Of a DNA stretch of 64,000 nt, positions 1 to 64,000 are shown piece by piece. The notes below the pieces were generated by a model. It was given only the letters and a program-made list of their open reading frames with translations. It did no database searches and was not told the origin of the DNA. The first letter of the stretch is position 1. The number at the start of each line of letters is the position of its first letter. Source of the DNA: Shewanella sp. SNU WT4 (GTDB taxonomy: Bacteria; Pseudomonadota; Gammaproteobacteria; Enterobacterales; Shewanellaceae); assembly GCF_006494715.1 (NCBI RefSeq), contig NZ_CP041151.1, positions 2,046,001 through 2,110,000 of the forward strand. Direction: 5' to 3'. A program made the position numbers and the translations under genes.

Positions 1-1
1 A

Positions 2-718
2 ATTTATCATGACAGCCAACATGACTTAGCTGAAGCGCAGTCATTATTTGCCATGGGGCAACTATCACTGGCCGAGCGAGCTTGGGCTGAGCAAATGAAC
101 TTACGCGTAAGTTATGAGTTGCAGCAATTACTGAGCACTAAAAACCGTTTCCATCGGCCAATCATTGATGAATTAAATGAAAGATTAGCGGATAAGTTTT
201 TTGTTAATTTCTCATTATTCCAATCATTACCGGATGCTTGGGGCATAGATCAAGTTTTCCCTGTGCTGCCATTGTCAGGACTCGATAAATATCCTGAGCG
301 CCGCGCTGTGATGCTCGATATTACTTGTGACTCAGATGGTATTGTTGATCAGTATGTCGATGGTCAAGGTATCGAATCTACCTTACCTGTGCCTAAGTGG
401 AAGGCAGATAGCCCATACTTATTAGGCTTCTTTATGGTGGGCGCTTATCAAGAGATTTTAGGCGATATGCATAATCTCTTTGGTGACACTAACTCAGCAG
501 TCGTGTGGGTTGAAGATGGCGGTAAAGCCAATATTGAATCGGTTCTGGCGGGTGACACAGTCGCTGACGTACTTAGGTATGTGAACTTAGATGCGGTTGA
601 GTTTATGCGCACCTATGAAGAACTGGTGCATCAACATATCGCTGAAGATGAACGCGCGCTGATTTTAGAAGAGTTGCAGGCGGGTCTAGAAGGTTATACC
701 TACCTTGAGGACTTATAA
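2..718 (+). CDS. speA: Biosynthetic arginine decarboxylase SpeA, C-terminal part
   Basis: The reading frame is open to the left edge, so this is the last 238 codons of a gene that begins outside the window. The C-terminus matches PLP-dependent biosynthetic arginine decarboxylase: a segment around [10 protein letters not shown] followed by a [20 protein letters not shown] stretch and the end GYTYLEDL, all typical of E. coli SpeA. The enzyme converts arginine to agmatine, the first step of the agmatine route to putrescine. It is followed by an AdoMet decarboxylase and agmatinase on the same strand, forming a polyamine gene cluster. The internal ATG at 53 is not a start, because conserved sequence continues upstream of it. 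Confidence 0.95.
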
Positions 719-733
719 TAGCTAGTCTTTGGG

Positions 734-759
734 TCCTGACTTTAGGCATAAAGTCAGGA
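734..759 (+). repeat. Perfect inverted repeat between speA and speD
   Basis: An 11-bp perfect stem (734-744 with 749-759) with a 4-base loop lies 15 bases after the speA stop. No T-run follows, so it is unlikely to be an efficient intrinsic terminator. It may be an intercistronic mRNA hairpin that stabilises or attenuates the polyamine transcript. Confidence 0.55.
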
Positions 760-811
760 TTGCATGCGATAGACTTATAGCGTTACCTAGTGTAGGCGTT
801 AAGGAGTGTTC

Positions 812-1783
812 ATGTTTTTTGAGCCAGTCGAAAAAAAATTTGAACTCTCCTTACTTCCACCAAGCTCTGGAGTATTGGCCTGCCCAGATTTTAGCGCTAT
901 TGCAGATACGCTTGCTGAGCGTTTATGTGAGTGCGTGGGCGTCAATATAGTTTCACGGCAAGTGCATAGTGATGGCGAAGGCCTATGTCATAGCTATGTG
1001 CTCAGTGAGTCGAGCCTATTTATTTGGCCTCATAAAATTGTGATGCTGACCTGTGGTAGCACCCCATTATGTAACGCGCTGCTATGGCTGATTGATTCTG
1101 TGGATGTTAAATCAATCGCTGCTGTGACCTTTGTGCGTAAGCATGAATATCAAGCGCAGCTACAACTTAGTCAATTTAGTGATGATAGTGACAGGCTGAT
1201 TGCCACCTTAGGTGGACAGCAGTGGCAACTTGGCCAAGCACCGCTCACTATGGCAGTTTACCGCTATGTAAACCCCAGCATAACAAAGATTAATGAGGCC
1301 TTTTTTGGCCTAAGTATGTATCATATTGACGCTGATCTAGCGCTAGCTTTTCGCCAGCAAAGTGTGGCAGGGCAAGGTGTAGCGGTCAGTGACAGTAGAC
1401 ACGTGTTAGCCATAACCTTATGTCTACCCGATTTGGTATATGATGATCATGTGTTTTCTCCATATGGCTATTCGCTAAATGGAGTGAGGCAGCAGCATTA
1501 TGTCAGCTTGCATATCTCGCCTCAGACACAGATGTCATATGTTAGTTTCGAGAGTAATCTCGATAATTCCGAATACCATGCTGCCATATTAAGCGCCCTA
1601 ATTCGCTTATTTAAGCCGCAATATTGGCAATGGTTCGGTCTTAATAGTGAAATGCATAGTCACAACTTTCCCGCCTATCACAAGGTTGGAAGCTGCTCAC
1701 TGCCTTTGGAACAGGGCTATACTCTTGACTTTAGCCAATTTGCAATGCTAAAAACTCAAGCCGCTAGCCCTGAATATCTTTGA
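812..1783 (+). CDS. speD: S-adenosylmethionine decarboxylase proenzyme, eukaryotic-type
   Basis: The 323-residue product resembles eukaryotic AdoMet decarboxylase rather than the short bacterial SpeD. Near residues 61-70 it has YVLSESSLF, matching the human self-cleavage site, so Ser67 should become the pyruvoyl cofactor after cleavage behind Glu66. TCGST at 80-84 supplies the conserved Cys81. GYSLNG (Ser221) and LHISP (His234) match the human processing residues Ser229 and His243. Glu4, Glu7 and Glu11 match the N-terminal Glu residues of the human enzyme. The ATG at 812 follows AAGGAG at 801-806, which decides the start over an in-frame GTG at 806. It makes decarboxylated AdoMet for aminopropyl transfer. 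No spermidine synthase gene is visible in the window. Confidence 0.9.
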   Translation: MFFEPVEKKFELSLLPPSSGVLACPDFSAIADTLAERLCECVGVNIVSRQVHSDGEGLCHSYVLSESSLFIWPHKIVMLTCGSTPLCNALLWLIDSVDVKSIAAVTFVRKHEYQAQLQLSQFSDDSDRLIATLGGQQWQLGQAPLTMAVYRYVNPSITKINEAFFGLSMYHIDADLALAFRQQSVAGQGVAVSDSRHVLAITLCLPDLVYDDHVFSPYGYSLNGVRQQHYVSLHISPQTQMSYVSFESNLDNSEYHAAILSALIRLFKPQYWQWFGLNSEMHSHNFPAYHKVGSCSLPLEQGYTLDFSQFAMLKTQAASPEYL

Positions 1784-1816
1784 TTTGATGGCAAAGCCAT
1801 CCCCTTGGAGTGTGTT

Positions 1817-2746
1817 ATGACCACTATTGCAGAAAAACCAGATTATTCATTGTTTTCCAATGCATTTGGTTACTTACGTCAACCGTTAGATTTTAGACCT
1901 TTAGAAAGCGATGCTGACGTTGTCGTGATTGGTTTACCATTTGATATGGCAACGACTGGCCGCAGTGGCGGACGTATGGGTCCTCGCGCCATCAGAAACG
2001 CATCAACCAACTTAGCTTGGGAAGAAAAGCGTTGGCCTTGGAACTTCCGTTTAGCGGATTTCGTAAAAATTGTTGATGCTGGTGATTTAGTTTACAACTG
2101 CGGCGATGCTGAAGACTTTACTGCTCGTGTTGAAGCATTCGCAACAAAAGTGCTGGAATCAGGCAAGAGCTTATTAAGCTTTGGTGGCGATCACTTTGTG
2201 ACTTTACCTCTGCTGCGCGCTCATCATAAAGTCCATGGCACTATGGCATTACTGCATTTTGATGCGCATACCGATACTTATAGCCAAGGCAGTAAGTATG
2301 ATCACGGCACTATGTTCTTCCATGCACCGAATGAAGGCTTAGTTGACCCTGCGCATTCAGTGCAAGTAGGTATTCGTACTGAATATAACCCAGAAGGTCA
2401 TGGTTATCAGGTTATCGATGCTGCAACTGCCAATGAACTCAGCAGTGATGAGATAGTTCGTCAAATTCGCGAGCGTGTGGGCGATATGCCACTGTACGTT
2501 ACTTTTGATATCGATTGTCTCGATCCTTGTTATGCACCAGGCACTGGTACTCCAGTGATTGGCGGCATGACGTCAGACAAAGCGCTCAAAATCATTCGTG
2601 GTTTACGCGGCATGAATATCGTGGGTATGGACGTAGTGGAAGTTGCTCCTGCTTATGACAGTGCTGAAATCACAGCCTTAGCTGGCGCGACCTTAGGCCT
2701 GGAAATGCTGCACGTTTGGGCTGACGGTAAAGGCTTAATCAAATAA
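1817..2746 (+). CDS. speB: Agmatinase
   Basis: The 309-residue protein belongs to the ureohydrolase family and should hydrolyse agmatine to putrescine and urea. The binuclear manganese site is complete: GGDH (His126), DAHTD (Asp149, His151, Asp153) and DIDCLDP (Asp231, Asp233). Length is close to E. coli SpeB (about 306). The ATG at 1817 sits six bases after GGAG at 1807-1810, which is preferred over an in-frame TTG at 1805. With speA and the AdoMet decarboxylase immediately upstream it completes arginine to putrescine, and a strong terminator follows it. Confidence 0.96.
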
Positions 2747-2764
2747 GCTCATTTAAGTTCAATT

Positions 2765-2797
2765 AAAAAACCTGTGTCTAATACACAGGTTTTTTTT
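2765..2797 (+). terminator. Rho-independent terminator after speB
   Basis: CCTGTGT (2771-2777) pairs with ACACAGG (2783-2789) across a five-base loop, is preceded by an A-run and followed by eight T. It ends the polyamine cluster 20 bases after speB. Confidence 0.9.
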
Positions 2798-2835
2798 ATG
2801 ATGACTGCGTGTTTTTATATTTCATGGACGGCGTA

Positions 2836-3480
2836 ATGACTGATTTAACCCATGTAAGGCGTGAATACCTCAAGGCTGGATTAAGGCGCAAAGATCTCCC
2901 TAATGATCCTATGGCGTTATTTGAGTTGTGGATGACGCAAGCCGCTGAGGCTAATTTATCCGACCCAACCGCTATGGTGGTGGCAACTGTGGATGCCAAT
3001 GGTCAGCCATGGCAGCGTATAGTGTTATTAAAGCGCTTTGATGAGCAAGGCTTTATCTTTTTTACTAATTTAGGTAGCCGCAAAGCCGCGCAATTGGCTG
3101 ACAATAGCCACATTAGTTTACTGTTCCCTTGGCACATGCTAGAGCGTCAAGTCGCAGTCTCAGGCATTGCCGAGCCATTATCAACTAACGATGTGCTGAG
3201 TTATTTTGTCAATCGTCCAAAAGACAGCCAAATTGCCGCTTGGGTTTCTAAGCAATCTTCGCCCATTAGTGCGCGCGGGATCCTTGAAGCTAAATTTCTA
3301 GAAATGAAGCAAAAGTTTGCTAATGGTGAAGTGCCATTACCGAGTTTTTGGGGCGGATATAGAGTTAAAGCCGCTTCCATTGAATTTTGGCAGGGCGGGG
3401 CGAATCGACTGCACGATCGCTTCCTTTACCAACGAAGCGCGGTAACAGAGCCATGGCAGATTGAACGTTTAGCGCCTTAA
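2836..3480 (+). CDS. pdxH: Pyridoxamine/pyridoxine 5'-phosphate oxidase
   Basis: The 214-residue product has the PdxH family pattern: [10 protein letters not shown] near the N-terminus, an FMN-binding [18 protein letters not shown] region, and a C-terminal PSFWGGYRV...EFWQGG...LHDR signature. It oxidises PNP or PMP to pyridoxal 5'-phosphate, the cofactor that SpeA in this window also uses. In-frame starts exist at 2809 (GTG), 2824 and 2836; 2836 ([12 protein letters not shown]) fits the family N-terminus and length (E. coli 218). The GTG at 2809 lies only 12 bases after the speB terminator, leaving little room for a promoter. Confidence 0.95.
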
Positions 3481-3609
3481 GCTTGTCATTAATACTTTGC
3501 TGTTAGCTATGGCTAAATTAAAGCGGTTTAGCGAGGTTAATACCGTTGCTTGCTCGTATTTTATGCGAATTAAACCCACCTTGTCATTTTATCTATTTAT
3601 CAATATTGC

Positions 3610-3650
3610 GCCGCCATCATAGTTAATGGCGGCAAGCTTTTACTTCTCAT
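3610..3650 (+). terminator. Possible weak terminator after pdxH
   Basis: GCCGCCAT (3610-3617) pairs perfectly with ATGGCGGC (3626-3633) around an eight-base loop, followed by an interrupted T-rich stretch. The stem is good but the T-tract is poor and it lies 130 bases after the pdxH stop. Nothing else recognisable lies between 3481 and 3763. Confidence 0.45.
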
Positions 3651-3763
3651 CTAGAATTTTTTCATCGTTAACCTATAGTTATCTATAGCCAGTCATTTGA
3701 CTGCTTTGCTATTACACCACCCACGGGGTATCGGAAAGGGTATTGAAGTAAAAGGAGTTTACT

Positions 3764-4135
3764 ATGGTGACAGAAACTGAAGCTTATTCATCGCTCATTA
3801 ATTATCTCTCTGACAACTTAGCTTTGTTTAGCCAGTCTAGCGCTAATACAACGGTAGATACTCCGACCGTGATGGCTATTTTCGAAGATCAATTAGCCGT
3901 ACAAATCATTCAAGTGTGTGGCCAAAACCCGCAGCTGCGCGCCGCCGATCGTAATCAAATTATTAAAGAAGTTGATGCTGTGATGTTTGACTTAGAAGAA
4001 GTGTTAGGCGCTGTCGGTCAGCGACCTGTGACCTCAGAGCAATTGACGTTTATTCATGAATTAACTGGCTTAATGAAAAATATCTTTGATATAACAATTA
4101 ATGACATAGTCAGTAAATATTCACAGGCAGGTTAA
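3764..4135 (+). CDS. DUF3802-like small conserved protein
   Basis: This is a 123-residue, predominantly helical, acidic protein without signal peptide or membrane segments. The N-terminal pattern ETEAYSSLINYLSDNL and the FDLEEVLGAV segment resemble the DUF3802 proteins of marine gammaproteobacteria, as recalled. A strong ribosome-binding site (AAGGAG) eight bases before the ATG supports the start. It lies 14 bases before the SpoIIAA-like gene, so the two are probably cotranscribed. Function is unknown. Confidence 0.75.
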   Translation: MVTETEAYSSLINYLSDNLALFSQSSANTTVDTPTVMAIFEDQLAVQIIQVCGQNPQLRAADRNQIIKEVDAVMFDLEEVLGAVGQRPVTSEQLTFIHELTGLMKNIFDITINDIVSKYSQAG

Positions 4136-4149
4136 GAGGCGCAGAGCAT

Positions 4150-4518
4150 ATGCTAACGACAATTTCAGGGTTTGATCATGATGTTATTGCTTATCGAGTC
4201 AATCAGCAGCTCACTCATGTGGATATGAGTGAGACTATGATCCCTGCCATTGAGCGCTTATTGCAAGATCACGCAAGCGTACGTTTATGGCTTGAGTTTG
4301 GTCATGATTTTACGGGTTTTAGCCTTAAAGCCTTATGGAGTGAGACTTGCTTTAGCTTGCTGCATCTTGATGATTTTTCCAAAATTGTAATCCTAGCGGA
4401 TACCAAAGAAATGAATGCTGGGATTATTAGTTTATGGACTATTAGCAGTTGTCCTTTTAAAGTGTTCGCCTTGAGTCAATCTGAACAGGCTAAGGGGTGG
4501 TTTACCCAAGTAGCCTAA
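4150..4518 (+). CDS. SpoIIAA-like (STAS-related) protein
   Basis: The 122-residue protein looks like the SpoIIAA-like family. It begins with a GFDHDVIAYRV strand and has the typical RLWLEF...DFTGFS...LWSE middle and an AFAL/VFALSQSEQAKGWF end. Members are small cytoplasmic alpha/beta proteins related to STAS anti-sigma-factor antagonists, often with no known partner. No conserved phosphorylatable Ser in a classical DS motif is evident. It sits 14 bases after the DUF3802 gene and 17 bases before the secreted tandem-domain protein, suggesting a three-gene unit. Confidence 0.75.
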   Translation: MLTTISGFDHDVIAYRVNQQLTHVDMSETMIPAIERLLQDHASVRLWLEFGHDFTGFSLKALWSETCFSLLHLDDFSKIVILADTKEMNAGIISLWTISSCPFKVFALSQSEQAKGWFTQVA

Positions 4519-4535
4519 TTAGCGAGAGGATCATC

Positions 4536-5414
4536 ATGAGACGTTTGTTTGTACTCATTATTGTTTTATTTTCTACCCAAGTTTTTGCTTATTCCAAACC
4601 TGTCCTTGGACCATCAGAAGTGTTTCACATCGGCGATTCGTCGTTGCCTTTTACTGCGCGCATTGATACTGGCGCGTCGAATTCATCACTCCATGCCGTT
4701 AATCTGAACGTTGTTGGCGGCGCTGCAGACAATAAACAGCAAGACATAGGTAAGTTTATTCGTTTTACTACGGAGGATAATCACGGCCAGTCCGTTGAGT
4801 TAACCGCCAAAATTGTCGATATAGCCACGGTCAAAAATGCCCAAGGAACAGAAAGCCGCTACATGGTGGCATTGCCAGTCGGCTTTGGTCGTGACATCCG
4901 CACTGTTAATGTCAATCTTAGGGATCGCAGCCATATGGATTATAAGCTCTTGATTGGTCGCAATTGGGTTAAGGGTCACTATTTAGTCGATGTGGATGAG
5001 AAGCCCGTCATTGGCGCTAAAGCAAACATCTCAGTACTGGAGTCAGATCTCGTGTATCTGGCGCGCATTGATACTGGCGCGGTAGAAACGTCTTTGCATG
5101 CGACCAATATTCACATAGCGGCAGAAGATACTAAGGATATGCGAAATAACATAGGCAAGGAAATTCGCTTCACCACCAGTAATGAAGCGGGGCAAGAGGC
5201 CGTAGTGACCACCAAAATCGTGGATACCTCGTTAATTCGTAACTCCCAAGGCTCAGAAGTGCGCTACATGGTGGACTTGAGCTTAGGGGAACCAGGGCTT
5301 GAGTACAAAGTGCGAGTGAATCTAAGAGACCGAACTAAGATGAGCCAAAAACTCCTTATCGGTCGCAATTGGCTCTCTGGGCATTATGTGGTCGATGTCG
5401 AGCGCCATAAGTGA
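4536..5414 (+). CDS. Secreted protein with two tandem retropepsin-like (RimK-associated protease) domains
   Basis: The 292-residue product begins with a signal peptide (MRRLFVLIIVLFSTQVFA). It then carries two similar repeats of about 130 residues. Each has ARIDTGA with the aspartyl-protease-like DTG triad (Asp44 and Asp179), an IRFTT strand, a KIVD strand, RYMV, NLRDR, and a closing LLIGRNWxxGHYxVDV. This layout matches the family called putative ATP-dependent zinc protease (PF05618), which normally has one copy. Two DTG motifs in one chain could form a pepsin-like pseudo-dimer, by inference. The start at 4536 follows GAGAGGA; an earlier TTG/GTG-type start at 4497 would spoil the signal peptide. 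Confidence 0.8.
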   Translation: MRRLFVLIIVLFSTQVFAYSKPVLGPSEVFHIGDSSLPFTARIDTGASNSSLHAVNLNVVGGAADNKQQDIGKFIRFTTEDNHGQSVELTAKIVDIATVKNAQGTESRYMVALPVGFGRDIRTVNVNLRDRSHMDYKLLIGRNWVKGHYLVDVDEKPVIGAKANISVLESDLVYLARIDTGAVETSLHATNIHIAAEDTKDMRNNIGKEIRFTTSNEAGQEAVVTTKIVDTSLIRNSQGSEVRYMVDLSLGEPGLEYKVRVNLRDRTKMSQKLLIGRNWLSGHYVVDVERHK

Positions 5415-5455
5415 GTGGTGCTGCTCAGTAGTTAAGTTGTTTATTCAATCGTGGT

Positions 5456-7195
5456 TTAACTGAGCTTTATGGCCAAGGTGATGATGGCTGTCATTTCACC
5501 TTGGTCATCCAATACTGGGATTTTACACATTTGAAAATGAATGATTTCTCCTAAGATGGTGAGTTGCAAGTGGTAGCGCACCATAGCTAGGTTGTCTCTG
5601 GCCCGTAAATCTTGTCTATCTTCAATCTGCGCTATTTTTTCTGGGAATATTGCTTGGTTGGTTAATCCCACGAATGCTTGCGATTCTTGCTCTAGTAACT
5701 GGCATAACCCCGCATTCAAAGCAATATGTTTACCGCTTAAGTCTTTCACTGAATACAGTAATTCATTTGATGCCATCAGGGCATTATGATAAGTGCAGCC
5801 GCGCATATAATGGGCTTGCAGTTGCTGGTGGACGGCCAATTCCTCTTCTAATGCCGCTTGGCTGGCTTCGAGGCTAGCTATGGCTTTATCCAGTTGCTGA
5901 GTTTGACCGACTAAAGCGCGCGCCAAGGTGCCTAATTCATCGGGGCGATTACCGCTTATTTCTAATTGCTCATGGCGGTTATTGGTTAACGCATTAACCA
6001 GTAATCGTAGTGGCACCACTAAGACTTTATTGAGCGCCACAAACAGAGAGATAAGCGCAATAATCTGAATGAGGATTAAATAAATACCTACTTGATCAAC
6101 AATATGCCGCGCATTGCCGGCAAGTAGCGAATTTGGGGTAAAGGTGATGACTTGCCAATAGGTATTAGGCATCATCAGAATGCTGACATTGCTCTTATCA
6201 TTAAATAAAGGGTCATCTTGCTCAAATTGCGCTAAAGGCAGAGAGCTTGGCGCCGTTGCGTTTAAATGCCACGCCAAGCGATGACTTAGTATTTGCCTTT
6301 GTTCAGCAGGAAAATGCTTAAAGGTTTTGTCGAATAATGCTTGATCATCCAGCGGGATAGTGGCGGCCATTAAACGAGTATGCACGTGGTTAATGCGATT
6401 TAATAATGACTGATATTGTGGCAAGGCCTGACTGAGTTCAGTCAGATTGGTGGCTTGCTTAGCTAATTCAGTTAATCCCAACGGTTTTGCGAGTATATGT
6501 TGAAAATTATCAGCGATTAACACATAGCCAGATTGATGCTTAAGCTGCTGATTAAGGTATTTAGACAGTCCTTGTAAACTTAAATCAACGCTGGCGACTC
6601 CAAGTAACTGATGATGTGACCAAATAGGTGCGCTCGCGGTCACCATAGGCTCTAAGGTATGAGGGTCAAGGTAAGACTGTGACCAATAGACCTTGCCTCT
6701 TGGCAGCAAACTGGCGGCTAAATACCAAGGTTCTTGGCGATAATCTTTAGCATTTTTCTGATTATAATCATTATTTATTAGGAGTTTATTGGCGCTGTTA
6801 CGCGCAAAAAACAAACTGTTATTATTTTCACTGCGTTGTGCAGGCCAAATACCGCCGCCCACGATTAAGGTTTGCTGACTTTCCATCGATAGCAACGCGG
6901 GAACAGAAATCGCTAAGGTTTGCGGCTGCTGTTGATAAATTTCAGCCGTGGTCGCCATCATTTGCACTAAGGCTGAAATTTGAAAGGTGACAGAATTGAG
7001 TTCACTGACGACTAGGTGCCCAAGTTGCAGGTTTTGGCGTTCCAGTTGGTTGTTCTGATTATTTTGGGCAATGCCAAGCAGCACCCATAGCGTGGTTGCA
7101 ATAATAAAAAGGGCTACCAAGGCTTGAATGGCAGTGAGTTTTACCGCGATATTTTGTTGCCAAAAACGTTTAAAAGATTGATGGGGCATGGTCAT
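5456..7195 (-). CDS. Membrane sensor: Cache, HAMP, coiled coil and PAS, without output domain
   Basis: The 579-residue protein has a transmembrane helix at about 20-41 and a large periplasmic region of about 325 residues. That region has Cache-type features such as the EPWYLAASL and VASVDLSLQGL segments. A second helix lies at about 368-390, followed by a HAMP-like linker, a coiled coil (about 430-465) and a C-terminal PAS-like domain ending at the stop. No histidine kinase, GGDEF, EAL or methyl-accepting signature follows, and only about 40 bases separate its end from the convergent gene. The start at 7195 has GGAAGGA just upstream and is preferred to the ATG at 7225. The ligand and downstream partner are unknown. 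Confidence 0.8.
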   Translation of the reverse strand: MTMPHQSFKRFWQQNIAVKLTAIQALVALFIIATTLWVLLGIAQNNQNNQLERQNLQLGHLVVSELNSVTFQISALVQMMATTAEIYQQQPQTLAISVPALLSMESQQTLIVGGGIWPAQRSENNNSLFFARNSANKLLINNDYNQKNAKDYRQEPWYLAASLLPRGKVYWSQSYLDPHTLEPMVTASAPIWSHHQLLGVASVDLSLQGLSKYLNQQLKHQSGYVLIADNFQHILAKPLGLTELAKQATNLTELSQALPQYQSLLNRINHVHTRLMAATIPLDDQALFDKTFKHFPAEQRQILSHRLAWHLNATAPSSLPLAQFEQDDPLFNDKSNVSILMMPNTYWQVITFTPNSLLAGNARHIVDQVGIYLILIQIIALISLFVALNKVLVVPLRLLVNALTNNRHEQLEISGNRPDELGTLARALVGQTQQLDKAIASLEASQAALEEELAVHQQLQAHYMRGCTYHNALMASNELLYSVKDLSGKHIALNAGLCQLLEQESQAFVGLTNQAIFPEKIAQIEDRQDLRARDNLAMVRYHLQLTILGEIIHFQMCKIPVLDDQGEMTAIITLAIKLS

Positions 7196-8648
<1,453 letters not shown>

Positions 8649-8663
8649 GCGGAGCAATACTCA

Positions 8664-11051
8664 ATGAAATTTAGCGAATCTTGGCTTCGTGAATGGGTGA
8701 ATCCTGCGATTAGTCGTGACGAATTATCCCATCAAATTACTATGGCTGGTCTTGAGGTTGATGGTATCGACCCAGTAGCTGCTGATTTTAGCGGTGTAGT
8801 CATAGGTGAAGTGGTTGAATGCGCTCAGCATCCTGATGCTGATAAATTACGCGTTACCAAAATCAATGTTGGCGGTGATGAATTATTAGACATAGTTTGC
8901 GGCGCCGCTAACTGTCGTCTTGGCCTTCGCGTAGTTGTGGCTATGGTTGGCGCAGTATTACCTGGCGATTTCAAAATTAAGAAAGCCAAACTGCGTGGCC
9001 AACCGTCACACGGCATGCTGTGCTCTTTTGGTGAGTTAGGTATTAACATCGAAAGCGATGGTATTATCGAATTGCCACAAGATGCGCCACTTGGCACTGA
9101 TGTGCGTGATTATCTGCACTTAAACGATGCGATTATCGAAGTGGATTTAACGGCTAACCGCGCCGATTGCTTAGGCATGGCAGGTTTAGCCCGTGAAGTT
9201 GCTGTGTTAAATCGTATTGAAGCGATTGAACCTAAGTGGGATAGCGTCGTTGCCAGCACAGATGTTGCTGTTAACGTCAATGTGGCTGAGCCACAAGCGT
9301 GTCCGCGTTACTTAGCTCGCGTTATCAACAACATCAATGTAAAAGCGGCCACGCCATTATGGATGCAGGAAAAACTGCGTCGCAGCGGTATTCGCAGCAT
9401 AGATCCTATCGTTGATATCACTAACTTTGTTCTGGTTGAGTTCGGCCAGCCAATGCACGCTTTTGATTTCGCTAAGCTTGACGGTGACATTAATGTTCGT
9501 CTTGGCAATGGTGAAGAGCGTCTGACTTTATTAGATGGCAGTGAAATCACTGTTCCTAACGATACCTTAGTGATTTGTGATAGCCAAAAGCCAGTGGCAC
9601 TTGCCGGTGTGTTTGGCGGTCAAGACACAGGTGTGAGCGACACGACGACGGATATCGTCCTAGAATGCGCTTTCTTCGCGCCTCTAGCCATCATGGGTAA
9701 ATCGCGTCGTTTAGGCTTACATACGGATTCTTCACATCGCTTTGAACGTGGTGTCGACCCTGAACTGCAACACAAGGCCATGGATAGAGCAAGCCGCTTA
9801 ATCCTTGATATTTGTGGCGGTGAAGCCGGTCCCGTGGTTGAAGTCGTTAATGAACAATTCTTACCTAAGCCAGTTACCTTATTGCTGCGTCGCAGCAAGT
9901 TAGACAAGGTGTTAGGTCATGTGATTGCTGATGCCGATGTCACCACTATCTTAACCATGCTGGGCTTTACTGTGAGTCAGCAGGGCAGCGATTGGTCGGT
10001 GACGACTGCGACTTATCGTTTTGATATGGCGATTGAAGAAGACTTAATCGAAGAAGTTGCACGTATCTACGGTTACAACAATATCCCGAACATTGCCCCT
10101 GTTGCTGCGCTGCGCATGACAGATCACAATGAAGCGGATATTAGCTTACGTAAAGTTCGTGGTGTATTAACGGCGCGCGGTTATCAAGAAGCCATTACTT
10201 ATAGCTTCGTTGATCCAAAGCAGCAGAATATTCTGCACCCGAATGAAGCTGCCATGACACTGCCAAATCCAATATCAGTGGAAATGTCAGCCATGCGTCT
10301 GTCAATGTTCACTGGATTATTAGACGCAGTCGGTTATAACCAAGCTCGCCAGCAATCACGTGTGCGCTTGTTTGAAACCGGTTTACGCTTTGTTCCTGAT
10401 GAAACTGCCGAATCCGGTGTTCGCCAGCAAGCCATGTTAGGCGCTGTCATCACTGGTACTTTGGCCGATGAACATTGGGACATGGCTACCAAAGCAGTTG
10501 ATTTCTTCGACATTAAAGGTGACTTAGAAGCCATTATCGGCTTGACAGCCGCTGATTCAGAATTTACGTTTAAAAAAGCGTCACACAGCGCACTGCACCC
10601 AGGGCAATGTGCTGAAATTCTGAGGAATGATCAAGTGATCGGCGTAATAGGCGCCGTGCATCCTAGCCATGAAAAGGCTTTTGGCCTGAATGGTAAGACC
10701 TTAGTGTTTGAGGTGCAGTTAGACGCCTTATTACATGCTAATTTGCCGCTAGCTCAGGCTGTATCTAAGTTTCCTGCTAACCGTCGTGATATAGCTCTCG
10801 TAGTTGATGAAGCTGTCTGCGCCGGCGATGTAGTAAAAATGATAAGAAAAGTTGGCGAAAATCAGTTGGTTGGAATAAACTTGTTTGACGTATACCGAGG
10901 TAAGGGTGTTGAGCCAGGCAAAAAGAGCTTAGCTATCGCACTTACCTTACAAGACAACGCTCGTACACTTGAAGAGAAAGAGATCGCCGAAATGGTAGAT
11001 TCTGTTGTTTCTGCGCTCAAGACCGAGTTCAACGCATCGTTGAGGGATTAA
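8664..11051 (+). CDS. pheT: Phenylalanyl-tRNA synthetase beta subunit
   Basis: The 795-residue protein has exactly the E. coli PheT length and domain order: an N-terminal tRNA-binding EMAP-like domain ([18 protein letters not shown] and GAANCRLG), the B3/B4 editing domain, B5, the pseudo-synthetase core, and a C-terminal ferredoxin-fold anticodon-binding domain ([16 protein letters not shown]). It pairs with PheS, recognises tRNA-Phe and clears mischarged Tyr-tRNA. It is followed three bases later by ihfA, an arrangement conserved in enterobacteria. Confidence 0.98.
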
Positions 11052-11054
11052 AGT

Positions 11055-11357
11055 ATGGCACTTACCAAAGCCGAAATGGCAGAACATCTTTTCGAGACTC
11101 TTGGCATGAATAAGAGAGTGGCGAAAGAGATGGTTGAGTCGTTTTTCGAGGAAATCCGTGGTGCTCTCGAAAATGGTGAACAGGTCAAGTTATCCGGCTT
11201 TGGCAACTTTGACCTCAGGGAAAAGAATGAAAGACCGGGACGGAACCCGAAAACTGGTGAAGATATCCCAATTTCTGCTCGCAGAGTGGTGACTTTCCGT
11301 CCAGGCCAAAAATTAAAAAGCCGTGTAGAACTTTCTGATATTCAGAAGTCTAAATAA
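11055..11357 (+). CDS. ihfA: Integration host factor alpha subunit
   Basis: The 100-residue protein is a DNABII family member. It begins [17 protein letters not shown], has the beta-arm signature [20 protein letters not shown] with the intercalating proline, and ends [16 protein letters not shown]. With IhfB (not in the window) it bends DNA at specific sites. It starts three bases after pheT and is followed by a strong terminator, so it is the last gene of the pheST-ihfA transcript. Confidence 0.98.
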
Positions 11358-11362
11358 TCTAG

Positions 11363-11392
11363 AAAAGCCACTGTTTCAGTGGCTTTTTTTTT
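11363..11392 (+). terminator. Rho-independent terminator after ihfA
   Basis: AAGCCACTG (11365-11373) pairs with CAGTGGCTT (11377-11385) over a TTT loop and continues into a long T-run. It closes the pheS-pheT-ihfA operon six bases after the stop codon. Confidence 0.93.
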
Positions 11393-11454
11393 GTCCTTTG
11401 TTTAGTATTGAACGCTCCTTTTCGTATGACATTTTGTCTGACACTCTTCATCCC

Positions 11455-12405
11455 ATGACTTCAGAAAATTCCACGAGTAAGTATTTTGACCGCCGGTTTG
11501 ACTGGGCCTTATTGCATCCTAAATTGTGGCCGACTTGGCTTGCTATCTTTTTAATGGGTGTATTGGCTTATATTCCAGCCTGTGTGCGCGATAAATTAGC
11601 CAGCTTCATTGCTCGCGGCGTCTATCGGTTTGCCGGTAAACCCATAGCGATAGCCAAAGCCAACATTCATTGCTGTTTTCCGGATAAAACCTCTGAGCAA
11701 GTAGATGAATTAGTACGTGAAAACGTGCGCCATTTTGTGATGATTTTAATGGGGCAGGCTGAATTACTGGTTCGCTCTAAAAATCATATTCGCCGCCGCG
11801 TTGCTCTTGAAGGCTTTGAGCATGTACAGGCCGCGCGCGCAGAAGGTAAAAGCATTATCTTTATCATGCCACATGTGTGGGGTATAGATTATGCGGGTCT
11901 GCGCTTAAACATGGATTTACCAGCCTTGGTGACTATGGCTAAAGCCCACCGCAATCCATTATTCAACTGGTTTAATAATCGCACTCGTAGTCGGTTAGGC
12001 GGCAACGTCTATATGCGAGAGGCGGGTATTCGCGCCTTATTAAGTGAGTTAAAGCAGGGCAATAGCTTCTTTTATTTACCCGATGAAGATTTAGGCCCTA
12101 AAAACAGTGTTTTTGCTCCATTTTTTGCAACCACTAAGGCTACCTTACCCGTCGTTGGGCGCTTAGCCAGTGCAGGCAATGCTAAAGTGCTACCAATTAA
12201 GATTGGTTATGATGATAAGACTCATCAATTTAAATTAACTGTGATGCCTGCCATTAGTGAAGAGTCGATGGCGGGTAAAGAGCAAGAAGCGCTCGCCTTA
12301 AATCATGCCGTGGAAGCTGTTATTTCAGCGTTTCCAGAACAATACATGTGGTTTTTGAAGATTTTAAAAACTCGCCCAGAAGGGCAAGACAGTATTTATC
12401 CATAA
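11455..12405 (+). CDS. Lipid A acyltransferase, LpxL/LpxM (HtrB/MsbB) family
   Basis: The 316-residue inner-membrane protein has an N-terminal hydrophobic anchor (LWPTWLAIFLMGVLAYIP), the HX4D catalytic motif in HVWGID, and a FYLPDEDLGP...VFAPFFAT...ATLP segment. That segment is very close to E. coli LpxM (MsbB). It should add a secondary acyl chain to Kdo2-lipid A using acyl-ACP. LpxM is the better guess than LpxL because of the PD(E/Q)DxG segment. The start is uncertain: ATG at 11455 fits the family length, but no clear ribosome-binding site precedes it, and a TTG at 11398 is also in frame. The promoter must lie just after the ihfA terminator. Confidence 0.88.
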   Translation: MTSENSTSKYFDRRFDWALLHPKLWPTWLAIFLMGVLAYIPACVRDKLASFIARGVYRFAGKPIAIAKANIHCCFPDKTSEQVDELVRENVRHFVMILMGQAELLVRSKNHIRRRVALEGFEHVQAARAEGKSIIFIMPHVWGIDYAGLRLNMDLPALVTMAKAHRNPLFNWFNNRTRSRLGGNVYMREAGIRALLSELKQGNSFFYLPDEDLGPKNSVFAPFFATTKATLPVVGRLASAGNAKVLPIKIGYDDKTHQFKLTVMPAISEESMAGKEQEALALNHAVEAVISAFPEQYMWFLKILKTRPEGQDSIYP

Positions 12406-12423
12406 GCTAATTATGTGACAGAC

Positions 12424-12465
12424 ACAAAAAAAAGGGCACTTGTTAGCAAGTGCCCTTTATCATTT
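12424..12465. terminator. Bidirectional terminator between lpxM-like and tyrP-like genes
   Basis: AAAGGGCACTTG (12431-12442) pairs with CAAGTGCCCTTT (12447-12458), a perfect 12-bp stem with a four-base loop. An A-run precedes it, so on the minus strand it ends with a T-run. It serves the convergent genes on either side, and is strongest for the minus-strand permease. Confidence 0.88.
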
Positions 12466-12496
12466 CTAGCGGTTTATTATTAAGAACTGTGTCTGA

Positions 12497-13663
12497 TTAC
12501 GCTGGCCAGAACTGAGCCACTATGATGAGGCTTCCCGCTAAAGTAGCCAGGGCTAAGCATAGCTTGCCACCTTGCACTTGGTATTGACCATGTGGACTTG
12601 CTTGTTTGCGTTTAACTAGCACCATAGCCACAGGCAAGTAGATAGCTAAAATCACCAGTGCCACGGCGGCGTAGCCTAAGGCTAAAATAAAGCCTTGCGG
12701 GTAAAAAATCGCAAAGACTAATGGCGGCACAAAGGTCACGATACTTGCGGTAATGCGTCGGCTTTTAAGCATGTCTTGCACAAAATCAAACAGACCTAAA
12801 CTGACCCCTAGGAAGGAGGTGGCTAATGCGAGCTCAGCAAATAAGTTCACAGCGTTACTCATGAACGGGTGTGACACTAAAGTTGATAATTGCAGCAGCA
12901 TGGCGCTTAAGCCTGGGTTTGCCAGTAAGCTTGCTTGACTTAAGGAGCCTTGGCTTGCCAGTAACCATAAACAATAAATGATTAGCGGAATGGCAGAACC
13001 AATTAAAATAACGCGCTTTAGTGCTGAGGTATCTTTACCTAAGTAACGCACCACAGATGGAATAGAACCATGAAAACCAAACGAGGTGAAAATAATAGGT
13101 AAGGCGCTAATTAATAATCCTTGTGATACTGGCGCTGCGGCTAAATGACTGACATCAACCTTTGGTAGTAAGATAAAAAACATTAACACTAATGCCAGCA
13201 TTTTTACCGCAAACAAGCAGCGATTAACCCAATCAACAGTGCGAGTTCCTACAGTCACTAAGCCTGCCACTAAGGCGGTAAACACTAATGCTACCCAAGG
13301 TGATGCTATGTCAGTCTCAAATAAGCTAGATACCCGCTGACTTAACTGCTCTGAGCCGCCAGCTATGTAAGCTGAGCATAAGGCGTAGAATAAAAACAGC
13401 ATGGCAAAGGTCGCTACCCATTGACCTGTTTTACCTAAATAGTGATGTGCTAAGCCATGTAAGCTGACTTGTTTTGGGGCATCTTGATGAACTTCAATCA
13501 TCAGTAAGGCGGTATAGCTCATGAGCAGCCAAAAAAAGATCATTAAGCTGATGGCTAAGCTAAAGCCAAGGCCTGCGGCCGCAAGAGGTAAGGCAAGCAT
13601 GCCCGCACCAATAGTGGTGCCCGCGATAATTAAAATACTACCGAATTGGGTGGAGGTTTTCAT
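12497..13663 (-). CDS. Aromatic amino acid permease, TyrP/Mtr family
   Basis: The 388-residue integral membrane protein has about 11 hydrophobic segments. It opens with GSILIIAGTTIGAGMLALPLAAAG, the signature of the hydroxy/aromatic amino acid permease family (HAAAP: TyrP, Mtr, TnaB). The GFHGSIPSVVRYLG segment is also typical. TyrP (tyrosine) is the closest recalled relative, but the substrate could be tryptophan. The start is the ATG at 13663; an upstream in-frame extension to 13759 lacks family similarity. No convincing TyrR boxes were found upstream. Confidence 0.88.
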   Translation of the reverse strand: MKTSTQFGSILIIAGTTIGAGMLALPLAAAGLGFSLAISLMIFFWLLMSYTALLMIEVHQDAPKQVSLHGLAHHYLGKTGQWVATFAMLFLFYALCSAYIAGGSEQLSQRVSSLFETDIASPWVALVFTALVAGLVTVGTRTVDWVNRCLFAVKMLALVLMFFILLPKVDVSHLAAAPVSQGLLISALPIIFTSFGFHGSIPSVVRYLGKDTSALKRVILIGSAIPLIIYCLWLLASQGSLSQASLLANPGLSAMLLQLSTLVSHPFMSNAVNLFAELALATSFLGVSLGLFDFVQDMLKSRRITASIVTFVPPLVFAIFYPQGFILALGYAAVALVILAIYLPVAMVLVKRKQASPHGQYQVQGGKLCLALATLAGSLIIVAQFWPA

Positions 13664-13969
13664 TGTGTATCCGAATTCATAAAGTAAAAAAATGATCCGG
13701 AAGGTTGAGTTTATCTTACACTGCCGCTGCCGAACCAAGGAGGTTGGCCACAATGGCAAGCGTGTTATTCGCTATCTACGCCACTGTGGCAACAGATAGT
13801 AATAATAAGAAAAGCTCAGAAGCATGAAGGATTTACCTTTTTTGAAATGAGCCATCACCATATGGATTGGTTGCAGTATTGTCAATCATTGTGAGTTCAC
13901 AGGCGTAAAACTGTGAACTCACGCAGATTATTTGGCCCGAAGATAACATTAGCTAGGTTACATCAGTGG
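13664..13969. other. Intergenic region with two hairpins
   Basis: The stretch separates two minus-strand units. A nested hairpin at 13772-13799 pairs CTATCT with AGATAG and, inside it, GCCAC with GTGGC. A second, perfect 12-bp inverted repeat lies at 13891-13922 and is listed separately. No gene is recognisable. Confidence 0.5.
13891..13922 (-). repeat. Perfect 12-bp inverted repeat downstream of the histidine kinase gene
   Basis: GTGAGTTCACAG (13891-13902) and CTGTGAACTCAC (13911-13922) form a perfect stem with an eight-base loop, 48 bases after the kinase stop on the minus strand. There is no clear T-run on either side, so it is either an imperfect terminator or a protein-binding palindrome. 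Confidence 0.6.
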
Positions 13970-15226
13970 CTAGGATTTTATGCTTGTACTCTTGATTAAG
14001 GCTGGTAGCTGCAGTTCAACCTTGAGCCCAGGATGATTATCTTGCAGCTCAATATGACCTGAATGCAATTGAGTAATGGCTTTGACTAACGATAAGCCTA
14101 GCCCTAAGCCAGAATCTGTGCGGCTCTTATCGAGGCGATACAATCGCTCAAACACCCGGCTGCGCTGGGATTCTTCAATGCCTGGGCCATTGTCTGCGAC
14201 ACTCACCACTATGCAGTCATTGCTGTGTTGATTATGCCTGTCATGATGACCATTGGCACTGCGCGCGCTGGTTTTCGCGGCGCAGTGAATGACAATTTCA
14301 CTGCCAGATGGGCAGTAGCGAATGGCGTTTTCAACTAAGTTGGCAAAGAGTTGCAGTAGTAATTCTTTATCGCCTAATACTTGGCAGGCATCGCTGGACG
14401 CTTGGTAATGAAACTTAATGTTATTGTCATCAGCAACATCTTGATAAATATCAGTTAAGGTCTCTAAAATTGCGGACACTGATACTGGACTAAAACGGCT
14501 GCGGCGCGCACCAGACTCAATTTGCGAAATGCGCAGTAACGCATCAAAAGTGGCGCTAATGCGCTGCGATTCATCGATGGCTTTATGCAGCGCTGGCAGT
14601 GAATGTTCGCCATGGCCCTCAGGCATTAACTGCTCAATGGTTTGTAATTGATACTGTAAGCGACTAATCGGCGTTTTCAGCTCATGAGCTATGTTGGCAG
14701 AAATATCTGTCATGGCATCCACTGTGGCTTGTAATCTTGACAACATCATATCGACTGTGGCGCTAATGCGTGCCAAATCATCACTTTGATATTTAACCCC
14801 AGTGCGGGCACTTAAATCCCCTTCGGCCGCGGTTAGTAACACATGTTCAATAGTTTTGATGCGTAGTTGACTGCGCCGACTGATCACTATGATTATCGCA
14901 ACCATACACAAGGTAATAATAAATCCTATGATCCCAAAGCCAGTGGCAAGGACTGTTAGCATGTCATCACTGTCGATAATTTCATCGCCATCTATGTAGG
15001 TTTGCTGACCGCTAGCCAGCATTTGTATGCTTTGGCGGGTAATGTCATCTTCCATGTCGTCTAATTTGTAATCGACGAAATAGTAGCTCAGCACTGTCAT
15101 TAGCAGCATGCTGGCGATGAATACGCAGATAAATATCAGCCCTTGTTGTATAGCGCTACTGCGCAGCCACAACGGCGCGTAGTGGCCAAAGCGAGCTTTA
15201 AACCAGCGCGATAATCCGGGCTTCAT
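13970..15226 (-). CDS. Sensor histidine kinase of a two-component system
   Basis: The 418-residue protein has two transmembrane helices (about 27-50 and 93-116) flanking a short 40-residue periplasmic loop. A HAMP region follows, then the phosphoacceptor H-box NIAHELKTPISRL (His181), the N-box ENAIRY, and G-boxes DNGPGIE and GLGLGLSL. It belongs to the HisKA class related to QseC and PhoQ. It overlaps the response-regulator gene by four bases (ATGA), so the two are translationally coupled. The very short periplasmic domain suggests that it senses within the membrane or through a partner, such as the PepSY protein encoded upstream. Confidence 0.95.
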   Translation of the reverse strand: MKPGLSRWFKARFGHYAPLWLRSSAIQQGLIFICVFIASMLLMTVLSYYFVDYKLDDMEDDITRQSIQMLASGQQTYIDGDEIIDSDDMLTVLATGFGIIGFIITLCMVAIIIVISRRSQLRIKTIEHVLLTAAEGDLSARTGVKYQSDDLARISATVDMMLSRLQATVDAMTDISANIAHELKTPISRLQYQLQTIEQLMPEGHGEHSLPALHKAIDESQRISATFDALLRISQIESGARRSRFSPVSVSAILETLTDIYQDVADDNNIKFHYQASSDACQVLGDKELLLQLFANLVENAIRYCPSGSEIVIHCAAKTSARSANGHHDRHNQHSNDCIVVSVADNGPGIEESQRSRVFERLYRLDKSRTDSGLGLGLSLVKAITQLHSGHIELQDNHPGLKVELQLPALIKSTSIKS

Positions 15227-15960
15227 TGCGCTAAACCTTGATTCGAACCCTGATTAGCACTGGGTTTAGCCTCTTGCATTTTGGGATTAAAATACAACTT
15301 ATAACCAGCGCCTCTTACTGTTAATAAAATGCTGTCATTAAAGGGTTTTTCAAGTTTGTTGCGCAGACGACTAATGTGGGTTTCCACCACACTGGTTTGA
15401 GGATCAAAGTGAATATCCCACACATGCTCTAACAGCATAGTGCGAGTGATCATTTTGCCTGGATGGCGCATAAATAACTCTAAAATGCGATATTCTTTGG
15501 GTTGCAAGTCCAGCGCTTGGCCTTGGCGGGTGACGCTATGCTCGGTGAGATCCATATTAAGATCGCCGTATTGCAACAGGTTTGAGCGCATTTGTGGCGC
15601 GCCAGAGCGTCGTGTTAATGCAGATATGCGCGCTAATAGCTCCGAAAAAGCGAAAGGCTTTGTTAAGTAATCATCGGCGCCAGCTTCTAATCCTTCCACT
15701 CTATCATCGACGCCGCCCAGTGCCGTTAGAAATAACACTGGCAAGTTAACTTGGGCAGCGCGCAAGGATTTTACTAGCGATAAGCCGTCAAGGCCTGGCA
15801 GCATTCTATCGACAATAGCGACATCAAAAGACTGACTTAAGATCATAGCTAAGGCGTGTCTGCCATTATCTAGTACTTCTACTTGATGGCCAGCTTGTTG
15901 TAACCCTTGCTCAACAAATTGACTAATGCTTGGGTCATCTTCAACCAATATTATATGCAT
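15223..15960 (-). CDS. OmpR/PhoB-family response regulator
   Basis: The 245-residue protein has a receiver domain with the acidic pocket at Glu7-Asp9, phosphoacceptor Asp51 (IVDRMLPG) and Lys101 (LTKPF). A C-terminal winged-helix DNA-binding domain carries the usual LQPKEYRILELFMRHPGKMITR and VVETHISRLRNKLEKP segments. It is the partner of the kinase it overlaps. A Gln/Asn/Ser-rich tail follows the conserved GAGYKL end. It may regulate its own operon; a palindrome at 16853-16866 lies upstream of the PepSY gene. Confidence 0.95.
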   Translation of the reverse strand: MHIILVEDDPSISQFVEQGLQQAGHQVEVLDNGRHALAMILSQSFDVAIVDRMLPGLDGLSLVKSLRAAQVNLPVLFLTALGGVDDRVEGLEAGADDYLTKPFAFSELLARISALTRRSGAPQMRSNLLQYGDLNMDLTEHSVTRQGQALDLQPKEYRILELFMRHPGKMITRTMLLEHVWDIHFDPQTSVVETHISRLRNKLEKPFNDSILLTVRGAGYKLYFNPKMQEAKPSANQGSNQGLAQ

Positions 15961-15990
15961 AACAATATCTTGCTTAAATTAAGGTGCTTA

Positions 15991-16185
15991 TCATAGCACG
16001 GGGGAATGGGAAGTCGTTTGCTGGTCTATATCATAGGTTTGACCGCCAGCGAGCCATTCAATCAGGCTCATCATTAGGCCTGCAAGCATACTGGCACCTA
16101 AAGTCATTATGCCGGTCACTAACATGGCCACAATAATGCTTAGGCTCATTAACGATTTTAAGGTAAATAACAGGGTGGCTTTCAT
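15991..16185 (-). CDS. Small hydrophobic membrane protein in the two-component operon
   Basis: A 64-residue protein made mostly of one long or two closely spaced hydrophobic helices (LLFTLKSLMSLSIIVAML and a Gly/Met-rich second part), ending in a polar tail. The ATG at 16185 sits five bases after GAGG, which is better than the overlapping GTG at 16191. It lies 30 bases before the response-regulator gene and so should be cotranscribed. I do not recognise a family. Small membrane proteins next to PhoQ/QseC-type kinases sometimes tune the kinase, but that is inference here. Confidence 0.7.
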   Translation of the reverse strand: MKATLLFTLKSLMSLSIIVAMLVTGIMTLGASMLAGLMMSLIEWLAGGQTYDIDQQTTSHSPVL

Positions 16186-16273
16186 AAACACCTCTTAGCT
16201 GCGCGATTGCTAGGCTTAGTTTTAGTAGTGAGCGGCGAGTAATATGAGGCTAACGCTAAAACCAAAGCATGAG

Positions 16274-16774
16274 TTATAACTCAAGCCTGAGCTTGTGATC
16301 GTCAGCATTTAGCATATCGATTTCAAGGATGAGTGCCGTCGGCGTTTGCTCAAATTCGATGTTATAGACAGTCGCGTCATAATGTTGTTCAACCTTAGCT
16401 ATCACATCAATTAACGGGGTGAATCTGCCTTGTAAAATGGCGACACTCATTAGTATGTCTTCACTATCTATACCATGGTCAATAAATATTGGGTCACTGA
16501 TTTTGCCTGTGTTTGGGTCAACGAAGCGATCAATCTGCTCGCCTTTGGCCGTTAATAACGTGACTTCATAGCGACTGCCGGTGAAATACTTATCAAACTC
16601 AGCATCGATGGCAATGGCCTCTGTGGCCTTTTCGGCGATGATAATGGCTTGGGTTAAGCTTACTTTGGCCGAGTTTAAGTCATGGTAATTAAAATGGCGA
16701 GCAGTAGCCGCTGCGCTCAGACTGACAAGGCTTAGCAGCAATAGGCTGATAGCCATAGGGGTTTTAGTTATCAT
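16274..16774 (-). CDS. Exported PepSY-domain protein
   Basis: The 166-residue protein starts with a signal peptide (MAISLLLLSLVSLSAAATA region). It then has PepSY-like features: SLTQAIIIAEK, an RYEVTLLTAKGEQIDRFVDPNTGKI hairpin, and a second helix-strand unit. PepSY proteins are periplasmic or membrane modulators often encoded beside two-component systems. It is the first gene of the minus-strand unit PepSY - small membrane protein - regulator - kinase, separated by 88 bases from the next start. It could deliver the signal to the kinase, by inference. Confidence 0.78.
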   Translation of the reverse strand: MITKTPMAISLLLLSLVSLSAAATARHFNYHDLNSAKVSLTQAIIIAEKATEAIAIDAEFDKYFTGSRYEVTLLTAKGEQIDRFVDPNTGKISDPIFIDHGIDSEDILMSVAILQGRFTPLIDVIAKVEQHYDATVYNIEFEQTPTALILEIDMLNADDHKLRLEL

Positions 16775-16852
16775 TATTTTATCTTGTAATAAGGCATGGC
16801 ATTTTAATACCCCATAATAACGGCTGCAGTTGTCGTTGAGCTTGCCGTAACA

Positions 16853-16866
16853 TTACATTTTTGTAA
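16853..16866. promoter_or_regulatory. Candidate operator palindrome in a divergent promoter region
   Basis: TTACATTTTTGTAA is a 5-bp inverted repeat around TTTT, located between the PepSY operon (minus) and the lipoprotein gene (plus). Its position fits a binding site for the OmpR-type regulator encoded in the operon, but the motif is short and AT-rich. Confidence 0.3.
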
Positions 16867-16935
16867 GGTAAAAATTCCTTTTAAATTTAGATTTTAGCCT
16901 TACACTGCCTTCAATTTATCTTTCTGAGTATGGTT

Positions 16936-17463
16936 ATGAAAAAATCGAGTTGGTTAGTTGGCGTCTGTGTTTCATCGGTATTAATGGGCTGCGGCTTCGT
17001 GGGTGAATCTGATAAGGCGCAGCTTGAGCAAGCGTGGCTGATGCAACATAAAGATATTCAGCAAGCGTTAGAGTCGATTCGCACCCAAGGCTTAGATGTC
17101 GTTGCTAAAACATCGGCCGCGGGTAGTGTTAGCGCTTGTGTGGCTGACGCGCTAACTAAATCACCTGTGGGCGCCCTTGCCAGTGTCGAAGGGGCTTTGG
17201 CCGATCCTGCGGCTATTACCACTTTACTTAATAATTTAGAAAAGACACTCGATGGCGATGTGAGTCTTGAGTCTTTATCTGGTCTGTGGGAGCAAGGCGC
17301 GGACGCGGCCAAGTATGTTAAAGATTTAGTGTCCAAGTTTGGCCTTGATCAAGCCATGGCGCAGTTGCAGCAAATGCAAGAGGCGAGCGCGAAACTGGCG
17401 GACACTGACTTAGCGAGCCATTTCCAAGGCTTGTTGCTCGAATGTGAAAAAACGGCTAATTAA
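16936..17463 (+). CDS. Predicted lipoprotein of unknown function
   Basis: The 175-residue product begins with a lipoprotein signal peptide, with lipobox Leu16-Met17-Gly18-Cys19. The residue after Cys is Gly, so outer-membrane sorting is expected. The mature part is helical and rich in Ala, Leu and acidic residues, with two further cysteines (VSACVADAL and LLLECEKTAN) that could form a disulfide. No family is recognised. ATG at 16930 and 16936 are both possible; 16936 gives a compact signal peptide. It is monocistronic, with a terminator downstream. Confidence 0.75.
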   Translation: MKKSSWLVGVCVSSVLMGCGFVGESDKAQLEQAWLMQHKDIQQALESIRTQGLDVVAKTSAAGSVSACVADALTKSPVGALASVEGALADPAAITTLLNNLEKTLDGDVSLESLSGLWEQGADAAKYVKDLVSKFGLDQAMAQLQQMQEASAKLADTDLASHFQGLLLECEKTAN

Positions 17464-17508
17464 GCCGAGTGTTGGCAAATTCAGCTTTAACCCTAAAGGC
17501 TAGAGAAT

Positions 17509-17540
17509 AAAAAGCATCGCTTGAGCGATGCTTTTTTGTC
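17509..17540 (+). terminator. Rho-independent terminator
   Basis: AAAGCATCGC (17511-17520) pairs with GCGATGCTTT (17525-17534) across TTGA, followed by more T. It lies about 46 bases after the lipoprotein stop, and the preceding A-run lets it work for the convergent rlhA gene too. Confidence 0.9.
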
Positions 17541-17590
17541 AGTGCTAATGTGCCAGTGTTTGCCAGTGCACTAATTTATCTGAGTGCTAA

Positions 17591-19507
17591 TTAGCGAATG
17601 GCGTCTGGGCTTTTCACTTGGCGATTAGCGCCCACCACCATCATTTCACATTTAGGGCAATCAAATACCAGTTTCAATACGTCTTTGCCAATTTCTAAAA
17701 TCAAAGGTTCAGCTTTGATGCCAGGCACTTCTTTCGGGCATAAATTGAAGTTAAAGCGTAAGCAATGCTTAGTGATCATTAATGGCACTTCTTCGGTTAC
17801 ACCATTTTTCTCATAAGTATCTTGAATTTCAATCACGCCATGGCGCTGATAAAAATCTTTAGCAGCTTGGTTAGCTACGTTGCCTAAGTAACTTAAATGC
17901 TTAGCCGGATAGACGGCATCTTGGTTATGGGTCCAAGGCAAAGGTCTTTGATAACCTGACACTCGCGCTTGTTCTAAGGCGCTGATGGCATCACGGCGCA
18001 GGCCATTTAACTGGGACGCTGGTAAAAACCAAGGCTGCGATACAGCTAAAGTGATTTGCTGGGCTTCAAAATCGGTAGCGCCTAATTTTGCCAGTTGACT
18101 GCGAATTTTATCTAACGCTGTGTTATCCCGCGCCGGCGTTTTGTCCGTTACTAATTCGCTATAACCACTAAAACCATAACTATCGGTAATGGTTAAGCTT
18201 ATGCCTGCATCTGTATCTGCCAATACCATGTCGACCCCGATAATGCGTTTGGCTGATTCTTTAGACAGCAGCATTTCAAAGGCTTGGTTATGGTTGCGAT
18301 ATAAGGTCATGCCGACTTTTAAATCGTGTGGCACTTGCATGACATACAAAGTATGGCCATCAGCGCGGTTAACTCGTAAGCCTTGCAACTTATCGTCAGA
18401 TTGTTTGGCCTTGGCATAGTTAGCCGGGAAATAGCATAAGCCATCGCCGTTATTAAACTCATGGCTTGATTGCACTTTGATAAAGTCTTTACCTAAGCCA
18501 ATCACTTTACCGACATCTTGACCTATGTACTTAGGAGAGCGGAAGTCACTGACGCCTTGGCTGCGTTCATGCACAAAATAATCCGTGCCGCCGCGGTTAA
18601 AGGTCTTTTCCGGATCTGGCGTAAAGCTATGCTCGACTCGGCCATGAGAGGTCGCTTGCAGTTCAGGCCTTTTGGCGATAATGGCATCAAGCGCTTGACG
18701 ATAATGGGCGGTGACGTTTTTCACATAGCTTAAATCTTTAAGGCGGCCTTCAATTTTAAACGAGCGAATACCAGCATCGATTAAGGCTTCAAGGTTAGCG
18801 GTTTGGTTATTATCTTTTAATGACAATAAGTGCTCGTTCTCAGCAAACACATCGCCTTGACGGTTTTTCAAATTGGCTGGTAAACGGCACATTTGCGAGC
18901 ATTCACCGCGGTTAGCACTGCGGTTACTAAAGGCGTGACTTAAATTACATAAGCCGCTGTAAGCCACACATAAGGCACCATGAATAAAAAACTCTAAGCG
19001 CATATTGCTGATGGCTGCCACATCGCGAATTTGACTTAACCCTAGTTCGCGGGCTAATACCACTTGCGAAAAGCCTACCTGCTCTAAAAAGGCGACTTTT
19101 TCTGGGCTACGGTTATCCATCTGGGTACTGGCATGCAAGGCGAGCGGCGGTAAGTTCAGCTGTAAAATACCCATGTCTTGAACAATCAAGGCATCAGCGC
19201 CGGCTTCATACAGTTCCCAAATTAGCTTTTCAACACCCGCTAACTCGTCATCCATGATAATGGTATTTAAGGCCACAAAGACTTGGGCATTATAGCGGTG
19301 AGCAAATTCACATAGACGGGCAATATCGGCCACGCTATTACCGGCAGTGGCGCGGGCACCAAAGGCAGGGCCACCAATATACACAGCATCAGCCCCATGG
19401 CGAATGGCTTCAATGCCAAAATCGGCATTTTTGGCCGGCGCTAACAGCTCCAAATGGTTGGAAAGGGTAGGCTTAGGTTCAGGGGTATAAATTTCAGCTT
19501 GGCTCAT
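17591..19507 (-). CDS. rlhA: 23S rRNA C2501 hydroxylation factor RlhA (peptidase U32 family)
   Basis: The 638-residue protein aligns throughout with E. coli RlhA/YdcP (about 653). It begins with a LELLAPAKN TIM-barrel start and GADAVYIGGPAFGARA. It carries the U32 signature EFFIHGALCVAYSGLC with clustered cysteines (HGALC, GLC, RGEC, QMC) for an Fe-S cluster. A C-terminal part has CLRFNFNLCPK and FDCPKCEM. It is longer than TrhP (YegQ, about 450), which argues for RlhA. ATG 19507 is preferred to the upstream in-frame GTG at 19522. It supports prephenate-dependent hydroxylation of C2501 in 23S rRNA. Confidence 0.92.
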   Translation of the reverse strand: MSQAEIYTPEPKPTLSNHLELLAPAKNADFGIEAIRHGADAVYIGGPAFGARATAGNSVADIARLCEFAHRYNAQVFVALNTIIMDDELAGVEKLIWELYEAGADALIVQDMGILQLNLPPLALHASTQMDNRSPEKVAFLEQVGFSQVVLARELGLSQIRDVAAISNMRLEFFIHGALCVAYSGLCNLSHAFSNRSANRGECSQMCRLPANLKNRQGDVFAENEHLLSLKDNNQTANLEALIDAGIRSFKIEGRLKDLSYVKNVTAHYRQALDAIIAKRPELQATSHGRVEHSFTPDPEKTFNRGGTDYFVHERSQGVSDFRSPKYIGQDVGKVIGLGKDFIKVQSSHEFNNGDGLCYFPANYAKAKQSDDKLQGLRVNRADGHTLYVMQVPHDLKVGMTLYRNHNQAFEMLLSKESAKRIIGVDMVLADTDAGISLTITDSYGFSGYSELVTDKTPARDNTALDKIRSQLAKLGATDFEAQQITLAVSQPWFLPASQLNGLRRDAISALEQARVSGYQRPLPWTHNQDAVYPAKHLSYLGNVANQAAKDFYQRHGVIEIQDTYEKNGVTEEVPLMITKHCLRFNFNLCPKEVPGIKAEPLILEIGKDVLKLVFDCPKCEMMVVGANRQVKSPDAIR

Positions 19508-19605
19508 GGCTCGCGCACTCAAATTGTCGGTACAAATAAAAAGTGCGCTAGTATACCAAATTTGTGAGCCATGCCATCCTTTGTCAGCAAATTTACTGCT
19601 AATAA

Positions 19606-20298
19606 CTATCTTTGATGCCTGTCATATAAGCGCTGCTGCACATCATAAATGGATAAGTTTTGATCTTCGAGCAGCACCATTAAGTGAAACATCAGGTCGG
19701 CGGCTTCATTGATAAGCTCTTCTTTATCATGAGTTGCTGCCGCCAGCGCCGTTTCCAAGCCTTCTTCACCGACTTTTTGCGCCATGCGCTTAGTGCCACT
19801 GGCAAATAATGATGCTGTGTAGCTAGCGGCCGCTATCTTGTTTGGCTCATTAAGACCTTGCTGCTTTTCATCATTAAATTGCTGGTGGCGGCCTTGAATA
19901 AGCTCAGATAATTGATTGATAAAGGGCTTGTTCCAGTGTGAATGCCAGCAAGTTGTGGCCCCTGTGTGGCAGGTTGGCCCCATAGGTTTGGCCATAATCA
20001 GTAAGCTGTCATTATCGCAATCGGCGCTGATACTAATAGCTTGTAAGAAATTGCCCGACGTTTCGCCTTTGCACCACAATTGCTGACGTGAGCGGCTATA
20101 AAAAGTCACCTTAGCGCTGTCTATGGTTAAAGCTAAGGCTTCGCGATTGACATAAGCCTGCATTAATACTTCGCCTGTGATCACATCTTGCACTATGGCA
20201 GGTAGTAGGCCATCGCCTTTGGCAAAATCCAGTTGTTCTAACAGCTTATCGGCATAGAGCACTGTGCTTAGTCGTTTTTCTAATGAGCTTGAATTCAT
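19606..20298 (-). CDS. hisI: Bifunctional phosphoribosyl-AMP cyclohydrolase / phosphoribosyl-ATP pyrophosphatase
   Basis: The 230-residue HisIE fusion has the cyclohydrolase half with VLMQAYVNREAL, a TFYSRSRQQLW motif and the zinc-binding C-x-x-D...CHTG...C residues, then the pyrophosphatase half with KVGEEGLETALAA and EAADLMFHL. It catalyses steps two and three of histidine synthesis. It is the last gene of the his operon, 62 bases after hisF, and is slightly longer than the E. coli protein (203), mainly through the N-terminus and the inter-domain linker. Confidence 0.96.
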   Translation of the reverse strand: MNSSSLEKRLSTVLYADKLLEQLDFAKGDGLLPAIVQDVITGEVLMQAYVNREALALTIDSAKVTFYSRSRQQLWCKGETSGNFLQAISISADCDNDSLLIMAKPMGPTCHTGATTCWHSHWNKPFINQLSELIQGRHQQFNDEKQQGLNEPNKIAAASYTASLFASGTKRMAQKVGEEGLETALAAATHDKEELINEAADLMFHLMVLLEDQNLSIYDVQQRLYDRHQR

Positions 20299-20360
20299 AA
20301 CATTGTCCTAATTTGGCTGATCCTTTGATGACATTTATAATCTTGAGCCACACTCTTGAG

Positions 20361-21137
20361 CTAGCTCAGCCTCACGGCAATATCTTGCTCACTTAAGTAG
20401 CGCTTTAATGCCTGAATATTAATGATTTGCTGATGAAATACGCTAGCGGCCAGCGCGGCATCGACCTTAGCTTGTATAAAAACTTCAGCAAAATGGGTCA
20501 TGGAGCCCGCGCCACCCGAGGCGATTAAGGGCACGTCACACCCAGAACGTATATGAGCTAACTGCTTAATATCATAGCCTTGGCGTACGCCGTCTTGATT
20601 CATCACATTTAAGACAATTTCGCCGCAGCCAAGAGCTTGCACTTGTTCCACCCAGTCTTGGGTAAACCAATCGGTTTGCTTCACTGTGCTGCTATCACCA
20701 GTAAATTGTTTTACATGGTAACTGCCGCTGTTATCGTCATAAAAAGAGTCAATGCCAATCACTATGCATTGGCGGCCAAATTCATCACATAAGCGGGATA
20801 TTAGGCTTGGGTCTGCTAATGCGGGGGAGTTAATGGAAATCTTATCGGCGCCATGGGCGAGCATAGTGCGTGCTTGGCATAAGGTGCTAATGCCGCCCGC
20901 CACACTAAAGGGAATATTGATGCGCTCGGCAATGCGCTCAACCCAAGAGGTATCAACTAAGGCGCCGCGAGTACTGGCGGTGATATCGTAAAACACCAGT
21001 TCATCCGCGCCTTCATCGGCGTAGCGCGCCGCTAAGGGCACTATGTCGCCGACAATTAAATGATCGCGAAATTGCACGCCTTTCACGACTTTACCGTCTC
21101 GAACGTCGAGACACGGAACTATGCGTTTGGCCAACAT
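20361..21137 (-). CDS. hisF: Imidazole glycerol phosphate synthase, cyclase subunit
   Basis: The 258-residue (beta/alpha)8 barrel has the classic [12 protein letters not shown] start with catalytic Asp11, an IGIDSFYD segment with the second catalytic Asp, and the phosphate-binding SGGAGS loop. It joins HisH to make IGP and AICAR from PRFAR. It overlaps the hisA end by 19 bases, as expected for a tightly packed operon. Length equals E. coli HisF. Confidence 0.97.
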
Positions 21138-21853
21138 GCGATTGCCTCCTTTACACTAAAGCGCTCTTCTAACAAGGCTTTACCGACAATAATGCCAGCA
21201 GCGCCGCTGTTACGCATCGCCTCAATATCCTCAAGGCTGGCAACTCCGCCTGAGCCTTGCCAGTGAACGCTGGGATAATGCTCGGCTAATTCTTGATACA
21301 AGCTAACATTTGGGCCCGTCATAGTGCCATCGCGACTAATATCTGTGACTAATGCATGACTTAACCCATGGCTTAAAAACTCAGCCATTAAGGATTCAAG
21401 GGCGATACCCGCATCTTGCTGCCAACCTGCTACGGCTAAGGATTTTTTGCCATCAATAATATTGATATCTAAGGCAAGGCAAATGGCATGACTGCCATAA
21501 GTATCGAGCCACTGACACACAAGTTTGGGTTGCTGCACGGCTAATGAGCCAATCACCACCCGATCGCTACCGCATTCAAGTAAGGTATGTAAGTCTTGCT
21601 CACAGCGCACGCCGCCGCCCACTTGTACTTGGCAGTTGAGTTGACTGACAAGTGAGGCAAGGAGCGCGCTTTGACGATTGTCTGGATGTTTGGCACCATC
21701 TAAATCCACCAGATGTAACCACTTAGCGCCTTGGGCTTGATAAGACAAGAGTTGACTTAAGGGGTCGATAGTAAACGCCGTGGCTTGCTGATAATCCCCT
21801 TGATAGAGACGCACTACTTGCCCATGAATTAAATCGATGGCAGGAATTATCAT
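21119..21853 (-). CDS. hisA: ProFAR isomerase
   Basis: The 244-residue (beta/alpha)8 barrel begins [21 protein letters not shown] with catalytic Asp7, has VGGGVR and [13 protein letters not shown], and ends with the [10 protein letters not shown] phosphate loop. It isomerises ProFAR to PRFAR. Its ATG overlaps the hisH TGA, so translation is probably coupled. Confidence 0.97.
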
Positions 21854-22554
21854 CAGTTCATCTCCATAAAGTTGCGCAGGATTTGCTCGCCAACCAAGGC
21901 GCTTTTTTCGGGGTGAAATTGCACGCCCATAAAATTATCGCGACCAATGGCGGCGCTAAACTCTTGGCCATAATGACAAGTGGCTAAAGTGAAGTTTGAT
22001 TGCGGCGCGGCAAAGCTATGCACAAAATACACAAAACTGCCGCTGGCCACTCCGCGAAACAGCGGATGCGAGCTCACGCTTAGTTGATTCCAGCCCATGT
22101 GGGGCACAGGTAAGTTATCGGCCTGTAGCGGATTAATCTTGGTGGGGATTATGCCTAAACAGGCAACGTCGCCTTCACTGGAAAACTCAGTTAACAACTG
22201 CATGCCAAGACAAATGCCTAAGAGGGGTTGCTTAAGCTCAGCGATGAGTTGACACAAATCCTTGGCCTGTAATTGGCGCATGGCGGCTGTGGCCGAGCCA
22301 ACTCCTGGCAATATGACTCTGGTGGCGGCGCGAATTGTGTTGATATCGCAACTTACAATTAACTGGCGTGCTTGCTTGCCAGCCCCTGTCGCAAACTCTT
22401 TAGTAAACTCTGCAGCAAGTACGCGCTCGCAGGCAAATTTCACTGAGTTTAAATTAGCGCAGCCAGTATCGATAATGACAGTAGTATCTATTATTTCAGA
22501 GCTATCTCTCATGTCAGTGCTAGCAATTATGTCAGTATCTGTACTCATGGTCAT
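21853..22554 (-). CDS. hisH: Imidazole glycerol phosphate synthase, glutaminase subunit, with N-terminal extension
   Basis: The 233-residue class I glutamine amidotransferase has the nucleophile motif [10 protein letters not shown] and the His-x-Glu of FHPEKS, plus the PGVGSA oxyanion loop. It supplies ammonia to HisF. It is about 37 residues longer than E. coli HisH (196): about 25 extra residues precede the canonical [12 protein letters not shown] start, and a segment near residues 50-70 is also expanded. ATG 22554 overlaps the hisB TGA as ATGA and has AAAGGA five bases upstream, which supports the long form. Other starts exist at 22560, 22548 and 22512. Confidence 0.93.
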
Positions 22555-23624
22555 AAGCATCCTTTGCTTGATGGCAATTGCTTACCATCAACCTTAATGG
22601 CTTGACGTAAGGCGCGCCCTAAGGCTTTAAACATGGCTTCGACTCTGTGATGATCATTGTCCGCCTCGGCGCTTACATGCACGTTGGCGCGCAGGCCATC
22701 GGCAAATGAGCGGAAAAAGTGCGGGACCATCTCAGTTGCCAGTCCGCCGACGCGCTCCCCCTTAAAGCTGGCATCGCAGCGACTGTAGGGCCTGCCCGAT
22801 AAGTCTAATAAGCATTCACCGCGCGCTTCATCCATAGGTAAGCTAAAGCCAAAGCGGCCAATGCCGAGTTTATTGCCTAAGGCTTGGCGGATGGCATCGC
22901 CTAATGCGAGCGCGGTATCTTCTATGCTGTGGTGATCATCTATGTGTAAGTCACCTTTGACTGTGACGGTTAGGCTGATGTTGGCGTGGGTTGCGATTTG
23001 ATCGAGCATGTGATCAAAAAAACCTATGCCTGTGCTAATGACTTTGGTGCCAGGGTTATCTAAATCTAGCTCCACTAGAATATCGGTTTCAGACGTAGTG
23101 CGGCGTACGCAAGCTTGTCTTGGTTGATTCAATAACTGGTTAACTATTTGTCGCCAGCTGCATGTTTCTCGCTGGTATTGAATGCCGCGTACTCCCATGG
23201 CTTGGGCTAATTGCATATCAGTCACGCGATCGCCAATCACGGCCGAGCGGGTAAAATCAACTTTGCCTTGAGTTAAATAGTCTCTGACCAACCCAAGTTT
23301 AGGTTTGCGGCAACTGCAATTGTCGCTATCAAAGTGCGGACAAATCAGTACTTGTTGAAACTTAACCCCTTGAGACTCGAACACTTGCATCATTAAATTA
23401 TGGGGTAAGTCAAAATCCGCTTGGGGGAAGGAGTGGCTGCCTAAACCATCTTGGTTAGATACCATCACAAGACCAAAGCCTGTCGCTTGCAATTGCAGCA
23501 GGGCAGTGATGGCATCTTTTTCAAAGGCTAATTTAGAGGCGCTATCGACTTGCTTGTCGGTAACAGGCTCTTCGATAAGGGTGCCATCACGGTCGATAAA
23601 GAGTAGGGCGCGTGCTTGGTTCAT
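22551..23624 (-). CDS. hisB: Bifunctional histidinol-phosphatase / imidazoleglycerol-phosphate dehydratase
   Basis: The 357-residue protein fuses two domains. The N-terminal HAD phosphatase has [20 protein letters not shown] and a zinc-binding [15 protein letters not shown]. The C-terminal IGP dehydratase has [29 protein letters not shown] and [13 protein letters not shown]. The fusion is typical of gammaproteobacteria (E. coli 355). It overlaps hisC upstream and hisH downstream by ATGA-type junctions. Confidence 0.97.
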
Positions 23625-24730
23625 GAGTTCACCTTGTTCTTGTTTTGGTTGTCATTAGCATTGGCGAGGTTGGCATTGATGGCATCTAATGCCTTGATGA
23701 CGCGCTCAATATCAGCACTATGGCCCACACTAAAACGTATGGCTTGGGCTAAGCGTGGATGTTTATACTGGCGCGCTACTATGCCGTATTGCTGCAATAT
23801 TGCTGTGACTAATGAAAGTGACGACAGGGTTGCGAGCACAAAATTACCTTGGCCAGGCTGCACTGCGCTGACAGCAAGGCACTCGGTTAACGCGGCGGCT
23901 AATCTTTGTCTTTGTTGATTGAGGCTTTGCACTTGAGTGCGCATTTGCATTAGGCCGTCAGGCGTTAACGCCGCTTGCGCTAATAAGGCCACCGGCAGTG
24001 GCACAGGATAGGGCGCTATGATGCGCATCATCATGGTTAATATCGCAGGATCGGCTAAACAAAAACCGCAGCGCGCCCCAGCTAAGGCAAAGGCTTTGGA
24101 CAAGGTGCGCAAAATTACCAGATTGGGATACTGCTCCAGTAAATCTATGACAGACTCGCTGGCACTAAATTCGATATAAGCCTCATCAATGACCACTAGG
24201 CTGGTGGGCAGCGCTTTTACTAGTGACTCAATGGCGGCGCGGCTTTGCAGATTACCGGTAGGATTATTGGGGTGACAAATAAACACTAATTTGCAGCCTT
24301 GCATAGTGCTGGTGGCTGTCACTGGCAATGACCAATCCTCATTAAGCGCGGTATCTACTACAGCGACATTATGGCTAGCGGCGCTAATAGCATACATGCC
24401 ATAGGTCGGACTAAAGATGCCAATACTGTCTTGCCCACTAATGCAAAACGTGCGAATTAATAACTCTATGGCTTCATCGGCGCCGCGGCAGGTTAGTACT
24501 TGTTCGGGCGCAAGCTTGGCATAGCTGGCATAGGCCGCAATTAAGGCTGGTGGCTGGCACTCGGGGTAGCGATTGATGCCGACTATGTCACTATTATTAA
24601 ACGGCGATTCGTTGGCATTGAGCCAAATTTCCCCAGCGCCGCCTAAGCGGCGCGCGCTTTCGTACACTTGTAAGTCTAATAATTCTGGGCGGCACAATTG
24701 CTGCGCTAACACTTGGGCATTACTCATCAT
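23621..24730 (-). CDS. hisC: Histidinol-phosphate aminotransferase
   Basis: The 369-residue fold-type I PLP enzyme has the family segments [39 protein letters not shown] and the PLP lysine in [11 protein letters not shown]. It transaminates imidazole-acetol phosphate with glutamate. It overlaps the hisD end by 11 bases. The last 15 residues are unusually Asn/Lys-rich, a weakly conserved tail. Confidence 0.97.
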
Positions 24731-26057
24731 TAGTCAGCTCCTTAAGACGGACTTTGATTGCGTTAGCATGGCCATCGAGTAATTCAGCGTTTGCAAGGGC
24801 AATTACGTGGGGGCCTAAGCTTTTAAGCCCCGCGCTGCTAACCCTTTGCACGGTAAAGCGGCGACTAAAATCTGCAAGCGATAAGCTTGAAACGCTGCGG
24901 CTATAGCCATAGGTGGGTAATACATGGTTAGTGCCACTGGCATAATCGCCCACAGACTCCGGAGTATAAGCGCCCACAAAAATGGAGCCGGCGCTGCGCA
25001 CCTTAGCAAGCACAGCCTCATTATCTTGAGTTTGAATGATTAAATGCTCAGGCCCATAGCGATTTGATATAGTCACAGCTTCATCCATGTCCGCGCATAA
25101 AATCATGCGGCTATTGCTTAAGGCAGCGCTTGCTATATCGCAGCGTGATAACCGCGGTAATTGCCCCTCGATGGCGCGCTGCACTTGCTCAAGTAACTCG
25201 CGGCTATCACTCACTAACAAGACTTGTGAGTCACTGCCATGCTCGGCTTGGCTCAGTAAATCTGCTGCAATAAAGGCAGGATTGGCCGCGCCATCAGCAA
25301 TCACTAACACTTCCGATGGCCCCGCTGGCATATCAATACTAATGGCCACACGTTTTGATTGGGCGACTTGCTGTTTAGCTTCCGTCACATAGCTATTGCC
25401 CGGGCCAAATATCTTATCAACTGGGGCTATGGTTTCTGTGCCAAAGGCGAGTGCCGCTATGGCCTGGGCACCACCTACTTGATAAATCTCAGTAATATCG
25501 CATTGACGGGCGGCATAAATAATGGCTTCGCTAATGGGAGCCGGGCTTACCAGTACGCGGCGGCGACATCTGGCAATGGCCGCGGGAATGGCTAGCATCA
25601 TGACAGTGCTGATTAATGGCGCTGTGCCGCCTGGCACATATAAGCCAACGCTTTCAATGGCTTCGGTTCTCAGTTCACAATTAACCCCAGGGCGAGTTGC
25701 TAGCGCAATGGGTTCCAATTGCTGCGCTGAATGAAACTTAACTATGTTGGCTATGGCATAATCTATGGCGGCTTTGAGCTCAAGGCTTAAGTTGTTACCA
25801 GCCTCTTGCCAAGCATTTGCTGGTAACTTCAGCGGCGCGTCTGAGTTATCAAACTTAAGGGTTAATCGGCGAAGGGCGGCGTCGCCATCGTTTGCCACTA
25901 ATTGCAAAATCTCGCTAACGCTGCGCGTAACTTCATCGCTGCCAATCTGCTCGGCGCGTTGCAAGCAGGCATGTTGCTGCGCCTTAACAAGGCGACACCA
26001 TTCCACGATTGTCATAACTTGGGTCATGCTTGGCGGATTTATTGACTGCATCATCAT
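24720..26057 (-). CDS. hisD: Histidinol dehydrogenase
   Basis: The 445-residue protein has the signature stretch from IDMPAGPSEVLVIAD through ADLLSQAEHGSDSQ, with the zinc-binding Gln and His, and the later GPEHLI and GSIFVGAYTPESVGDYASGTNHVLPT parts. It oxidises histidinol to histidine in two NAD-dependent steps. Its ATG directly follows the hisG stop codon. Several ATG codons lie at the N-terminus, so the first few residues are uncertain. Confidence 0.97.
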   Translation of the reverse strand: MMMQSINPPSMTQVMTIVEWCRLVKAQQHACLQRAEQIGSDEVTRSVSEILQLVANDGDAALRRLTLKFDNSDAPLKLPANAWQEAGNNLSLELKAAIDYAIANIVKFHSAQQLEPIALATRPGVNCELRTEAIESVGLYVPGGTAPLISTVMMLAIPAAIARCRRRVLVSPAPISEAIIYAARQCDITEIYQVGGAQAIAALAFGTETIAPVDKIFGPGNSYVTEAKQQVAQSKRVAISIDMPAGPSEVLVIADGAANPAFIAADLLSQAEHGSDSQVLLVSDSRELLEQVQRAIEGQLPRLSRCDIASAALSNSRMILCADMDEAVTISNRYGPEHLIIQTQDNEAVLAKVRSAGSIFVGAYTPESVGDYASGTNHVLPTYGYSRSVSSLSLADFSRRFTVQRVSSAGLKSLGPHVIALANAELLDGHANAIKVRLKELTNDE

Positions 26058-26972
26058 TTACCCCAGCATTTTTTCAATCGGTAGCACTAAGATGGAGCTC
26101 GCGCCTAAGGCGGAGAGTTGCTCCATAGTGTCCCAAAACAAATCTTCACTGCTGACCACATGAATCGCGACTTTGCTGCCATCATCATTGAGCGGCAATA
26201 TGGTGGGGTTTTCTGCGCCTGGCAGCAGGGCAACTATGTCACTGATACTGGCCTTAGGGGCGTGCAGCATTATGTATTTACTTTCGCGGGCGCGGATAAC
26301 GCCATGAATGCGTGATAGTAAGGTGTTGATTAAGTTTTGTTTGCTGGCTTGCTCAAGACTATCTTGAGCGTTAATGCTGGACTGAATAAGGCAAGCCATG
26401 GAGCGATAAATCACCTCTTGCTCGACTAAGCCATTGGCTTCTAACGTCGCCCCAGTTGATACTAGATCGCAAATAGCATCGGCAAGGCCTGCGCGCGGGG
26501 CAACTTCAACTGAGCCTTTGAGTAAACAATCTTTGTAACTTACGCCTTGCTCTTTCATAAAGCGGCGCAATAAATTGGGATAAGAGGTGGCTAAGCGTAA
26601 ACCTTGCAGTGATTCAATCCCTTGGTAGGGAAACTCTTTAGGCAACGCTAGAGCTAAACGGCAACGGCCAAAATCTAGTTGTTTAAGTTTTTGGTATTCT
26701 GCGGGTTTGCCTATTAACTGCCGATCTAATTGCTCTTCTTCTAAAACGTTTTCACCTATGATGCCTAAATCCACCACGCCATCCATGATAAGCCCCGGGA
26801 TGTCATCATCTCTTACTCGCAGAATATCTATGGGCATGTTATCGGCGTGGGCAATCAGGCGCTGTTCATTGATGGTAAATTTAACCCCACATGACTTGAG
26901 CAAGGCTTGGGAATCTTTGGCTAAACGGCCAGATTTTTGAATGGCTATTCGTAGTCGCGTTTCTTTGTTCAT
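26058..26972 (-). CDS. hisG: ATP phosphoribosyltransferase, long form
   Basis: The 304-residue protein is the long HisG with a C-terminal regulatory domain (E. coli 299). It begins [16 protein letters not shown] and has the PRPP loop region [14 protein letters not shown]. It catalyses the first, feedback-inhibited step from ATP and PRPP. It is the first structural gene of the operon and lies immediately downstream of the his attenuator, so its expression should depend on histidyl-tRNA charging. Confidence 0.97.
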
Positions 26973-27011
26973 GATCGTACCTGTACTTTTGTTAGGGTTG
27001 ATCAGGGACTT

Positions 27012-27046
27012 AAAACAAAAAACCCCTGAAATTCCTTCCAGGGGTA
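27012..27046 (-). terminator. his operon attenuator terminator
   Basis: Read on the minus strand, ACCCCTG (27045-27039) pairs with CAGGGGT (27027-27021) and is followed by TTTTTTGTTTT. It lies between the leader peptide and hisG. Within it, GAAGGA (27038-27033, minus) can instead pair with TCCTTC (27073-27068, minus) upstream, giving a plausible antiterminator. Confidence 0.85.
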
Positions 27047-27079
27047 TGAGCTGAGAGCTGGCCGCCAGAAGGATAGAGT

Positions 27080-27103
27080 CCTTCGGCAGTGAGCGTCCGA
27101 AGG
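27080..27103 (-). promoter_or_regulatory. his leader pause/anti-antiterminator hairpin
   Basis: CCTTCGG (minus 27103-27097) pairs with CCGAAGG (minus 27086-27080) directly after the leader peptide stop. This is where attenuation models place the pause hairpin that competes with the antiterminator. Confidence 0.6.
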
Positions 27104-27151
27104 CTACCGCTTATGGTGATGATGAAGAGTGTTTATTAATGTCAGCAGCAT
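27104..27151 (-). CDS. hisL: his operon leader peptide
   Basis: A 15-codon reading frame on the minus strand, [15 protein letters not shown] then TAG, has four consecutive histidine codons (27113-27124). It precedes alternative hairpins and an intrinsic terminator before hisG. This is the classic ribosome-mediated attenuation architecture: stalling at His codons when tRNA-His is uncharged should favour read-through into hisG. The run is shorter than the seven His codons in E. coli. Confidence 0.88.
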
Positions 27152-27350
27152 AGGTTTATCTCGCTCGGTAGTTAGGATGAAGCAATTGCTTGATTTTTAA
27201 ACTAGCGACAATCCAACACTTGAGCAAGCATCTTTTTTAATGCGTGAGTTTTATTCATCAAGCTGCTGACTTGAATGCTGGTCGATAACAGGCATAATGC
27301 TTGCCAATCTCTAGACTTGGCGTTTGTGCCACTATCGTTAAGGTGTCCAT

Positions 27351-29351
27351 TTGCGCCAATCTCTTGTTGAACATACTGCCAAGGTGTTTGTGAATGGCGG
27401 CCCGCTTAGCCAGCATATTCGCAATTATGAGTGCCGGCCGCAGCAGCAAATCATGGCGCAAGCTGTGGCGAAATGTTTATCTAGAGGTAAGCATTTACTG
27501 ATAGAAGCGGGCACAGGTGTGGGTAAAACCTACAGTTATTTAGCGCCGATTTTACTCAGTGGCCAGCGGGTGATTATTAGTACGGGCACTAAAAATCTAC
27601 AAGAGCAACTGGTCGCTAAAGATTTACCTGCCTTAACCCAAATGCTTAGTTTGCCGCGGGATGTAGCGCTATTAAAAGGTCGCGGCAATTATTTGTGCCA
27701 GTGGCAATTAATGGAGCAATTACAAGCATCAAGCTCACTTGACGCGCAGGTGCTTGATGATTTACTGCGAATTCATCAATGGCAAACAAGCAGTCTTGAC
27801 GGTGATTTAGATAGTTTGCAGTGGGTTTCTGAGCACAGTAAAGCGCGGGACCTAGTGCGCAGCCGCGCAGATGGCTGCCAAGGCCAGCGCTGCGATTACT
27901 ATCAAGCCTGTTTTACCCGCAAAGCCCGCGCTAAGGCGTGTGAGGCCAAGCTTGTGGTCGTCAATCATCATTTGCTACTCGCTGAACATAAACAAGTGCA
28001 CTCTGACGTTGAGCCTTGGCTGCCAAATGTTGATGCCATAGTGCTGGATGAAGCCCATCAGTTACCCGATTTATTGGCGCGCCACTTTGCGCGCACGTTT
28101 TCCATGGTTAAGTGCCAGCAGCTATTAAACCAATTGGCGTATCTAGGTCAAACGCAGTTAAGTGATACCCGCGCTTTAACCACTTGCGTGCACGCCGCGG
28201 CCTTAAGTTTAGCGGCGTGGCAACAATTACTGATTGAGCATTATGCTAACGGCAATAGTGTTAATTGGCGCCATTACTTAGCGAGTCGCGCCATTTGTAC
28301 GCAGATGGGGCAATTGCAGCAGCAATTAGTCCAACTCACTGAATTATTAACCGCGCTGTTAGTGAATTTCCCCGAGCTTGACGCTTATGTCATTGGCCTT
28401 GATGAACTGTGTCTTGATCTTAACGCCTTTATTGAAACTGATGATTCCACCTCGGCGTATGTGGTCGATGGTTTGTCTGGGGCGGCTTATGCCGCTGGAT
28501 TGGCAACATCTAATAACACTGCCAAAATCAGCTTGCACCAAATCCCGTGGCAATTAGGCCATCAATTTCAGCAACTTTTGACTGAGCAATATGGGGCGGA
28601 TTGCCGCCTTATCATGACATCGGCCACTTTGCAGATGCATGGCTCGCTCCAAACGTTTGCATCCACCTTAGGTTTTACTGGCAAATATGCCAATCAAGTT
28701 GAGCAAGTGGTACTTGATAGTCCATTTGATTATGGGCGCCAAGCCTTATTGTGCGTGCCAAGGCAGCTTTATGATGTCCGCCATCAACAATCAGCGGCGC
28801 AGTTAATCAGTATTTGTCAGCAAGCCATTAGTGCTGCCGATGGCCGCACTTTTGTGCTCTTTACCTCGCACGCTATGTTAAATCAGGTGGCGGCGCGCTT
28901 GCCAAGTCTTGTGAGTCAACCGGTATTAATTCAAGGGCAGGGCAGTAAATCGGCTTTGCTGGATAAATTTAGGCAGTTGGGCAACGCGGTGTTGCTGGGG
29001 AGTTTTAGTTTTTGGGAAGGGGTGGATGTTAAAGGGCGGCAATTAAGCTGCGTGATTATTGATAAATTACCTTTCACGCCGCCAGATGATCCTTTGCTCG
29101 CTATGAAGTCCTTGCAATTACAGTTGCAAGGGCAAGATCCCTTTACTCAGTTGGCCGTGCCTTTGGCGGCGATGAAACTAAAGCAAGGGGTAGGGCGCCT
29201 GATTCGCGACAGTCGCGATCAGGGGGCGTTGATCTTATGTGACCATCGCATAGTCAATCGCCCTTATGGCGGAGCCTTACTTGCCGCGCTGCCGCCCATG
29301 CGGCGCACTCGCGATTTACAGCAAGCCTTAGATTTTTTGCAGAAGATTTAG
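27351..29351 (+). CDS. yoaA: DinG-family ATP-dependent helicase YoaA
   Basis: The 666-residue superfamily 2 (XPD/DinG-like) helicase has Walker A EAGTGVGKT, IISTGTKNLQEQL, an Fe-S cluster cysteine set (YLCQW, CQGQRCDYYQAC and AKAC), the DEAH box VLDEAHQLPD, SFWEGVDVKG, and motif VI QGVGRLIRD. It matches E. coli YoaA (636), which works with HolC in repair of stalled forks. The start is a TTG at 27351 with AAGGTG at 27340-27345; a GTG at 27390 is an alternative. It is divergent from the his operon. Confidence 0.93.
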   Translation: MRQSLVEHTAKVFVNGGPLSQHIRNYECRPQQQIMAQAVAKCLSRGKHLLIEAGTGVGKTYSYLAPILLSGQRVIISTGTKNLQEQLVAKDLPALTQMLSLPRDVALLKGRGNYLCQWQLMEQLQASSSLDAQVLDDLLRIHQWQTSSLDGDLDSLQWVSEHSKARDLVRSRADGCQGQRCDYYQACFTRKARAKACEAKLVVVNHHLLLAEHKQVHSDVEPWLPNVDAIVLDEAHQLPDLLARHFARTFSMVKCQQLLNQLAYLGQTQLSDTRALTTCVHAAALSLAAWQQLLIEHYANGNSVNWRHYLASRAICTQMGQLQQQLVQLTELLTALLVNFPELDAYVIGLDELCLDLNAFIETDDSTSAYVVDGLSGAAYAAGLATSNNTAKISLHQIPWQLGHQFQQLLTEQYGADCRLIMTSATLQMHGSLQTFASTLGFTGKYANQVEQVVLDSPFDYGRQALLCVPRQLYDVRHQQSAAQLISICQQAISAADGRTFVLFTSHAMLNQVAARLPSLVSQPVLIQGQGSKSALLDKFRQLGNAVLLGSFSFWEGVDVKGRQLSCVIIDKLPFTPPDDPLLAMKSLQLQLQGQDPFTQLAVPLAAMKLKQGVGRLIRDSRDQGALILCDHRIVNRPYGGALLAALPPMRRTRDLQQALDFLQKI

Positions 29352-29396
29352 CTTTCTTGCAGAAGATCTAACTTTCTTGCAAAAAATCTAACCTGA
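29337..29396 (+). repeat. Three tandem 20-bp imperfect repeats at the yoaA 3' end
   Basis: Units at 29337-29356, 29357-29376 and 29377-29396 share the pattern TTGCAgAAgATcTAaCtTTC. The first contains the yoaA stop codon and the others follow it. The second differs from the first at two positions; the third is more degenerate. Confidence 0.75.
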
Positions 29397-29607
29397 TAGT
29401 TAATGTCGGCGAGTCTTTGGCGGCGTTTTAGATGCAAAAAGTTGTGTGATATTTATTTTTAGATTTTTTTAGAGATATTTATCGCTTAATTCTGAGCTCT
29501 TTGCAGTTGTTTGTGTTGGGTTTGCTGGTTCTGGTAGCGGTTGACTCTGCTGGCTGCGAAACGTTTTTTTCAGATCTCAGTGGCCATCTTGGTGTGATCT
29601 CGCGCAC

Positions 29608-29636
29608 TTGTTACATGCTGGTATGGAGATGATAAT
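29608..29636 (+). promoter_or_regulatory. Sigma-70 type promoter of putative sRNA
   Basis: TTGTTA (29608-29613) and GATAAT (29631-29636) are separated by exactly 17 bases. The predicted start is near 29643. Confidence 0.5.
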
Positions 29637-29642
29637 GGCGTC

Positions 29643-29750
29643 CTCTGAAGGTGTTCATCCACCTCCCTGCAAGCTGTATCATGGATTGATATGGTATTAT
29701 TGGTGTTAAGTTAAACCATTTTTTAGGCGACCTAGTGTCGCCATTTTTTT
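29643..29750 (+). ncRNA. Putative small RNA
   Basis: A transcript of about 108 bases would run from the promoter above to an intrinsic terminator. Near its 5' end AGGTG pairs with CACCT (about 29649-29666), exposing C-rich sequence next to it. A U-rich segment precedes the final stem, as in Hfq-dependent sRNAs. It matches no sRNA that I recall by sequence. A 24-codon frame starting ATG at 29635 overlaps the -10 box, so promoter and ORF exclude each other. Confidence 0.4.
29724..29750 (+). terminator. Rho-independent terminator of the putative sRNA
   Basis: GGCGAC (29726-29731) pairs with GTCGCC (29737-29742) over CTAGT, followed by A and seven T. It lies nearly 400 bases beyond the yoaA stop, so it more likely serves a transcript starting in between. 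Confidence 0.85.
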
Positions 29751-29908
29751 GTTTAGCGCTTGGCGAATCGCACTGAACTAATCACAATGAACTAATCACA
29801 CTGAACCAATCGCACCTCACGAATCAAAGTGAGCTCATCACCATTAGCCATGCTGAGTGCAGCCTAGTTGCCATTAAGAGCCTTACTTAAATACTGACAT
29901 TGCTATGG

Positions 29909-31033
29909 CTAGCTCGCCACAGGATGCTGATACACTAAGGCGAGTTCTGTGGCCAACTTATAAAAGCGCCGCGCGAGTTCCTGATTAAGCCACCAATATC
30001 CCGCCAAATTAATATCAATGTCTTGCCCTAAATGCATAGCATTATTGCAATGCAGCAATTCAATATCAGCCTGCTGGATAAGGCCGAGAGTCATAGTTTG
30101 CTGCGGGCTGCTACTTGAAAGCGGTATTGCTGCTTGAACTTTTGCTGGCATTGAGCGCGGCAGTTGGCTCGCTAAGGTAAACATCAACTGATTAAGTTGT
30201 AACTGCGCTGCGCATGCCGGCGCTAATTGCTGCCATTGAGTTTCAGTTAAGGTTTGCAGGCTATGGAGCATACGTTTATGAGCTTCGGTGATCTTGGCGA
30301 AATGCTCGTTTTTTACGCCACTTTCTTTAATGGCGTGGGGCAAGATGCTGATTTGCTTGGTTAGTAGGGTTTTAAGCTCAGCTAACAACACGCTTGCTGC
30401 CGCGCTAGTTTGTTGATTGGTGATTTGTTCTAGCTGAGTTTGACGTAACTGGGTATGCGCTAAGTGCGCTTGATAAGCCTTGGCAGCGCTTTGCAAAATT
30501 TCGGCATTGAGCACATGAAAATGATGCAATGCCCGAATAGGAAACAACACACGACTGGCAAGCATGGCAAGCAGCGCGCCCCAAATCACATTGAAAGTAC
30601 GCTGCCAGGCAACGTCTAGATTTCCAGGTCCTGCGGTGGCCACTAAGGTAATAGTTAACGCACATAGCAACATGGCATAACTGTATTTACCGCGGGTAAA
30701 GTAAATGCTGGTGGCTAACATCAATAAAAACAGACTGGTGTGGAGCACCATGTCGCTATTAGGCAATAAATACAAAGATAAACCTAAGGCTGCGCCGGAC
30801 AAGGTACCAATAATCCGCTGCTTGGCTTTACTTAACACTTCACCTAAGTAAGCGACTGAGCCCATCACCATGATAATGGTAATTAATGCCCATACGCCGT
30901 GAGGCACTTGGGTGAAGGTTATGATGAGCATGGCAAGTGCTGTGGTAAAGGTTACCCTAAAGGCATGAAACCAGGCTGGATAGCGTAAAATTAGAGGTTC
31001 TAAGTTAGGTAACGTCATGAAGAGGCTCATCAT
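29909..31033 (-). CDS. FUSC-family inner-membrane protein
   Basis: The 374-residue protein has about six hydrophobic segments in the first 165 residues. It then has a long soluble helical region rich in Gln/Leu and a short C-terminal helical part. The hydrophobic part (RVTFTTALAMLIITFTQVPHGVWALITIIMVM and GTLSGAALGL) is typical of the FUSC group, which includes YccS and aromatic acid efflux components such as AaeB. No adjacent membrane fusion gene is present, so the substrate cannot be assigned. The translation start is uncertain between the first two ATGs and a later one. Confidence 0.75.
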   Translation of the reverse strand: MMSLFMTLPNLEPLILRYPAWFHAFRVTFTTALAMLIITFTQVPHGVWALITIIMVMGSVAYLGEVLSKAKQRIIGTLSGAALGLSLYLLPNSDMVLHTSLFLLMLATSIYFTRGKYSYAMLLCALTITLVATAGPGNLDVAWQRTFNVIWGALLAMLASRVLFPIRALHHFHVLNAEILQSAAKAYQAHLAHTQLRQTQLEQITNQQTSAAASVLLAELKTLLTKQISILPHAIKESGVKNEHFAKITEAHKRMLHSLQTLTETQWQQLAPACAAQLQLNQLMFTLASQLPRSMPAKVQAAIPLSSSSPQQTMTLGLIQQADIELLHCNNAMHLGQDIDINLAGYWWLNQELARRFYKLATELALVYQHPVAS

Positions 31034-31166
31034 TTATCGTGGGTACTGCGTCTATCCAATAGTAGCAATAACTGTTAAACCAAGTGCTATTAAATAAAAT
31101 GAATCAAAATTTATCCGCGCTTTTTCATTAACAAGAAAATCAACAGAGGAAGCCATGGCGCTATGC

Positions 31167-31175
31167 TGATATAAT
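31167..31175 (+). promoter_or_regulatory. Extended -10 promoter upstream of rhlE
   Basis: TGATATAAT is a perfect extended -10 (TGn plus TATAAT). No good -35 lies 17 bases upstream, as is usual for extended -10 promoters. It is 78 bases before the helicase start. A tandem 10-bp repeat (TAGGTCGACA, TAGGTCGGCA) at 31195-31214 lies in the 5' untranslated region. Confidence 0.5.
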
Positions 31176-31252
31176 CGTTAAGCATTTTGTCATTAGGTCG
31201 ACATAGGTCGGCATGACTGACTTAATTTTCTTCTTTCTTTTCAGAGATAACC

Positions 31253-32746
31253 ATGTCATTTACACAACTTGGATTAAGCCCAGAAATTACTCGCGCCCTG
31301 AGCGAACTTGAATATAGTCAACCGACTGAAATTCAAGCTCGAGCCATTCCAGAGGTGTTAGCCGGTGAACATTTAATCGCGGCAGCCCAAACTGGCACAG
31401 GTAAAACGGCGGCGTTTATTCTGCCATTACTCCAAATGTTTAAAGATTTACCGGCGATTAGACCTAAGCGTATCCGCGCCTTGGTATTAACCCCGACCCG
31501 TGAATTAGCATTGCAGATAGCCAATAACATCAACCAATACAGCCGCTATTTGTCACTCACCAATTTAGCCATGTATGGCGGCGTAGATTCACTGCCGCAA
31601 AAGAAAGCGCTGATTAACGGCGTTGATATTCTGGTGGCAACCCCTGGGCGCTTACTGGACATGTATACTCAGCGCGCTGTGCATTTTGATGAGCTAGAAG
31701 TCTTAGTATTAGATGAAGCCGATAGAATGCTGGATATGGGCTTTATTGATGACATCAATCAGATTTTAGATAGATTGCCGCAAAACAGACAAAACCTGCT
31801 GTTTTCTGCGACTTTATCTAAGCAAGTGCGTCAATTAGTTAAAACCGTAGTGGCGCATCCCAAAGAGATTGCTATTACTCGTAAACAAGCCAGTAAAGAC
31901 ACCATTGAGCAGTGGTTGATCACGGTTGATAAAGATAAAAAGTCAGCCTTATTAAGCCACATGATCAAAGAAAACGATTGGCAACAAGCGTTAATCTTTA
32001 TTGAAACTAAGCAAGGCGCGGCCAAGTTAGTGAGCCAGTTAGAAAAGCGTGGCATTTATGCTGAAGCCTTTCATAGCGGCCGCAGTCAAGCCTCGCGCGA
32101 GCAAGTATTAGCCGACTTTAGCGCTGGTAAAGTGCCATTTTTGGTGGCGACGGGTATTGCCGCCCGTGGTATTGATATCGCCGAATTATCGCGAGTAGTT
32201 AACTATGACTTACCGCATCAAGCCGATGATTATATTCACCGTATTGGCCGCACCGGCCGCGCTGGCTTAAGCGGTGAGGCGATTTCATTTGTCTCTATGG
32301 ATGATTTTAAGAACCTGTGCAGTATTGAGCGCCGCTTAGAGCAGTTAATTGAGCGCCGTGAAATAGAAGGTTTTGCGCCGCGTAAAGTAGTGCCTGTCTC
32401 GGTGCTGAATTTTGAGCCGAAAAATCAGGCGCCGCGCAAACCTAGTGCCAATCAAGAACGCCCAGTGCTGTCTGAATCTAACGGTACTCGCTCTAAAAGA
32501 ATTACCAAGACCACAGGTCGCCAAGGTAAACCGGTAGCTGCGGCTTCAAGCACGCCTTATGCAAACAGCAATGAGCGTCGCAGTAACCCATGGGCAAGTA
32601 CTCAGGCTGAAAGCGCTCGTCCTGAGCGAACCCGTTCTGATAAGCCGCGCCCAGCAAAGCCGGCTACGCCATCATCTAGCTCAAGCAATAACAGTGCTGG
32701 AATGAACCCATGGCAAGCCGCCAGCGATAAGTTTACTAAAGAGTAA
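31253..32746 (+). CDS. rhlE: DEAD-box ATP-dependent RNA helicase, RhlE group
   Basis: The 497-residue protein has all DEAD-box motifs: the Q motif (YSQPTEIQARAIP), motif I AAQTGTGKT, PTRELALQ, TPGRLLD, DEAD, SAT, ARGIDI and HRIGRTGR. A low-complexity basic/Ser-rich tail of about 110 residues follows the core, as in RhlE proteins. The N-terminal MSFTQLGLSPEI supports RhlE. It probably remodels ribosomal or mRNA structures, often in cold adaptation. It is monocistronic with its own promoter and terminator. Confidence 0.9.
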   Translation: MSFTQLGLSPEITRALSELEYSQPTEIQARAIPEVLAGEHLIAAAQTGTGKTAAFILPLLQMFKDLPAIRPKRIRALVLTPTRELALQIANNINQYSRYLSLTNLAMYGGVDSLPQKKALINGVDILVATPGRLLDMYTQRAVHFDELEVLVLDEADRMLDMGFIDDINQILDRLPQNRQNLLFSATLSKQVRQLVKTVVAHPKEIAITRKQASKDTIEQWLITVDKDKKSALLSHMIKENDWQQALIFIETKQGAAKLVSQLEKRGIYAEAFHSGRSQASREQVLADFSAGKVPFLVATGIAARGIDIAELSRVVNYDLPHQADDYIHRIGRTGRAGLSGEAISFVSMDDFKNLCSIERRLEQLIERREIEGFAPRKVVPVSVLNFEPKNQAPRKPSANQERPVLSESNGTRSKRITKTTGRQGKPVAAASSTPYANSNERRSNPWASTQAESARPERTRSDKPRPAKPATPSSSSSNNSAGMNPWQAASDKFTKE

Positions 32747-32771
32747 ACTTAAGTTTGCGCGACTCGTAATC

Positions 32772-32805
32772 ACAAACACCGCCCTGTAGGCGGTGTTTGT
32801 TTTTA
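32772..32805 (+). terminator. Rho-independent terminator after rhlE
   Basis: ACAAACACCGCC (32772-32783) pairs perfectly with GGCGGTGTTTGT (32789-32800) around a five-base loop and is followed by T residues. Confidence 0.92.
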
Positions 32806-32941
32806 TAAGGCTTTATGACAATAGGCCAGCTAAGCGCCAATCACATGCCAACAACAGGCTTAAACCATTAATTAACCTCTTGGTAGCATTGTTGCCTCAA
32901 CAGCCATAACTCTTCATAATGACTTATTAGTTAGCTACTTA

Positions 32942-34819
32942 ATGACGAATATACCTATGTCCGACAGTTTTTTATTGTTTAATGCCGATGACAAACAAGA
33001 TGTTACTCATAAAGTATTACCTTGCTTTGACATAGATATTTTACCCAAAGCATGGGTTATCGAAGAGCCTGCAGAGTTTCCTCCTGAGAGCCGCGTGTAT
33101 GCCTATGTTGATGATCAATTGGCACCGAGTATTATTGAGGCGGCCGTGGCTGGTGGCTGGCATTTAGCCATTTTACCGCACCCTAACGCCAATCATGCTC
33201 GGCGCGGTTTTTGTTTGCAAAACAATCTTGAAAAAGCCGTCAATGGGGCAAAAGCCGCTAAAGCTAAAAAAGTCGATGTGCTGCGTTGTAACGGTCAAGT
33301 GGTGTTAAGTTCTGTGCTGCTCGGGCGCGGTTTTAACTTACGCCCAGGGGGGCAAAGTAGCCTCTGGCAAGAGCGTTTAACTAAGGCGTGGGATAACATT
33401 ATTCATGTCAATAACTTATTGCCGCAGCGCTTTACCTTTACCACGGCCAATGACAGCAGTTTTACCACAGCAGCCATTGGGGTGGTTGTGGTTGAACACG
33501 CCATCGGATCTATGTTGTCGCGTAATATTTTGCCCGACACCCATATTAATGATGGCATGTGTCACGCCATGATTTTAGCCCCCAGAAGCGTGATGGAAAT
33601 GATTAGCTTTTTTATCACAGCGCCATTTAATCGGGTGATGAAACAACCTGAGTTTCTGGGGTTAGTGAAAACCAAAGCCCTCACAATCACCAATGGCAAA
33701 GTAATGAGCTTTGATATTGATGGCCGTAATCAAGAAGCTGAGCAATTGGTATTAGAAACCGATTCGCGCAGCCTTAACTTGTTAGTTGGCGATTCACTGC
33801 CCGTATCTGACAGCGCAATTAGCAGTAAAGAGCAACGTAAAATCGACCGCTTGCCCGCTGGTGAAGCAATAATGGCGATGGCTGCGAAACATCTGCCATT
33901 AATCGCGCACGCTGCCACCGAAGAATTTAAGGACTTGTATCAACTGCTTCGGGAAAATGCGACGGCGTCCCCAGCGTTTTTAACCTTAATGGTGCTTTCA
34001 ACCTTACTTGCCACCATAGGTTTGTATGCGAGCTCTGCCCCTGTGATTATTGGCGCTATGATTTTAGCGCCCTTGATGGCGCCGATTATTTCATTGGCCA
34101 TGGCGCTCACTCGCCAAGATACCAACCTTTTAACCGGGAGCTTAAAAACCTTAGGCACAGGCTTAGTGATGGCGCTTGGCTTTTCGAGCTTTGCCTGTTT
34201 TATTATGCCGATGGAAGTGATTACCCCTGAAATTGCCGCCCGTTTAAGTCCGAATTTATTAGATTTGGGGGTGGCAGTAATATCAGGTATAGCTGGGGCT
34301 TATGCGCACGCACGCATAGATGCCGCCAAAAGCTTAGCTGGGGTTGCCATTGCTGTGGCCTTAGTACCGCCACTGGCGGTTACTGGTATTGGTCTTGGTT
34401 GGCTTGACCTGCATGTTGCTTGGGGTGCGTTGCTGTTATTTTTAACCAACTTAGCGGGTATTGTGTTTGCAGCGGCCATTACCTTCCTCGCCTTAGGTTT
34501 TGCGCCTTTTACGCGCGCTAAGAAAGGCTTGGGCGTCGCCTTGATTGCCGTGGCTGTGGTCAGTATTCCATTGGTGTTCAGTTTTATGCGTTTATCTGAA
34601 GAAGCGCGCATAGTCACCAGCTTAGAAGGGGAAAGTGTTGGTGATGTGACGCTGCGCCATATTAAAGCGCGCGCGGGCAATCCGGTGGAATTGTCACTGC
34701 AACTGGTCTCGCCTGAGGCATTAACCAGTAGCGATATTGATGCCATTAAAGACGTGATTGAGACCCAGCTTAAGCGTGACGTTACCCTAGAAGCGCAGAT
34801 CATAGTGCGTCGCCAATAA
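32942..34819 (+). CDS. DUF389 (TIGR00341-type) membrane protein with N-terminal diacylglycerol-kinase-like domain
   Basis: The 625-residue protein has two parts. Residues 1-about 315 resemble a lipid-kinase (DAGK) fold: LAILPHPNANHARRGF at 75-90 aligns with the family pattern LGILPLGTANDFAR, and later strands contain LTITNGKVMSFDIDG. The nucleotide-binding GGDGT motif is missing and the GTxND residues are replaced, so kinase activity is doubtful. From about 345 there is a DUF389 membrane domain with about six helices, including ASSAPVIIGAMILAPLMAPI. The function of DUF389 proteins is not established. The start may instead be the ATG at 32957; neither has a clear ribosome-binding site. Confidence 0.8.
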   Translation: MTNIPMSDSFLLFNADDKQDVTHKVLPCFDIDILPKAWVIEEPAEFPPESRVYAYVDDQLAPSIIEAAVAGGWHLAILPHPNANHARRGFCLQNNLEKAVNGAKAAKAKKVDVLRCNGQVVLSSVLLGRGFNLRPGGQSSLWQERLTKAWDNIIHVNNLLPQRFTFTTANDSSFTTAAIGVVVVEHAIGSMLSRNILPDTHINDGMCHAMILAPRSVMEMISFFITAPFNRVMKQPEFLGLVKTKALTITNGKVMSFDIDGRNQEAEQLVLETDSRSLNLLVGDSLPVSDSAISSKEQRKIDRLPAGEAIMAMAAKHLPLIAHAATEEFKDLYQLLRENATASPAFLTLMVLSTLLATIGLYASSAPVIIGAMILAPLMAPIISLAMALTRQDTNLLTGSLKTLGTGLVMALGFSSFACFIMPMEVITPEIAARLSPNLLDLGVAVISGIAGAYAHARIDAAKSLAGVAIAVALVPPLAVTGIGLGWLDLHVAWGALLLFLTNLAGIVFAAAITFLALGFAPFTRAKKGLGVALIAVAVVSIPLVFSFMRLSEEARIVTSLEGESVGDVTLRHIKARAGNPVELSLQLVSPEALTSSDIDAIKDVIETQLKRDVTLEAQIIVRRQ

Positions 34820-34975
34820 CATCAATTTGCCGCTTTTATTATTGTTAACTCGTTAAATACAGGTTTTCGCAAGTGCTTAACCTAGCAAAAGGCTGCAAGC
34901 GCTGCCGCGCCTCATAGTTTGATGATATGATTGCAGTATACCGGGTGATGATGCCCAAGACGGATGTTGAGATAC

Positions 34976-35689
34976 ATGACTAGACTTTTTTCTGCTTTAC
35001 CACCAAAAACTATTCTTGCGCTAGATACTTGTACCGAAGGATGCTCGGCGGCATTACTGATTAACGGTCAGCGTATAGCACGTTTTGCTGATGCTCCAAG
35101 AGAACATAGCCAGCGGTTATTACCTATGGTGGATGAATTATTGGTTGAAGCTGGCATTCGATTGGCGGACGTTGACGTGATTGCCTATGGCCGCGGCCCT
35201 GGCAGTTTTACCGGTATTCGTATTTGTACCAGCATGACCCAAGGCTTAGCTTTAGGGGCTGACTTACCTGTAGTAGGTATTTCTACCCTGCAGACCATGG
35301 CGCAGCAAGCCATTGAAAAAAATGGTGGCACTCATGCGCTGGTGGCTATTGATGCCAGAATGAATGAAGTGTATTGGGCTGAATTCGTGGCTGAAAATGG
35401 TGTTGCCGTATTAATGGGCACTGAGCAAGTGAGCGCGCCAGAGATGGTGACTTTAACTGCGGCTATTGAAGACACCCAAGTGTGCGGTACAGGTTTTAGC
35501 GCCTATCCACAGTTAAGCGAGCGTTTTGGCGTACCGGCAGAAACTGGGGTGTTATTTCCTGAAGCTCAATATATGTTGCCACTAGCCCTTAAGGCTTGCG
35601 AGCAAGGGTTAGCAACCAGCGTCGATGATTTAGCGCCTGTGTATTTACGCGATACAGTGGCGTGGAAAAAGTTGCCTGGGCGCGAATAA
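34976..35689 (+). CDS. tsaB: tRNA threonylcarbamoyladenosine biosynthesis protein TsaB
   Basis: The 237-residue protein belongs to the ASKHA fold TsaB/YeaZ family. It has ILALDTCTEGCSAALL at the N-terminus, the EHSQRLLPMVDELL helix, and GRGPGSFTGIRI, the signature loop. TsaB dimerises with TsaD and supports t6A37 formation on tRNAs reading ANN codons. The start could also be the ATG at 34964; 34976 has the better-spaced GAG upstream. In E. coli tsaB lies next to yoaA; here it is about 5.6 kb from it. Confidence 0.93.
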   Translation: MTRLFSALPPKTILALDTCTEGCSAALLINGQRIARFADAPREHSQRLLPMVDELLVEAGIRLADVDVIAYGRGPGSFTGIRICTSMTQGLALGADLPVVGISTLQTMAQQAIEKNGGTHALVAIDARMNEVYWAEFVAENGVAVLMGTEQVSAPEMVTLTAAIEDTQVCGTGFSAYPQLSERFGVPAETGVLFPEAQYMLPLALKACEQGLATSVDDLAPVYLRDTVAWKKLPGRE

Positions 35690-35720
35690 TTAATTTCAGT
35701 CATAGCCAGCCATACTTGCC

Positions 35721-35790
35721 AGTGAGGCATAGCTAGTGAGGCATAGTTAGTGGCGCTAAGTAAGTGGTGCTAAATAAGTGGCGCGTTAAG
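35721..35790 (+). repeat. Five tandem copies of a 14-bp degenerate repeat
   Basis: Units of 14 bases start at 35721, 35735, 35749, 35763 and 35777 with consensus AGTGrsGCwtAGtw. The first two differ at one base, the next two form a second subtype, and the last is degenerate. The array lies 31 bases after tsaB and ends just before a hairpin. Confidence 0.8.
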
Positions 35791-35830
35791 GAGGATTGAA
35801 TCATGTTATCGCTTCAATCCTTATTTTACA
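35787..35830 (+). terminator. Possible terminator downstream of tsaB
   Basis: GGATTGAA (35792-35799) pairs with TTCAATCC (35813-35820) around a 13-base loop, followed by TTATTTTA. The stem is only eight pairs and AT-rich and the loop is long, so termination may be partial. Confidence 0.45.
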
Positions 35831-36049
35831 TAGGTCAGGCGCGCCGCGTTAGCTTATTGACCGCCACAGCTTTAGCCCATTTTATCCATTTTCCTATACC
35901 TGCTATATCCCCAATATCCCTTGTATCCACTTTGTTCACTTTAGGCTTAATATCCTGCCGCCATCTAATATTTGATGTCCGTTCAACTGTTTTGTGTCCG
36001 CTTAGTTCACACTTAGGATCAGCAGACTCTTTACTCGGACTTGACCTCA

Positions 36050-36736
36050 ATGGCTATTAGTGTGGTGCCTAAATACGCTGTAGTGTCACGCGGCCGCTTT
36101 TTAGTGGAATTAGGCGTTGCATTATTGCTGGCCAGATTACCTATTATCGGCGTGCCATTTAACTGGTTAGAAAGTTATTTTCATGAATTGTCACACGCCT
36201 TAATGACAGTGCTAACCGGCGGGCAGGTGAGTCATATTCAATTATTTGTTAATGGCGCGGGCTTTTGTTTTAGCCACGGCGGCGCCCCGATATTAATTGG
36301 ACTCAGCGGTTATCTTGGCGCCTCGTTATGGGGGTTGCTACTGTATCAACTGACCTTATGGCCTAAAGGCATTCGTTGGTGTTATAGCCTAATGTCGCTA
36401 TTAGTGATTGGCAGCGCAGTATTATGGGCGCGTGATAGTCTCACTTGGCTTATTTTAGTGCTCTTAGCTGGACTGTTTATTTTACCCAGTCGCTTTGCCA
36501 ATGCGGCGTGGTTATTAATGAAACTGCGCATTATCGCGTTAGTGGTGATGCTAAACGCCATTTTAAGCCCGCTAGTATTGTTGCAATACGATGGTCAAGG
36601 AGATGGTCAGCTGTTAGCAAGTCTTACTTGGGTGCCAGCCATAGTGTGGGTGTGTTTGTGGATTAGCGTGAGTATCGCCGCTGTCTATTGGTGTTGGCGG
36701 CGAATTGGGGCATTTAGGGGGAAAGGCTCAGCCTAA
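36050..36736 (+). CDS. Putative M50B-like membrane zinc metalloprotease
   Basis: The 228-residue protein has about six hydrophobic segments. A HELSH zinc motif (His45, Glu46, His49) sits at the end of the first helix, and GLSGYLGASLWGLLLY follows, the pattern of the peptidase M50B-like family. The third zinc ligand (an Asp or Asn in a later helix) cannot be placed with confidence. The in-frame TTG at 36041 is an alternative start. It stands alone between repeat-rich spacers, and the substrate is unknown. Confidence 0.75.
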   Translation: MAISVVPKYAVVSRGRFLVELGVALLLARLPIIGVPFNWLESYFHELSHALMTVLTGGQVSHIQLFVNGAGFCFSHGGAPILIGLSGYLGASLWGLLLYQLTLWPKGIRWCYSLMSLLVIGSAVLWARDSLTWLILVLLAGLFILPSRFANAAWLLMKLRIIALVVMLNAILSPLVLLQYDGQGDGQLLASLTWVPAIVWVCLWISVSIAAVYWCWRRIGAFRGKGSA

Positions 36737-36779
36737 ACCTACGCCTAAACCCTAAACCAAAACCCTCTCGCAACGCTTG

Positions 36780-36800
36780 CAAGGCAAAGCCTTGTTTATT
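36780..36800 (+). terminator. Possible weak terminator
   Basis: CAAGGC (36780-36785) pairs with GCCTTG (36789-36794) over AAA, followed by TTTATT. It is a short stem 44 bases after the M50B-like gene. Confidence 0.45.
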
Positions 36801-36960
36801 AGCGCCCATCAGCAAGTCCATTTGTAGTTAGCTACATACATGCTATGCACTAAATATGGCGAACAAATACCGCGCTTGGGATTTGCAAAATGTTTGCAAA
36901 TTCGTGCGGGCTTGTTAGTTTAGTGGCGGTTAATTCATCTTTTCTACACAGGACGTGCTC

Positions 36961-37773
36961 ATGAAATTGCTTAAGACTTTAATTGCCGCCACCTTGGCGT
37001 TAACCTTGTTCCCCGCGAGTGCCAATGATGCCATTAATGCGGCTGTGAGTAGTGACTTTAGGCAAGAGGCTAACGCTGCCCGTGATGGCGCGCGCCATCC
37101 TGCGCAGACCTTAAGTTTCTTTGACATTTCACCTGAGATGACAGTGATTGAACTCTGGCCTGGGGCGAGTGTGTGGTACGCCGAAATATTAGGGCCACTA
37201 TTGGCGCAAAAGGGTCAATATATTGCGGCGAACTTTAATACTCAAGGTACAGCCAATAACAAAAGTGAGGAGTTTTATCAGCAAGCGGGTAAAAAAGTTG
37301 AGCAATGGCTTAGCGACAATAGTGCTACTTTAGGTAAGGCGAAAACTGTCACCCTGCAACCCCCTGTGATTGAACTTGGCGCCGATAATAGTGCTGATAG
37401 AGTGCTGACTTTTAGAAATTTACATAATTGGCAAATGGATCAGCAGTTAGATGCCGTATTCGCCGCTGTGGCCAAAGTGCTTAAACCCCAAGGGATTTTT
37501 GGGGTGGTTGAGCACAGAGCTAACCCTGGCATGTCAATTGACACTGGCTATATGCTGCAAGATGAGGTTATCGCCTTAGCGGCAAAACATGGTTTAGTGT
37601 TAGTGGCCGCCAGTGAAATAAACGCCAACCCTAAAGATACTAAAGATACTAAAGATTATCCTAAAGGGGTGTGGACCTTACCGCCGCGCTTAGCCTTGGG
37701 CGAGCAAGATAAAGATAAGTACCTTGCCATAGGTGAAAGCGACCGCATGACTTTAAAATTCGTTAAAAAATAA
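36961..37773 (+). CDS. Exported SAM-dependent methyltransferase-like protein
   Basis: The 270-residue protein has a clear signal peptide (MKLLKTLIAATLALTLFPASA), then a class I methyltransferase-like fold. The first strand and loop are VIELWPGASVWYAEILGP (Glu64, Gly68) in place of the usual ExGxGxG. This matches the predicted methyltransferase family COG4798 as recalled. A periplasmic enzyme would lack AdoMet, so its real activity is uncertain. A micro-repeat encoding KDT-KDT-KDY lies near residues 226-234. The ATG at 36961 follows CAGGAC by seven bases. It is two bases upstream of the hydrolase gene, so they form an operon. Confidence 0.75.
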   Translation: MKLLKTLIAATLALTLFPASANDAINAAVSSDFRQEANAARDGARHPAQTLSFFDISPEMTVIELWPGASVWYAEILGPLLAQKGQYIAANFNTQGTANNKSEEFYQQAGKKVEQWLSDNSATLGKAKTVTLQPPVIELGADNSADRVLTFRNLHNWQMDQQLDAVFAAVAKVLKPQGIFGVVEHRANPGMSIDTGYMLQDEVIALAAKHGLVLVAASEINANPKDTKDTKDYPKGVWTLPPRLALGEQDKDKYLAIGESDRMTLKFVKK

Positions 37774-37775
37774 CT

Positions 37776-38732
37776 ATGTCGATACCTATCTGGCGAGCAT
37801 CTGCTCGCCTGCATCCAGATGAAGTAAGTTTAACTCTGCCACATATCACACTTGCCGGCTGTTATTGGCGCGGTAAATCTGGCCCAGAGTTGAGTGTTGC
37901 CGCACTTGGGCAAGAGTGCGCTCAAACCAATATGAAGGGCGAGGTGCTGCTCATTGCCTTACATGGCTGGTTAGATAATGCCCATAGCTTTTATCCGTTA
38001 GCTCAGTATTTAGATGACTATCCAATCCTTGCCATCGATTGGCCAGGGCATGGCTTATCGCAGCATAGAAGCCTGGGCTATCCTTTGCACTTTTTTGATT
38101 ATCTTTATGATCTTGCAAAGGTTATTGAGCATTGCCGCCATCAATTTACCCATATTGTGGTCATGGGGCATTCTCTTGGTGCCATGATAGCGAGCACCTA
38201 TGGCGCGGCGCAAACAGACACTCTAGATGCCGCCATTTTACTTGAAGGTTTGCTGCCCATGGCAGAATCTAGTCAGCATGCCAAGGCGCGTTTACAACAG
38301 AGCTTATCTGCCCATCAAAGTGTCACTAAACCCATAGGTTATCAAAGTATTGAGTCAATGGCGGCCGCGCGCAGCAAGCTTACTGGTCTGTCCAGTAAAT
38401 GGAGTCATCTGTTGGTGACAAGAAATGCGGTAGAATGCGCAGGAAAATTTTATTGGCGCACCGATCCACGCTTAAAGCGGGATTCCCCATGGCGCATGAC
38501 GATAGAGCAACGCGAGCAGATTTTAGCCAACACTGAGTTACCTATGCTTTTAGTGCAAGCCGAGCAAGGGTATCACCAACTGAATGCGCAATTAGCCGAG
38601 GCTAAGCGCTGGTTTCCGCTGTTGGAGTCATCTTGTTTGCCAGGCTGTCATCATTTTCATATGTCTGCTGCTGAACTTGTGGCGCAAAAAATTAGTGATT
38701 TCATCCGCCAACATTTTGAAACCCCTCACTAA
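37776..38732 (+). CDS. Alpha/beta hydrolase
   Basis: The 318-residue cytoplasmic protein has the alpha/beta hydrolase layout: oxyanion-loop HGW (63-65), AIDWPGHGLS, nucleophile elbow GHSLGA (Ser133), and a catalytic-type His in PGCHHFHM near the C-terminus. Esterase or lipase-like activity is likely, but the substrate cannot be told. It starts two bases after the methyltransferase-like gene and ends 157 bases before fadD. Confidence 0.85.
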   Translation: MSIPIWRASARLHPDEVSLTLPHITLAGCYWRGKSGPELSVAALGQECAQTNMKGEVLLIALHGWLDNAHSFYPLAQYLDDYPILAIDWPGHGLSQHRSLGYPLHFFDYLYDLAKVIEHCRHQFTHIVVMGHSLGAMIASTYGAAQTDTLDAAILLEGLLPMAESSQHAKARLQQSLSAHQSVTKPIGYQSIESMAAARSKLTGLSSKWSHLLVTRNAVECAGKFYWRTDPRLKRDSPWRMTIEQREQILANTELPMLLVQAEQGYHQLNAQLAEAKRWFPLLESSCLPGCHHFHMSAAELVAQKISDFIRQHFETPH

Positions 38733-38828
38733 TGTTTGAGGGCTAGGCAGCTTGTTAAATTTGTGTGATGATGATCAACATTAAAACGACTGTATGATTT
38801 TACCGTCGTCATAATAACAAATAGCACT

Positions 38829-38865
38829 CGGTGGATCTCAAGGCGCCTAGTAACGCCTCTCACCG
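38829..38865 (+). repeat. Two-tier hairpin in the fadD 5' untranslated region
   Basis: CGGTG (38829-38833) pairs with CACCG (38861-38865), and inside it AGGCG (38841-38845) pairs with CGCCT (38854-38858). It ends 11 bases before the AGGAG ribosome-binding site of fadD. No FadR or PsrA operator was recognised nearby. Confidence 0.4.
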
Positions 38866-38889
38866 ACGATTGATTAGGAGATACATTTA

Positions 38890-40569
38890 GTGAACCAACC
38901 TTGGATTCATCATTTACCGGCCGATGTGCCTGCGAATATTAACCCTGAAGTGTATAGCTCTCTGGTCGATATGTTTGAAAAATCAGTTCACACTTATGCT
39001 GATCAAAGCGCCTATGTGAATATGGGCGCCAATTTAACCTACCGTAAGTTAGAAGAGCGTAGTCGCGCCTTTGCCGCTTATTTACAAAATGAGCTAAAGC
39101 TTGAAAAGGGCGATCGCGTGGCGATTATGATGCCCAACTTGCTGCAATATCCGATAGCCTTGTTTGGTGTGCTGCGCGCAGGTCTAGTGGTTGTCAACGT
39201 TAATCCACTGTACACGCCACGTGAGCTTAAGCATCAGTTAATCGATTCTGGCGCTAAGGCCATAGTGGTGGTTTCTAACTTTGCCCGCACTCTTGAAGAA
39301 GTGGTTGATGAAACTCCAGTAAAGAGCGTCATCATTACTGGTCTTGGGGATTTATTAAGCCCACCTAAACGCACCTTAGTGAATTTTGTCGTCAAATACA
39401 TTAAGAAATTAGTCCCTAAGTATTCGCTGCCGCACGCGATTTCAATGCGCCAAGCGCTCACTAAAGGTCGCCGGATGCAGTATGTTAAGCCTGTACTTGG
39501 CCTTACCGATCTCGCCTTGCTGCAATATACAGGTGGCACTACCGGTGTCTCTAAAGGCGCTATGCTGACCCATGGCAACGTGGTGGCTAACGTGTTGCAA
39601 GCCGATGGCGCCTATTCACCAGCATTAAAAGATGGCGAAGAGACAGTGGTTACTGCCTTGCCGCTTTATCATATTTTCGCGTTTACCGTAAATGCCATGC
39701 TGTTTTTAAAGAAAGGCGCGAACAATGTGCTGATCACCAATCCGCGTGATATTCCTGCTTTTATTGACGATCTTGAGTCGCACCCATTTACTGCCTTAAC
39801 CGGGGTCAATACCTTGTTTAATGCCTTAGTGAATAATCCTAAGTTTGCTGAACTAGATTTTAGTAAACTGAAATTATCCATAGGTGGCGGTATGGCTGTG
39901 CAGCGCGCTGTCGCTGATAAATGGCAAAACATTACTAAAACCCGATTACTTGAAGGTTATGGCTTAACTGAAGCCTCACCATTAGTGACTTGCTGTCCTT
40001 ATAATCTTGATGGTTATAACGGCTCCATTGGTTTCCCAGCGCCTTCAACTGATATTCAAATTCGCAGTGAAGAAGGGCAAGTATTGCCACAAGGCGAGCG
40101 CGGCGAATTGTATGTCAAAGGCCCGCAAGTGATGCAAGGTTACTGGCAGCGCCCAGAAGAAACGGCAGAAGTCATCGGCAGTGATGGTTATTTAGCCACA
40201 GGCGACATAGGTTACATGGATGAAAAAGGTTTCTTCTTTATCGTCGATCGCAAAAAGGACATGATTTTAGTGTCTGGCTTCAACGTTTTCCCCAATGAAG
40301 TGGAAGATGTGGTGGCCATGCATCCTAAAGTGCTAGAAGTCGCCGCAGTTGGCGTTCCTCATGATGTTAGCGGCGAATTAGTGAAAATATTTGTGGTCGC
40401 TAAAGATAAATCGCTGACCGAAGATGAAATCATCAAGCATTGTCGCCATCTTTTAACGGGATATAAGATCCCTAAGCTGGTAGAATTTAGGGATGAATTG
40501 CCTAAGACCAATGTGGGTAAGATCTTACGGCGACAGCTTCGTGATGAAGTGCAGCCTAAGGCTCACTAG
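38890..40569 (+). CDS. fadD: Long-chain fatty acid--CoA ligase
   Basis: The 559-residue adenylate-forming enzyme has the AMP/ATP signature [26 protein letters not shown], the [26 protein letters not shown] hinge, and the C-terminal lysine region [15 protein letters not shown]. It activates long-chain fatty acids at the inner membrane for beta-oxidation. Length fits E. coli FadD (561). The GTG start at 38890 has AGGAG at 38876-38880. It is followed by a terminator and rnd, the same order as in E. coli. The FadR gene that may control it is also in this window. Confidence 0.96.
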
Positions 40570-40573
40570 ATTG

Positions 40574-40604
40574 GCAAAACCGGCAATAGCCGGTTTTTTC
40601 TTTT
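40574..40604 (+). terminator. Rho-independent terminator between fadD and rnd
   Basis: AAAACCGGC (40576-40584) pairs with GCCGGTTTT (40589-40597) over AATA, followed by further T residues. It lies five bases after fadD and only 20 bases before the rnd start, so rnd is reached by read-through or by a promoter inside fadD. Confidence 0.88.
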
Positions 40605-40623
40605 CCGCTAACAGGAGTGTGTT

Positions 40624-41745
40624 TTGTTAGATTATTTGTATATCAGTGACCAAGTCAGTATCGATGCTTTAGTGGCACAATATCGTCATGCCCCATTACT
40701 GGTACTAGACACTGAATTTGTTCGCACCCGAACCTATTATGCCAAGCTGGGTCTCATTCAGGCCTATGATGGTAAGACGTTAGCGTTAATTGACCCGATT
40801 GCCGTGCCAGATTTATCGGGCTTCTGGGCGTTATTGCAAGACACTAACATAGTGAAATTAGTGCATTCATGCAGTGAAGATCTAGAAGTGTTTGCCCATT
40901 ATGGCCAGTGCCAACCGGCGCCATTATTTGATAGCCAATTAGCCGCCGCGTTAAACGGTATGGGCCATGGACTTGGCTACGCTAAGTTAGTGCAATCTTG
41001 CTTAGGGGTTGAGCTTGATAAAGGTGAGTCGCGTACCGATTGGTTAAAGCGTCCCCTCAGTCAGGCACAATTACAATATGCCGCCAATGATGTGTATTAC
41101 TTATATCAGTTGTATCCGCAATTATTGGCGGAATTGAATAGTAAACAGCGACTTGACTGGTTATTTGAAGAAGGCCAGCGCTTAACCCAAGGGCGATTAA
41201 CGCCAACGGATCCGCAATTAGCCTATCTTAAAGTCAAGAATGCCTTTCAGCTGAGTAGTGAAGAGTTGGCGGTATTGCGTGACTTAGCCGCTTGGCGTTT
41301 ACATCGCGCCATTGAGCGTGATTTAGCCTTAGGCTTTGTGGTGAAAGATCATGTGCTCTTAGCCTTGGCTAAACGTCAGCCGAAAACGCTGGAAAGCTTA
41401 TTAAGAATGTCTGAGCTGACTGACCATGAAAAGCGTGTCTTAGGGCAAGGGTTAGTCAATATCATCAATAAGGTCGATTTTAGCGATTGCCCTGAGCCGA
41501 TTGATATTCTAGCGCTGCAATCTGGCTATAAACCTGCATTTAAAGCCATTAAGACTGAGTTGCTGCAAGTGTGCGAGGCGCATCAAGTGCCAGAGGAGTT
41601 ACTGGCCTCAAAGCGTCATATTCATGAATATTTAGCCTGGATTTGGCATCATAAGCAATTGGCTGAGCCTTTGCTGCTGCAAGGCTGGCGCGCGCAATTA
41701 TGCGCTGAGAGCTTGCAACAAGTGAAAGTACAGTTTATTCGCTAA
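40624..41745 (+). CDS. rnd: Ribonuclease D
   Basis: The 373-residue protein has the DEDD 3'-5' exonuclease motifs: VLDTEFVRT (Exo I), VKLVHSCSEDLEVF (Exo II) and QLQYAANDVYYLYQLY (Exo III with Tyr). A C-terminal HRDC domain follows. It trims tRNA and other stable RNA 3' ends. The start codon is TTG at 40624, with AGGAG seven bases upstream; E. coli rnd also uses UUG. Length matches E. coli (375). Confidence 0.96.
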   Translation: MLDYLYISDQVSIDALVAQYRHAPLLVLDTEFVRTRTYYAKLGLIQAYDGKTLALIDPIAVPDLSGFWALLQDTNIVKLVHSCSEDLEVFAHYGQCQPAPLFDSQLAAALNGMGHGLGYAKLVQSCLGVELDKGESRTDWLKRPLSQAQLQYAANDVYYLYQLYPQLLAELNSKQRLDWLFEEGQRLTQGRLTPTDPQLAYLKVKNAFQLSSEELAVLRDLAAWRLHRAIERDLALGFVVKDHVLLALAKRQPKTLESLLRMSELTDHEKRVLGQGLVNIINKVDFSDCPEPIDILALQSGYKPAFKAIKTELLQVCEAHQVPEELLASKRHIHEYLAWIWHHKQLAEPLLLQGWRAQLCAESLQQVKVQFIR

Positions 41746-41784
41746 GTGCTTGATACTTGGCTGCTAAGTTTGAAGTAAACTGGC

Positions 41785-41816
41785 ATAAAAAAAGGCGCAT
41801 TAAGCGCCTTTTTTAT
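41785..41816. terminator. Bidirectional terminator between rnd and minE
   Basis: AAAAAAGGCGC (41788-41798) pairs perfectly with GCGCCTTTTTT (41804-41814) around ATTAA. Both strands therefore show GC stem plus T-run, and the element lies between convergent rnd and minE. Confidence 0.93.
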
Positions 41817-42076
41817 TAGTTTTTATCGGGCAAGGTGACGTTTAACTCTAATACTGAGAGGTTTTCGTCATTTTGATCTAACTGAAAACTGACTTGCTCG
41901 TCAGAGATAGTGATGTATTTACGAATAACATCGATAATCTCTTGCTTCATTTGTGGGAAATAATCTGGCATACCACGATCTGAACGTTGGTGGGCCACGA
42001 TAATTTGCAGTCTCTCCTTGGCGGTTACCGCGGTATTCGCCTTTTTACTGCTTTTGAAGTAATCGAGTAATGACAT
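41816..42076 (-). CDS. minE: Cell division topological specificity factor MinE
   Basis: The 86-residue protein has the membrane-targeting and anti-MinCD helix (MSLLDYFKS...[17 protein letters not shown]) followed by the dimerisation domain ending LELNVTLPD. It stimulates MinD ATPase and drives pole-to-pole oscillation, confining MinCD to the poles. It is the last gene of the minCDE operon, two bases after minD. Confidence 0.97.
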
Positions 42077-42078
42077 AG

Positions 42079-42888
42079 TTAGCTACCAAATATACGTTTC
42101 AAGAAGCTTTTCTTGGCTTCAGTGACAAATCTAAGCGGGATATCTTGGCCAAGTAAGCGGTTAATAGTGTCGGCATAGGCCATGCCAGCATCACTTTGAT
42201 CATCCATGATGACAGGCACGCCAGAGTTTGATGCTTTTAAAACCGCTTGCGACTCCGGAATCACTCCCAGTAACTCGATGGCCAGAATTTCTTCAACATC
42301 TGACACACTGAGCATTTCGCCTAATGCCACTCGGCTTGGCGAATAGCGGGTTAATAGCAGGTACTCTTTAATCGGCTCTAAGTTTTGCTCAGCGCGGCGT
42401 GATTTACTTTGCAGCATGCCTAAGATGCGATCAGAATCGCGCACTGAACTCACTTCTGGGTTAGTAGTGACAATGGCAATATCGGCATAATACAGGGCCA
42501 TCATGGCGCCATTTTCAATGCCAGCAGGAGAATCACAGATGATGTAATCAAAATCTTGCGATAATGCATCTAATACCTTACCGACGCCTTCTTTGGTTAA
42601 GGCTTCTTTATCACGAGTTTGCGATGCCGGTAAAATAAACAACTTGTCACAACGCTTATCTTTAATGAGCGCTTGATTAAGATTCGATTCGCCATTGATA
42701 ACGTTAACGAAGTCGTAAACCACTCGACGTTCACATCCCATGATCAGATCAAGATTTCGTAAACCGATATCAAAATCAATAACAACGGTTTTATGCCCAG
42801 CGAGAGCTAGTCCTGTGCCAATCGCTGCGCTGGAAGTGGTTTTGCCCACCCCACCTTTGCCGGATGTGACAACAATAATTTGTGCCAT
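42079..42888 (-). CDS. minD: Septum site-determining ATPase MinD
   Basis: The 269-residue ParA/MinD ATPase begins [19 protein letters not shown], the deviant Walker A with signature Lys11, and has [14 protein letters not shown] and DSPAGIE. It ends with an amphipathic membrane-targeting helix ([10 protein letters not shown]). Bound to ATP on the membrane it recruits MinC and MinE. It lies between minC and minE in the conserved order. Confidence 0.98.
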
Positions 42889-42914
42889 GTATTTATCCTT
42901 TATTTGCCTGCGTC

Positions 42915-43580
42915 CTACACAGGTATTGATTCAACTATCAGTGATTCGCCATCAAGACGAATACAACCGCTTTTAATATCGCTGTACTGCTGCAAGTTTT
43001 CTGATAACCAATATTGCCCAGCAATAGAAACTAATTCAGCTTGTAGATCATGGGCGAGAATAATGGCATGGCGATCGCCATTGGCGCCTGCCATTGCCTT
43101 GCCTCGCAAGCTGCCATAAATATGGATATTGCCATCAGCAATGACTTCAGCCCCATTACCGACAGCGCCAAAGACAATTAAATCGCCGTCTTTGGCATAA
43201 ATTTGTTGGCCAGAACGAACATTCTGTCTGACTATTTTGGTGGTTCTTGGCGGTGGCGGTGGGCAAAATGCATCTTTACCGGCTTTAACTACCGCCACAC
43301 CTAAATCTTTAGCTTCTAGATTATGGTTATTAGAAGCTGCACTTATACCAACGATAATAAAATCATGCGCCCGAATAACGTTAAATAAACTGCTTAAGTC
43401 GAGGGCATGAGCCAATGGGTGACTTAAATTAACTATGATGGGCGCTTGCGCAAAAAACTGCGGAGCTTGAGCCACTTTAGCCGTTAATTCATCGGCTAAT
43501 TGATTCAAGTCACTGCTATTTATATAGAGCACCGAAAAAGTGAAAGTCGAGCCTTTTAATTCCAGGCTAGGTGTCGGCAT
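42915..43580 (-). CDS. minC: Septum formation inhibitor MinC
   Basis: The 221-residue protein has an N-terminal FtsZ-inhibiting domain ([15 protein letters not shown]), a proline linker ([13 protein letters not shown]) and a C-terminal beta-helix with [36 protein letters not shown]. That last stretch is diagnostic of the MinD-binding half. ATG 43580 is chosen over an adjacent TTG at 43583. It is first in minCDE and divergent from ycgL, as in E. coli. Confidence 0.97.
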
Positions 43581-43715
43581 CAAGATCGATTGCTCCCAAA
43601 AAACATTAGCTAGGCTAAATTTCTAGCCTTGCATTATAGCTTTATCATTATGATGTCATGTTATAGTGTGGGCCTTAGCCTGACAAGGTTTGTTAAACTG
43701 GAATTTAATGAAAAT

Positions 43716-43997
43716 ATGCTCTGTGCCGTATATAAAAGCAGCCGTAAGGCCGATAGCTATCTCTTTGTAAAAAAAAGGGATGATTTCAGCGATGTTCCCG
43801 CTGAATTAATGACAATGTTTGGAACTGCTAAATTAGTCATGGTCATGTCACTTGATAAACGCGATCATTTGGGGATGGCTGATATTCATAAGGTTAGAGA
43901 GCAGTTAACTAGCAAAGGATATTATTTACAGTTACCGCCGCCACCAGTTGATTTACTTAAAGAATACAAGCAAGGCCTAGCGCCAGCGAGTGACTAA
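43716..43997 (+). CDS. ycgL: YcgL-domain protein
   Basis: The 93-residue protein is clearly YcgL (UPF0745): it begins MLCAVYKSSRKADSYLFV and has KRDHLGMADIHKVREQL and GYYLQLPPPPVDLL. The in-frame extension to 43629 has no family support, and the ATG at 43716 is the family start. The fold is known but the role is not settled. It is divergent from minC, an arrangement shared with E. coli. Confidence 0.93.
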   Translation: MLCAVYKSSRKADSYLFVKKRDDFSDVPAELMTMFGTAKLVMVMSLDKRDHLGMADIHKVREQLTSKGYYLQLPPPPVDLLKEYKQGLAPASD

Positions 43998-44059
43998 TAA
44001 AAGCGAGTATCTCGACTAGAATTGGTTAAAGGTACTCATGTTGATAACAAGGATGTTTA

Positions 44060-45046
44060 ATGAAACTATATGTGCGTGCAGCAGTGTTATTAATTGGCAT
44101 CACATCTGGAGTTTCTGCTAATTCACAGGCAAATCAGCCTGCTGAACAACAATTCTCATCGCATCTTGCGCAGTTAACATCGGCGGTATTAGCTGACCCT
44201 CGCCATTCATTAGATAGCCGCGCGTTAGATAAGATCATGGTGGGTATTAAGCCTTACTTCCGCTACTCGGTAGCGCCTGCGCAGCAAACCACTGTTAATC
44301 TTGATACTTATCTTGCAACTCAAGTGCCTAATCACAAGGTTGAACGGGGCTTAGCCTTATTGCAAGAGCACCAAGGGCTGCTAGATAAAATCGGCGAGCG
44401 TTTTGGGGTGCAGCCAAGGTTTATCTTAGCGCTCTGGGGCATTAGGTCTAATTATGGTGAGCAAGCGGGGCAGTTTCCGGTGTTAACTATATTAGCCAGT
44501 CAAAGCCAGAGCGATGAGGCGCAGCAAGCAAGCTTTATCGATGCTGTGGTGGCATTAGCGCAATCAGGGCTAAGCCCGCAAGATTTTGTGGGCAATAGAG
44601 ACGCGCGCCTTGGACAAGTCGCTTTAACGGCATCGCAATACTTATCCCATGGTGTTGATGGCGATGACGATGGCAAAGTTGATATTTGGCAAAATCATGC
44701 CGATATATTCGCGACCATAGCCAATATACTCAAGCAGCAGGGTTGGCAGCAAGAAGCCACTTGGGGACGCCAAGTGCAATTGCCCGTGGATTTTGATTTA
44801 AGCCAAGCGCAAGCACCGCAAGCCTTTAGTTACTGGCAACAACAAGGCGTGCGCCGTTTTGATGGTACTGACTTACCAAACGTCGATAGCATACGCGCTA
44901 ATGTAATAGCGCCTGATGGTAAAAAAGGGCGCATTTATCTGGTGTATGACAACTATCGAGCCATCAATGCATGGCTTGATAATCACTATGACAGTATTTC
45001 AGTGACCTATTTATCAGAGCGGATCAAGTTTCCTCAACTAAAATAG
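44060..45046 (+). CDS. Lytic murein transglycosylase-like protein (MltB family) lacking the catalytic Glu
   Basis: The 328-residue exported protein has a signal peptide (MKLYVRAAVLLIGITSGVSA) and the SLT_2/MltB fold. Evidence is an FGVQPRFILALWGI segment, the EF-hand-like VDGDDDGKVDIW at about residues 196-207, and a C-terminal IYLVYDNYRAINAW that matches MltB-family proteins well. The family catalytic motif WG(V/I)E(S/T)NYG reads WGIRSNYG here, with Arg129 (AGG at 44444-44446) replacing Glu. The usual AGAMGQxQFMPS is degenerated to ARLGQVALTAS. It therefore looks like a folded but enzymatically dead relative, perhaps a peptidoglycan-binding or regulatory protein. Confidence 0.88.
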   Translation: MKLYVRAAVLLIGITSGVSANSQANQPAEQQFSSHLAQLTSAVLADPRHSLDSRALDKIMVGIKPYFRYSVAPAQQTTVNLDTYLATQVPNHKVERGLALLQEHQGLLDKIGERFGVQPRFILALWGIRSNYGEQAGQFPVLTILASQSQSDEAQQASFIDAVVALAQSGLSPQDFVGNRDARLGQVALTASQYLSHGVDGDDDGKVDIWQNHADIFATIANILKQQGWQQEATWGRQVQLPVDFDLSQAQAPQAFSYWQQQGVRRFDGTDLPNVDSIRANVIAPDGKKGRIYLVYDNYRAINAWLDNHYDSISVTYLSERIKFPQLK

Positions 45047-45087
45047 TGTAAACTAGCCGACTTTTCTCAAGTATCAAGTGGTCATGT

Positions 45088-45528
45088 ATGTCGTTTTGGA
45101 AGCAAAAAAAGCTAGCTGAGTTTACCCATGAAGAGTGGGAGTCTCTGTGCGATGGCTGTAGTAAATGTTGTTTGAACAAACTTATCGATGATGAGACTGA
45201 GCAACTCTATTATACCAATGCGGCTTGTAAGCTTCTTAATACGGCGTCAGGCGGCTGTCAAAAGTATGCCGATCGCTTTCAAGAAGTGCCTGAATGTACT
45301 CGCATTACCCCTGAGAATATTGCTGAGTTGACTTGGTTACCGGATTCTTGTGCGTATCGCCGTATTTATCAAGAACGTGATTTGCCAAGCTGGCATCCGT
45401 TATTAACTGGTTCAAAAACCGCCATGATTAATGCGGGTATGTCAGTGTCTGGTAAAGTGGTTTGTGAAAGCAAAGTCATAGATATTGAAGATCATATAGT
45501 GCTTTGGCCATTGCAAGACGTTGAATAA
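45088..45528 (+). CDS. ycgN: YcgN family protein (UPF0260), cysteine cluster
   Basis: The 146-residue protein matches Ycg[23 protein letters not shown] opens it, with Cys21, Cys24, Cys27 and Cys28 as the start of a putative metal-binding cluster. CKLL, GGCQKY, ECTRI and SCAYRR follow. It is annotated in general as a zinc- or iron-chelating family; the biochemical role is unknown. The gene follows ycgL within 1.2 kb, as in the E. coli minC-ycgL-ycgN neighbourhood. Confidence 0.92.
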
Positions 45529-45607
45529 CTACTCATTTTGGACTAGCGCCGCCGTTGTATTTATCGCGACACAGATAAACAGGTAACGAGTTAGCCCAAT
45601 GCCAAGT

Positions 45608-45649
45608 GCCATAAAAATGCCTAGCCTATGCGCTGGGCTTTTTTATGGC
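45608..45649. terminator. Bidirectional terminator between ycgN and a convergent hydrolase gene
   Basis: GCCATAAAAA (45608-45617) pairs with TTTTTTATGGC (45639-45649), with an inner imperfect stem GCCTAGC/GCTGGGC. The element overlaps the last codons of the minus-strand gene. Confidence 0.8.
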
Positions 45650-46469
45650 GACAGGTTTGTAGCTCTTGCTGAGTGACTACCTGCGCGCCGATAAACTGCT
45701 CAATTAATTCACGAATTTTATGGGTTAGCCATGGCGGTCCATCATCTGTCATGTCATTGTGTTTTGCATCGATTAAGGTAACAACACATATAGCTTGGGA
45801 CTGACTATTTGTTTTTGTGGGCAATACACCCTCATCCGCCGCAAAATCACTGGCTCTAATCGATAATATGTTAATGGCTGTAGTCGTTGGCAATGGCATT
45901 CTGCGATGATCTAAGGTGATCAACCGACTGATATAGTCATTTGGTTGGTTGGCAAGCCATGCAGATATATCGCCGCCATTGGAATGTCCTACTAACGTCA
46001 GATGGTCAAAATCAAACTCAGGCAGGCGCTTTTTCAACGTATCTCGCACAAAAGTTAAGGTTTGCGCGCCGCGTTGCCAATTTTCCTGACGGGTGACAAA
46101 AAAGTTACCTTGGGTGGCGAGCATAGGGTCGCTGGCTAATTCATGGGCTATTTCAACTACTAAGTAGCCTTGCTGATTAAATAGCTGGCGAATAAAGGTA
46201 TATTTAAGATGAGGTACGCCGTAACCGGCACTGATAAACACCACAGGGCAGGGCTTGAGTGCACTGCATTGTGATGCGCTCTGCTGCGAGTGATGCAAAG
46301 GTTTAGTAATATTAATCGGGATAATGCGCTCTCGACTGCTATCAACTAATTGCTGTTGGTTAAGGCCAACATCAGCCTCAACCACAACCTCTATATCCGC
46401 ACTATAAGCTCTTGCACTATAAACATAAGAACCAGTGATAAATAGCAGGGCTATCAATACTTTTATCAT
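45621..46469 (-). CDS. Exported alpha/beta hydrolase
   Basis: The 282-residue protein has a signal peptide (MIKVLIALLFITGSYVYSARA) and an alpha/beta hydrolase core. PVVFISAGYGVP is the oxyanion strand, LVGHSNGGDISAW is the nucleophile elbow (Ser163), and a DAKHNDM segment could hold the catalytic His. ATG at 46469 lies six bases after AAAGGA and is preferred to the ATG at 46475. It sits 40 bases downstream of dsbB and may be cotranscribed. The substrate is unknown. Confidence 0.8.
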   Translation of the reverse strand: MIKVLIALLFITGSYVYSARAYSADIEVVVEADVGLNQQQLVDSSRERIIPINITKPLHHSQQSASQCSALKPCPVVFISAGYGVPHLKYTFIRQLFNQQGYLVVEIAHELASDPMLATQGNFFVTRQENWQRGAQTLTFVRDTLKKRLPEFDFDHLTLVGHSNGGDISAWLANQPNDYISRLITLDHRRMPLPTTTAINILSIRASDFAADEGVLPTKTNSQSQAICVVTLIDAKHNDMTDDGPPWLTHKIRELIEQFIGAQVVTQQELQTCRHKKAQRIG

Positions 46470-46509
46470 ATGCATTCCTTTGCCTTTTTATATCAGTAGG
46501 ATTTTTACA

Positions 46510-47043
46510 TCAGTCTGAGTGATGGCTAGTAATATTTGCCCTGTATAACGGCTTGGCCATAATGACCCAGGCGATTAAATAGAGACTGAAACACACTTGC
46601 ATCCACTGCGCCATGCTTAACCCTAACATGCTCCACACTGAATCTGTGCACATGCCCGTTGGCATAAGAACGGCTGGGAACCAGTCATGCAGCGGCATGA
46701 AACTTGGGAAGTTAGGTAAAAAATCACAAGTGGCAAAAGGGGATGGGTCTGATTGAATCGCGACTAATTCGGTCGCAATTTGTAATCCCCAGCCAGCACT
46801 CACCAGCCAAAGTAGGCCGCCTACGATTCTCACTGTGCGCACTGGATAAATAATATTAATTAACGCCGCTACACCTATGCCAAATACGGCGAGGCGAATA
46901 TAGACACACATGACGCAAGGCGTGAGTCCAAGACCATATTGAAAAAATAAGGCGGTGATTTCAAGGGCGAGGGCCGTTAGGCCAAGGATGGCCCATGAAC
47001 GACGAGAATGGCTAAATTGGGTTAGCTGGTTTTCGGTGATCAC
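46510..47043 (-). CDS. dsbB: Disulfide bond formation protein DsbB
   Basis: The 177-residue inner-membrane protein has four hydrophobic helices and the two redox pairs of DsbB: Cys43-x-x-Cys46 (TPCVMC) and Cys106/Cys132 (FATCDF and TGMCTD). These positions are within two of those in E. coli. It reoxidises periplasmic DsbA and passes electrons to quinone. The GTG at 47043 follows AGGAG by five bases. An upstream in-frame ATG (47058) lies in the T-run of the nhaB terminator and is unlikely. Confidence 0.94.
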   Translation of the reverse strand: MITENQLTQFSHSRRSWAILGLTALALEITALFFQYGLGLTPCVMCVYIRLAVFGIGVAALINIIYPVRTVRIVGGLLWLVSAGWGLQIATELVAIQSDPSPFATCDFLPNFPSFMPLHDWFPAVLMPTGMCTDSVWSMLGLSMAQWMQVCFSLYLIAWVIMAKPLYRANITSHHSD

Positions 47044-47056
47044 AACAACTCCTATC

Positions 47057-47087
47057 AATAAAAAACGCCCTGAGATCAGGGCGTTTG
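47057..47087 (-). terminator. Rho-independent terminator between nhaB and dsbB
   Basis: On the minus strand AAACGCCCTGA pairs with TCAGGGCGTTT (47086-47063, two-base loop), followed by TTTTATT. It lies between the nhaB stop and the dsbB ribosome-binding site. Confidence 0.88.
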
Positions 47088-47118
47088 ACTTTACTCGATA
47101 GTTATTAGGGCGGTCAAC

Positions 47119-48711
47119 TTAATGTGAGGCAGCGCCGCTATTCATCACTTCTTGCACACTATGGTGAATTAAGAAGTTATTGTCATAAAAGTACTGAGTC
47201 ATCTCCACTAAGAAACCTGTCTCAATGGTCACTAGGCCAACGACAGACAAGATGATGGTATATGGCAGCGCCATCCACACCATGCGTCCGTAAGATAAGC
47301 GGATGAGTGGCGCCAAGGCTGAGGTTAATAAGAACAAGAAGGCTGCTTGTCCGTTCGGTGTAGCTACCGAAGGTAAGTTAGTCCCAGTGTTAATAGCAAC
47401 CGCTAATAAGTCGAATTGTTCACGGGTAATTTGACCATTTAATAAAGCAGCTTTCACTTCGTTAATATAAACAGTACCCACAAACACGTTGTCAGACACC
47501 ATAGATAACACGGCATTAGCAATGAAGAACACCACTAATTGTATATTACCTTCAAAGCTCAGAGCCCACTGAATAACAGGCGCAAACAATTGCTGGTCAA
47601 TAATCACGGCCACAACTGCAAAGAATACGGCCAATAATGAGGTGAAAGGCAGCGCTTCTTCGAAGGCTTTACCTAAGGCATGCTCATCGGTGACGCCATT
47701 GAACGCAGTACACAAGATAATGACAGTTAAGCCGATTAAGCCTACAGAGGCTAAATGCATGGCTAAACCTACCACTAGCCATACACCCACTATGGCTTGC
47801 ACTATCAGTTTCATGTTGTCGCGATTAGTGCGGTGAGCATCTTCATGGTCGGCGTATTCACACAAAATTTTATGTACTGCTTCGGGCAACTGGGCGCCAT
47901 AACCGAAGATTTTGAATTTTTCAACGGCCAAGCAAGTCAATAAACCCGCGAAAAATACAGGCACTGTCACAGGTGACATGCGAATAGCAAACTCAGCAAA
48001 GTTCCAATTAGCTTGCGCTGCAATAATCAGGTTTTGCGGTTCCCCCACCATAGTGCAAACACCACCTAAGGCGGTACCAACACCAGCATGCATTAATAAA
48101 TTACGTAAATAACCCCGAAAGGCTTCTAATTCATTTTCATGTTCATCTAAGGTTTGGTTGTTATTTTGTGGCTGGTCATGGCTTTCACCAAAAGACATGC
48201 CAGAGGCAACCTTGTGATAAATGCTATAAAAACCAACGGCAACGGCAATGATTACCGCGATAACGGTCAATGCATCTAAAAAGGCTGATAAGAAGGCGGC
48301 GGCGGCACAGAACATTAGCGATACCGCTGTTTTGCTGCGCACCTTAGTGATTATCTTAGTGAAGCCAAATAGCAGCAACTGCTTCATGAAGTAAATGCCG
48401 GCGACCATAAACACCAGTAATAAAATGACCTCGAGGTTGGCTTCGATTTCATGCATGACTTGGTTAGGCGTTGTCATTCCTATAATGACGGCTTCTATGG
48501 CAAGTAAACCACCAGGTTGTAATGGGTAGCATTTTAATGCCATGGCCAAGGTGAAAATAAACTGTATAACTAATGCCCAACCAGCAACAAATGGGTCGAA
48601 ATAAAACAGGATCGGGTTAATTAGTAAAAATGCGAGGATTGTTATCTTATACCACTTAGGCGAACTGCCTAAAAAGTTTGAGATAAACGCCTGACTTAAG
48701 GTCACAGGCAT
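47119..48711 (-). CDS. nhaB: Na+/H+ antiporter NhaB
   Basis: The 530-residue protein has about 12 hydrophobic segments and matches NhaB. It begins [22 protein letters not shown] and contains [20 protein letters not shown] and [14 protein letters not shown]. It exchanges sodium for protons and supports pH and salt homeostasis. In E. coli nhaB is likewise next to fadR and dsbB. It is slightly longer than the E. coli protein (513). Confidence 0.96.
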
Positions 48712-48949
48712 GGCTTCCGTACTCCTAAATAATTTAAATATAACTAGCGGCTAAACATGTGTTTGTTATCGCTAAATTCTAACGTAAAGTGCAAACTAAT
48801 GTCATGTCAATGACGGGATAATTAGTCTAAACCTGATCTATACAACATAATGGCAGTATTTTAAAGATAAAGCCCATTTATCATAATTGTTAACTTTTAA
48901 TTTATGATTTTTATGCATTTACGCTTTGGGTTTTCATTTTTGTCCCTTC

Positions 48950-48958
48950 TGGTATGAT
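48950..48958 (+). promoter_or_regulatory. Extended -10 promoter upstream of fadR
   Basis: TGGTATGAT is an extended -10 (TGn plus TATGAT) 40 bases before the fadR start. A weak TTTTCA lies about 16 bases upstream of the hexamer. Confidence 0.45.
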
Positions 48959-48998
48959 AAGCGCCAATATTAATGCAAGACCAAAGGATAGTGGGCTG

Positions 48999-49718
48999 AT
49001 GATTATCGAAGCCAAAGGACCTGCAAGTTTTGCAGAAAAGTATATTGTGCGATCCATTTGGGAAGAAAAATTCCCACCTGGCTCAATATTGCCAGCTGAA
49101 CGTGAGCTGTCAGAACTGATAGGTGTGACTCGCACCACGCTTCGAGAAGTATTACAACGTTTAGCGCGTGATGGTTGGTTAACTATCCAACATGGTAAAC
49201 CGACTCGTGTTAACAATGTCTGGGAAACCTCAGGTCTTAATATTTTAAGTACCATAGCAGATCTAGACCCCGAAGGTTTTCCTACCTTAGTCGACCAATT
49301 ACTGTCTGCTAGAACCAATATCAGCGCCATTTATTTCCGTGGCTGTATTCGCATGAACCCTAAGATTGCGACCGAAGTCTTGAGCGGTATTCATGAGCTT
49401 GAAGATACGGCTGAGGCTTATGCTGAATTTGACTATCAATTGCACCATACCATGGCGTTCTCTTCTGGTAATCCATTGTATGTGTTGATCCTTAATGGCT
49501 TTAAGAAGCTGTATAGTGGCGTTGGCCGTTATTATTTCAGCAGCAGCGAAGCGCGTTTATTAGCGCTAAATTTTTATCGCAAGCTGGAAATGTTAGCCCA
49601 AGAAAGCAACTATATGGATGTGCCTATGTTGATGCGCCATTATGGTATGGACAGTGGCAAAATGTGGTTAAAGCTTAGAGATGATATGCCTGCTGATGTT
49701 GCTCAGGAGCTGAAATAA
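48999..49718 (+). CDS. fadR: Fatty acid metabolism regulator FadR
   Basis: The 239-residue GntR-family regulator has exactly the E. coli FadR length. The winged helix-turn-helix ([36 protein letters not shown]) is nearly identical to the E. coli one, so the operator should be similar. The C-terminal domain binds long-chain acyl-CoA. It represses fad genes and activates fab genes. ATG 48999 gives [15 protein letters not shown], the family start; the ATG at 48954 is too far upstream. It is divergent from nhaB and convergent with ycgB. Confidence 0.96.
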
Positions 49719-49790
49719 CTACCGATGAACTACCCTAACAACCACTAGACTCAGTGTTATGTTAGACAGTTATCTTGAGTGGACTTATCA

Positions 49791-49820
49791 AGAAAATGCC
49801 CCAAAATGGGGCATTTTTTG
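49791..49820. terminator. Terminator between fadR and ycgB
   Basis: AAAATGCCCCA (49793-49803) pairs with TGGGGCATTTT (49807-49817) over AAA, then more T. It lies between convergent genes and has at least four T on the minus strand as well. Confidence 0.92.
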
Positions 49821-49850
49821 TATTTGCAGTTTTCGATTAGTCTTAAGCCA

Positions 49851-51386
49851 TTATGGCTGCGAGCGATGGGGCTTATCAGAAATCGGGCAACTGGCAATGA
49901 TTTGGCGGCTACCATCGTCATTATGTTGCTCAATTCTCACGTCAAACTGCCACAACCTATGCAGATGACGCACCACTTCTTGGCAAGAATCCGCTAACGG
50001 AATACCTTGATGAGGCACGTATCTTAAGGTGATTGACCTATCTCCCGCGACATCCACTTGGCAGACCTGAATGTTGGGTTCCAAATTCGACAAGTTATAT
50101 TGCTGCGATAAAGTATGACGGATATCACGATAACCTTGCTCGTCATGGATGGCCGACACAGATAAAAACTGTTTATTGGTGTCATCATGCACACCAAAAA
50201 ACTTAAATTGGCGAATTAAGCGTGGCGATAAGTACTGGCTGATAAAGCTTTCATCTTTAAAGTTTTCCATGGCAAAGTGTAACGTCGTTAACCAATCGGT
50301 ATCGACTATGTCAGGAAACCAGTGCCTATCTTCATCGGTCGGTTCTTCACAAATCCGTTTGATGTCCATAAACATATTAAAGCCTAACGCATAAGGATTA
50401 ATGCCACTGTAATAACGGCTGTTGTAGGCCGGTTGCGCGACTACACCTGTATGGCTTTGCAAAAACTCCAACATAAAGCGGTCTGTCACTACGCCATCAT
50501 CATAAAGATGATTCAATATGGTGTAATGCCAAAATGTCGCCCAGCCTTCGTTCATGACTTGAGTTTGCTTTTGCGGATAAAAATATTGCGACATCTTGCG
50601 CACAATGCGCACTAGCTCGCGCTGCCATGGCTCGAGCAGCGGGGCATTTTTTTCCACGAAGTATAAAATATTCTCTTGTGGCTCAATCGGAAAGCGTTGC
50701 TTCTGGCGGCGCTCGGTCTTGGAGCTATCGGTTTTTGGTATAGTGGTGCGCCATAAATCATTGACCTGACTTTGCAAATAGGCTTCGCGCTCACGTTGAC
50801 GCGATTGCTCTTCTCGGAATGATATTTCCGCCGGGCGTTTATAGCGGTCCACACCATAATTCATTAAGGCATGACACGAGTCGAGAATGTCTTCAACCGC
50901 ACGCACGCCATGGCGCTCTTCACATTCGGCGATGTAATTTTTAGCGAACACTAAATAATCTATGATGGAACTAGCATCTGTCCAAGTTTTAAATAAGTAA
51001 TTATTTTTAAAGAAACTATTGTGACCATAGCAAGCATGGGCAATCACCAGTGCTTGCATAGTAATCGTATTTTCTTCCATTAAGTAGGCAATACACGGGT
51101 TGGAGTTGATCACAATTTCATAGGCTAGCCCCATTTGGCCGCGTTTATAACCTTGCTCGGTTTGAATAAAGCGTTTGCCAAAAGACCAATGGGTATAACC
51201 TATGGGCATGCCAATGCCGGCATAGGCATCCATCATTTGTTCCGCTGTGATCACTTCAATTTGGTTGGGGTAGCTGCTTAAGCCGTAATGAGCGGCAACT
51301 CGTTTAATCTCTTTTTGATATTGCTCGATTAAGTCAAAGGTCCATTCAGGGCCATCACTTAACGGTGTTAGCATTGTTTTAGTCAT
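49851..51386 (-). CDS. ycgB: SpoVR family protein YcgB
   Basis: The 511-residue protein has the SpoVR family hallmarks: YPNQIEVITAEQMMDAYAGIGMP, SFGKRF, GLAYEIVINSNPCIAYLMEENT, AHACYGHNSFFKNNYLF, and NEGWATFWHYTI. E. coli YcgB is about 510. Several conserved His and Glu residues suggest a metal site, but biochemistry is lacking. It starts 10 bases after yeaH and is last in a prkA-yeaH-ycgB operon, associated in enterics with stationary-phase and starvation stress. Confidence 0.95.
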   Translation of the reverse strand: MTKTMLTPLSDGPEWTFDLIEQYQKEIKRVAAHYGLSSYPNQIEVITAEQMMDAYAGIGMPIGYTHWSFGKRFIQTEQGYKRGQMGLAYEIVINSNPCIAYLMEENTITMQALVIAHACYGHNSFFKNNYLFKTWTDASSIIDYLVFAKNYIAECEERHGVRAVEDILDSCHALMNYGVDRYKRPAEISFREEQSRQREREAYLQSQVNDLWRTTIPKTDSSKTERRQKQRFPIEPQENILYFVEKNAPLLEPWQRELVRIVRKMSQYFYPQKQTQVMNEGWATFWHYTILNHLYDDGVVTDRFMLEFLQSHTGVVAQPAYNSRYYSGINPYALGFNMFMDIKRICEEPTDEDRHWFPDIVDTDWLTTLHFAMENFKDESFISQYLSPRLIRQFKFFGVHDDTNKQFLSVSAIHDEQGYRDIRHTLSQQYNLSNLEPNIQVCQVDVAGDRSITLRYVPHQGIPLADSCQEVVRHLHRLWQFDVRIEQHNDDGSRQIIASCPISDKPHRSQP

Positions 51387-51395
51387 AAGCCCCCC

Positions 51396-52664
51396 TTAAA
51401 CCGCTTGTTTCTTAAATAATTCTCGAAACACTGGGTAAATATCTTCTACTTGTCGAATATGCTGGACCGCCATATTGTCGTAGCTTTGTTGCAGCGCTTC
51501 ATATTCACGCCATAAGGTTTGATGCGCCCGATTAGTGATTTCGATATAACTGAAATAACGCACTAATGGCAGGATGTTATCTTCTAATAAGGTTTTGCAA
51601 CCTGGCGAGTCATCAGCCCAATTGTCACCATCCGAGGCCTGGGCTGCGTAGATGTTCCACTCATGAGCTGGGTAGCGTTCTTGCTGCACTTCATACATGA
51701 GTTTAAGAGCGCTTGATACTATGGTGCCACCGGTTTCTTGTGAGTAGAAAAACTCATGTTCATCCACTTCTTTGGCTTGGGTGTGGTGGCGGATATAGAC
51801 CACTTCTAAGTTCTTATAAGTTCGAGTTAAAAATAGGTATAGCAAGATATAAAAGCGTTTAGCCATGTCCTTAGTGGCTTGATCCATTGAGCCTGATACG
51901 TCCATTAAACAGAACATCACGGCTTGACTGGTAGGAATTTCGCGTTTGGCAAAGTTATTGAACTTCAAATCGAAAGTATCAATAAATGGCACTTTATCAA
52001 TGCGTTGTTGCAGTAGAGCTATTTCTTCTTTCAGCGCTAAAATCTTCTCAGCTTGTGAGCCTGGCGTGTTTTCTAAGGCGGCAAGTTGCTCAATGAGTTC
52101 ATTGAGTTGGCGTTTACGCCCTGAAGTCATAGCAATGCGCCGCGCCTGCGAGCCGCGCAGTGAACGCACTATGTTGATGTTGGCTGGCACGCCGTTATTG
52201 GTAAAGCCAGCGCGATAAATCTGATATTCCACTAATTTATTGAGGCGGTTTTTTTGTAAATTGGGCAGTTCTAAATCTTCAAACAATAACTCCAAGTATT
52301 CTTCTTGGGATATTTGAAACACAAACTCATCTTGGCCTTCGCCAGAATCTGAGGCATCACCTTTGCCGCTCCCTTGGCCACCACCGCCTTGGGGACGTTC
52401 AATTTGATCGCCGCGAATAAATTGGTCATTGCCCGGATGCACGCGATCACGCACGCCACCTTTACCTTGATGAAAACTTGGCTCAGTAATATCGCGGGTC
52501 GGAATACTGATTTTTTCGCCTTTATCCACATCGGTGACGCTGCGGCGGGTGACGGCCTCACTGACTGATTTTTTGATTTGGTTTTTATAGCGGTCAATAA
52601 AACGCTGGCGGTTGACTGTGCTTTTTCCTTTAGCATTTAACCGTCTATCGATGAAATTAGCCAT
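51396..52664 (-). CDS. yeaH: YeaH family protein (DUF444)
   Basis: The 422-residue protein matches YeaH. It has a basic N-terminus ([10 protein letters not shown]...RQRFIDRY), a glycine-rich linker near residue 100, and a von Willebrand A-like domain whose MIDAS motif is [11 protein letters not shown]. It is conserved next to PrkA in bacteria and probably acts with that kinase. The spacing from prkA is 46 bases and includes a perfect hairpin. Confidence 0.94.
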
Positions 52665-52681
52665 AGCGCACCTCCCATAGG

Positions 52682-52705
52682 CTGGAGGGGACTAAGCCCC
52701 TCCAG
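52682..52705 (-). repeat. Intercistronic hairpin between prkA and yeaH
   Basis: CTGGAGGGG (52682-52690) and CCCCTCCAG (52697-52705) form a perfect GC-rich 9-bp stem with a six-base loop. No T-run follows on the minus strand, so it is more likely an mRNA-stability or partial-attenuation element inside the operon. Confidence 0.65.
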
Positions 52706-52710
52706 TAGGA

Positions 52711-54645
52711 CTAAGATGATTTACGCACTCTGAGATACCACTCAGACAGTAAACGTACTTGTTTCTTGGTGTAGCCTTTCTCCATCATGCGATTGACAAA
52801 GTCATCATGCTTACGCTGATCATCGGTCGATGTCTTAGCGTTAAAGGAAATGACAGGCAGTAAATCTTCTGTGTTGGAGAACATTTTCTTCTCAATCACA
52901 GTGCGCAACTTCTCATAGCTAGTCCACTGCGGATTATTGCCTTCATGATTCGCCCGTGCACGCAGCACGAAGTTAACGATTTCATTCCGGAAATCCTTAG
53001 GGTTTGAAATGCCCGCTGGCTTTTCAATTTTCTCCAGTTCAGAGTTAAGCGATGAGCGGTCAAATAATTGGCCAGTTTCTGGGTCGCGATATTCTTGATC
53101 TTGGATCCAGAAGTCAGCATAAGTGACATAACGGTCAAAAATGTTCTGGCCATATTCTGAATAAGACTCGAGATACGCGGTTTGAATTTCCTTACCAATA
53201 AACTCCACATATTTAGGAATGAGGTAGCCTTTTAAGAACTCCAAGTAACGCTCCGCGGTGTCGCTTGGGAACTGGGCTTGTTCAATCTGGCGTTCAAGTA
53301 TGTAGAACAAGTGCACTGGGTTGGCGGCAATTTCAATGCTATCAAAGTTAAAGACTTTCGATAGAATTTTGAAAGCAAAACGGGTTGATAAGCCCTGCAT
53401 GCCTTCATCAACGCCGGCATAATCGCGATACTCTTGATAAGACTTAGCTTTCGGGTCGGTATCTTTTAAGCTTTCACCATCATAAACCCGCATTTTTGAA
53501 AACAAGGAAGAGTTTTCTGGGGTTTTTAAGCGTGATAGCACAGTAAATTGTGCCAAGGTTTCTAAGGTGCCAGGGGCGCAAGGCGCTTTGACCAACTCAG
53601 AATTGACCAGTAATTTTTCATAGATACGAATTTCTTCAGAGACTCGTAAGCAATAAGGCACTTTGACTATGTAGACTCGGTCTAAGAAAGCCTCATTGTT
53701 CTTGTTGTTACGAAATGCTGACCACTCAGATTCATTCGAGTGCGCCAAGATGATGCCGCTATAAGGCAGTGCGGATAAACCTTCGGTGCCGTTATAGTTG
53801 CCTTCTTGAGTCGCCGTTAATAGGGGATGCAGCACTTTAATCGGCGCCTTAAACATCTCCACGAATTCCATTAAACCTTGGTTAGCGCGGCACAAGGCGC
53901 CTGAATAGGCGTAAGCGTCGGCGTCATCTTGGGAGTAATGTTCAAGCTTGCGAATATCGACTTTTCCCACCAAGGCGGAAATGTCTTGGTTGTTTTCATC
54001 CCCAGGCTCAGTTTTGGCGATGGCAAGTTGATCCAAAATTGACGGATACACCTTCACCACTTTAAAGCGACTAATATCACCACCAAATTCGTGTAAGCGC
54101 TTGACCGCCCATGGCGACATAATGGTTTTTAAGTAGCGTTTTGGTACTTGATATTCATTGGCTAAAATCGCGCCATCTTCATCAACATCAAATAAACAAA
54201 ACGGATGGTCATTGACTGGGCTACGCACACCATCAGCACTTAAAATGTATACAGGTACTTTTTGCATCAACGCTTTGAGCTTTTCGGCTAATGACGATTT
54301 ACCGCCGCCGACAGGGCCCAGTAGATAGAGGATTTGTTTTGATTCTTCAAGCCCTTGGGCTGAATGTTTTAGATAAGCAACGATTTGCTCTATGGCTTCT
54401 TCCATGCCATAAAAATCTTTAAACGCTGGGAACCTTGAAATCAGACGGTTAGAAAAAATGCGGCTAAGAATGGGATCTTTTGAAGTGTCAATCACTTCAG
54501 GATCACCAATGGCCATTAGCAGGCGTTCTGCTGCTGATACATAGGCACTGCGATCGTTTTTACAAATATCTAAAAACTCCTGCAAGCTATACTCTTCGTC
54601 GAGCTTCCTTTCGTAGCGTTGTTGGTAGTGCTCAAAAATGCTCAT
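52711..54645 (-). CDS. yeaG: PrkA-family serine protein kinase YeaG
   Basis: The 644-residue protein has the same length as E. coli YeaG. The N-terminal AAA-like part has Walker A GPVGGGKSSLAEKL and a CLFDVDEDG segment, and the C-terminal half is the PrkA kinase-like domain with GLSTRFAFKILSKVFNF. It is a cytoplasmic stress-induced kinase or ATPase. It is first in the prkA-yeaH-ycgB unit; 217 bases separate its start from the sodB stop. Confidence 0.95.
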   Translation of the reverse strand: MSIFEHYQQRYERKLDEEYSLQEFLDICKNDRSAYVSAAERLLMAIGDPEVIDTSKDPILSRIFSNRLISRFPAFKDFYGMEEAIEQIVAYLKHSAQGLEESKQILYLLGPVGGGKSSLAEKLKALMQKVPVYILSADGVRSPVNDHPFCLFDVDEDGAILANEYQVPKRYLKTIMSPWAVKRLHEFGGDISRFKVVKVYPSILDQLAIAKTEPGDENNQDISALVGKVDIRKLEHYSQDDADAYAYSGALCRANQGLMEFVEMFKAPIKVLHPLLTATQEGNYNGTEGLSALPYSGIILAHSNESEWSAFRNNKNNEAFLDRVYIVKVPYCLRVSEEIRIYEKLLVNSELVKAPCAPGTLETLAQFTVLSRLKTPENSSLFSKMRVYDGESLKDTDPKAKSYQEYRDYAGVDEGMQGLSTRFAFKILSKVFNFDSIEIAANPVHLFYILERQIEQAQFPSDTAERYLEFLKGYLIPKYVEFIGKEIQTAYLESYSEYGQNIFDRYVTYADFWIQDQEYRDPETGQLFDRSSLNSELEKIEKPAGISNPKDFRNEIVNFVLRARANHEGNNPQWTSYEKLRTVIEKKMFSNTEDLLPVISFNAKTSTDDQRKHDDFVNRMMEKGYTKKQVRLLSEWYLRVRKSS

Positions 54646-54762
54646 ATTGACCCCCTGAAGCGCTGACTTAACAATACGATGATTATCATCCCATCCCTTA
54701 GTTAAGAATAGACACTATATTTACATAAAGGTCAAAAATATTTAATAAAAACAACGACAAAT

Positions 54763-54792
54763 AGTTGCAAACGCAACAGTTGCAAACGCATT
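54763..54792 (-). repeat. Tandem duplication of 15 bp
   Basis: AGTTGCAAACGCAAC (54763-54777) is followed directly by AGTTGCAAACGCATT (54778-54792), 13 of 15 bases being identical. It lies between the sodB terminator and the prkA gene, in the likely prkA promoter region. Confidence 0.75.
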
Positions 54793-54830
54793 GTCGACGC
54801 TGTTAATAAACGCTAACCATAAAAAAGGAG

Positions 54831-54856
54831 CTCTAAGAGCTCCTTATTATCAAGGC
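54831..54856 (-). terminator. Rho-independent terminator after sodB
   Basis: On the minus strand AAGGAGCTC pairs with GAGCTCCTT (54855-54835, three-base loop) and runs into TTTTTT. It overlaps nothing and lies directly after the sodB stop. Confidence 0.92.
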
Positions 54857-54862
54857 TGATGA

Positions 54863-55447
54863 TTAGCCTTGCAGATTCTCGTTTACAAAGTTCCAGTTCA
54901 CTAATTTCCAGAAGTTAGCTAAGTAATCTGGACGCAAGTTACGGTAATCGATGTAATAAGCGTGTTCCCACAAATCAACGGTCAGCAGAGGCGTTACACC
55001 AGCTTGAGTTAGTGGGGTAGCAGCGTTGCTAGTGTTAACAATGGCTAAACTACCATCAGCATTCTTAACTAACCAAGTCCAAGAACTACCGAAGTTGTTA
55101 ACAGCGCTATCGTTAAACTTAGCTTGGAATTCAGCAAAAGAACCGAACTGCGCCTTGATAGCGTCAGCCACAGCACCTGTTGGTTCGCCGCCAGCGTTAG
55201 GGGCTAAACAATGCCAGTAAAAAGTGTGGTTCCATACTTGAGCGGCGTTGTTAAATACACCAGCAGTAGAAGTCTTAACGATTTCTTCTAAAGTTTTGTC
55301 AGCAAAATCAGTCCCTTCAATCAAACCATTCAGTTTGACTACATAGGTATTGTGATGCTTGCCATAGTGATATTCTAAGGTTTCTTTAGAAATGTGTGGC
55401 TCAAGTGCATCCATAGCGTAAGGTAAAGCGGGTAAGGTAAAAGCCAT
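54863..55447 (-). CDS. sodB: Superoxide dismutase [Fe]
   Basis: The 194-residue enzyme has canonical FeSOD residues at canonical positions: His27, His74 (WNHTFYW), the Fe-type Gln70 in FNNAAQ, and the DLWEHAYY segment with the Asp and last His. It begins [23 protein letters not shown] 55447 follows GGAGAG by six bases; the in-frame ATG at 55477 adds an unconserved tail. It removes cytoplasmic superoxide. It is divergent from grxD. Confidence 0.97.
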
Positions 55448-55670
55448 GCGATTCTCTCCGTGGATTGTATTGGTCATTATCTTGACCGTGCTGATGTCTC
55501 TATTGTACTGATTAATTGTGTGAAGTGAATCATCAATTTACCGATTGGCTAGATAGTCATCATCGAAATAAGCCATTAAGTAAAAGACTTACAATCTGTG
55601 GGATTTTGTTCTTGGATGGCTTAGCGTACAATATTGGATAAGTTCAGCATGTATTAACTTAGGAACAAGC

Positions 55671-56012
55671 ATGGAAACCGTAGAAAAGATTAAGCAACAA
55701 ATTGCCGAAAACCCAATCATTGTTTACATGAAAGGGTCACCTAAATTGCCAAGCTGTGGTTTTTCATCTCAGGTTGCACAGTTAATGATCAATATGGGTG
55801 AGCAGTTTGCTTATGTTGATATTTTACAGCATCCAGATATCCGCGCCGAATTACCAAAATATGCAAATTGGCCAACCTTCCCACAACTGTGGGTTGAAGG
55901 TGAATTAATCGGTGGCTGTGATATTTTGACTGAAATGTACCAAAAAGGTGAGCTGCAGACGTTAGTTAAAGACGTTGCCGCCAAGTACAAAACCGATGAG
56001 CCAGAAGCTTAA
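55671..56012 (+). CDS. grxD: Monothiol glutaredoxin Grx4
   Basis: The 113-residue protein has the CGFS active site at Cys29 (PKLPSCGFS) and the glutathione-binding WPTFPQLWV and GGCDIL segments. Such proteins carry a [2Fe-2S] cluster and pass it in Fe-S assembly and iron sensing. It is adjacent and divergent to sodB as in other gammaproteobacteria. Its natural terminator has been split by IS4 copy 1, which starts 27 bases after the stop. Confidence 0.96.
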   Translation: METVEKIKQQIAENPIIVYMKGSPKLPSCGFSSQVAQLMINMGEQFAYVDILQHPDIRAELPKYANWPTFPQLWVEGELIGGCDILTEMYQKGELQTLVKDVAAKYKTDEPEA

Positions 56013-56020
56013 TCGTTAAT

Positions 56021-56038
56021 AAAAAACCCGCATTTGCG
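56021..56038 (+). terminator. Left half of the grxD/uraA terminator, split by IS4 copy 1
   Basis: AAAAAACCCGCATTTGCG is the left arm. The right arm CGCAATTGCGGGCTTTTTT resumes at 57458 after the element. Rejoined, they give CCCGCAATTGCGGG with A- and T-runs, a bidirectional terminator for convergent grxD and uraA. Confidence 0.8.
56029..56038 (+). repeat. Target-site duplication, left, IS4 copy 1
   Basis: CGCATTTGCG abuts the left IS end. The right copy at 57458-57467 is CGCAATTGCG, with one base different. The right version is a perfect palindrome, and the left T probably arose after insertion. Confidence 0.75.
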
Positions 56039-56088
56039 TAATGCCGATCAGTTAAGACAGATCGCTTGACGATCTCACTGAAAGGATC

Positions 56089-56122
56089 AAAATCCGATGA
56101 CCCCATGTCATCGGATTTTTTT
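56089..56122 (+). terminator. Inward-facing terminator at the left end of IS4 copy 1
   Basis: AAAATCCGATGAC (56089-56101) pairs with GTCATCGGATTTT (56107-56119), a perfect 13-bp stem with a T-run to 56122, immediately before the transposase ATG. It should stop transcription entering from grxD and could also occlude initiation on read-through RNA. Confidence 0.88.
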
Positions 56123-57448
56123 ATGCAACTTTCAGAAGCTTTGGCGCGTACTCATATCAATCGCCATACCGAATTCACCTGTCTGGCCGATGTGCTTGAG
56201 CCTGATTTAATTCAGTCGTGCCTTGATTCTCATGGTGTTGCCAGTTTACGGCGACGTAAGTTACCTATGGATGCCATGATTTGGGCGGTGATTGGTATGG
56301 CTCTGTTCAGAGGCGAGTCCGTCCGCTCTCTCATCAATAAGCTTGATATCGTCTTACCTCAAGAGGTGGATTACGTGGCTCGCAGCGCTGTTACACAAGC
56401 GCGCAAGCGGCTGGGCTCTGACGTTGTTCAGGATGTGTTTAAGCGAAGCGCCAAGACTTGGCATGAGAGAGCAGAGCATCCACATTGGTGTGGACTCAAC
56501 CTCTACGGTGTCGATGGTGTCGTGTGGCGAACACCTGATAGTGAGCAAAACAACCAGGCCTTTGCCAAAACCGCCAACGCTGCTGGTGATGCTGCCTATC
56601 CTCAAATTCGTATGGTTTGCATGATGGAATTAAGCAGTCACTTGGTATTGAACAGTGCCTTTGATTCTGTTGCTGTCAGTGAAATGAATTTAGCCGCCGA
56701 ACTGATATCCAGCATACCCAATAACAGCCTAACTCTGTTTGACAGAGGCTTCTATTCGTTGGGGCTTTTGCACGCTTGGCAACAGGCTCAACCTAACAGC
56801 CACTGGCTGCTGCCGTTGAAGAAAGGGACACAATATGAAGTGGTACGCTCTTTAGGAAAACACGACCAATTGGTGCAGTTAACCACCACACCTCAAGCCA
56901 GAAAGAAATGGCCTATGCTGCCTGACAATATTGAAGCTCGCTTACTGACGAAGACGGTAAAAGGTAAGTTGGTTGCCATTTTGACCTCATTAACTGACCC
57001 CTTGCGTTATCCGGGGGCTGAGATAGTGGATTTATATGCCCATCGATGGGAGATAGAAGTGGGCTATCGGGAGATGAAGCAGCATCTGCTGGAGAGTCGC
57101 TTTACGTTACGCAGTCAATTGCCAGAGCTGGTTATCCAAGAATTGTGGGGGGTACTGTTGGCCTATAACCTCATCAGATACAAGATGGTGTTGATGGCTA
57201 AAAGCTTACCGTCGTTACATCTGAACCAATTGAGCTTTAGAGATGCGTCGAGTTATATCATTTTAAAACTGACTCAGCTGTCATCTCAAACGCCAGGGAA
57301 TGTCCCGAGAGATGTTTTGGACATAGTGCGTAATGCAAGGCAGTTCAAGCTTGATGGGAAACGGGATAGGGCCTATCCACGTGCGTTAAAAATGAGTAAA
57401 AACAAGTATCCCATTAAGCCTAAGAAAAATGCCGTTCACACTAAGTGA
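56123..57448 (+). CDS. IS4 family transposase, copy 1
   Basis: The 441-residue DDE transposase aligns along its whole length with E. coli IS4 InsG (442). The N-terminal IS4 domain has [20 protein letters not shown], the first Asp is in [12 protein letters not shown], the second in [14 protein letters not shown], and the YREK signature Y-x2-R-x3-E-x6-K is in [15 protein letters not shown]. The reading frame is intact. MQLSEAL at 56123 fits the IS4 start. In-frame starts at 56066 and 56105 lie in or before the terminator hairpin. Confidence 0.92.
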
Positions 57449-57453
57449 ACGAC
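57422..57453 (-). terminator. Inward-facing hairpin at the right end of IS4 copy 1
   Basis: On the minus strand a GCCGTTCAC-type stem (57453-57445 with 57439-57431, one mismatch in this copy) is followed by ATTTTTCTT. It should stop transcripts entering from uraA and ends just beyond the transposase stop codon. Confidence 0.7.
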
Positions 57454-57457
57454 ATTA

Positions 57458-57467
57458 CGCAATTGCG
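57458..57467 (+). repeat. Target-site duplication, right, IS4 copy 1
   Basis: CGCAATTGCG directly follows the right IS end and continues into GGGCTTTTTT, the right arm of the split terminator. Confidence 0.8.
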
Positions 57468-57532
57468 GGCTTTTTTGATGCACTAATCGCCAATGTAGTA
57501 GGGATAGTTGCCGACTTTATAATGCACTAGTT

Positions 57533-58765
57533 TTACTGCGCTTTGCTCTCCACAGTAAAGTGCGCTGGCAGTAATAGATTCATTAAGATAGCTACAATAC
57601 CGCACAAACTAATGCCGCTCAGGCTAAACTCGCCAATACCAAATGCCATACCGCCAATACCAAAGACTAAGGTCACGCCAACAATACATAAGTTGCGCGG
57701 AATATTAAGATCAACTTGATTTTTAATTAACGAGTTAAGCCCTACGGTCGCAATCGAGCCAAATAATAAGCACATAATGCCGCCCATCACAGGCACTGGA
57801 ATGGTTTGCATCATGGCGCCTAACTTACCCACAAACGCTAACACTATGGCGGTAATTGCAGTCCAAGTCATCACCACAGGGTTAAAGTTACGGGTCAGAC
57901 TAATAGCACCGGTGACTTCGGAATATGTGGTGTTGGGTGGTCCGCCAAAACTTGCCGCCGCAATTGTCGCGATACCATCGCCCATTAAGGTGCGATGTAA
58001 CCCTGGCTTTTTCATGTAATCTTTTTGTGCCACGTTGGAGATAGCTAAGATATCACCTATGTGCTCAACCGCTGGGGCAATGGCCACGGGGATCATAAAC
58101 ATGATGGCTTGCCAGTGAAATTCTGGGGCTACGAAGTGGGGGATAGCAAACCATGGCGCGGCAACGACGGCACTGAAATCGACAATGCCAAAATATAAGC
58201 TCAGTAAGTAGCCGACGGTAATGCCAGATAAAATAGGCATTAATTTCAGTATGCCTTTGGCAAATACCGCCACCAAAATCGTGGTGAGTAGTGAGGCGAT
58301 AGAGATAAATAAGGCTAAGTCTTGTTGCACTAACACGCTTGAGCCATCGCCAGTTTTACCTAAAGCCATATTGACGGCCGTAGGCGCTAAGCCTAAACCA
58401 ATCACAATGATGACCGGGCCCACAACTACAGGTGGTAATAGTCTATGGATAAAGGTAACGCCATTGATTTTAACGGCAGCGCCTAGAAGCACATACATGC
58501 AGCCGGCGGCCATTAAGCCGCCCATAGTGGCAGGTATACCCCAAGTTTGTACGCCGTAAAGAATGGGCGCAATAAAAGCAAACGAGGAAGCGAGGAAGAT
58601 AGGTACTTGGCGTTTGGTCACTAACTGGAACAATAAGGTGCCAAATCCAGCGGTGAACAGCGCCACGCTAGTATCAAGCCCGGTGATCAGTGGCATTAGC
58701 ACGAGCGCACCAAATGCGACAAACAGCATTTGTGCTCCTTGTAATGGTAGAGTGTACTTACTCAT
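57533..58765 (-). CDS. uraA: Uracil permease
   Basis: The 410-residue NCS2 family transporter has about 14 membrane segments, starting MSKYTLPLQGAQMLFVAFGALVLMPLITGLD. It has the family segment VGPVIIVIGLGLAPTAVNMA, a VAIAPAVEHIGDILAISNV helix with the substrate-coordinating Glu/His, and GGPPNTTYSEVTGAISLTR. This pattern fits UraA (uracil:proton symport) better than xanthine permeases. ATG 58765 is preferred to 58777. It is not followed by upp here; its terminator is split by IS4 copy 1. Confidence 0.92.
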   Translation of the reverse strand: MSKYTLPLQGAQMLFVAFGALVLMPLITGLDTSVALFTAGFGTLLFQLVTKRQVPIFLASSFAFIAPILYGVQTWGIPATMGGLMAAGCMYVLLGAAVKINGVTFIHRLLPPVVVGPVIIVIGLGLAPTAVNMALGKTGDGSSVLVQQDLALFISIASLLTTILVAVFAKGILKLMPILSGITVGYLLSLYFGIVDFSAVVAAPWFAIPHFVAPEFHWQAIMFMIPVAIAPAVEHIGDILAISNVAQKDYMKKPGLHRTLMGDGIATIAAASFGGPPNTTYSEVTGAISLTRNFNPVVMTWTAITAIVLAFVGKLGAMMQTIPVPVMGGIMCLLFGSIATVGLNSLIKNQVDLNIPRNLCIVGVTLVFGIGGMAFGIGEFSLSGISLCGIVAILMNLLLPAHFTVESKAQ

Positions 58766-59104
58766 AAACGGTCTCATTATTGTGATTCATTATTGAAGGG
58801 AACATTAATATTTGAGCAATATTGAATCGAATAGGGATCTTTTATACTGAGGAGGGCGCTCCACAACACAATCAATGCGATTCGATGCTTGTATGCATGA
58901 AGGCTTAGTTAAGCTACGTGCAAAACCCACAGATTTTATCATGAAAATTAATGATTAAATTTTGATTAATTTGGGGTTTATCACACTAATGCTAATGAAA
59001 GCGTTATTCGAGAACTTCAAATCATCCAAGGGGATAGGATCGCGAACTTAAGTTTCTGTGGTACACTTTGGCCATTATATTGTCATTGGGATTATTGCGG
59101 ATAA
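58766..59104. other. Divergent promoter region of uraA and the DUF2066 gene
   Basis: This 339-base AT-rich spacer contains TATACT (58841-58846, plus strand; minus reads AGTATA) and, near the plus gene, TGTGGTACACT at about 59056-59066, which resembles a -10. No PurR box, riboswitch or gene is recognised. Confidence 0.45.
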
Positions 59105-60346
59105 ATGCGTAAATTATTTATTCTGTTCATCGTTTTGAACACTTATGTGTGGTCAAACTTTGCTAATGCGGTGGTAGTTCAACAACTTAATCAGGCTGTT
59201 GTCCCTGTCACTGATAGAAGTGTGGATGCCCGCAAAGTGGCCTTAGCGGATGCACTTAAACAAGTCATCATCAAAAATACTGGCAATCCTAATGCATTAA
59301 CTAATCCGCTTGTTCAGGCGCAAATTAACGATCCCGATGCGATATTGCGCCAATTTGGTTACCTGCAAATTGAAGGTCAATTAGCTGTGATGGCAAGCTT
59401 TGATGAACGCAGATTAATATCGTTATTGCGCGAAGCTAATGTGCCGATATGGGGTAAGCAACGCCCCCTCATTTTAATGTGGCTGGCCAATGATGATCAA
59501 CAAGCGACACTGGACCCGCGCCGACTGGTGGGCGATGAAAGTAGCTTAACCATACGCAAAGATTTTAAGCAGCAAGGCCAAGATGCTGGCGTGCCATTAT
59601 TATTCCCAGTGCTTGATTTAGACGACATGATGTTAGTGAGTGTGACCGATGTGGCTGGCGGTTTGACTGGCAATATTGCGCAAGCATCACTGCGCTATGG
59701 CGCCGATTACTTTGCTATTACTTCTGTGTTGGCTGATGCTACGGGTTGGAAATATCGTCTTGCTTTATATAAGCAGCCAAGCGCCGATGAAACTCAAGGT
59801 GCCATAGTGCCTTTACTGTCTGATAGTGGTAGTGCGGTCACTGAGCTTGAAGCCAGTCAAGCCATCATAAGTAAAATCAGTCAGTTCTTAGTTCAACGTT
59901 ATGCGGTTGCAGATAATGGCGAGGGCACTCGTTTGCAATTGCAGGTGGGCGGCTTATCTAACTTGGAAGATATGCATAAACTGCAAACCTATCTGCAGCA
60001 ACTGAGTGTGGTTAAACAAATTACCTTAAGTGAGCTCAAGCCTTCAGCGGCGATTTATCAGATAAGCTTATTCTCTAATGAGCAAGATTTTCAGCGCTTA
60101 TTGGCGTTAGAGGCTCGCTTGTCACCTGTGAGCCCATTTAAAACCACAAACTCGCCAGCCAGTGTTAATGCTCAAGTTGATATGAATGTGGCAGGGGATG
60201 TGAATGCTGCAGGGACTAATACTCAGACCGATGTAAATACCGGAGTAAGTATGGCGCCATTAACCGGTGCCGCTGTTACCCCTGTGCCAAATCCGGTGGC
60301 AGCGCCTAACGAAGCGCTAACGACCTTGTACTATTTGTGGCAATAA
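59105..60346 (+). CDS. Exported DUF2066 family protein
   Basis: The 413-residue protein has a signal peptide (MRKLFILFIVLNTYVWSNFANA). A DUF2066-like body follows, with VPVTDRSVDARKVALADALKQVIIKNTGN, FGYLQIEGQLAVMASFDERRL and IWGKQRPLILMWLANDD. Such genes are found near hda and purM in marine gammaproteobacteria. A 60-residue low-complexity segment rich in Asn, Thr, Val and Ala precedes the C-terminus. Its function is unknown; a periplasmic location is expected. It lies 109 bases upstream of hda. Confidence 0.82.
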   Translation: MRKLFILFIVLNTYVWSNFANAVVVQQLNQAVVPVTDRSVDARKVALADALKQVIIKNTGNPNALTNPLVQAQINDPDAILRQFGYLQIEGQLAVMASFDERRLISLLREANVPIWGKQRPLILMWLANDDQQATLDPRRLVGDESSLTIRKDFKQQGQDAGVPLLFPVLDLDDMMLVSVTDVAGGLTGNIAQASLRYGADYFAITSVLADATGWKYRLALYKQPSADETQGAIVPLLSDSGSAVTELEASQAIISKISQFLVQRYAVADNGEGTRLQLQVGGLSNLEDMHKLQTYLQQLSVVKQITLSELKPSAAIYQISLFSNEQDFQRLLALEARLSPVSPFKTTNSPASVNAQVDMNVAGDVNAAGTNTQTDVNTGVSMAPLTGAAVTPVPNPVAAPNEALTTLYYLWQ

Positions 60347-60455
60347 TCACCGCTTGACGTTCAAATCGACGTCAAACTAGGTGAAATTGATATTTTATCC
60401 GGCGTACGTGGTAAACTGTACGCCTTATAACGGCTCGGTGATTGAGAATTTTTGA

Positions 60456-61166
60456 TTGACACAAAACTCACCTATACAGTTATCTTTACCGGTACATTTA
60501 CCGGATGACGAAACATTCAACAGTTATTATCCTGCCACCGGCAACGATGAACTGATCCAAACCCTGCAAATATCTGCGGCCGGGGAAGGCGCTCACATCA
60601 TTTATTTATGGGGGCCTATCAAATCTGGTCGTACCCATTTGTTGCATGCCGCTTGCGCTTACGCCAATGATAAAGACAGGCGTAGTTTTTATTTACCTAT
60701 GGGAATTCATGCCAGTATCTCTCCAGCCTTGCTTGAAGGTTTAGAGCAGCTTGATTTGATTTGTATCGATGATGTTGATGCTATTGCAGGCCACCCATTA
60801 TGGGAAGAGGCTTTATTCGATTTATATAATCGTGTCACTGAACATGGTCGTTGCTCCTTAATAGTGAGCGCCGCTAAGCCCATTAGTGACATAGGTATTT
60901 TACTGCCAGATTTGTTATCGCGGATGCAGTGGGGCATTAACTATCAATTGCAACCAATGGCCGATGATGAAAAGTTAGCAGCATTGCAGCGCCGTAGCGC
61001 TATGCGTGGCTTGCATTTGCCTGATGATGTTGGTCGTTTCTTGTTAAATAGAATGGCGCGCGACTTACGCACCTTGTTTGATGTGCTTGATAAGTTAGAT
61101 AAAGCCTCAATGATCCATCAGCGTAAATTAACTATCCCATTCGTGAAAGAAACGCTTCGCCTCTAA
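60456..61166 (+). CDS. hda: DnaA regulatory inactivator Hda
   Basis: The 236-residue AAA+ protein is homologous to DnaA domain III and E. coli Hda. The N-terminal clamp-binding QLSLPVHLPDDETF is present, with Walker A-like LWGPIKSGRTHLLHAA, Walker B-like LICIDDVDAIAG, SRMQWGINYQLQPM, and the ending KLTIPFVKETLRL. With the DNA-loaded beta clamp it triggers DnaA-ATP hydrolysis. The start is TTG at 60456 (MTQNSPIQLSLP) with no strong ribosome-binding site, fitting low expression. Its terminator is split by IS4 copy 2. Confidence 0.95.
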   Translation: MTQNSPIQLSLPVHLPDDETFNSYYPATGNDELIQTLQISAAGEGAHIIYLWGPIKSGRTHLLHAACAYANDKDRRSFYLPMGIHASISPALLEGLEQLDLICIDDVDAIAGHPLWEEALFDLYNRVTEHGRCSLIVSAAKPISDIGILLPDLLSRMQWGINYQLQPMADDEKLAALQRRSAMRGLHLPDDVGRFLLNRMARDLRTLFDVLDKLDKASMIHQRKLTIPFVKETLRL

Positions 61167-61185
61167 TCTATGCTATCTAATCAAT

Positions 61186-61205
61186 AAAAAGCACAGCCGA
61201 GGCTG
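61186..61205 (+). terminator. Left half of the hda terminator, split by IS4 copy 2
   Basis: AAAAAGCACAGCCGAGGCTG lies before the element, and CAGCCGAGGCTGTGCTTTTTG after it (62625-62645). Rejoined they give AGCACAGCC-GA-GGCTGTGCT with A- and T-runs, a bidirectional terminator for hda and the convergent gene. Confidence 0.82.
61194..61205 (+). repeat. Target-site duplication, left, IS4 copy 2
   Basis: CAGCCGAGGCTG, 12 bp, is repeated exactly at 62625-62636. It is a near-perfect palindrome centred on the terminator loop. Confidence 0.9.
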
Positions 61206-61255
61206 TAATGCCGATCAGTTAAGACAGATCGCTTGACGATCTCACTGAAAGGATC

Positions 61256-61289
61256 AAAATCCGATGACCCCATGTCATCGGATTTTTTT
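61256..61289 (+). terminator. Inward-facing terminator at the left end of IS4 copy 2
   Basis: Same perfect 13-bp stem and T-run as in copy 1, directly before the transposase ATG at 61290. It would terminate read-through from hda. Confidence 0.88.
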
Positions 61290-62615
61290 ATGCAACTTTC
61301 AGAAGCTTTGGCGCGTACTCATATCAATCGCCATACCGAATTCACCTGTCTGGCCGATGTGCTTGAGCCAGATTTAATTCAGTCGTGCCTTGATTCACAT
61401 GGTGTTGCCAGTTTACGGCGACGTAAGTTACCTATGGATGCCATGATTTGGGCGGTGATTGGTATGGCTCTGTTCAGAGGCGAGTCCGTCCGCTCTCTCA
61501 TCAATAAGCTTGATATCGTCTTACCTCAAGAGGTGGATTACGTGGCTCGCAGCGCTGTCACGCAAGCGCGCAAGCGCCTGGGCTCTGACGTTGTTCAGGA
61601 TGTGTTTAAGCGAAGCGCCAAGACTTGGCATGAGAGAGCAGAGCATCCTCATTGGTGTGGACTCAACCTCTACGGTGTCGATGGTGTCGTGTGGCGAACA
61701 CCTGATAGTGAGCAAAACAACCAGGCCTTTGCCAAAACCGCCAATGCTGCTGGTGATGCTGCCTATCCTCAAATTCGTATGGTTTGCATGATGGAATTAA
61801 GCAGTCACTTGGTATTGAACAGCGCCTTTGATTCTGTTGCTGTCAGTGAAATGAATTTAGCCGCCGAACTGATATCCAGCATACCCAATAACAGCCTGAC
61901 GCTGTTTGACAGAGGCTTCTATTCGTTGGGGCTTTTGCACGCCTGGCAACAGGCTCAACCTAACAGCCACTGGCTGCTGCCGTTGAAGAAAGGGACACAA
62001 TATGAAGTGGTACGCTCTTTAGGAAAACACGACCAACTGGTGCAGTTAACCACCACACCTCAAGCCAGAAAGAAGTGGCCTATGCTGCCTGACAATATTG
62101 AAGCTCGCTTACTGACGAAGACGGTAAAAGGTAAGTTGGTTTCAATTTTGACCTCATTAACTGACCCCTTGCGTTATCCGGGGGCCGAGATAGTGGATTT
62201 ATATGCCCATCGATGGGAGATAGAAGTGGGCTATCGGGAGATGAAGCAGCATCTGCTGGAGAGTCGCTTTACGTTACGCAGTCAATTGCCAGAGCTGGTT
62301 ATCCAAGAATTGTGGGGGGTACTGTTGGCCTATAACCTCATCAGATACAAGATGGTGTTGATGGCTAAAAGCTTACCGTCGTTACATCCGAACCAATTGA
62401 GCTTTAGAGATGCGTCGAGTTATATCATTTTAAAACTGACTCAGCTGTCATCTCAAACGCGAGGGAATGTCCCGAGAGATGTCTTGGACATAGTGCGTAA
62501 TGCGAGACAGTTCAAGCTTGATGGGAAACGGGATAGGGCCTATCCACGTGCGTTAAAAATGAGTAAAAACAAGTATCCCATTAAGCCTAAGAAAAATGCC
62601 GTTCACACTAAGTGA
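61290..62615 (+). CDS. IS4 family transposase, copy 2
   Basis: The 441-residue protein differs from copy 1 at three residues only: Ser for Ala before ILTSL, Pro for Leu in SLHPNQLSF, and Arg for Pro in QTRGNVPRD. All catalytic motifs ([20 protein letters not shown] and the YREK block) are intact, so it should be functional. The preponderance of silent changes between copies points to selection on the protein before the two copies met in this genome. Confidence 0.93.
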
Positions 62616-62620
62616 ACGGC
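62589..62620 (-). terminator. Inward-facing terminator at the right end of IS4 copy 2
   Basis: On the minus strand GCCGTTCAC (62620-62612) pairs perfectly with GTGAACGGC (62606-62598) over five bases, followed by ATTTTTCTT. It faces transcripts coming from the convergent metalloprotease-like gene. Confidence 0.8.
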
Positions 62621-62624
62621 ATTA

Positions 62625-62636
62625 CAGCCGAGGCTG
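62625..62636 (+). repeat. Target-site duplication, right, IS4 copy 2
   Basis: CAGCCGAGGCTG, an exact copy of 61194-61205, leading into TGCTTTTTG of the split terminator. Confidence 0.9.
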
Positions 62637-62688
62637 TGCTTTTTGATTTAATCAATTCATCCTGCAATACCAGTTTTACTCTCTAGCG

Positions 62689-64000
62689 TTAGTAGTTAGC
62701 GCCTTTGATAGTTAAGCCTTGGTGGCGACCATGGACATTTACTTCCGGTAAGCGCAGTGGCGATGCCATGCTGCGATTACTTGGCGCTATGGTATTTGGT
62801 GAAATGGCAAGATTCGCGGCCCAGCTGCGACCTGGCGTCATTAATATTGGCTCAGGTAAACTGCTGATCAATTTGTCACCAGTTTGTTCTGGCAGCATAG
62901 CATCAATCACAAAAGCGGCGCGGCTTGCTAAGCTATTATCGCCAATCCGGCCTCTTTGGCCCCATTCCACCACAATACTGTCTGCGGTTAAACTGGCCGG
63001 TTTGTCTGTTACGGCCACATCCCTTAGTACGCCAAGGCGATAGCTCATCATCGCCTCTTCAAATAACATGGCTGCATCTTCGCGTATGGTAGAATAATTG
63101 TAAAAATCATTGGCAACATCTTGATTGAAAAACCCGCTGATATCTGCCGGTAAATATTGCTTTTGCGCCGCGCTAACGCTGGCGCCTCTAAATCTTACTT
63201 GAGCTAAGCCTTGCATCGCATCACTTTGCAGTGGGTAGGCTTGGGTCAACACACTGCTGACTAAAGTGCCTGCGTCGTTGCGGGCATTATAAGCATCAAT
63301 AAAGGTATCTCCAACCAACTGCTGATGCACGCTGCGCGGGAAAAAATCATTGGCATGAGCCAGTTCATGGTAAAGCAGCGAGGCAAAATCCGCTTCAATA
63401 TCCGCTAAACTTCGCGATTCTCGAACATTGATAGGGATATTACTGCTCGCGTATTGGTTGTTTTTAACGTAACGCCATGGCATATAAAACTGCAGTTCAT
63501 CGCCAAAACCTGAACGATAATCTGGCGCTTCGTTGATAGTATCGCGCTCACTTGGCGTTAACCATAAATCACTGGGGTCGAGATAAATCGCGCCTGTGAC
63601 TACCCAGTAAAAAGATGGCCTAACATCATAACTTATGATGATGGCACTGACCGATTGCAGTAGATTTACAAAATCACTGTTAGGGTCCATTTGCCTAAGA
63701 AATAAGGCAAAATTATCACCCATCCAAGGGTGTGACACTAATACCCGCTCTAAAATCGCGTCAATATTGTTGGCATTTGATGTTTGGCCAATTAACGGCA
63801 AGCGCGCGATAGTGCAAGTGTTTACTAAGCTATTGGAGTAAATGCAGCTTTCTAGCGCTTTTTGATAATTAGAGGCGCGATAAGCATGCACTCTGGCGAC
63901 GGGTTCATCAAAATAACTGGAGCTGATGGTAGGCTCTTGGGTTATTAAGGCATAAGCTCGGTCGGTATGCACTTGACCATTGACGCTCGCTTGTACTTTT
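62689..64000 (-). CDS. Putative zinc metalloprotease-like protein with HExxH motif, N-terminus outside window
   Basis: The minus-strand frame is open to the right edge, so the N-terminus is missing; 436 codons are visible. The product has LYHELAHANDFFPRS, an HExxH zinc motif in a helix, and a later REDAAMLFEEAMMSYRLG segment that could supply a third ligand Glu. Nearby VTGAIYLDPSDLWLTPSERDTINEAPDYRSGFG is conserved-looking. It ends with a polar tail. I do not recognise the family. It is probably exported, but no signal peptide can be checked. The GTG at 63972 is internal and not a start. It converges on hda. Confidence 0.7.
   Translation of the reverse strand, partial: KVQASVNGQVHTDRAYALITQEPTISSSYFDEPVARVHAYRASNYQKALESCIYSNSLVNTCTIARLPLIGQTSNANNIDAILERVLVSHPWMGDNFALFLRQMDPNSDFVNLLQSVSAIIISYDVRPSFYWVVTGAIYLDPSDLWLTPSERDTINEAPDYRSGFGDELQFYMPWRYVKNNQYASSNIPINVRESRSLADIEADFASLLYHELAHANDFFPRSVHQQLVGDTFIDAYNARNDAGTLVSSVLTQAYPLQSDAMQGLAQVRFRGASVSAAQKQYLPADISGFFNQDVANDFYNYSTIREDAAMLFEEAMMSYRLGVLRDVAVTDKPASLTADSIVVEWGQRGRIGDNSLASRAAFVIDAMLPEQTGDKLISSLPEPILMTPGRSWAANLAISPNTIAPSNRSMASPLRLPEVNVHGRHQGLTIKGANY

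Follow-up and report, generated by a model that had tools for sequence, protein, structure and literature searches.

IS4-subgroup insertion sequences appear to choose intrinsic-terminator-like dyads as targets and carry terminator-like hairpins of their own

An insertion sequence between hda and a convergent gene

The window, i.e., the whole 64-kb stretch of DNA analysed here, contains two copies of an insertion sequence (IS), the second of which lies between hda and a convergent open reading frame (ORF) (Table 1). Searches of the convergent ORF against Pfam and NCBIfam profiles gave no match at E 0.001. Copy 2 has imperfect inverted ends and a single ORF, the product of which matches PF13006 (1.7e-31), PF01609 (9.6e-22) and NF033592 (293.7 bits against a cut-off of 115) in profile searches and contains, by eye, the DDE transposase motif Y(2)R(3)E(6)K. 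In the accessible text of De Palmenaer et al. (2008, PMC2266710), the IS4 subgroup is defined by the YREK motif, -AATR ends with WTW, lengths of 1400-1650 bp and direct repeats of 10-13 bp. The ends of copy 2 agree with the pattern -AATR--------WTW---- in Table 1 of that paper, its size and gene content lie within the range of the subgroup, and its 12-bp duplication falls inside the expected lengths. On all these counts, copy 2 fits the IS4 subgroup. Three further genomic copies are 100% identical to it over the full length.

Copy 2 is flanked by an exact duplication, CAGCCGAGGCTG, that occurs exactly twice in the window. Rejoining the flanks gives AAAAAGCACAGCC-GA-GGCTGTGCTTTTT, a bidirectional terminator-like dyad with a GC-rich hairpin and T-tract on both strands, which is a predicted terminator. 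An earlier note on this DNA had claimed that an IS4 copy here interrupts a terminator at its dyad, with hda on one side and a convergent gene on the other, that a 12-bp duplication flanks it, and that the rejoined flanks carry A- and T-runs; the flanks, the profile match of hda and the facing ORF bear out all of this. The interval given there, 61186-62645, comprises the element plus the split dyad.

Table 1. Coordinates of the two IS copies, their target duplications and neighbouring features in the window
Feature	Position	Strand	Basis
Copy 1, left 10-bp duplication CGCATTTGCG	56029..56038		sequence
Copy 1, splits terminator downstream of Grx4-type glutaredoxin gene	56039..57457	+	sequence, profile search
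Copy 1, right 10-bp duplication CGCAATTGCG, one mismatch	57458..57467		sequence
hda, upstream neighbour of copy 2	60456..61166	+	NF005982, TIGR03420
Split terminator, left outer arm, AAAAA + GCA	61186..61193		A-tract/GC half-site consensus
12-bp target duplication CAGCCGAGGCTG, left copy (dyad core)	61194..61205		exact repeat
IS4-subgroup insertion sequence, copy 2, 1419 bp	61206..62624	+	ends TAATGCCGATCAGTTA / TAATGCCGTTCACTTA
Transposase ORF, likely start ATG 61290	61233..62615	+	PF13006 + PF01609, YREK motif, NF033592
Inward terminator-like hairpin + T-run directly before transposase ATG 61290	61256..61289	+	folding
Inward terminator-like hairpin formed by right end, minus-strand reading	62590..62623	-	folding
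12-bp target duplication CAGCCGAGGCTG, right copy	62625..62636		exact repeat
Split terminator, right outer arm, TGC + TTTTT	62637..62644		sequence
Convergent neighbour of copy 2, unnamed ORF, 427 aa	62689..63972	-	ORF list

The right inverted repeat of copy 1 carries a changed base (AACGACATTA, window 57448-57467). Together with the one-base mismatch between its duplications, this suggests that copy 1 is probably an older insertion.

Relatives with an uninterrupted hda downstream region were compared with the rejoined site. Among 123 other members of the genus with an hda match, the best 29 were examined and 24 were readable; in 18 of these 24, a dyad preceded by AAA and followed by TTT lies no more than 160 bp from the hda stop, although one of the 18 (L291) looks by eye like a poor terminator. 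In the nearest relative (80% identical, L272) there is a dyad lacking A/T tracts. The earlier note had held that empty sites forming no terminator would speak against its reading; most readable relatives are terminator-like at this position. The genomes of the genus that were searched included none of the same species and did not yield the exact allele that preceded the insertion; the nearest relative has diverged.

Symmetry of target sites in the host genome and in relatives

For each site, we scored symmetry as D, the number of symmetric complementary positions out of 11-12 located 2-13 bp from the axis, with the centre allowed to shift by ±1 bp, and termed sites with D of at least 9 strong dyads. 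By chance, D reaches at least 9 at 0.27% and at least 8 at 1.4% of window positions.

Six full copies of the element, and one more that retains both ends but has lost internal sequence, are present in the host genome. All seven sit in an A-tract/dyad setting, with a short right-hand T-tract in two (L003, L006); D is at least 8 in all seven and at least 9 in six. A second IS4 in the same genome, with a transposase about 35% identical, is present in twelve full copies and one partial copy (L336-L348), and all twelve full copies lie in terminator-like dyads with D of at least 8 (at least 9 in 11). Pooled over both elements, 17 of the 19 copies with both ends reach at least 9 and all 19 at least 8, which confirms and extends to the whole genome the claim that both window copies occupy the same kind of site. 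The internally deleted copy (442 bp, C1:447171-447612, L007) has its own duplication and lies in a terminator; either it moved in deleted form or it lost its interior after insertion. On the second contig, a 179-bp fragment of the transposase gene of the element, 97% identical, is found at C2:21048-21226 (L008).

As a control, we inspected 25 loci with PF00665 in the same genome, among which two multi-copy IS groups, of 5 and 7 copies, could be read at both ends. Five members of the group of 7 have 4-bp duplications, with D of 3, 6, 3, 5 and 4; no clear duplication was seen by eye in the other two or in the group of 5, and these remained unscored.

Further target sites were collected by DNA and protein searches of 129 genomes of the genus including the host (55 with a match, eight analysed in depth) and of overlapping sets from the family (152 genomes, 58 with a match), the order (394 genomes, 44 with a match at E 1e-60) and the phylum (398 genomes, 19 with PF13006), as well as from an Aeromonas record, plasmids and E. 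coli genomes; sites were taken from the part of the matches for which DNA was retrieved. Of 308 loci scanned, 243 gave resolved elements and 65 did not, and 195 of the elements were unique by their flanks. Leaving out of the counts 36 unique copies without a recognisable duplication and removing two near-duplicates and three short-flank copies gave 154 non-redundant sites from the genus, the order, Aeromonas and enterobacteria. Five copies without a duplication (L014, L020, L042, L043, L046) have flanks that look as if each were half of a different terminator, a pattern that recombination between copies would produce.

Strong dyads account for 133 of the 154 sites, and the best dyad centre falls within 1 bp of the centre of the duplication in 151. 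Split by the nearest query transposase, the counts of strong dyads are 49/56, 20/23, 25/27, 19/22 and 20/26. All 18 places examined later in three genomes of the order gave resolved elements; two had already been counted, and among the 16 new sites 15 are strong dyads and 15 are centred, the miss being L389 with D 5. The earlier note had named as a possible refutation that such hits might be expected by chance; the symmetry table it proposed places them far above the 0.27% of window positions, with the background rates taken from one 64-kb window and the sites from many genomes.

Duplications measure 10 bp (27 sites), 11 (60), 12 (43), 13 (9) or 14 (2) over 141 sites, a set from which two duplicated sites more than 70% alike to another had first been removed. 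These 141 sites all differ, and no common repeated sequence family was found among them. The stem bases vary while complementarity is kept, just as had been supposed from the two window copies, whose targets differ in sequence and share dyad geometry.

The earlier note had also pointed to a shared orientation of the two copies. This holds for the element itself, all seven copies with both ends being on the + strand of the chromosome (two-sided p=0.016), but not for the second IS4, of which seven full copies are on the + and five on the - strand. Relative to IS orientation, A-runs and T-runs have mean lengths of 5.37 and 5.35 (p=0.95, n=113). Equal run lengths and the mixed second IS4 rule out a fixed orientation relative to the terminator.

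Prototype IS4 in E. coli

With the window element as query, E. coli genomes gave no match; the prototype IS4 was found there by way of a plasmid match. It is laxer than its relatives: among 14 distinct sites with a duplication in enterobacterial records, 6 have D of at least 9. Two of its sites lie within genes. K-12 provides an exact empty site at crr-pdxK, with one copy of the duplication, and empty sites by alignment at metK, bamD and fumC/fumA, where the overlap of the flanks equals the duplication length (13, 14 and 12 bp, respectively). The metK terminator (L244, L373) has received IS4 in two E. coli strains, in one orientation in the first and in the reverse orientation in the second. 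The adhE terminator (L303, L245) is occupied by IS4 in one strain and by an IS4-like remnant in the K-12 reference NC_000913, where it is annotated as ISZ with the insZ pseudogene.

What the transposase appears to read

Aligned on the cut, positions -7 to -5 are A in 92-96% of half-sites, so that AAA 5-7 bp outside each cut is the most conserved feature of the targets. Inward of AAA follow A/G and then G/C-rich positions, with T at 3% at -4 to -2. The duplicated 10-14 bp are mostly hairpin core, and the junctions with the element lie about 4 nt inward of the A-tract on one side and of the T-tract on the other. The two halves of a site covary: complementarity at -4 to +2 is 0.71 versus 0.40 ± 0.013 when halves are dealt among sites, with a maximum of 0.45 in 1000 random deals. 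Judged by base complementarity, this covariation shows that most targets are real stem-loops, yet it does not follow that the transposase reads the stem.

Two half-sites read directly and a dyad read as such can be distinguished at sites where symmetry is poor. Among 21 weak-dyad sites, AAA is found near -6 on both sides in 9, on one side in 11 and on neither in 1, against a chance of 0.058 per side; that 20 of 21 retain it on one side or both speaks more for two inverted half-sites being read directly than for recognition of a cruciform. We also scored a half-site matrix over 400,831 background bases, in a comparison that used 108 of the 141 sites. At scores of at least 16, 21 of 25 background positions are also dyads, as are 91 of 93 real sites. 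At equal matrix score, dyads are in excess among real sites (Mantel-Haenszel odds ratio 5.1 over bins, small numbers), with the bin of 14-16 reversed (dyads in 1 of 3 real sites versus 10 of 20 background positions). Since this excess is modest and uneven, it does no more than hint that the dyad matters in addition to the half-sites. Recognition of the dyad alone is not required, given that weak-dyad sites are used and strong matrix matches are mostly dyads anyway. The symmetry table supports the earlier proposal of target choice by terminator or dyad geometry, with the correction that target choice seems to be determined by two A-tract/GC half-sites and not by the dyad itself.

Direct reading of two half-sites is, on these comparisons of sites, the better-supported mechanism, from which the preference for terminators would follow. 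Each transposase subunit of the synaptic complex would read one half-site, roughly AAA(A/G)(G/C)(G/C)(C/G)^(C/G)(G/C)C, and a flexible gap between half-sites would let the duplication follow the length of the hairpin. Consistent with such flexibility, the further apart AAA and TTT lie, the longer the duplication tends to be (Spearman 0.38, p=4e-5; 113 of the 141 sites compared), and its length agrees in parity with the dyad at 88 of 121 sites. Because an inverted pair of such half-sites 10-13 bp apart is in practice a bidirectional intrinsic terminator, terminators would serve as landing pads, and insertion would break the host terminator in two. We assign a probability of about 0.78 to the overall reading that IS4-subgroup elements choose intrinsic-terminator-like dyads as targets by way of half-sites, with an exchange of terminators.

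The strongest rival holds that the transposase recognises an extruded cruciform or a structured single strand and that the consensus sequence arises only because the targets are terminators. The strong covariation of the halves, the centring of the dyad on the duplication in most sites and the slight over-representation of dyads at equal matrix score would all agree with it. Against it stand the use of weak or non-dyad sites that nearly always retain AAA, the entry of E. coli IS4 into genes at places without a strong dyad, and the low sequence scores of the hairpins of the elements themselves (see below), and we regard it as unlikely. Less probable still, and in our view a poor candidate, is a coupling of targeting to termination itself, through paused RNA polymerase, a nascent hairpin or an R-loop instead of DNA sequence: the targets do resemble functional terminators, but the T-run side is not preferred relative to IS orientation, one metK terminator has received IS4 in both orientations, and E. 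coli IS4 has sites inside genes. Fairly random insertion followed by purifying selection that spares only insertions at gene ends would fit the finding that at least one gene 3' end faces 62 of 74 sites with readable context (crude calls from open frames of at least 90 aa within 500 bp, available for 74 of the 141 sites), but it is highly improbable and refuted as the sole cause by the centring of the duplication on the dyad axis, which selection cannot achieve to within 1 bp, just as it cannot fix AAA at -7 to -5. The low D (3-6) of the five scored control copies, which belong to another IS of the host genome, also speaks against it; selection may still remove rarer off-target insertions.

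Inward hairpins carried by the elements

Both ends of copy 2 fold into terminator-like hairpins that face inward (Table 1). The stretches that contain them fold far better than shuffles, with z -4.5 for the whole 117 nt around the left hairpin and z -6.8 for the 61 nt around the right one. The left hairpin is expected to stop transcripts entering from hda, and the right one those entering from the convergent gene. We then considered 44 representative elements, clustered by shared 10-mers, and counted hairpins with dG of at most -6 within 125 nt of an end. An inward terminator-like hairpin is present at the left end of 42 and the right end of 43 of the 44 elements, as opposed to 10 of 528 interior control stretches, and the stem sequences vary from element to element.

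Scored as targets, these hairpin regions differ from the sites into which the elements insert. Their best target scores have medians of 2.0 (left) and -0.1 (right) and maxima of 11.5 and 10.3, compared with a median of 21.3 and a 5th percentile of 8.7 for real targets, on which the matrix was itself trained, and with 12.2-24.4 for ten hand-picked host terminators. Left-end hairpins typically show AATCC after a short A-run, lacking the half-site signature. For want of this signature the element hairpins rate poorly as targets, and self-insertion would be limited as a result; a narrow motif test found none of the 154 sites nested in a left hairpin, a result that also counts against cruciform recognition. 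We infer that this self-avoidance may be an adaptation.

Transcripts from the neighbouring genes would stop at the element hairpins, within roughly the first 100 nt, and the transposase gene would be shielded from transcription that starts outside the element; such an exchange of terminator for terminator would make insertions close to neutral. With terminators as targets and stop-like hairpins of their own, insertions are probably nearly harmless. We lean slightly towards a broader reading, in which this widespread IS subgroup, with IS4 laxer, is specialised for intrinsic terminators via half-sites and swaps in its own inward terminators that it does not recognise itself, as a safe-haven strategy. 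Short isolated matches to the right-end palindrome (query about 1384-1419) and to the left hairpin (50-90) are also numerous in genomes of the genus and are possibly solo hairpins or miniature elements.

Relation to known systems

Group IIC introns are mobile elements associated with terminator hairpins; they are retroelements that insert beside the stem, with RNA-based recognition. IS231A, of the IS4 family, is in its accessible descriptions similar to the present element in its 10-12 bp duplications and known target specificity, but it belongs to a different subgroup and has a different target. ISRm22 and other IS in REP elements, and IS1397 in palindromic units, likewise home to extragenic palindromes according to the accessible part of Tobes and Pareja (2006, PMC1525189); their target is one repeated sequence family, whereas that of the IS4 subgroup consists of terminators of varied sequence.

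The specificity of IS4-subgroup targets has been noted before. The accessible text of the 2008 review (PMC2266710) calls the target-arm specificity of the subgroup "spectacular" with no reference to terminators, and gives consensus target arms in its Figure 3 with no identity for the target; the word "terminator" is absent from its main text, and no mention of inward terminators or self-avoidance was found in its accessible part. A 2022 survey of IS neighbours (PMC9208149) lists IS4 among the families under-represented between divergent genes and, in its accessible portion, does not name terminators as IS4 targets. Our literature search, in which subscription journals and bioRxiv were thinly covered and which is thus weak evidence of absence, found no paper naming terminators as targets of the IS4 subgroup. 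Inward hairpins at both element ends that are poor as targets appear to be new here.

A terminator preference would give a concrete identity to a target specificity that has so far been noted and apparently left unexplained. It would account for the variable duplication length and, terminators being numerous and free to vary in sequence, explain in a simple way why such an element can reach a dozen copies and leave genes intact. Insertions of IS4-subgroup elements would then be able to reshape read-through between adjacent genes, and their sites could act as a sequence-based catalogue of terminators. For the closest named relative found, ISSba6 (a name from a plasmid annotation; transposase 87% identical), no description of target choice was found; it is a different element from that of the window and also sits in a terminator dyad (L134).
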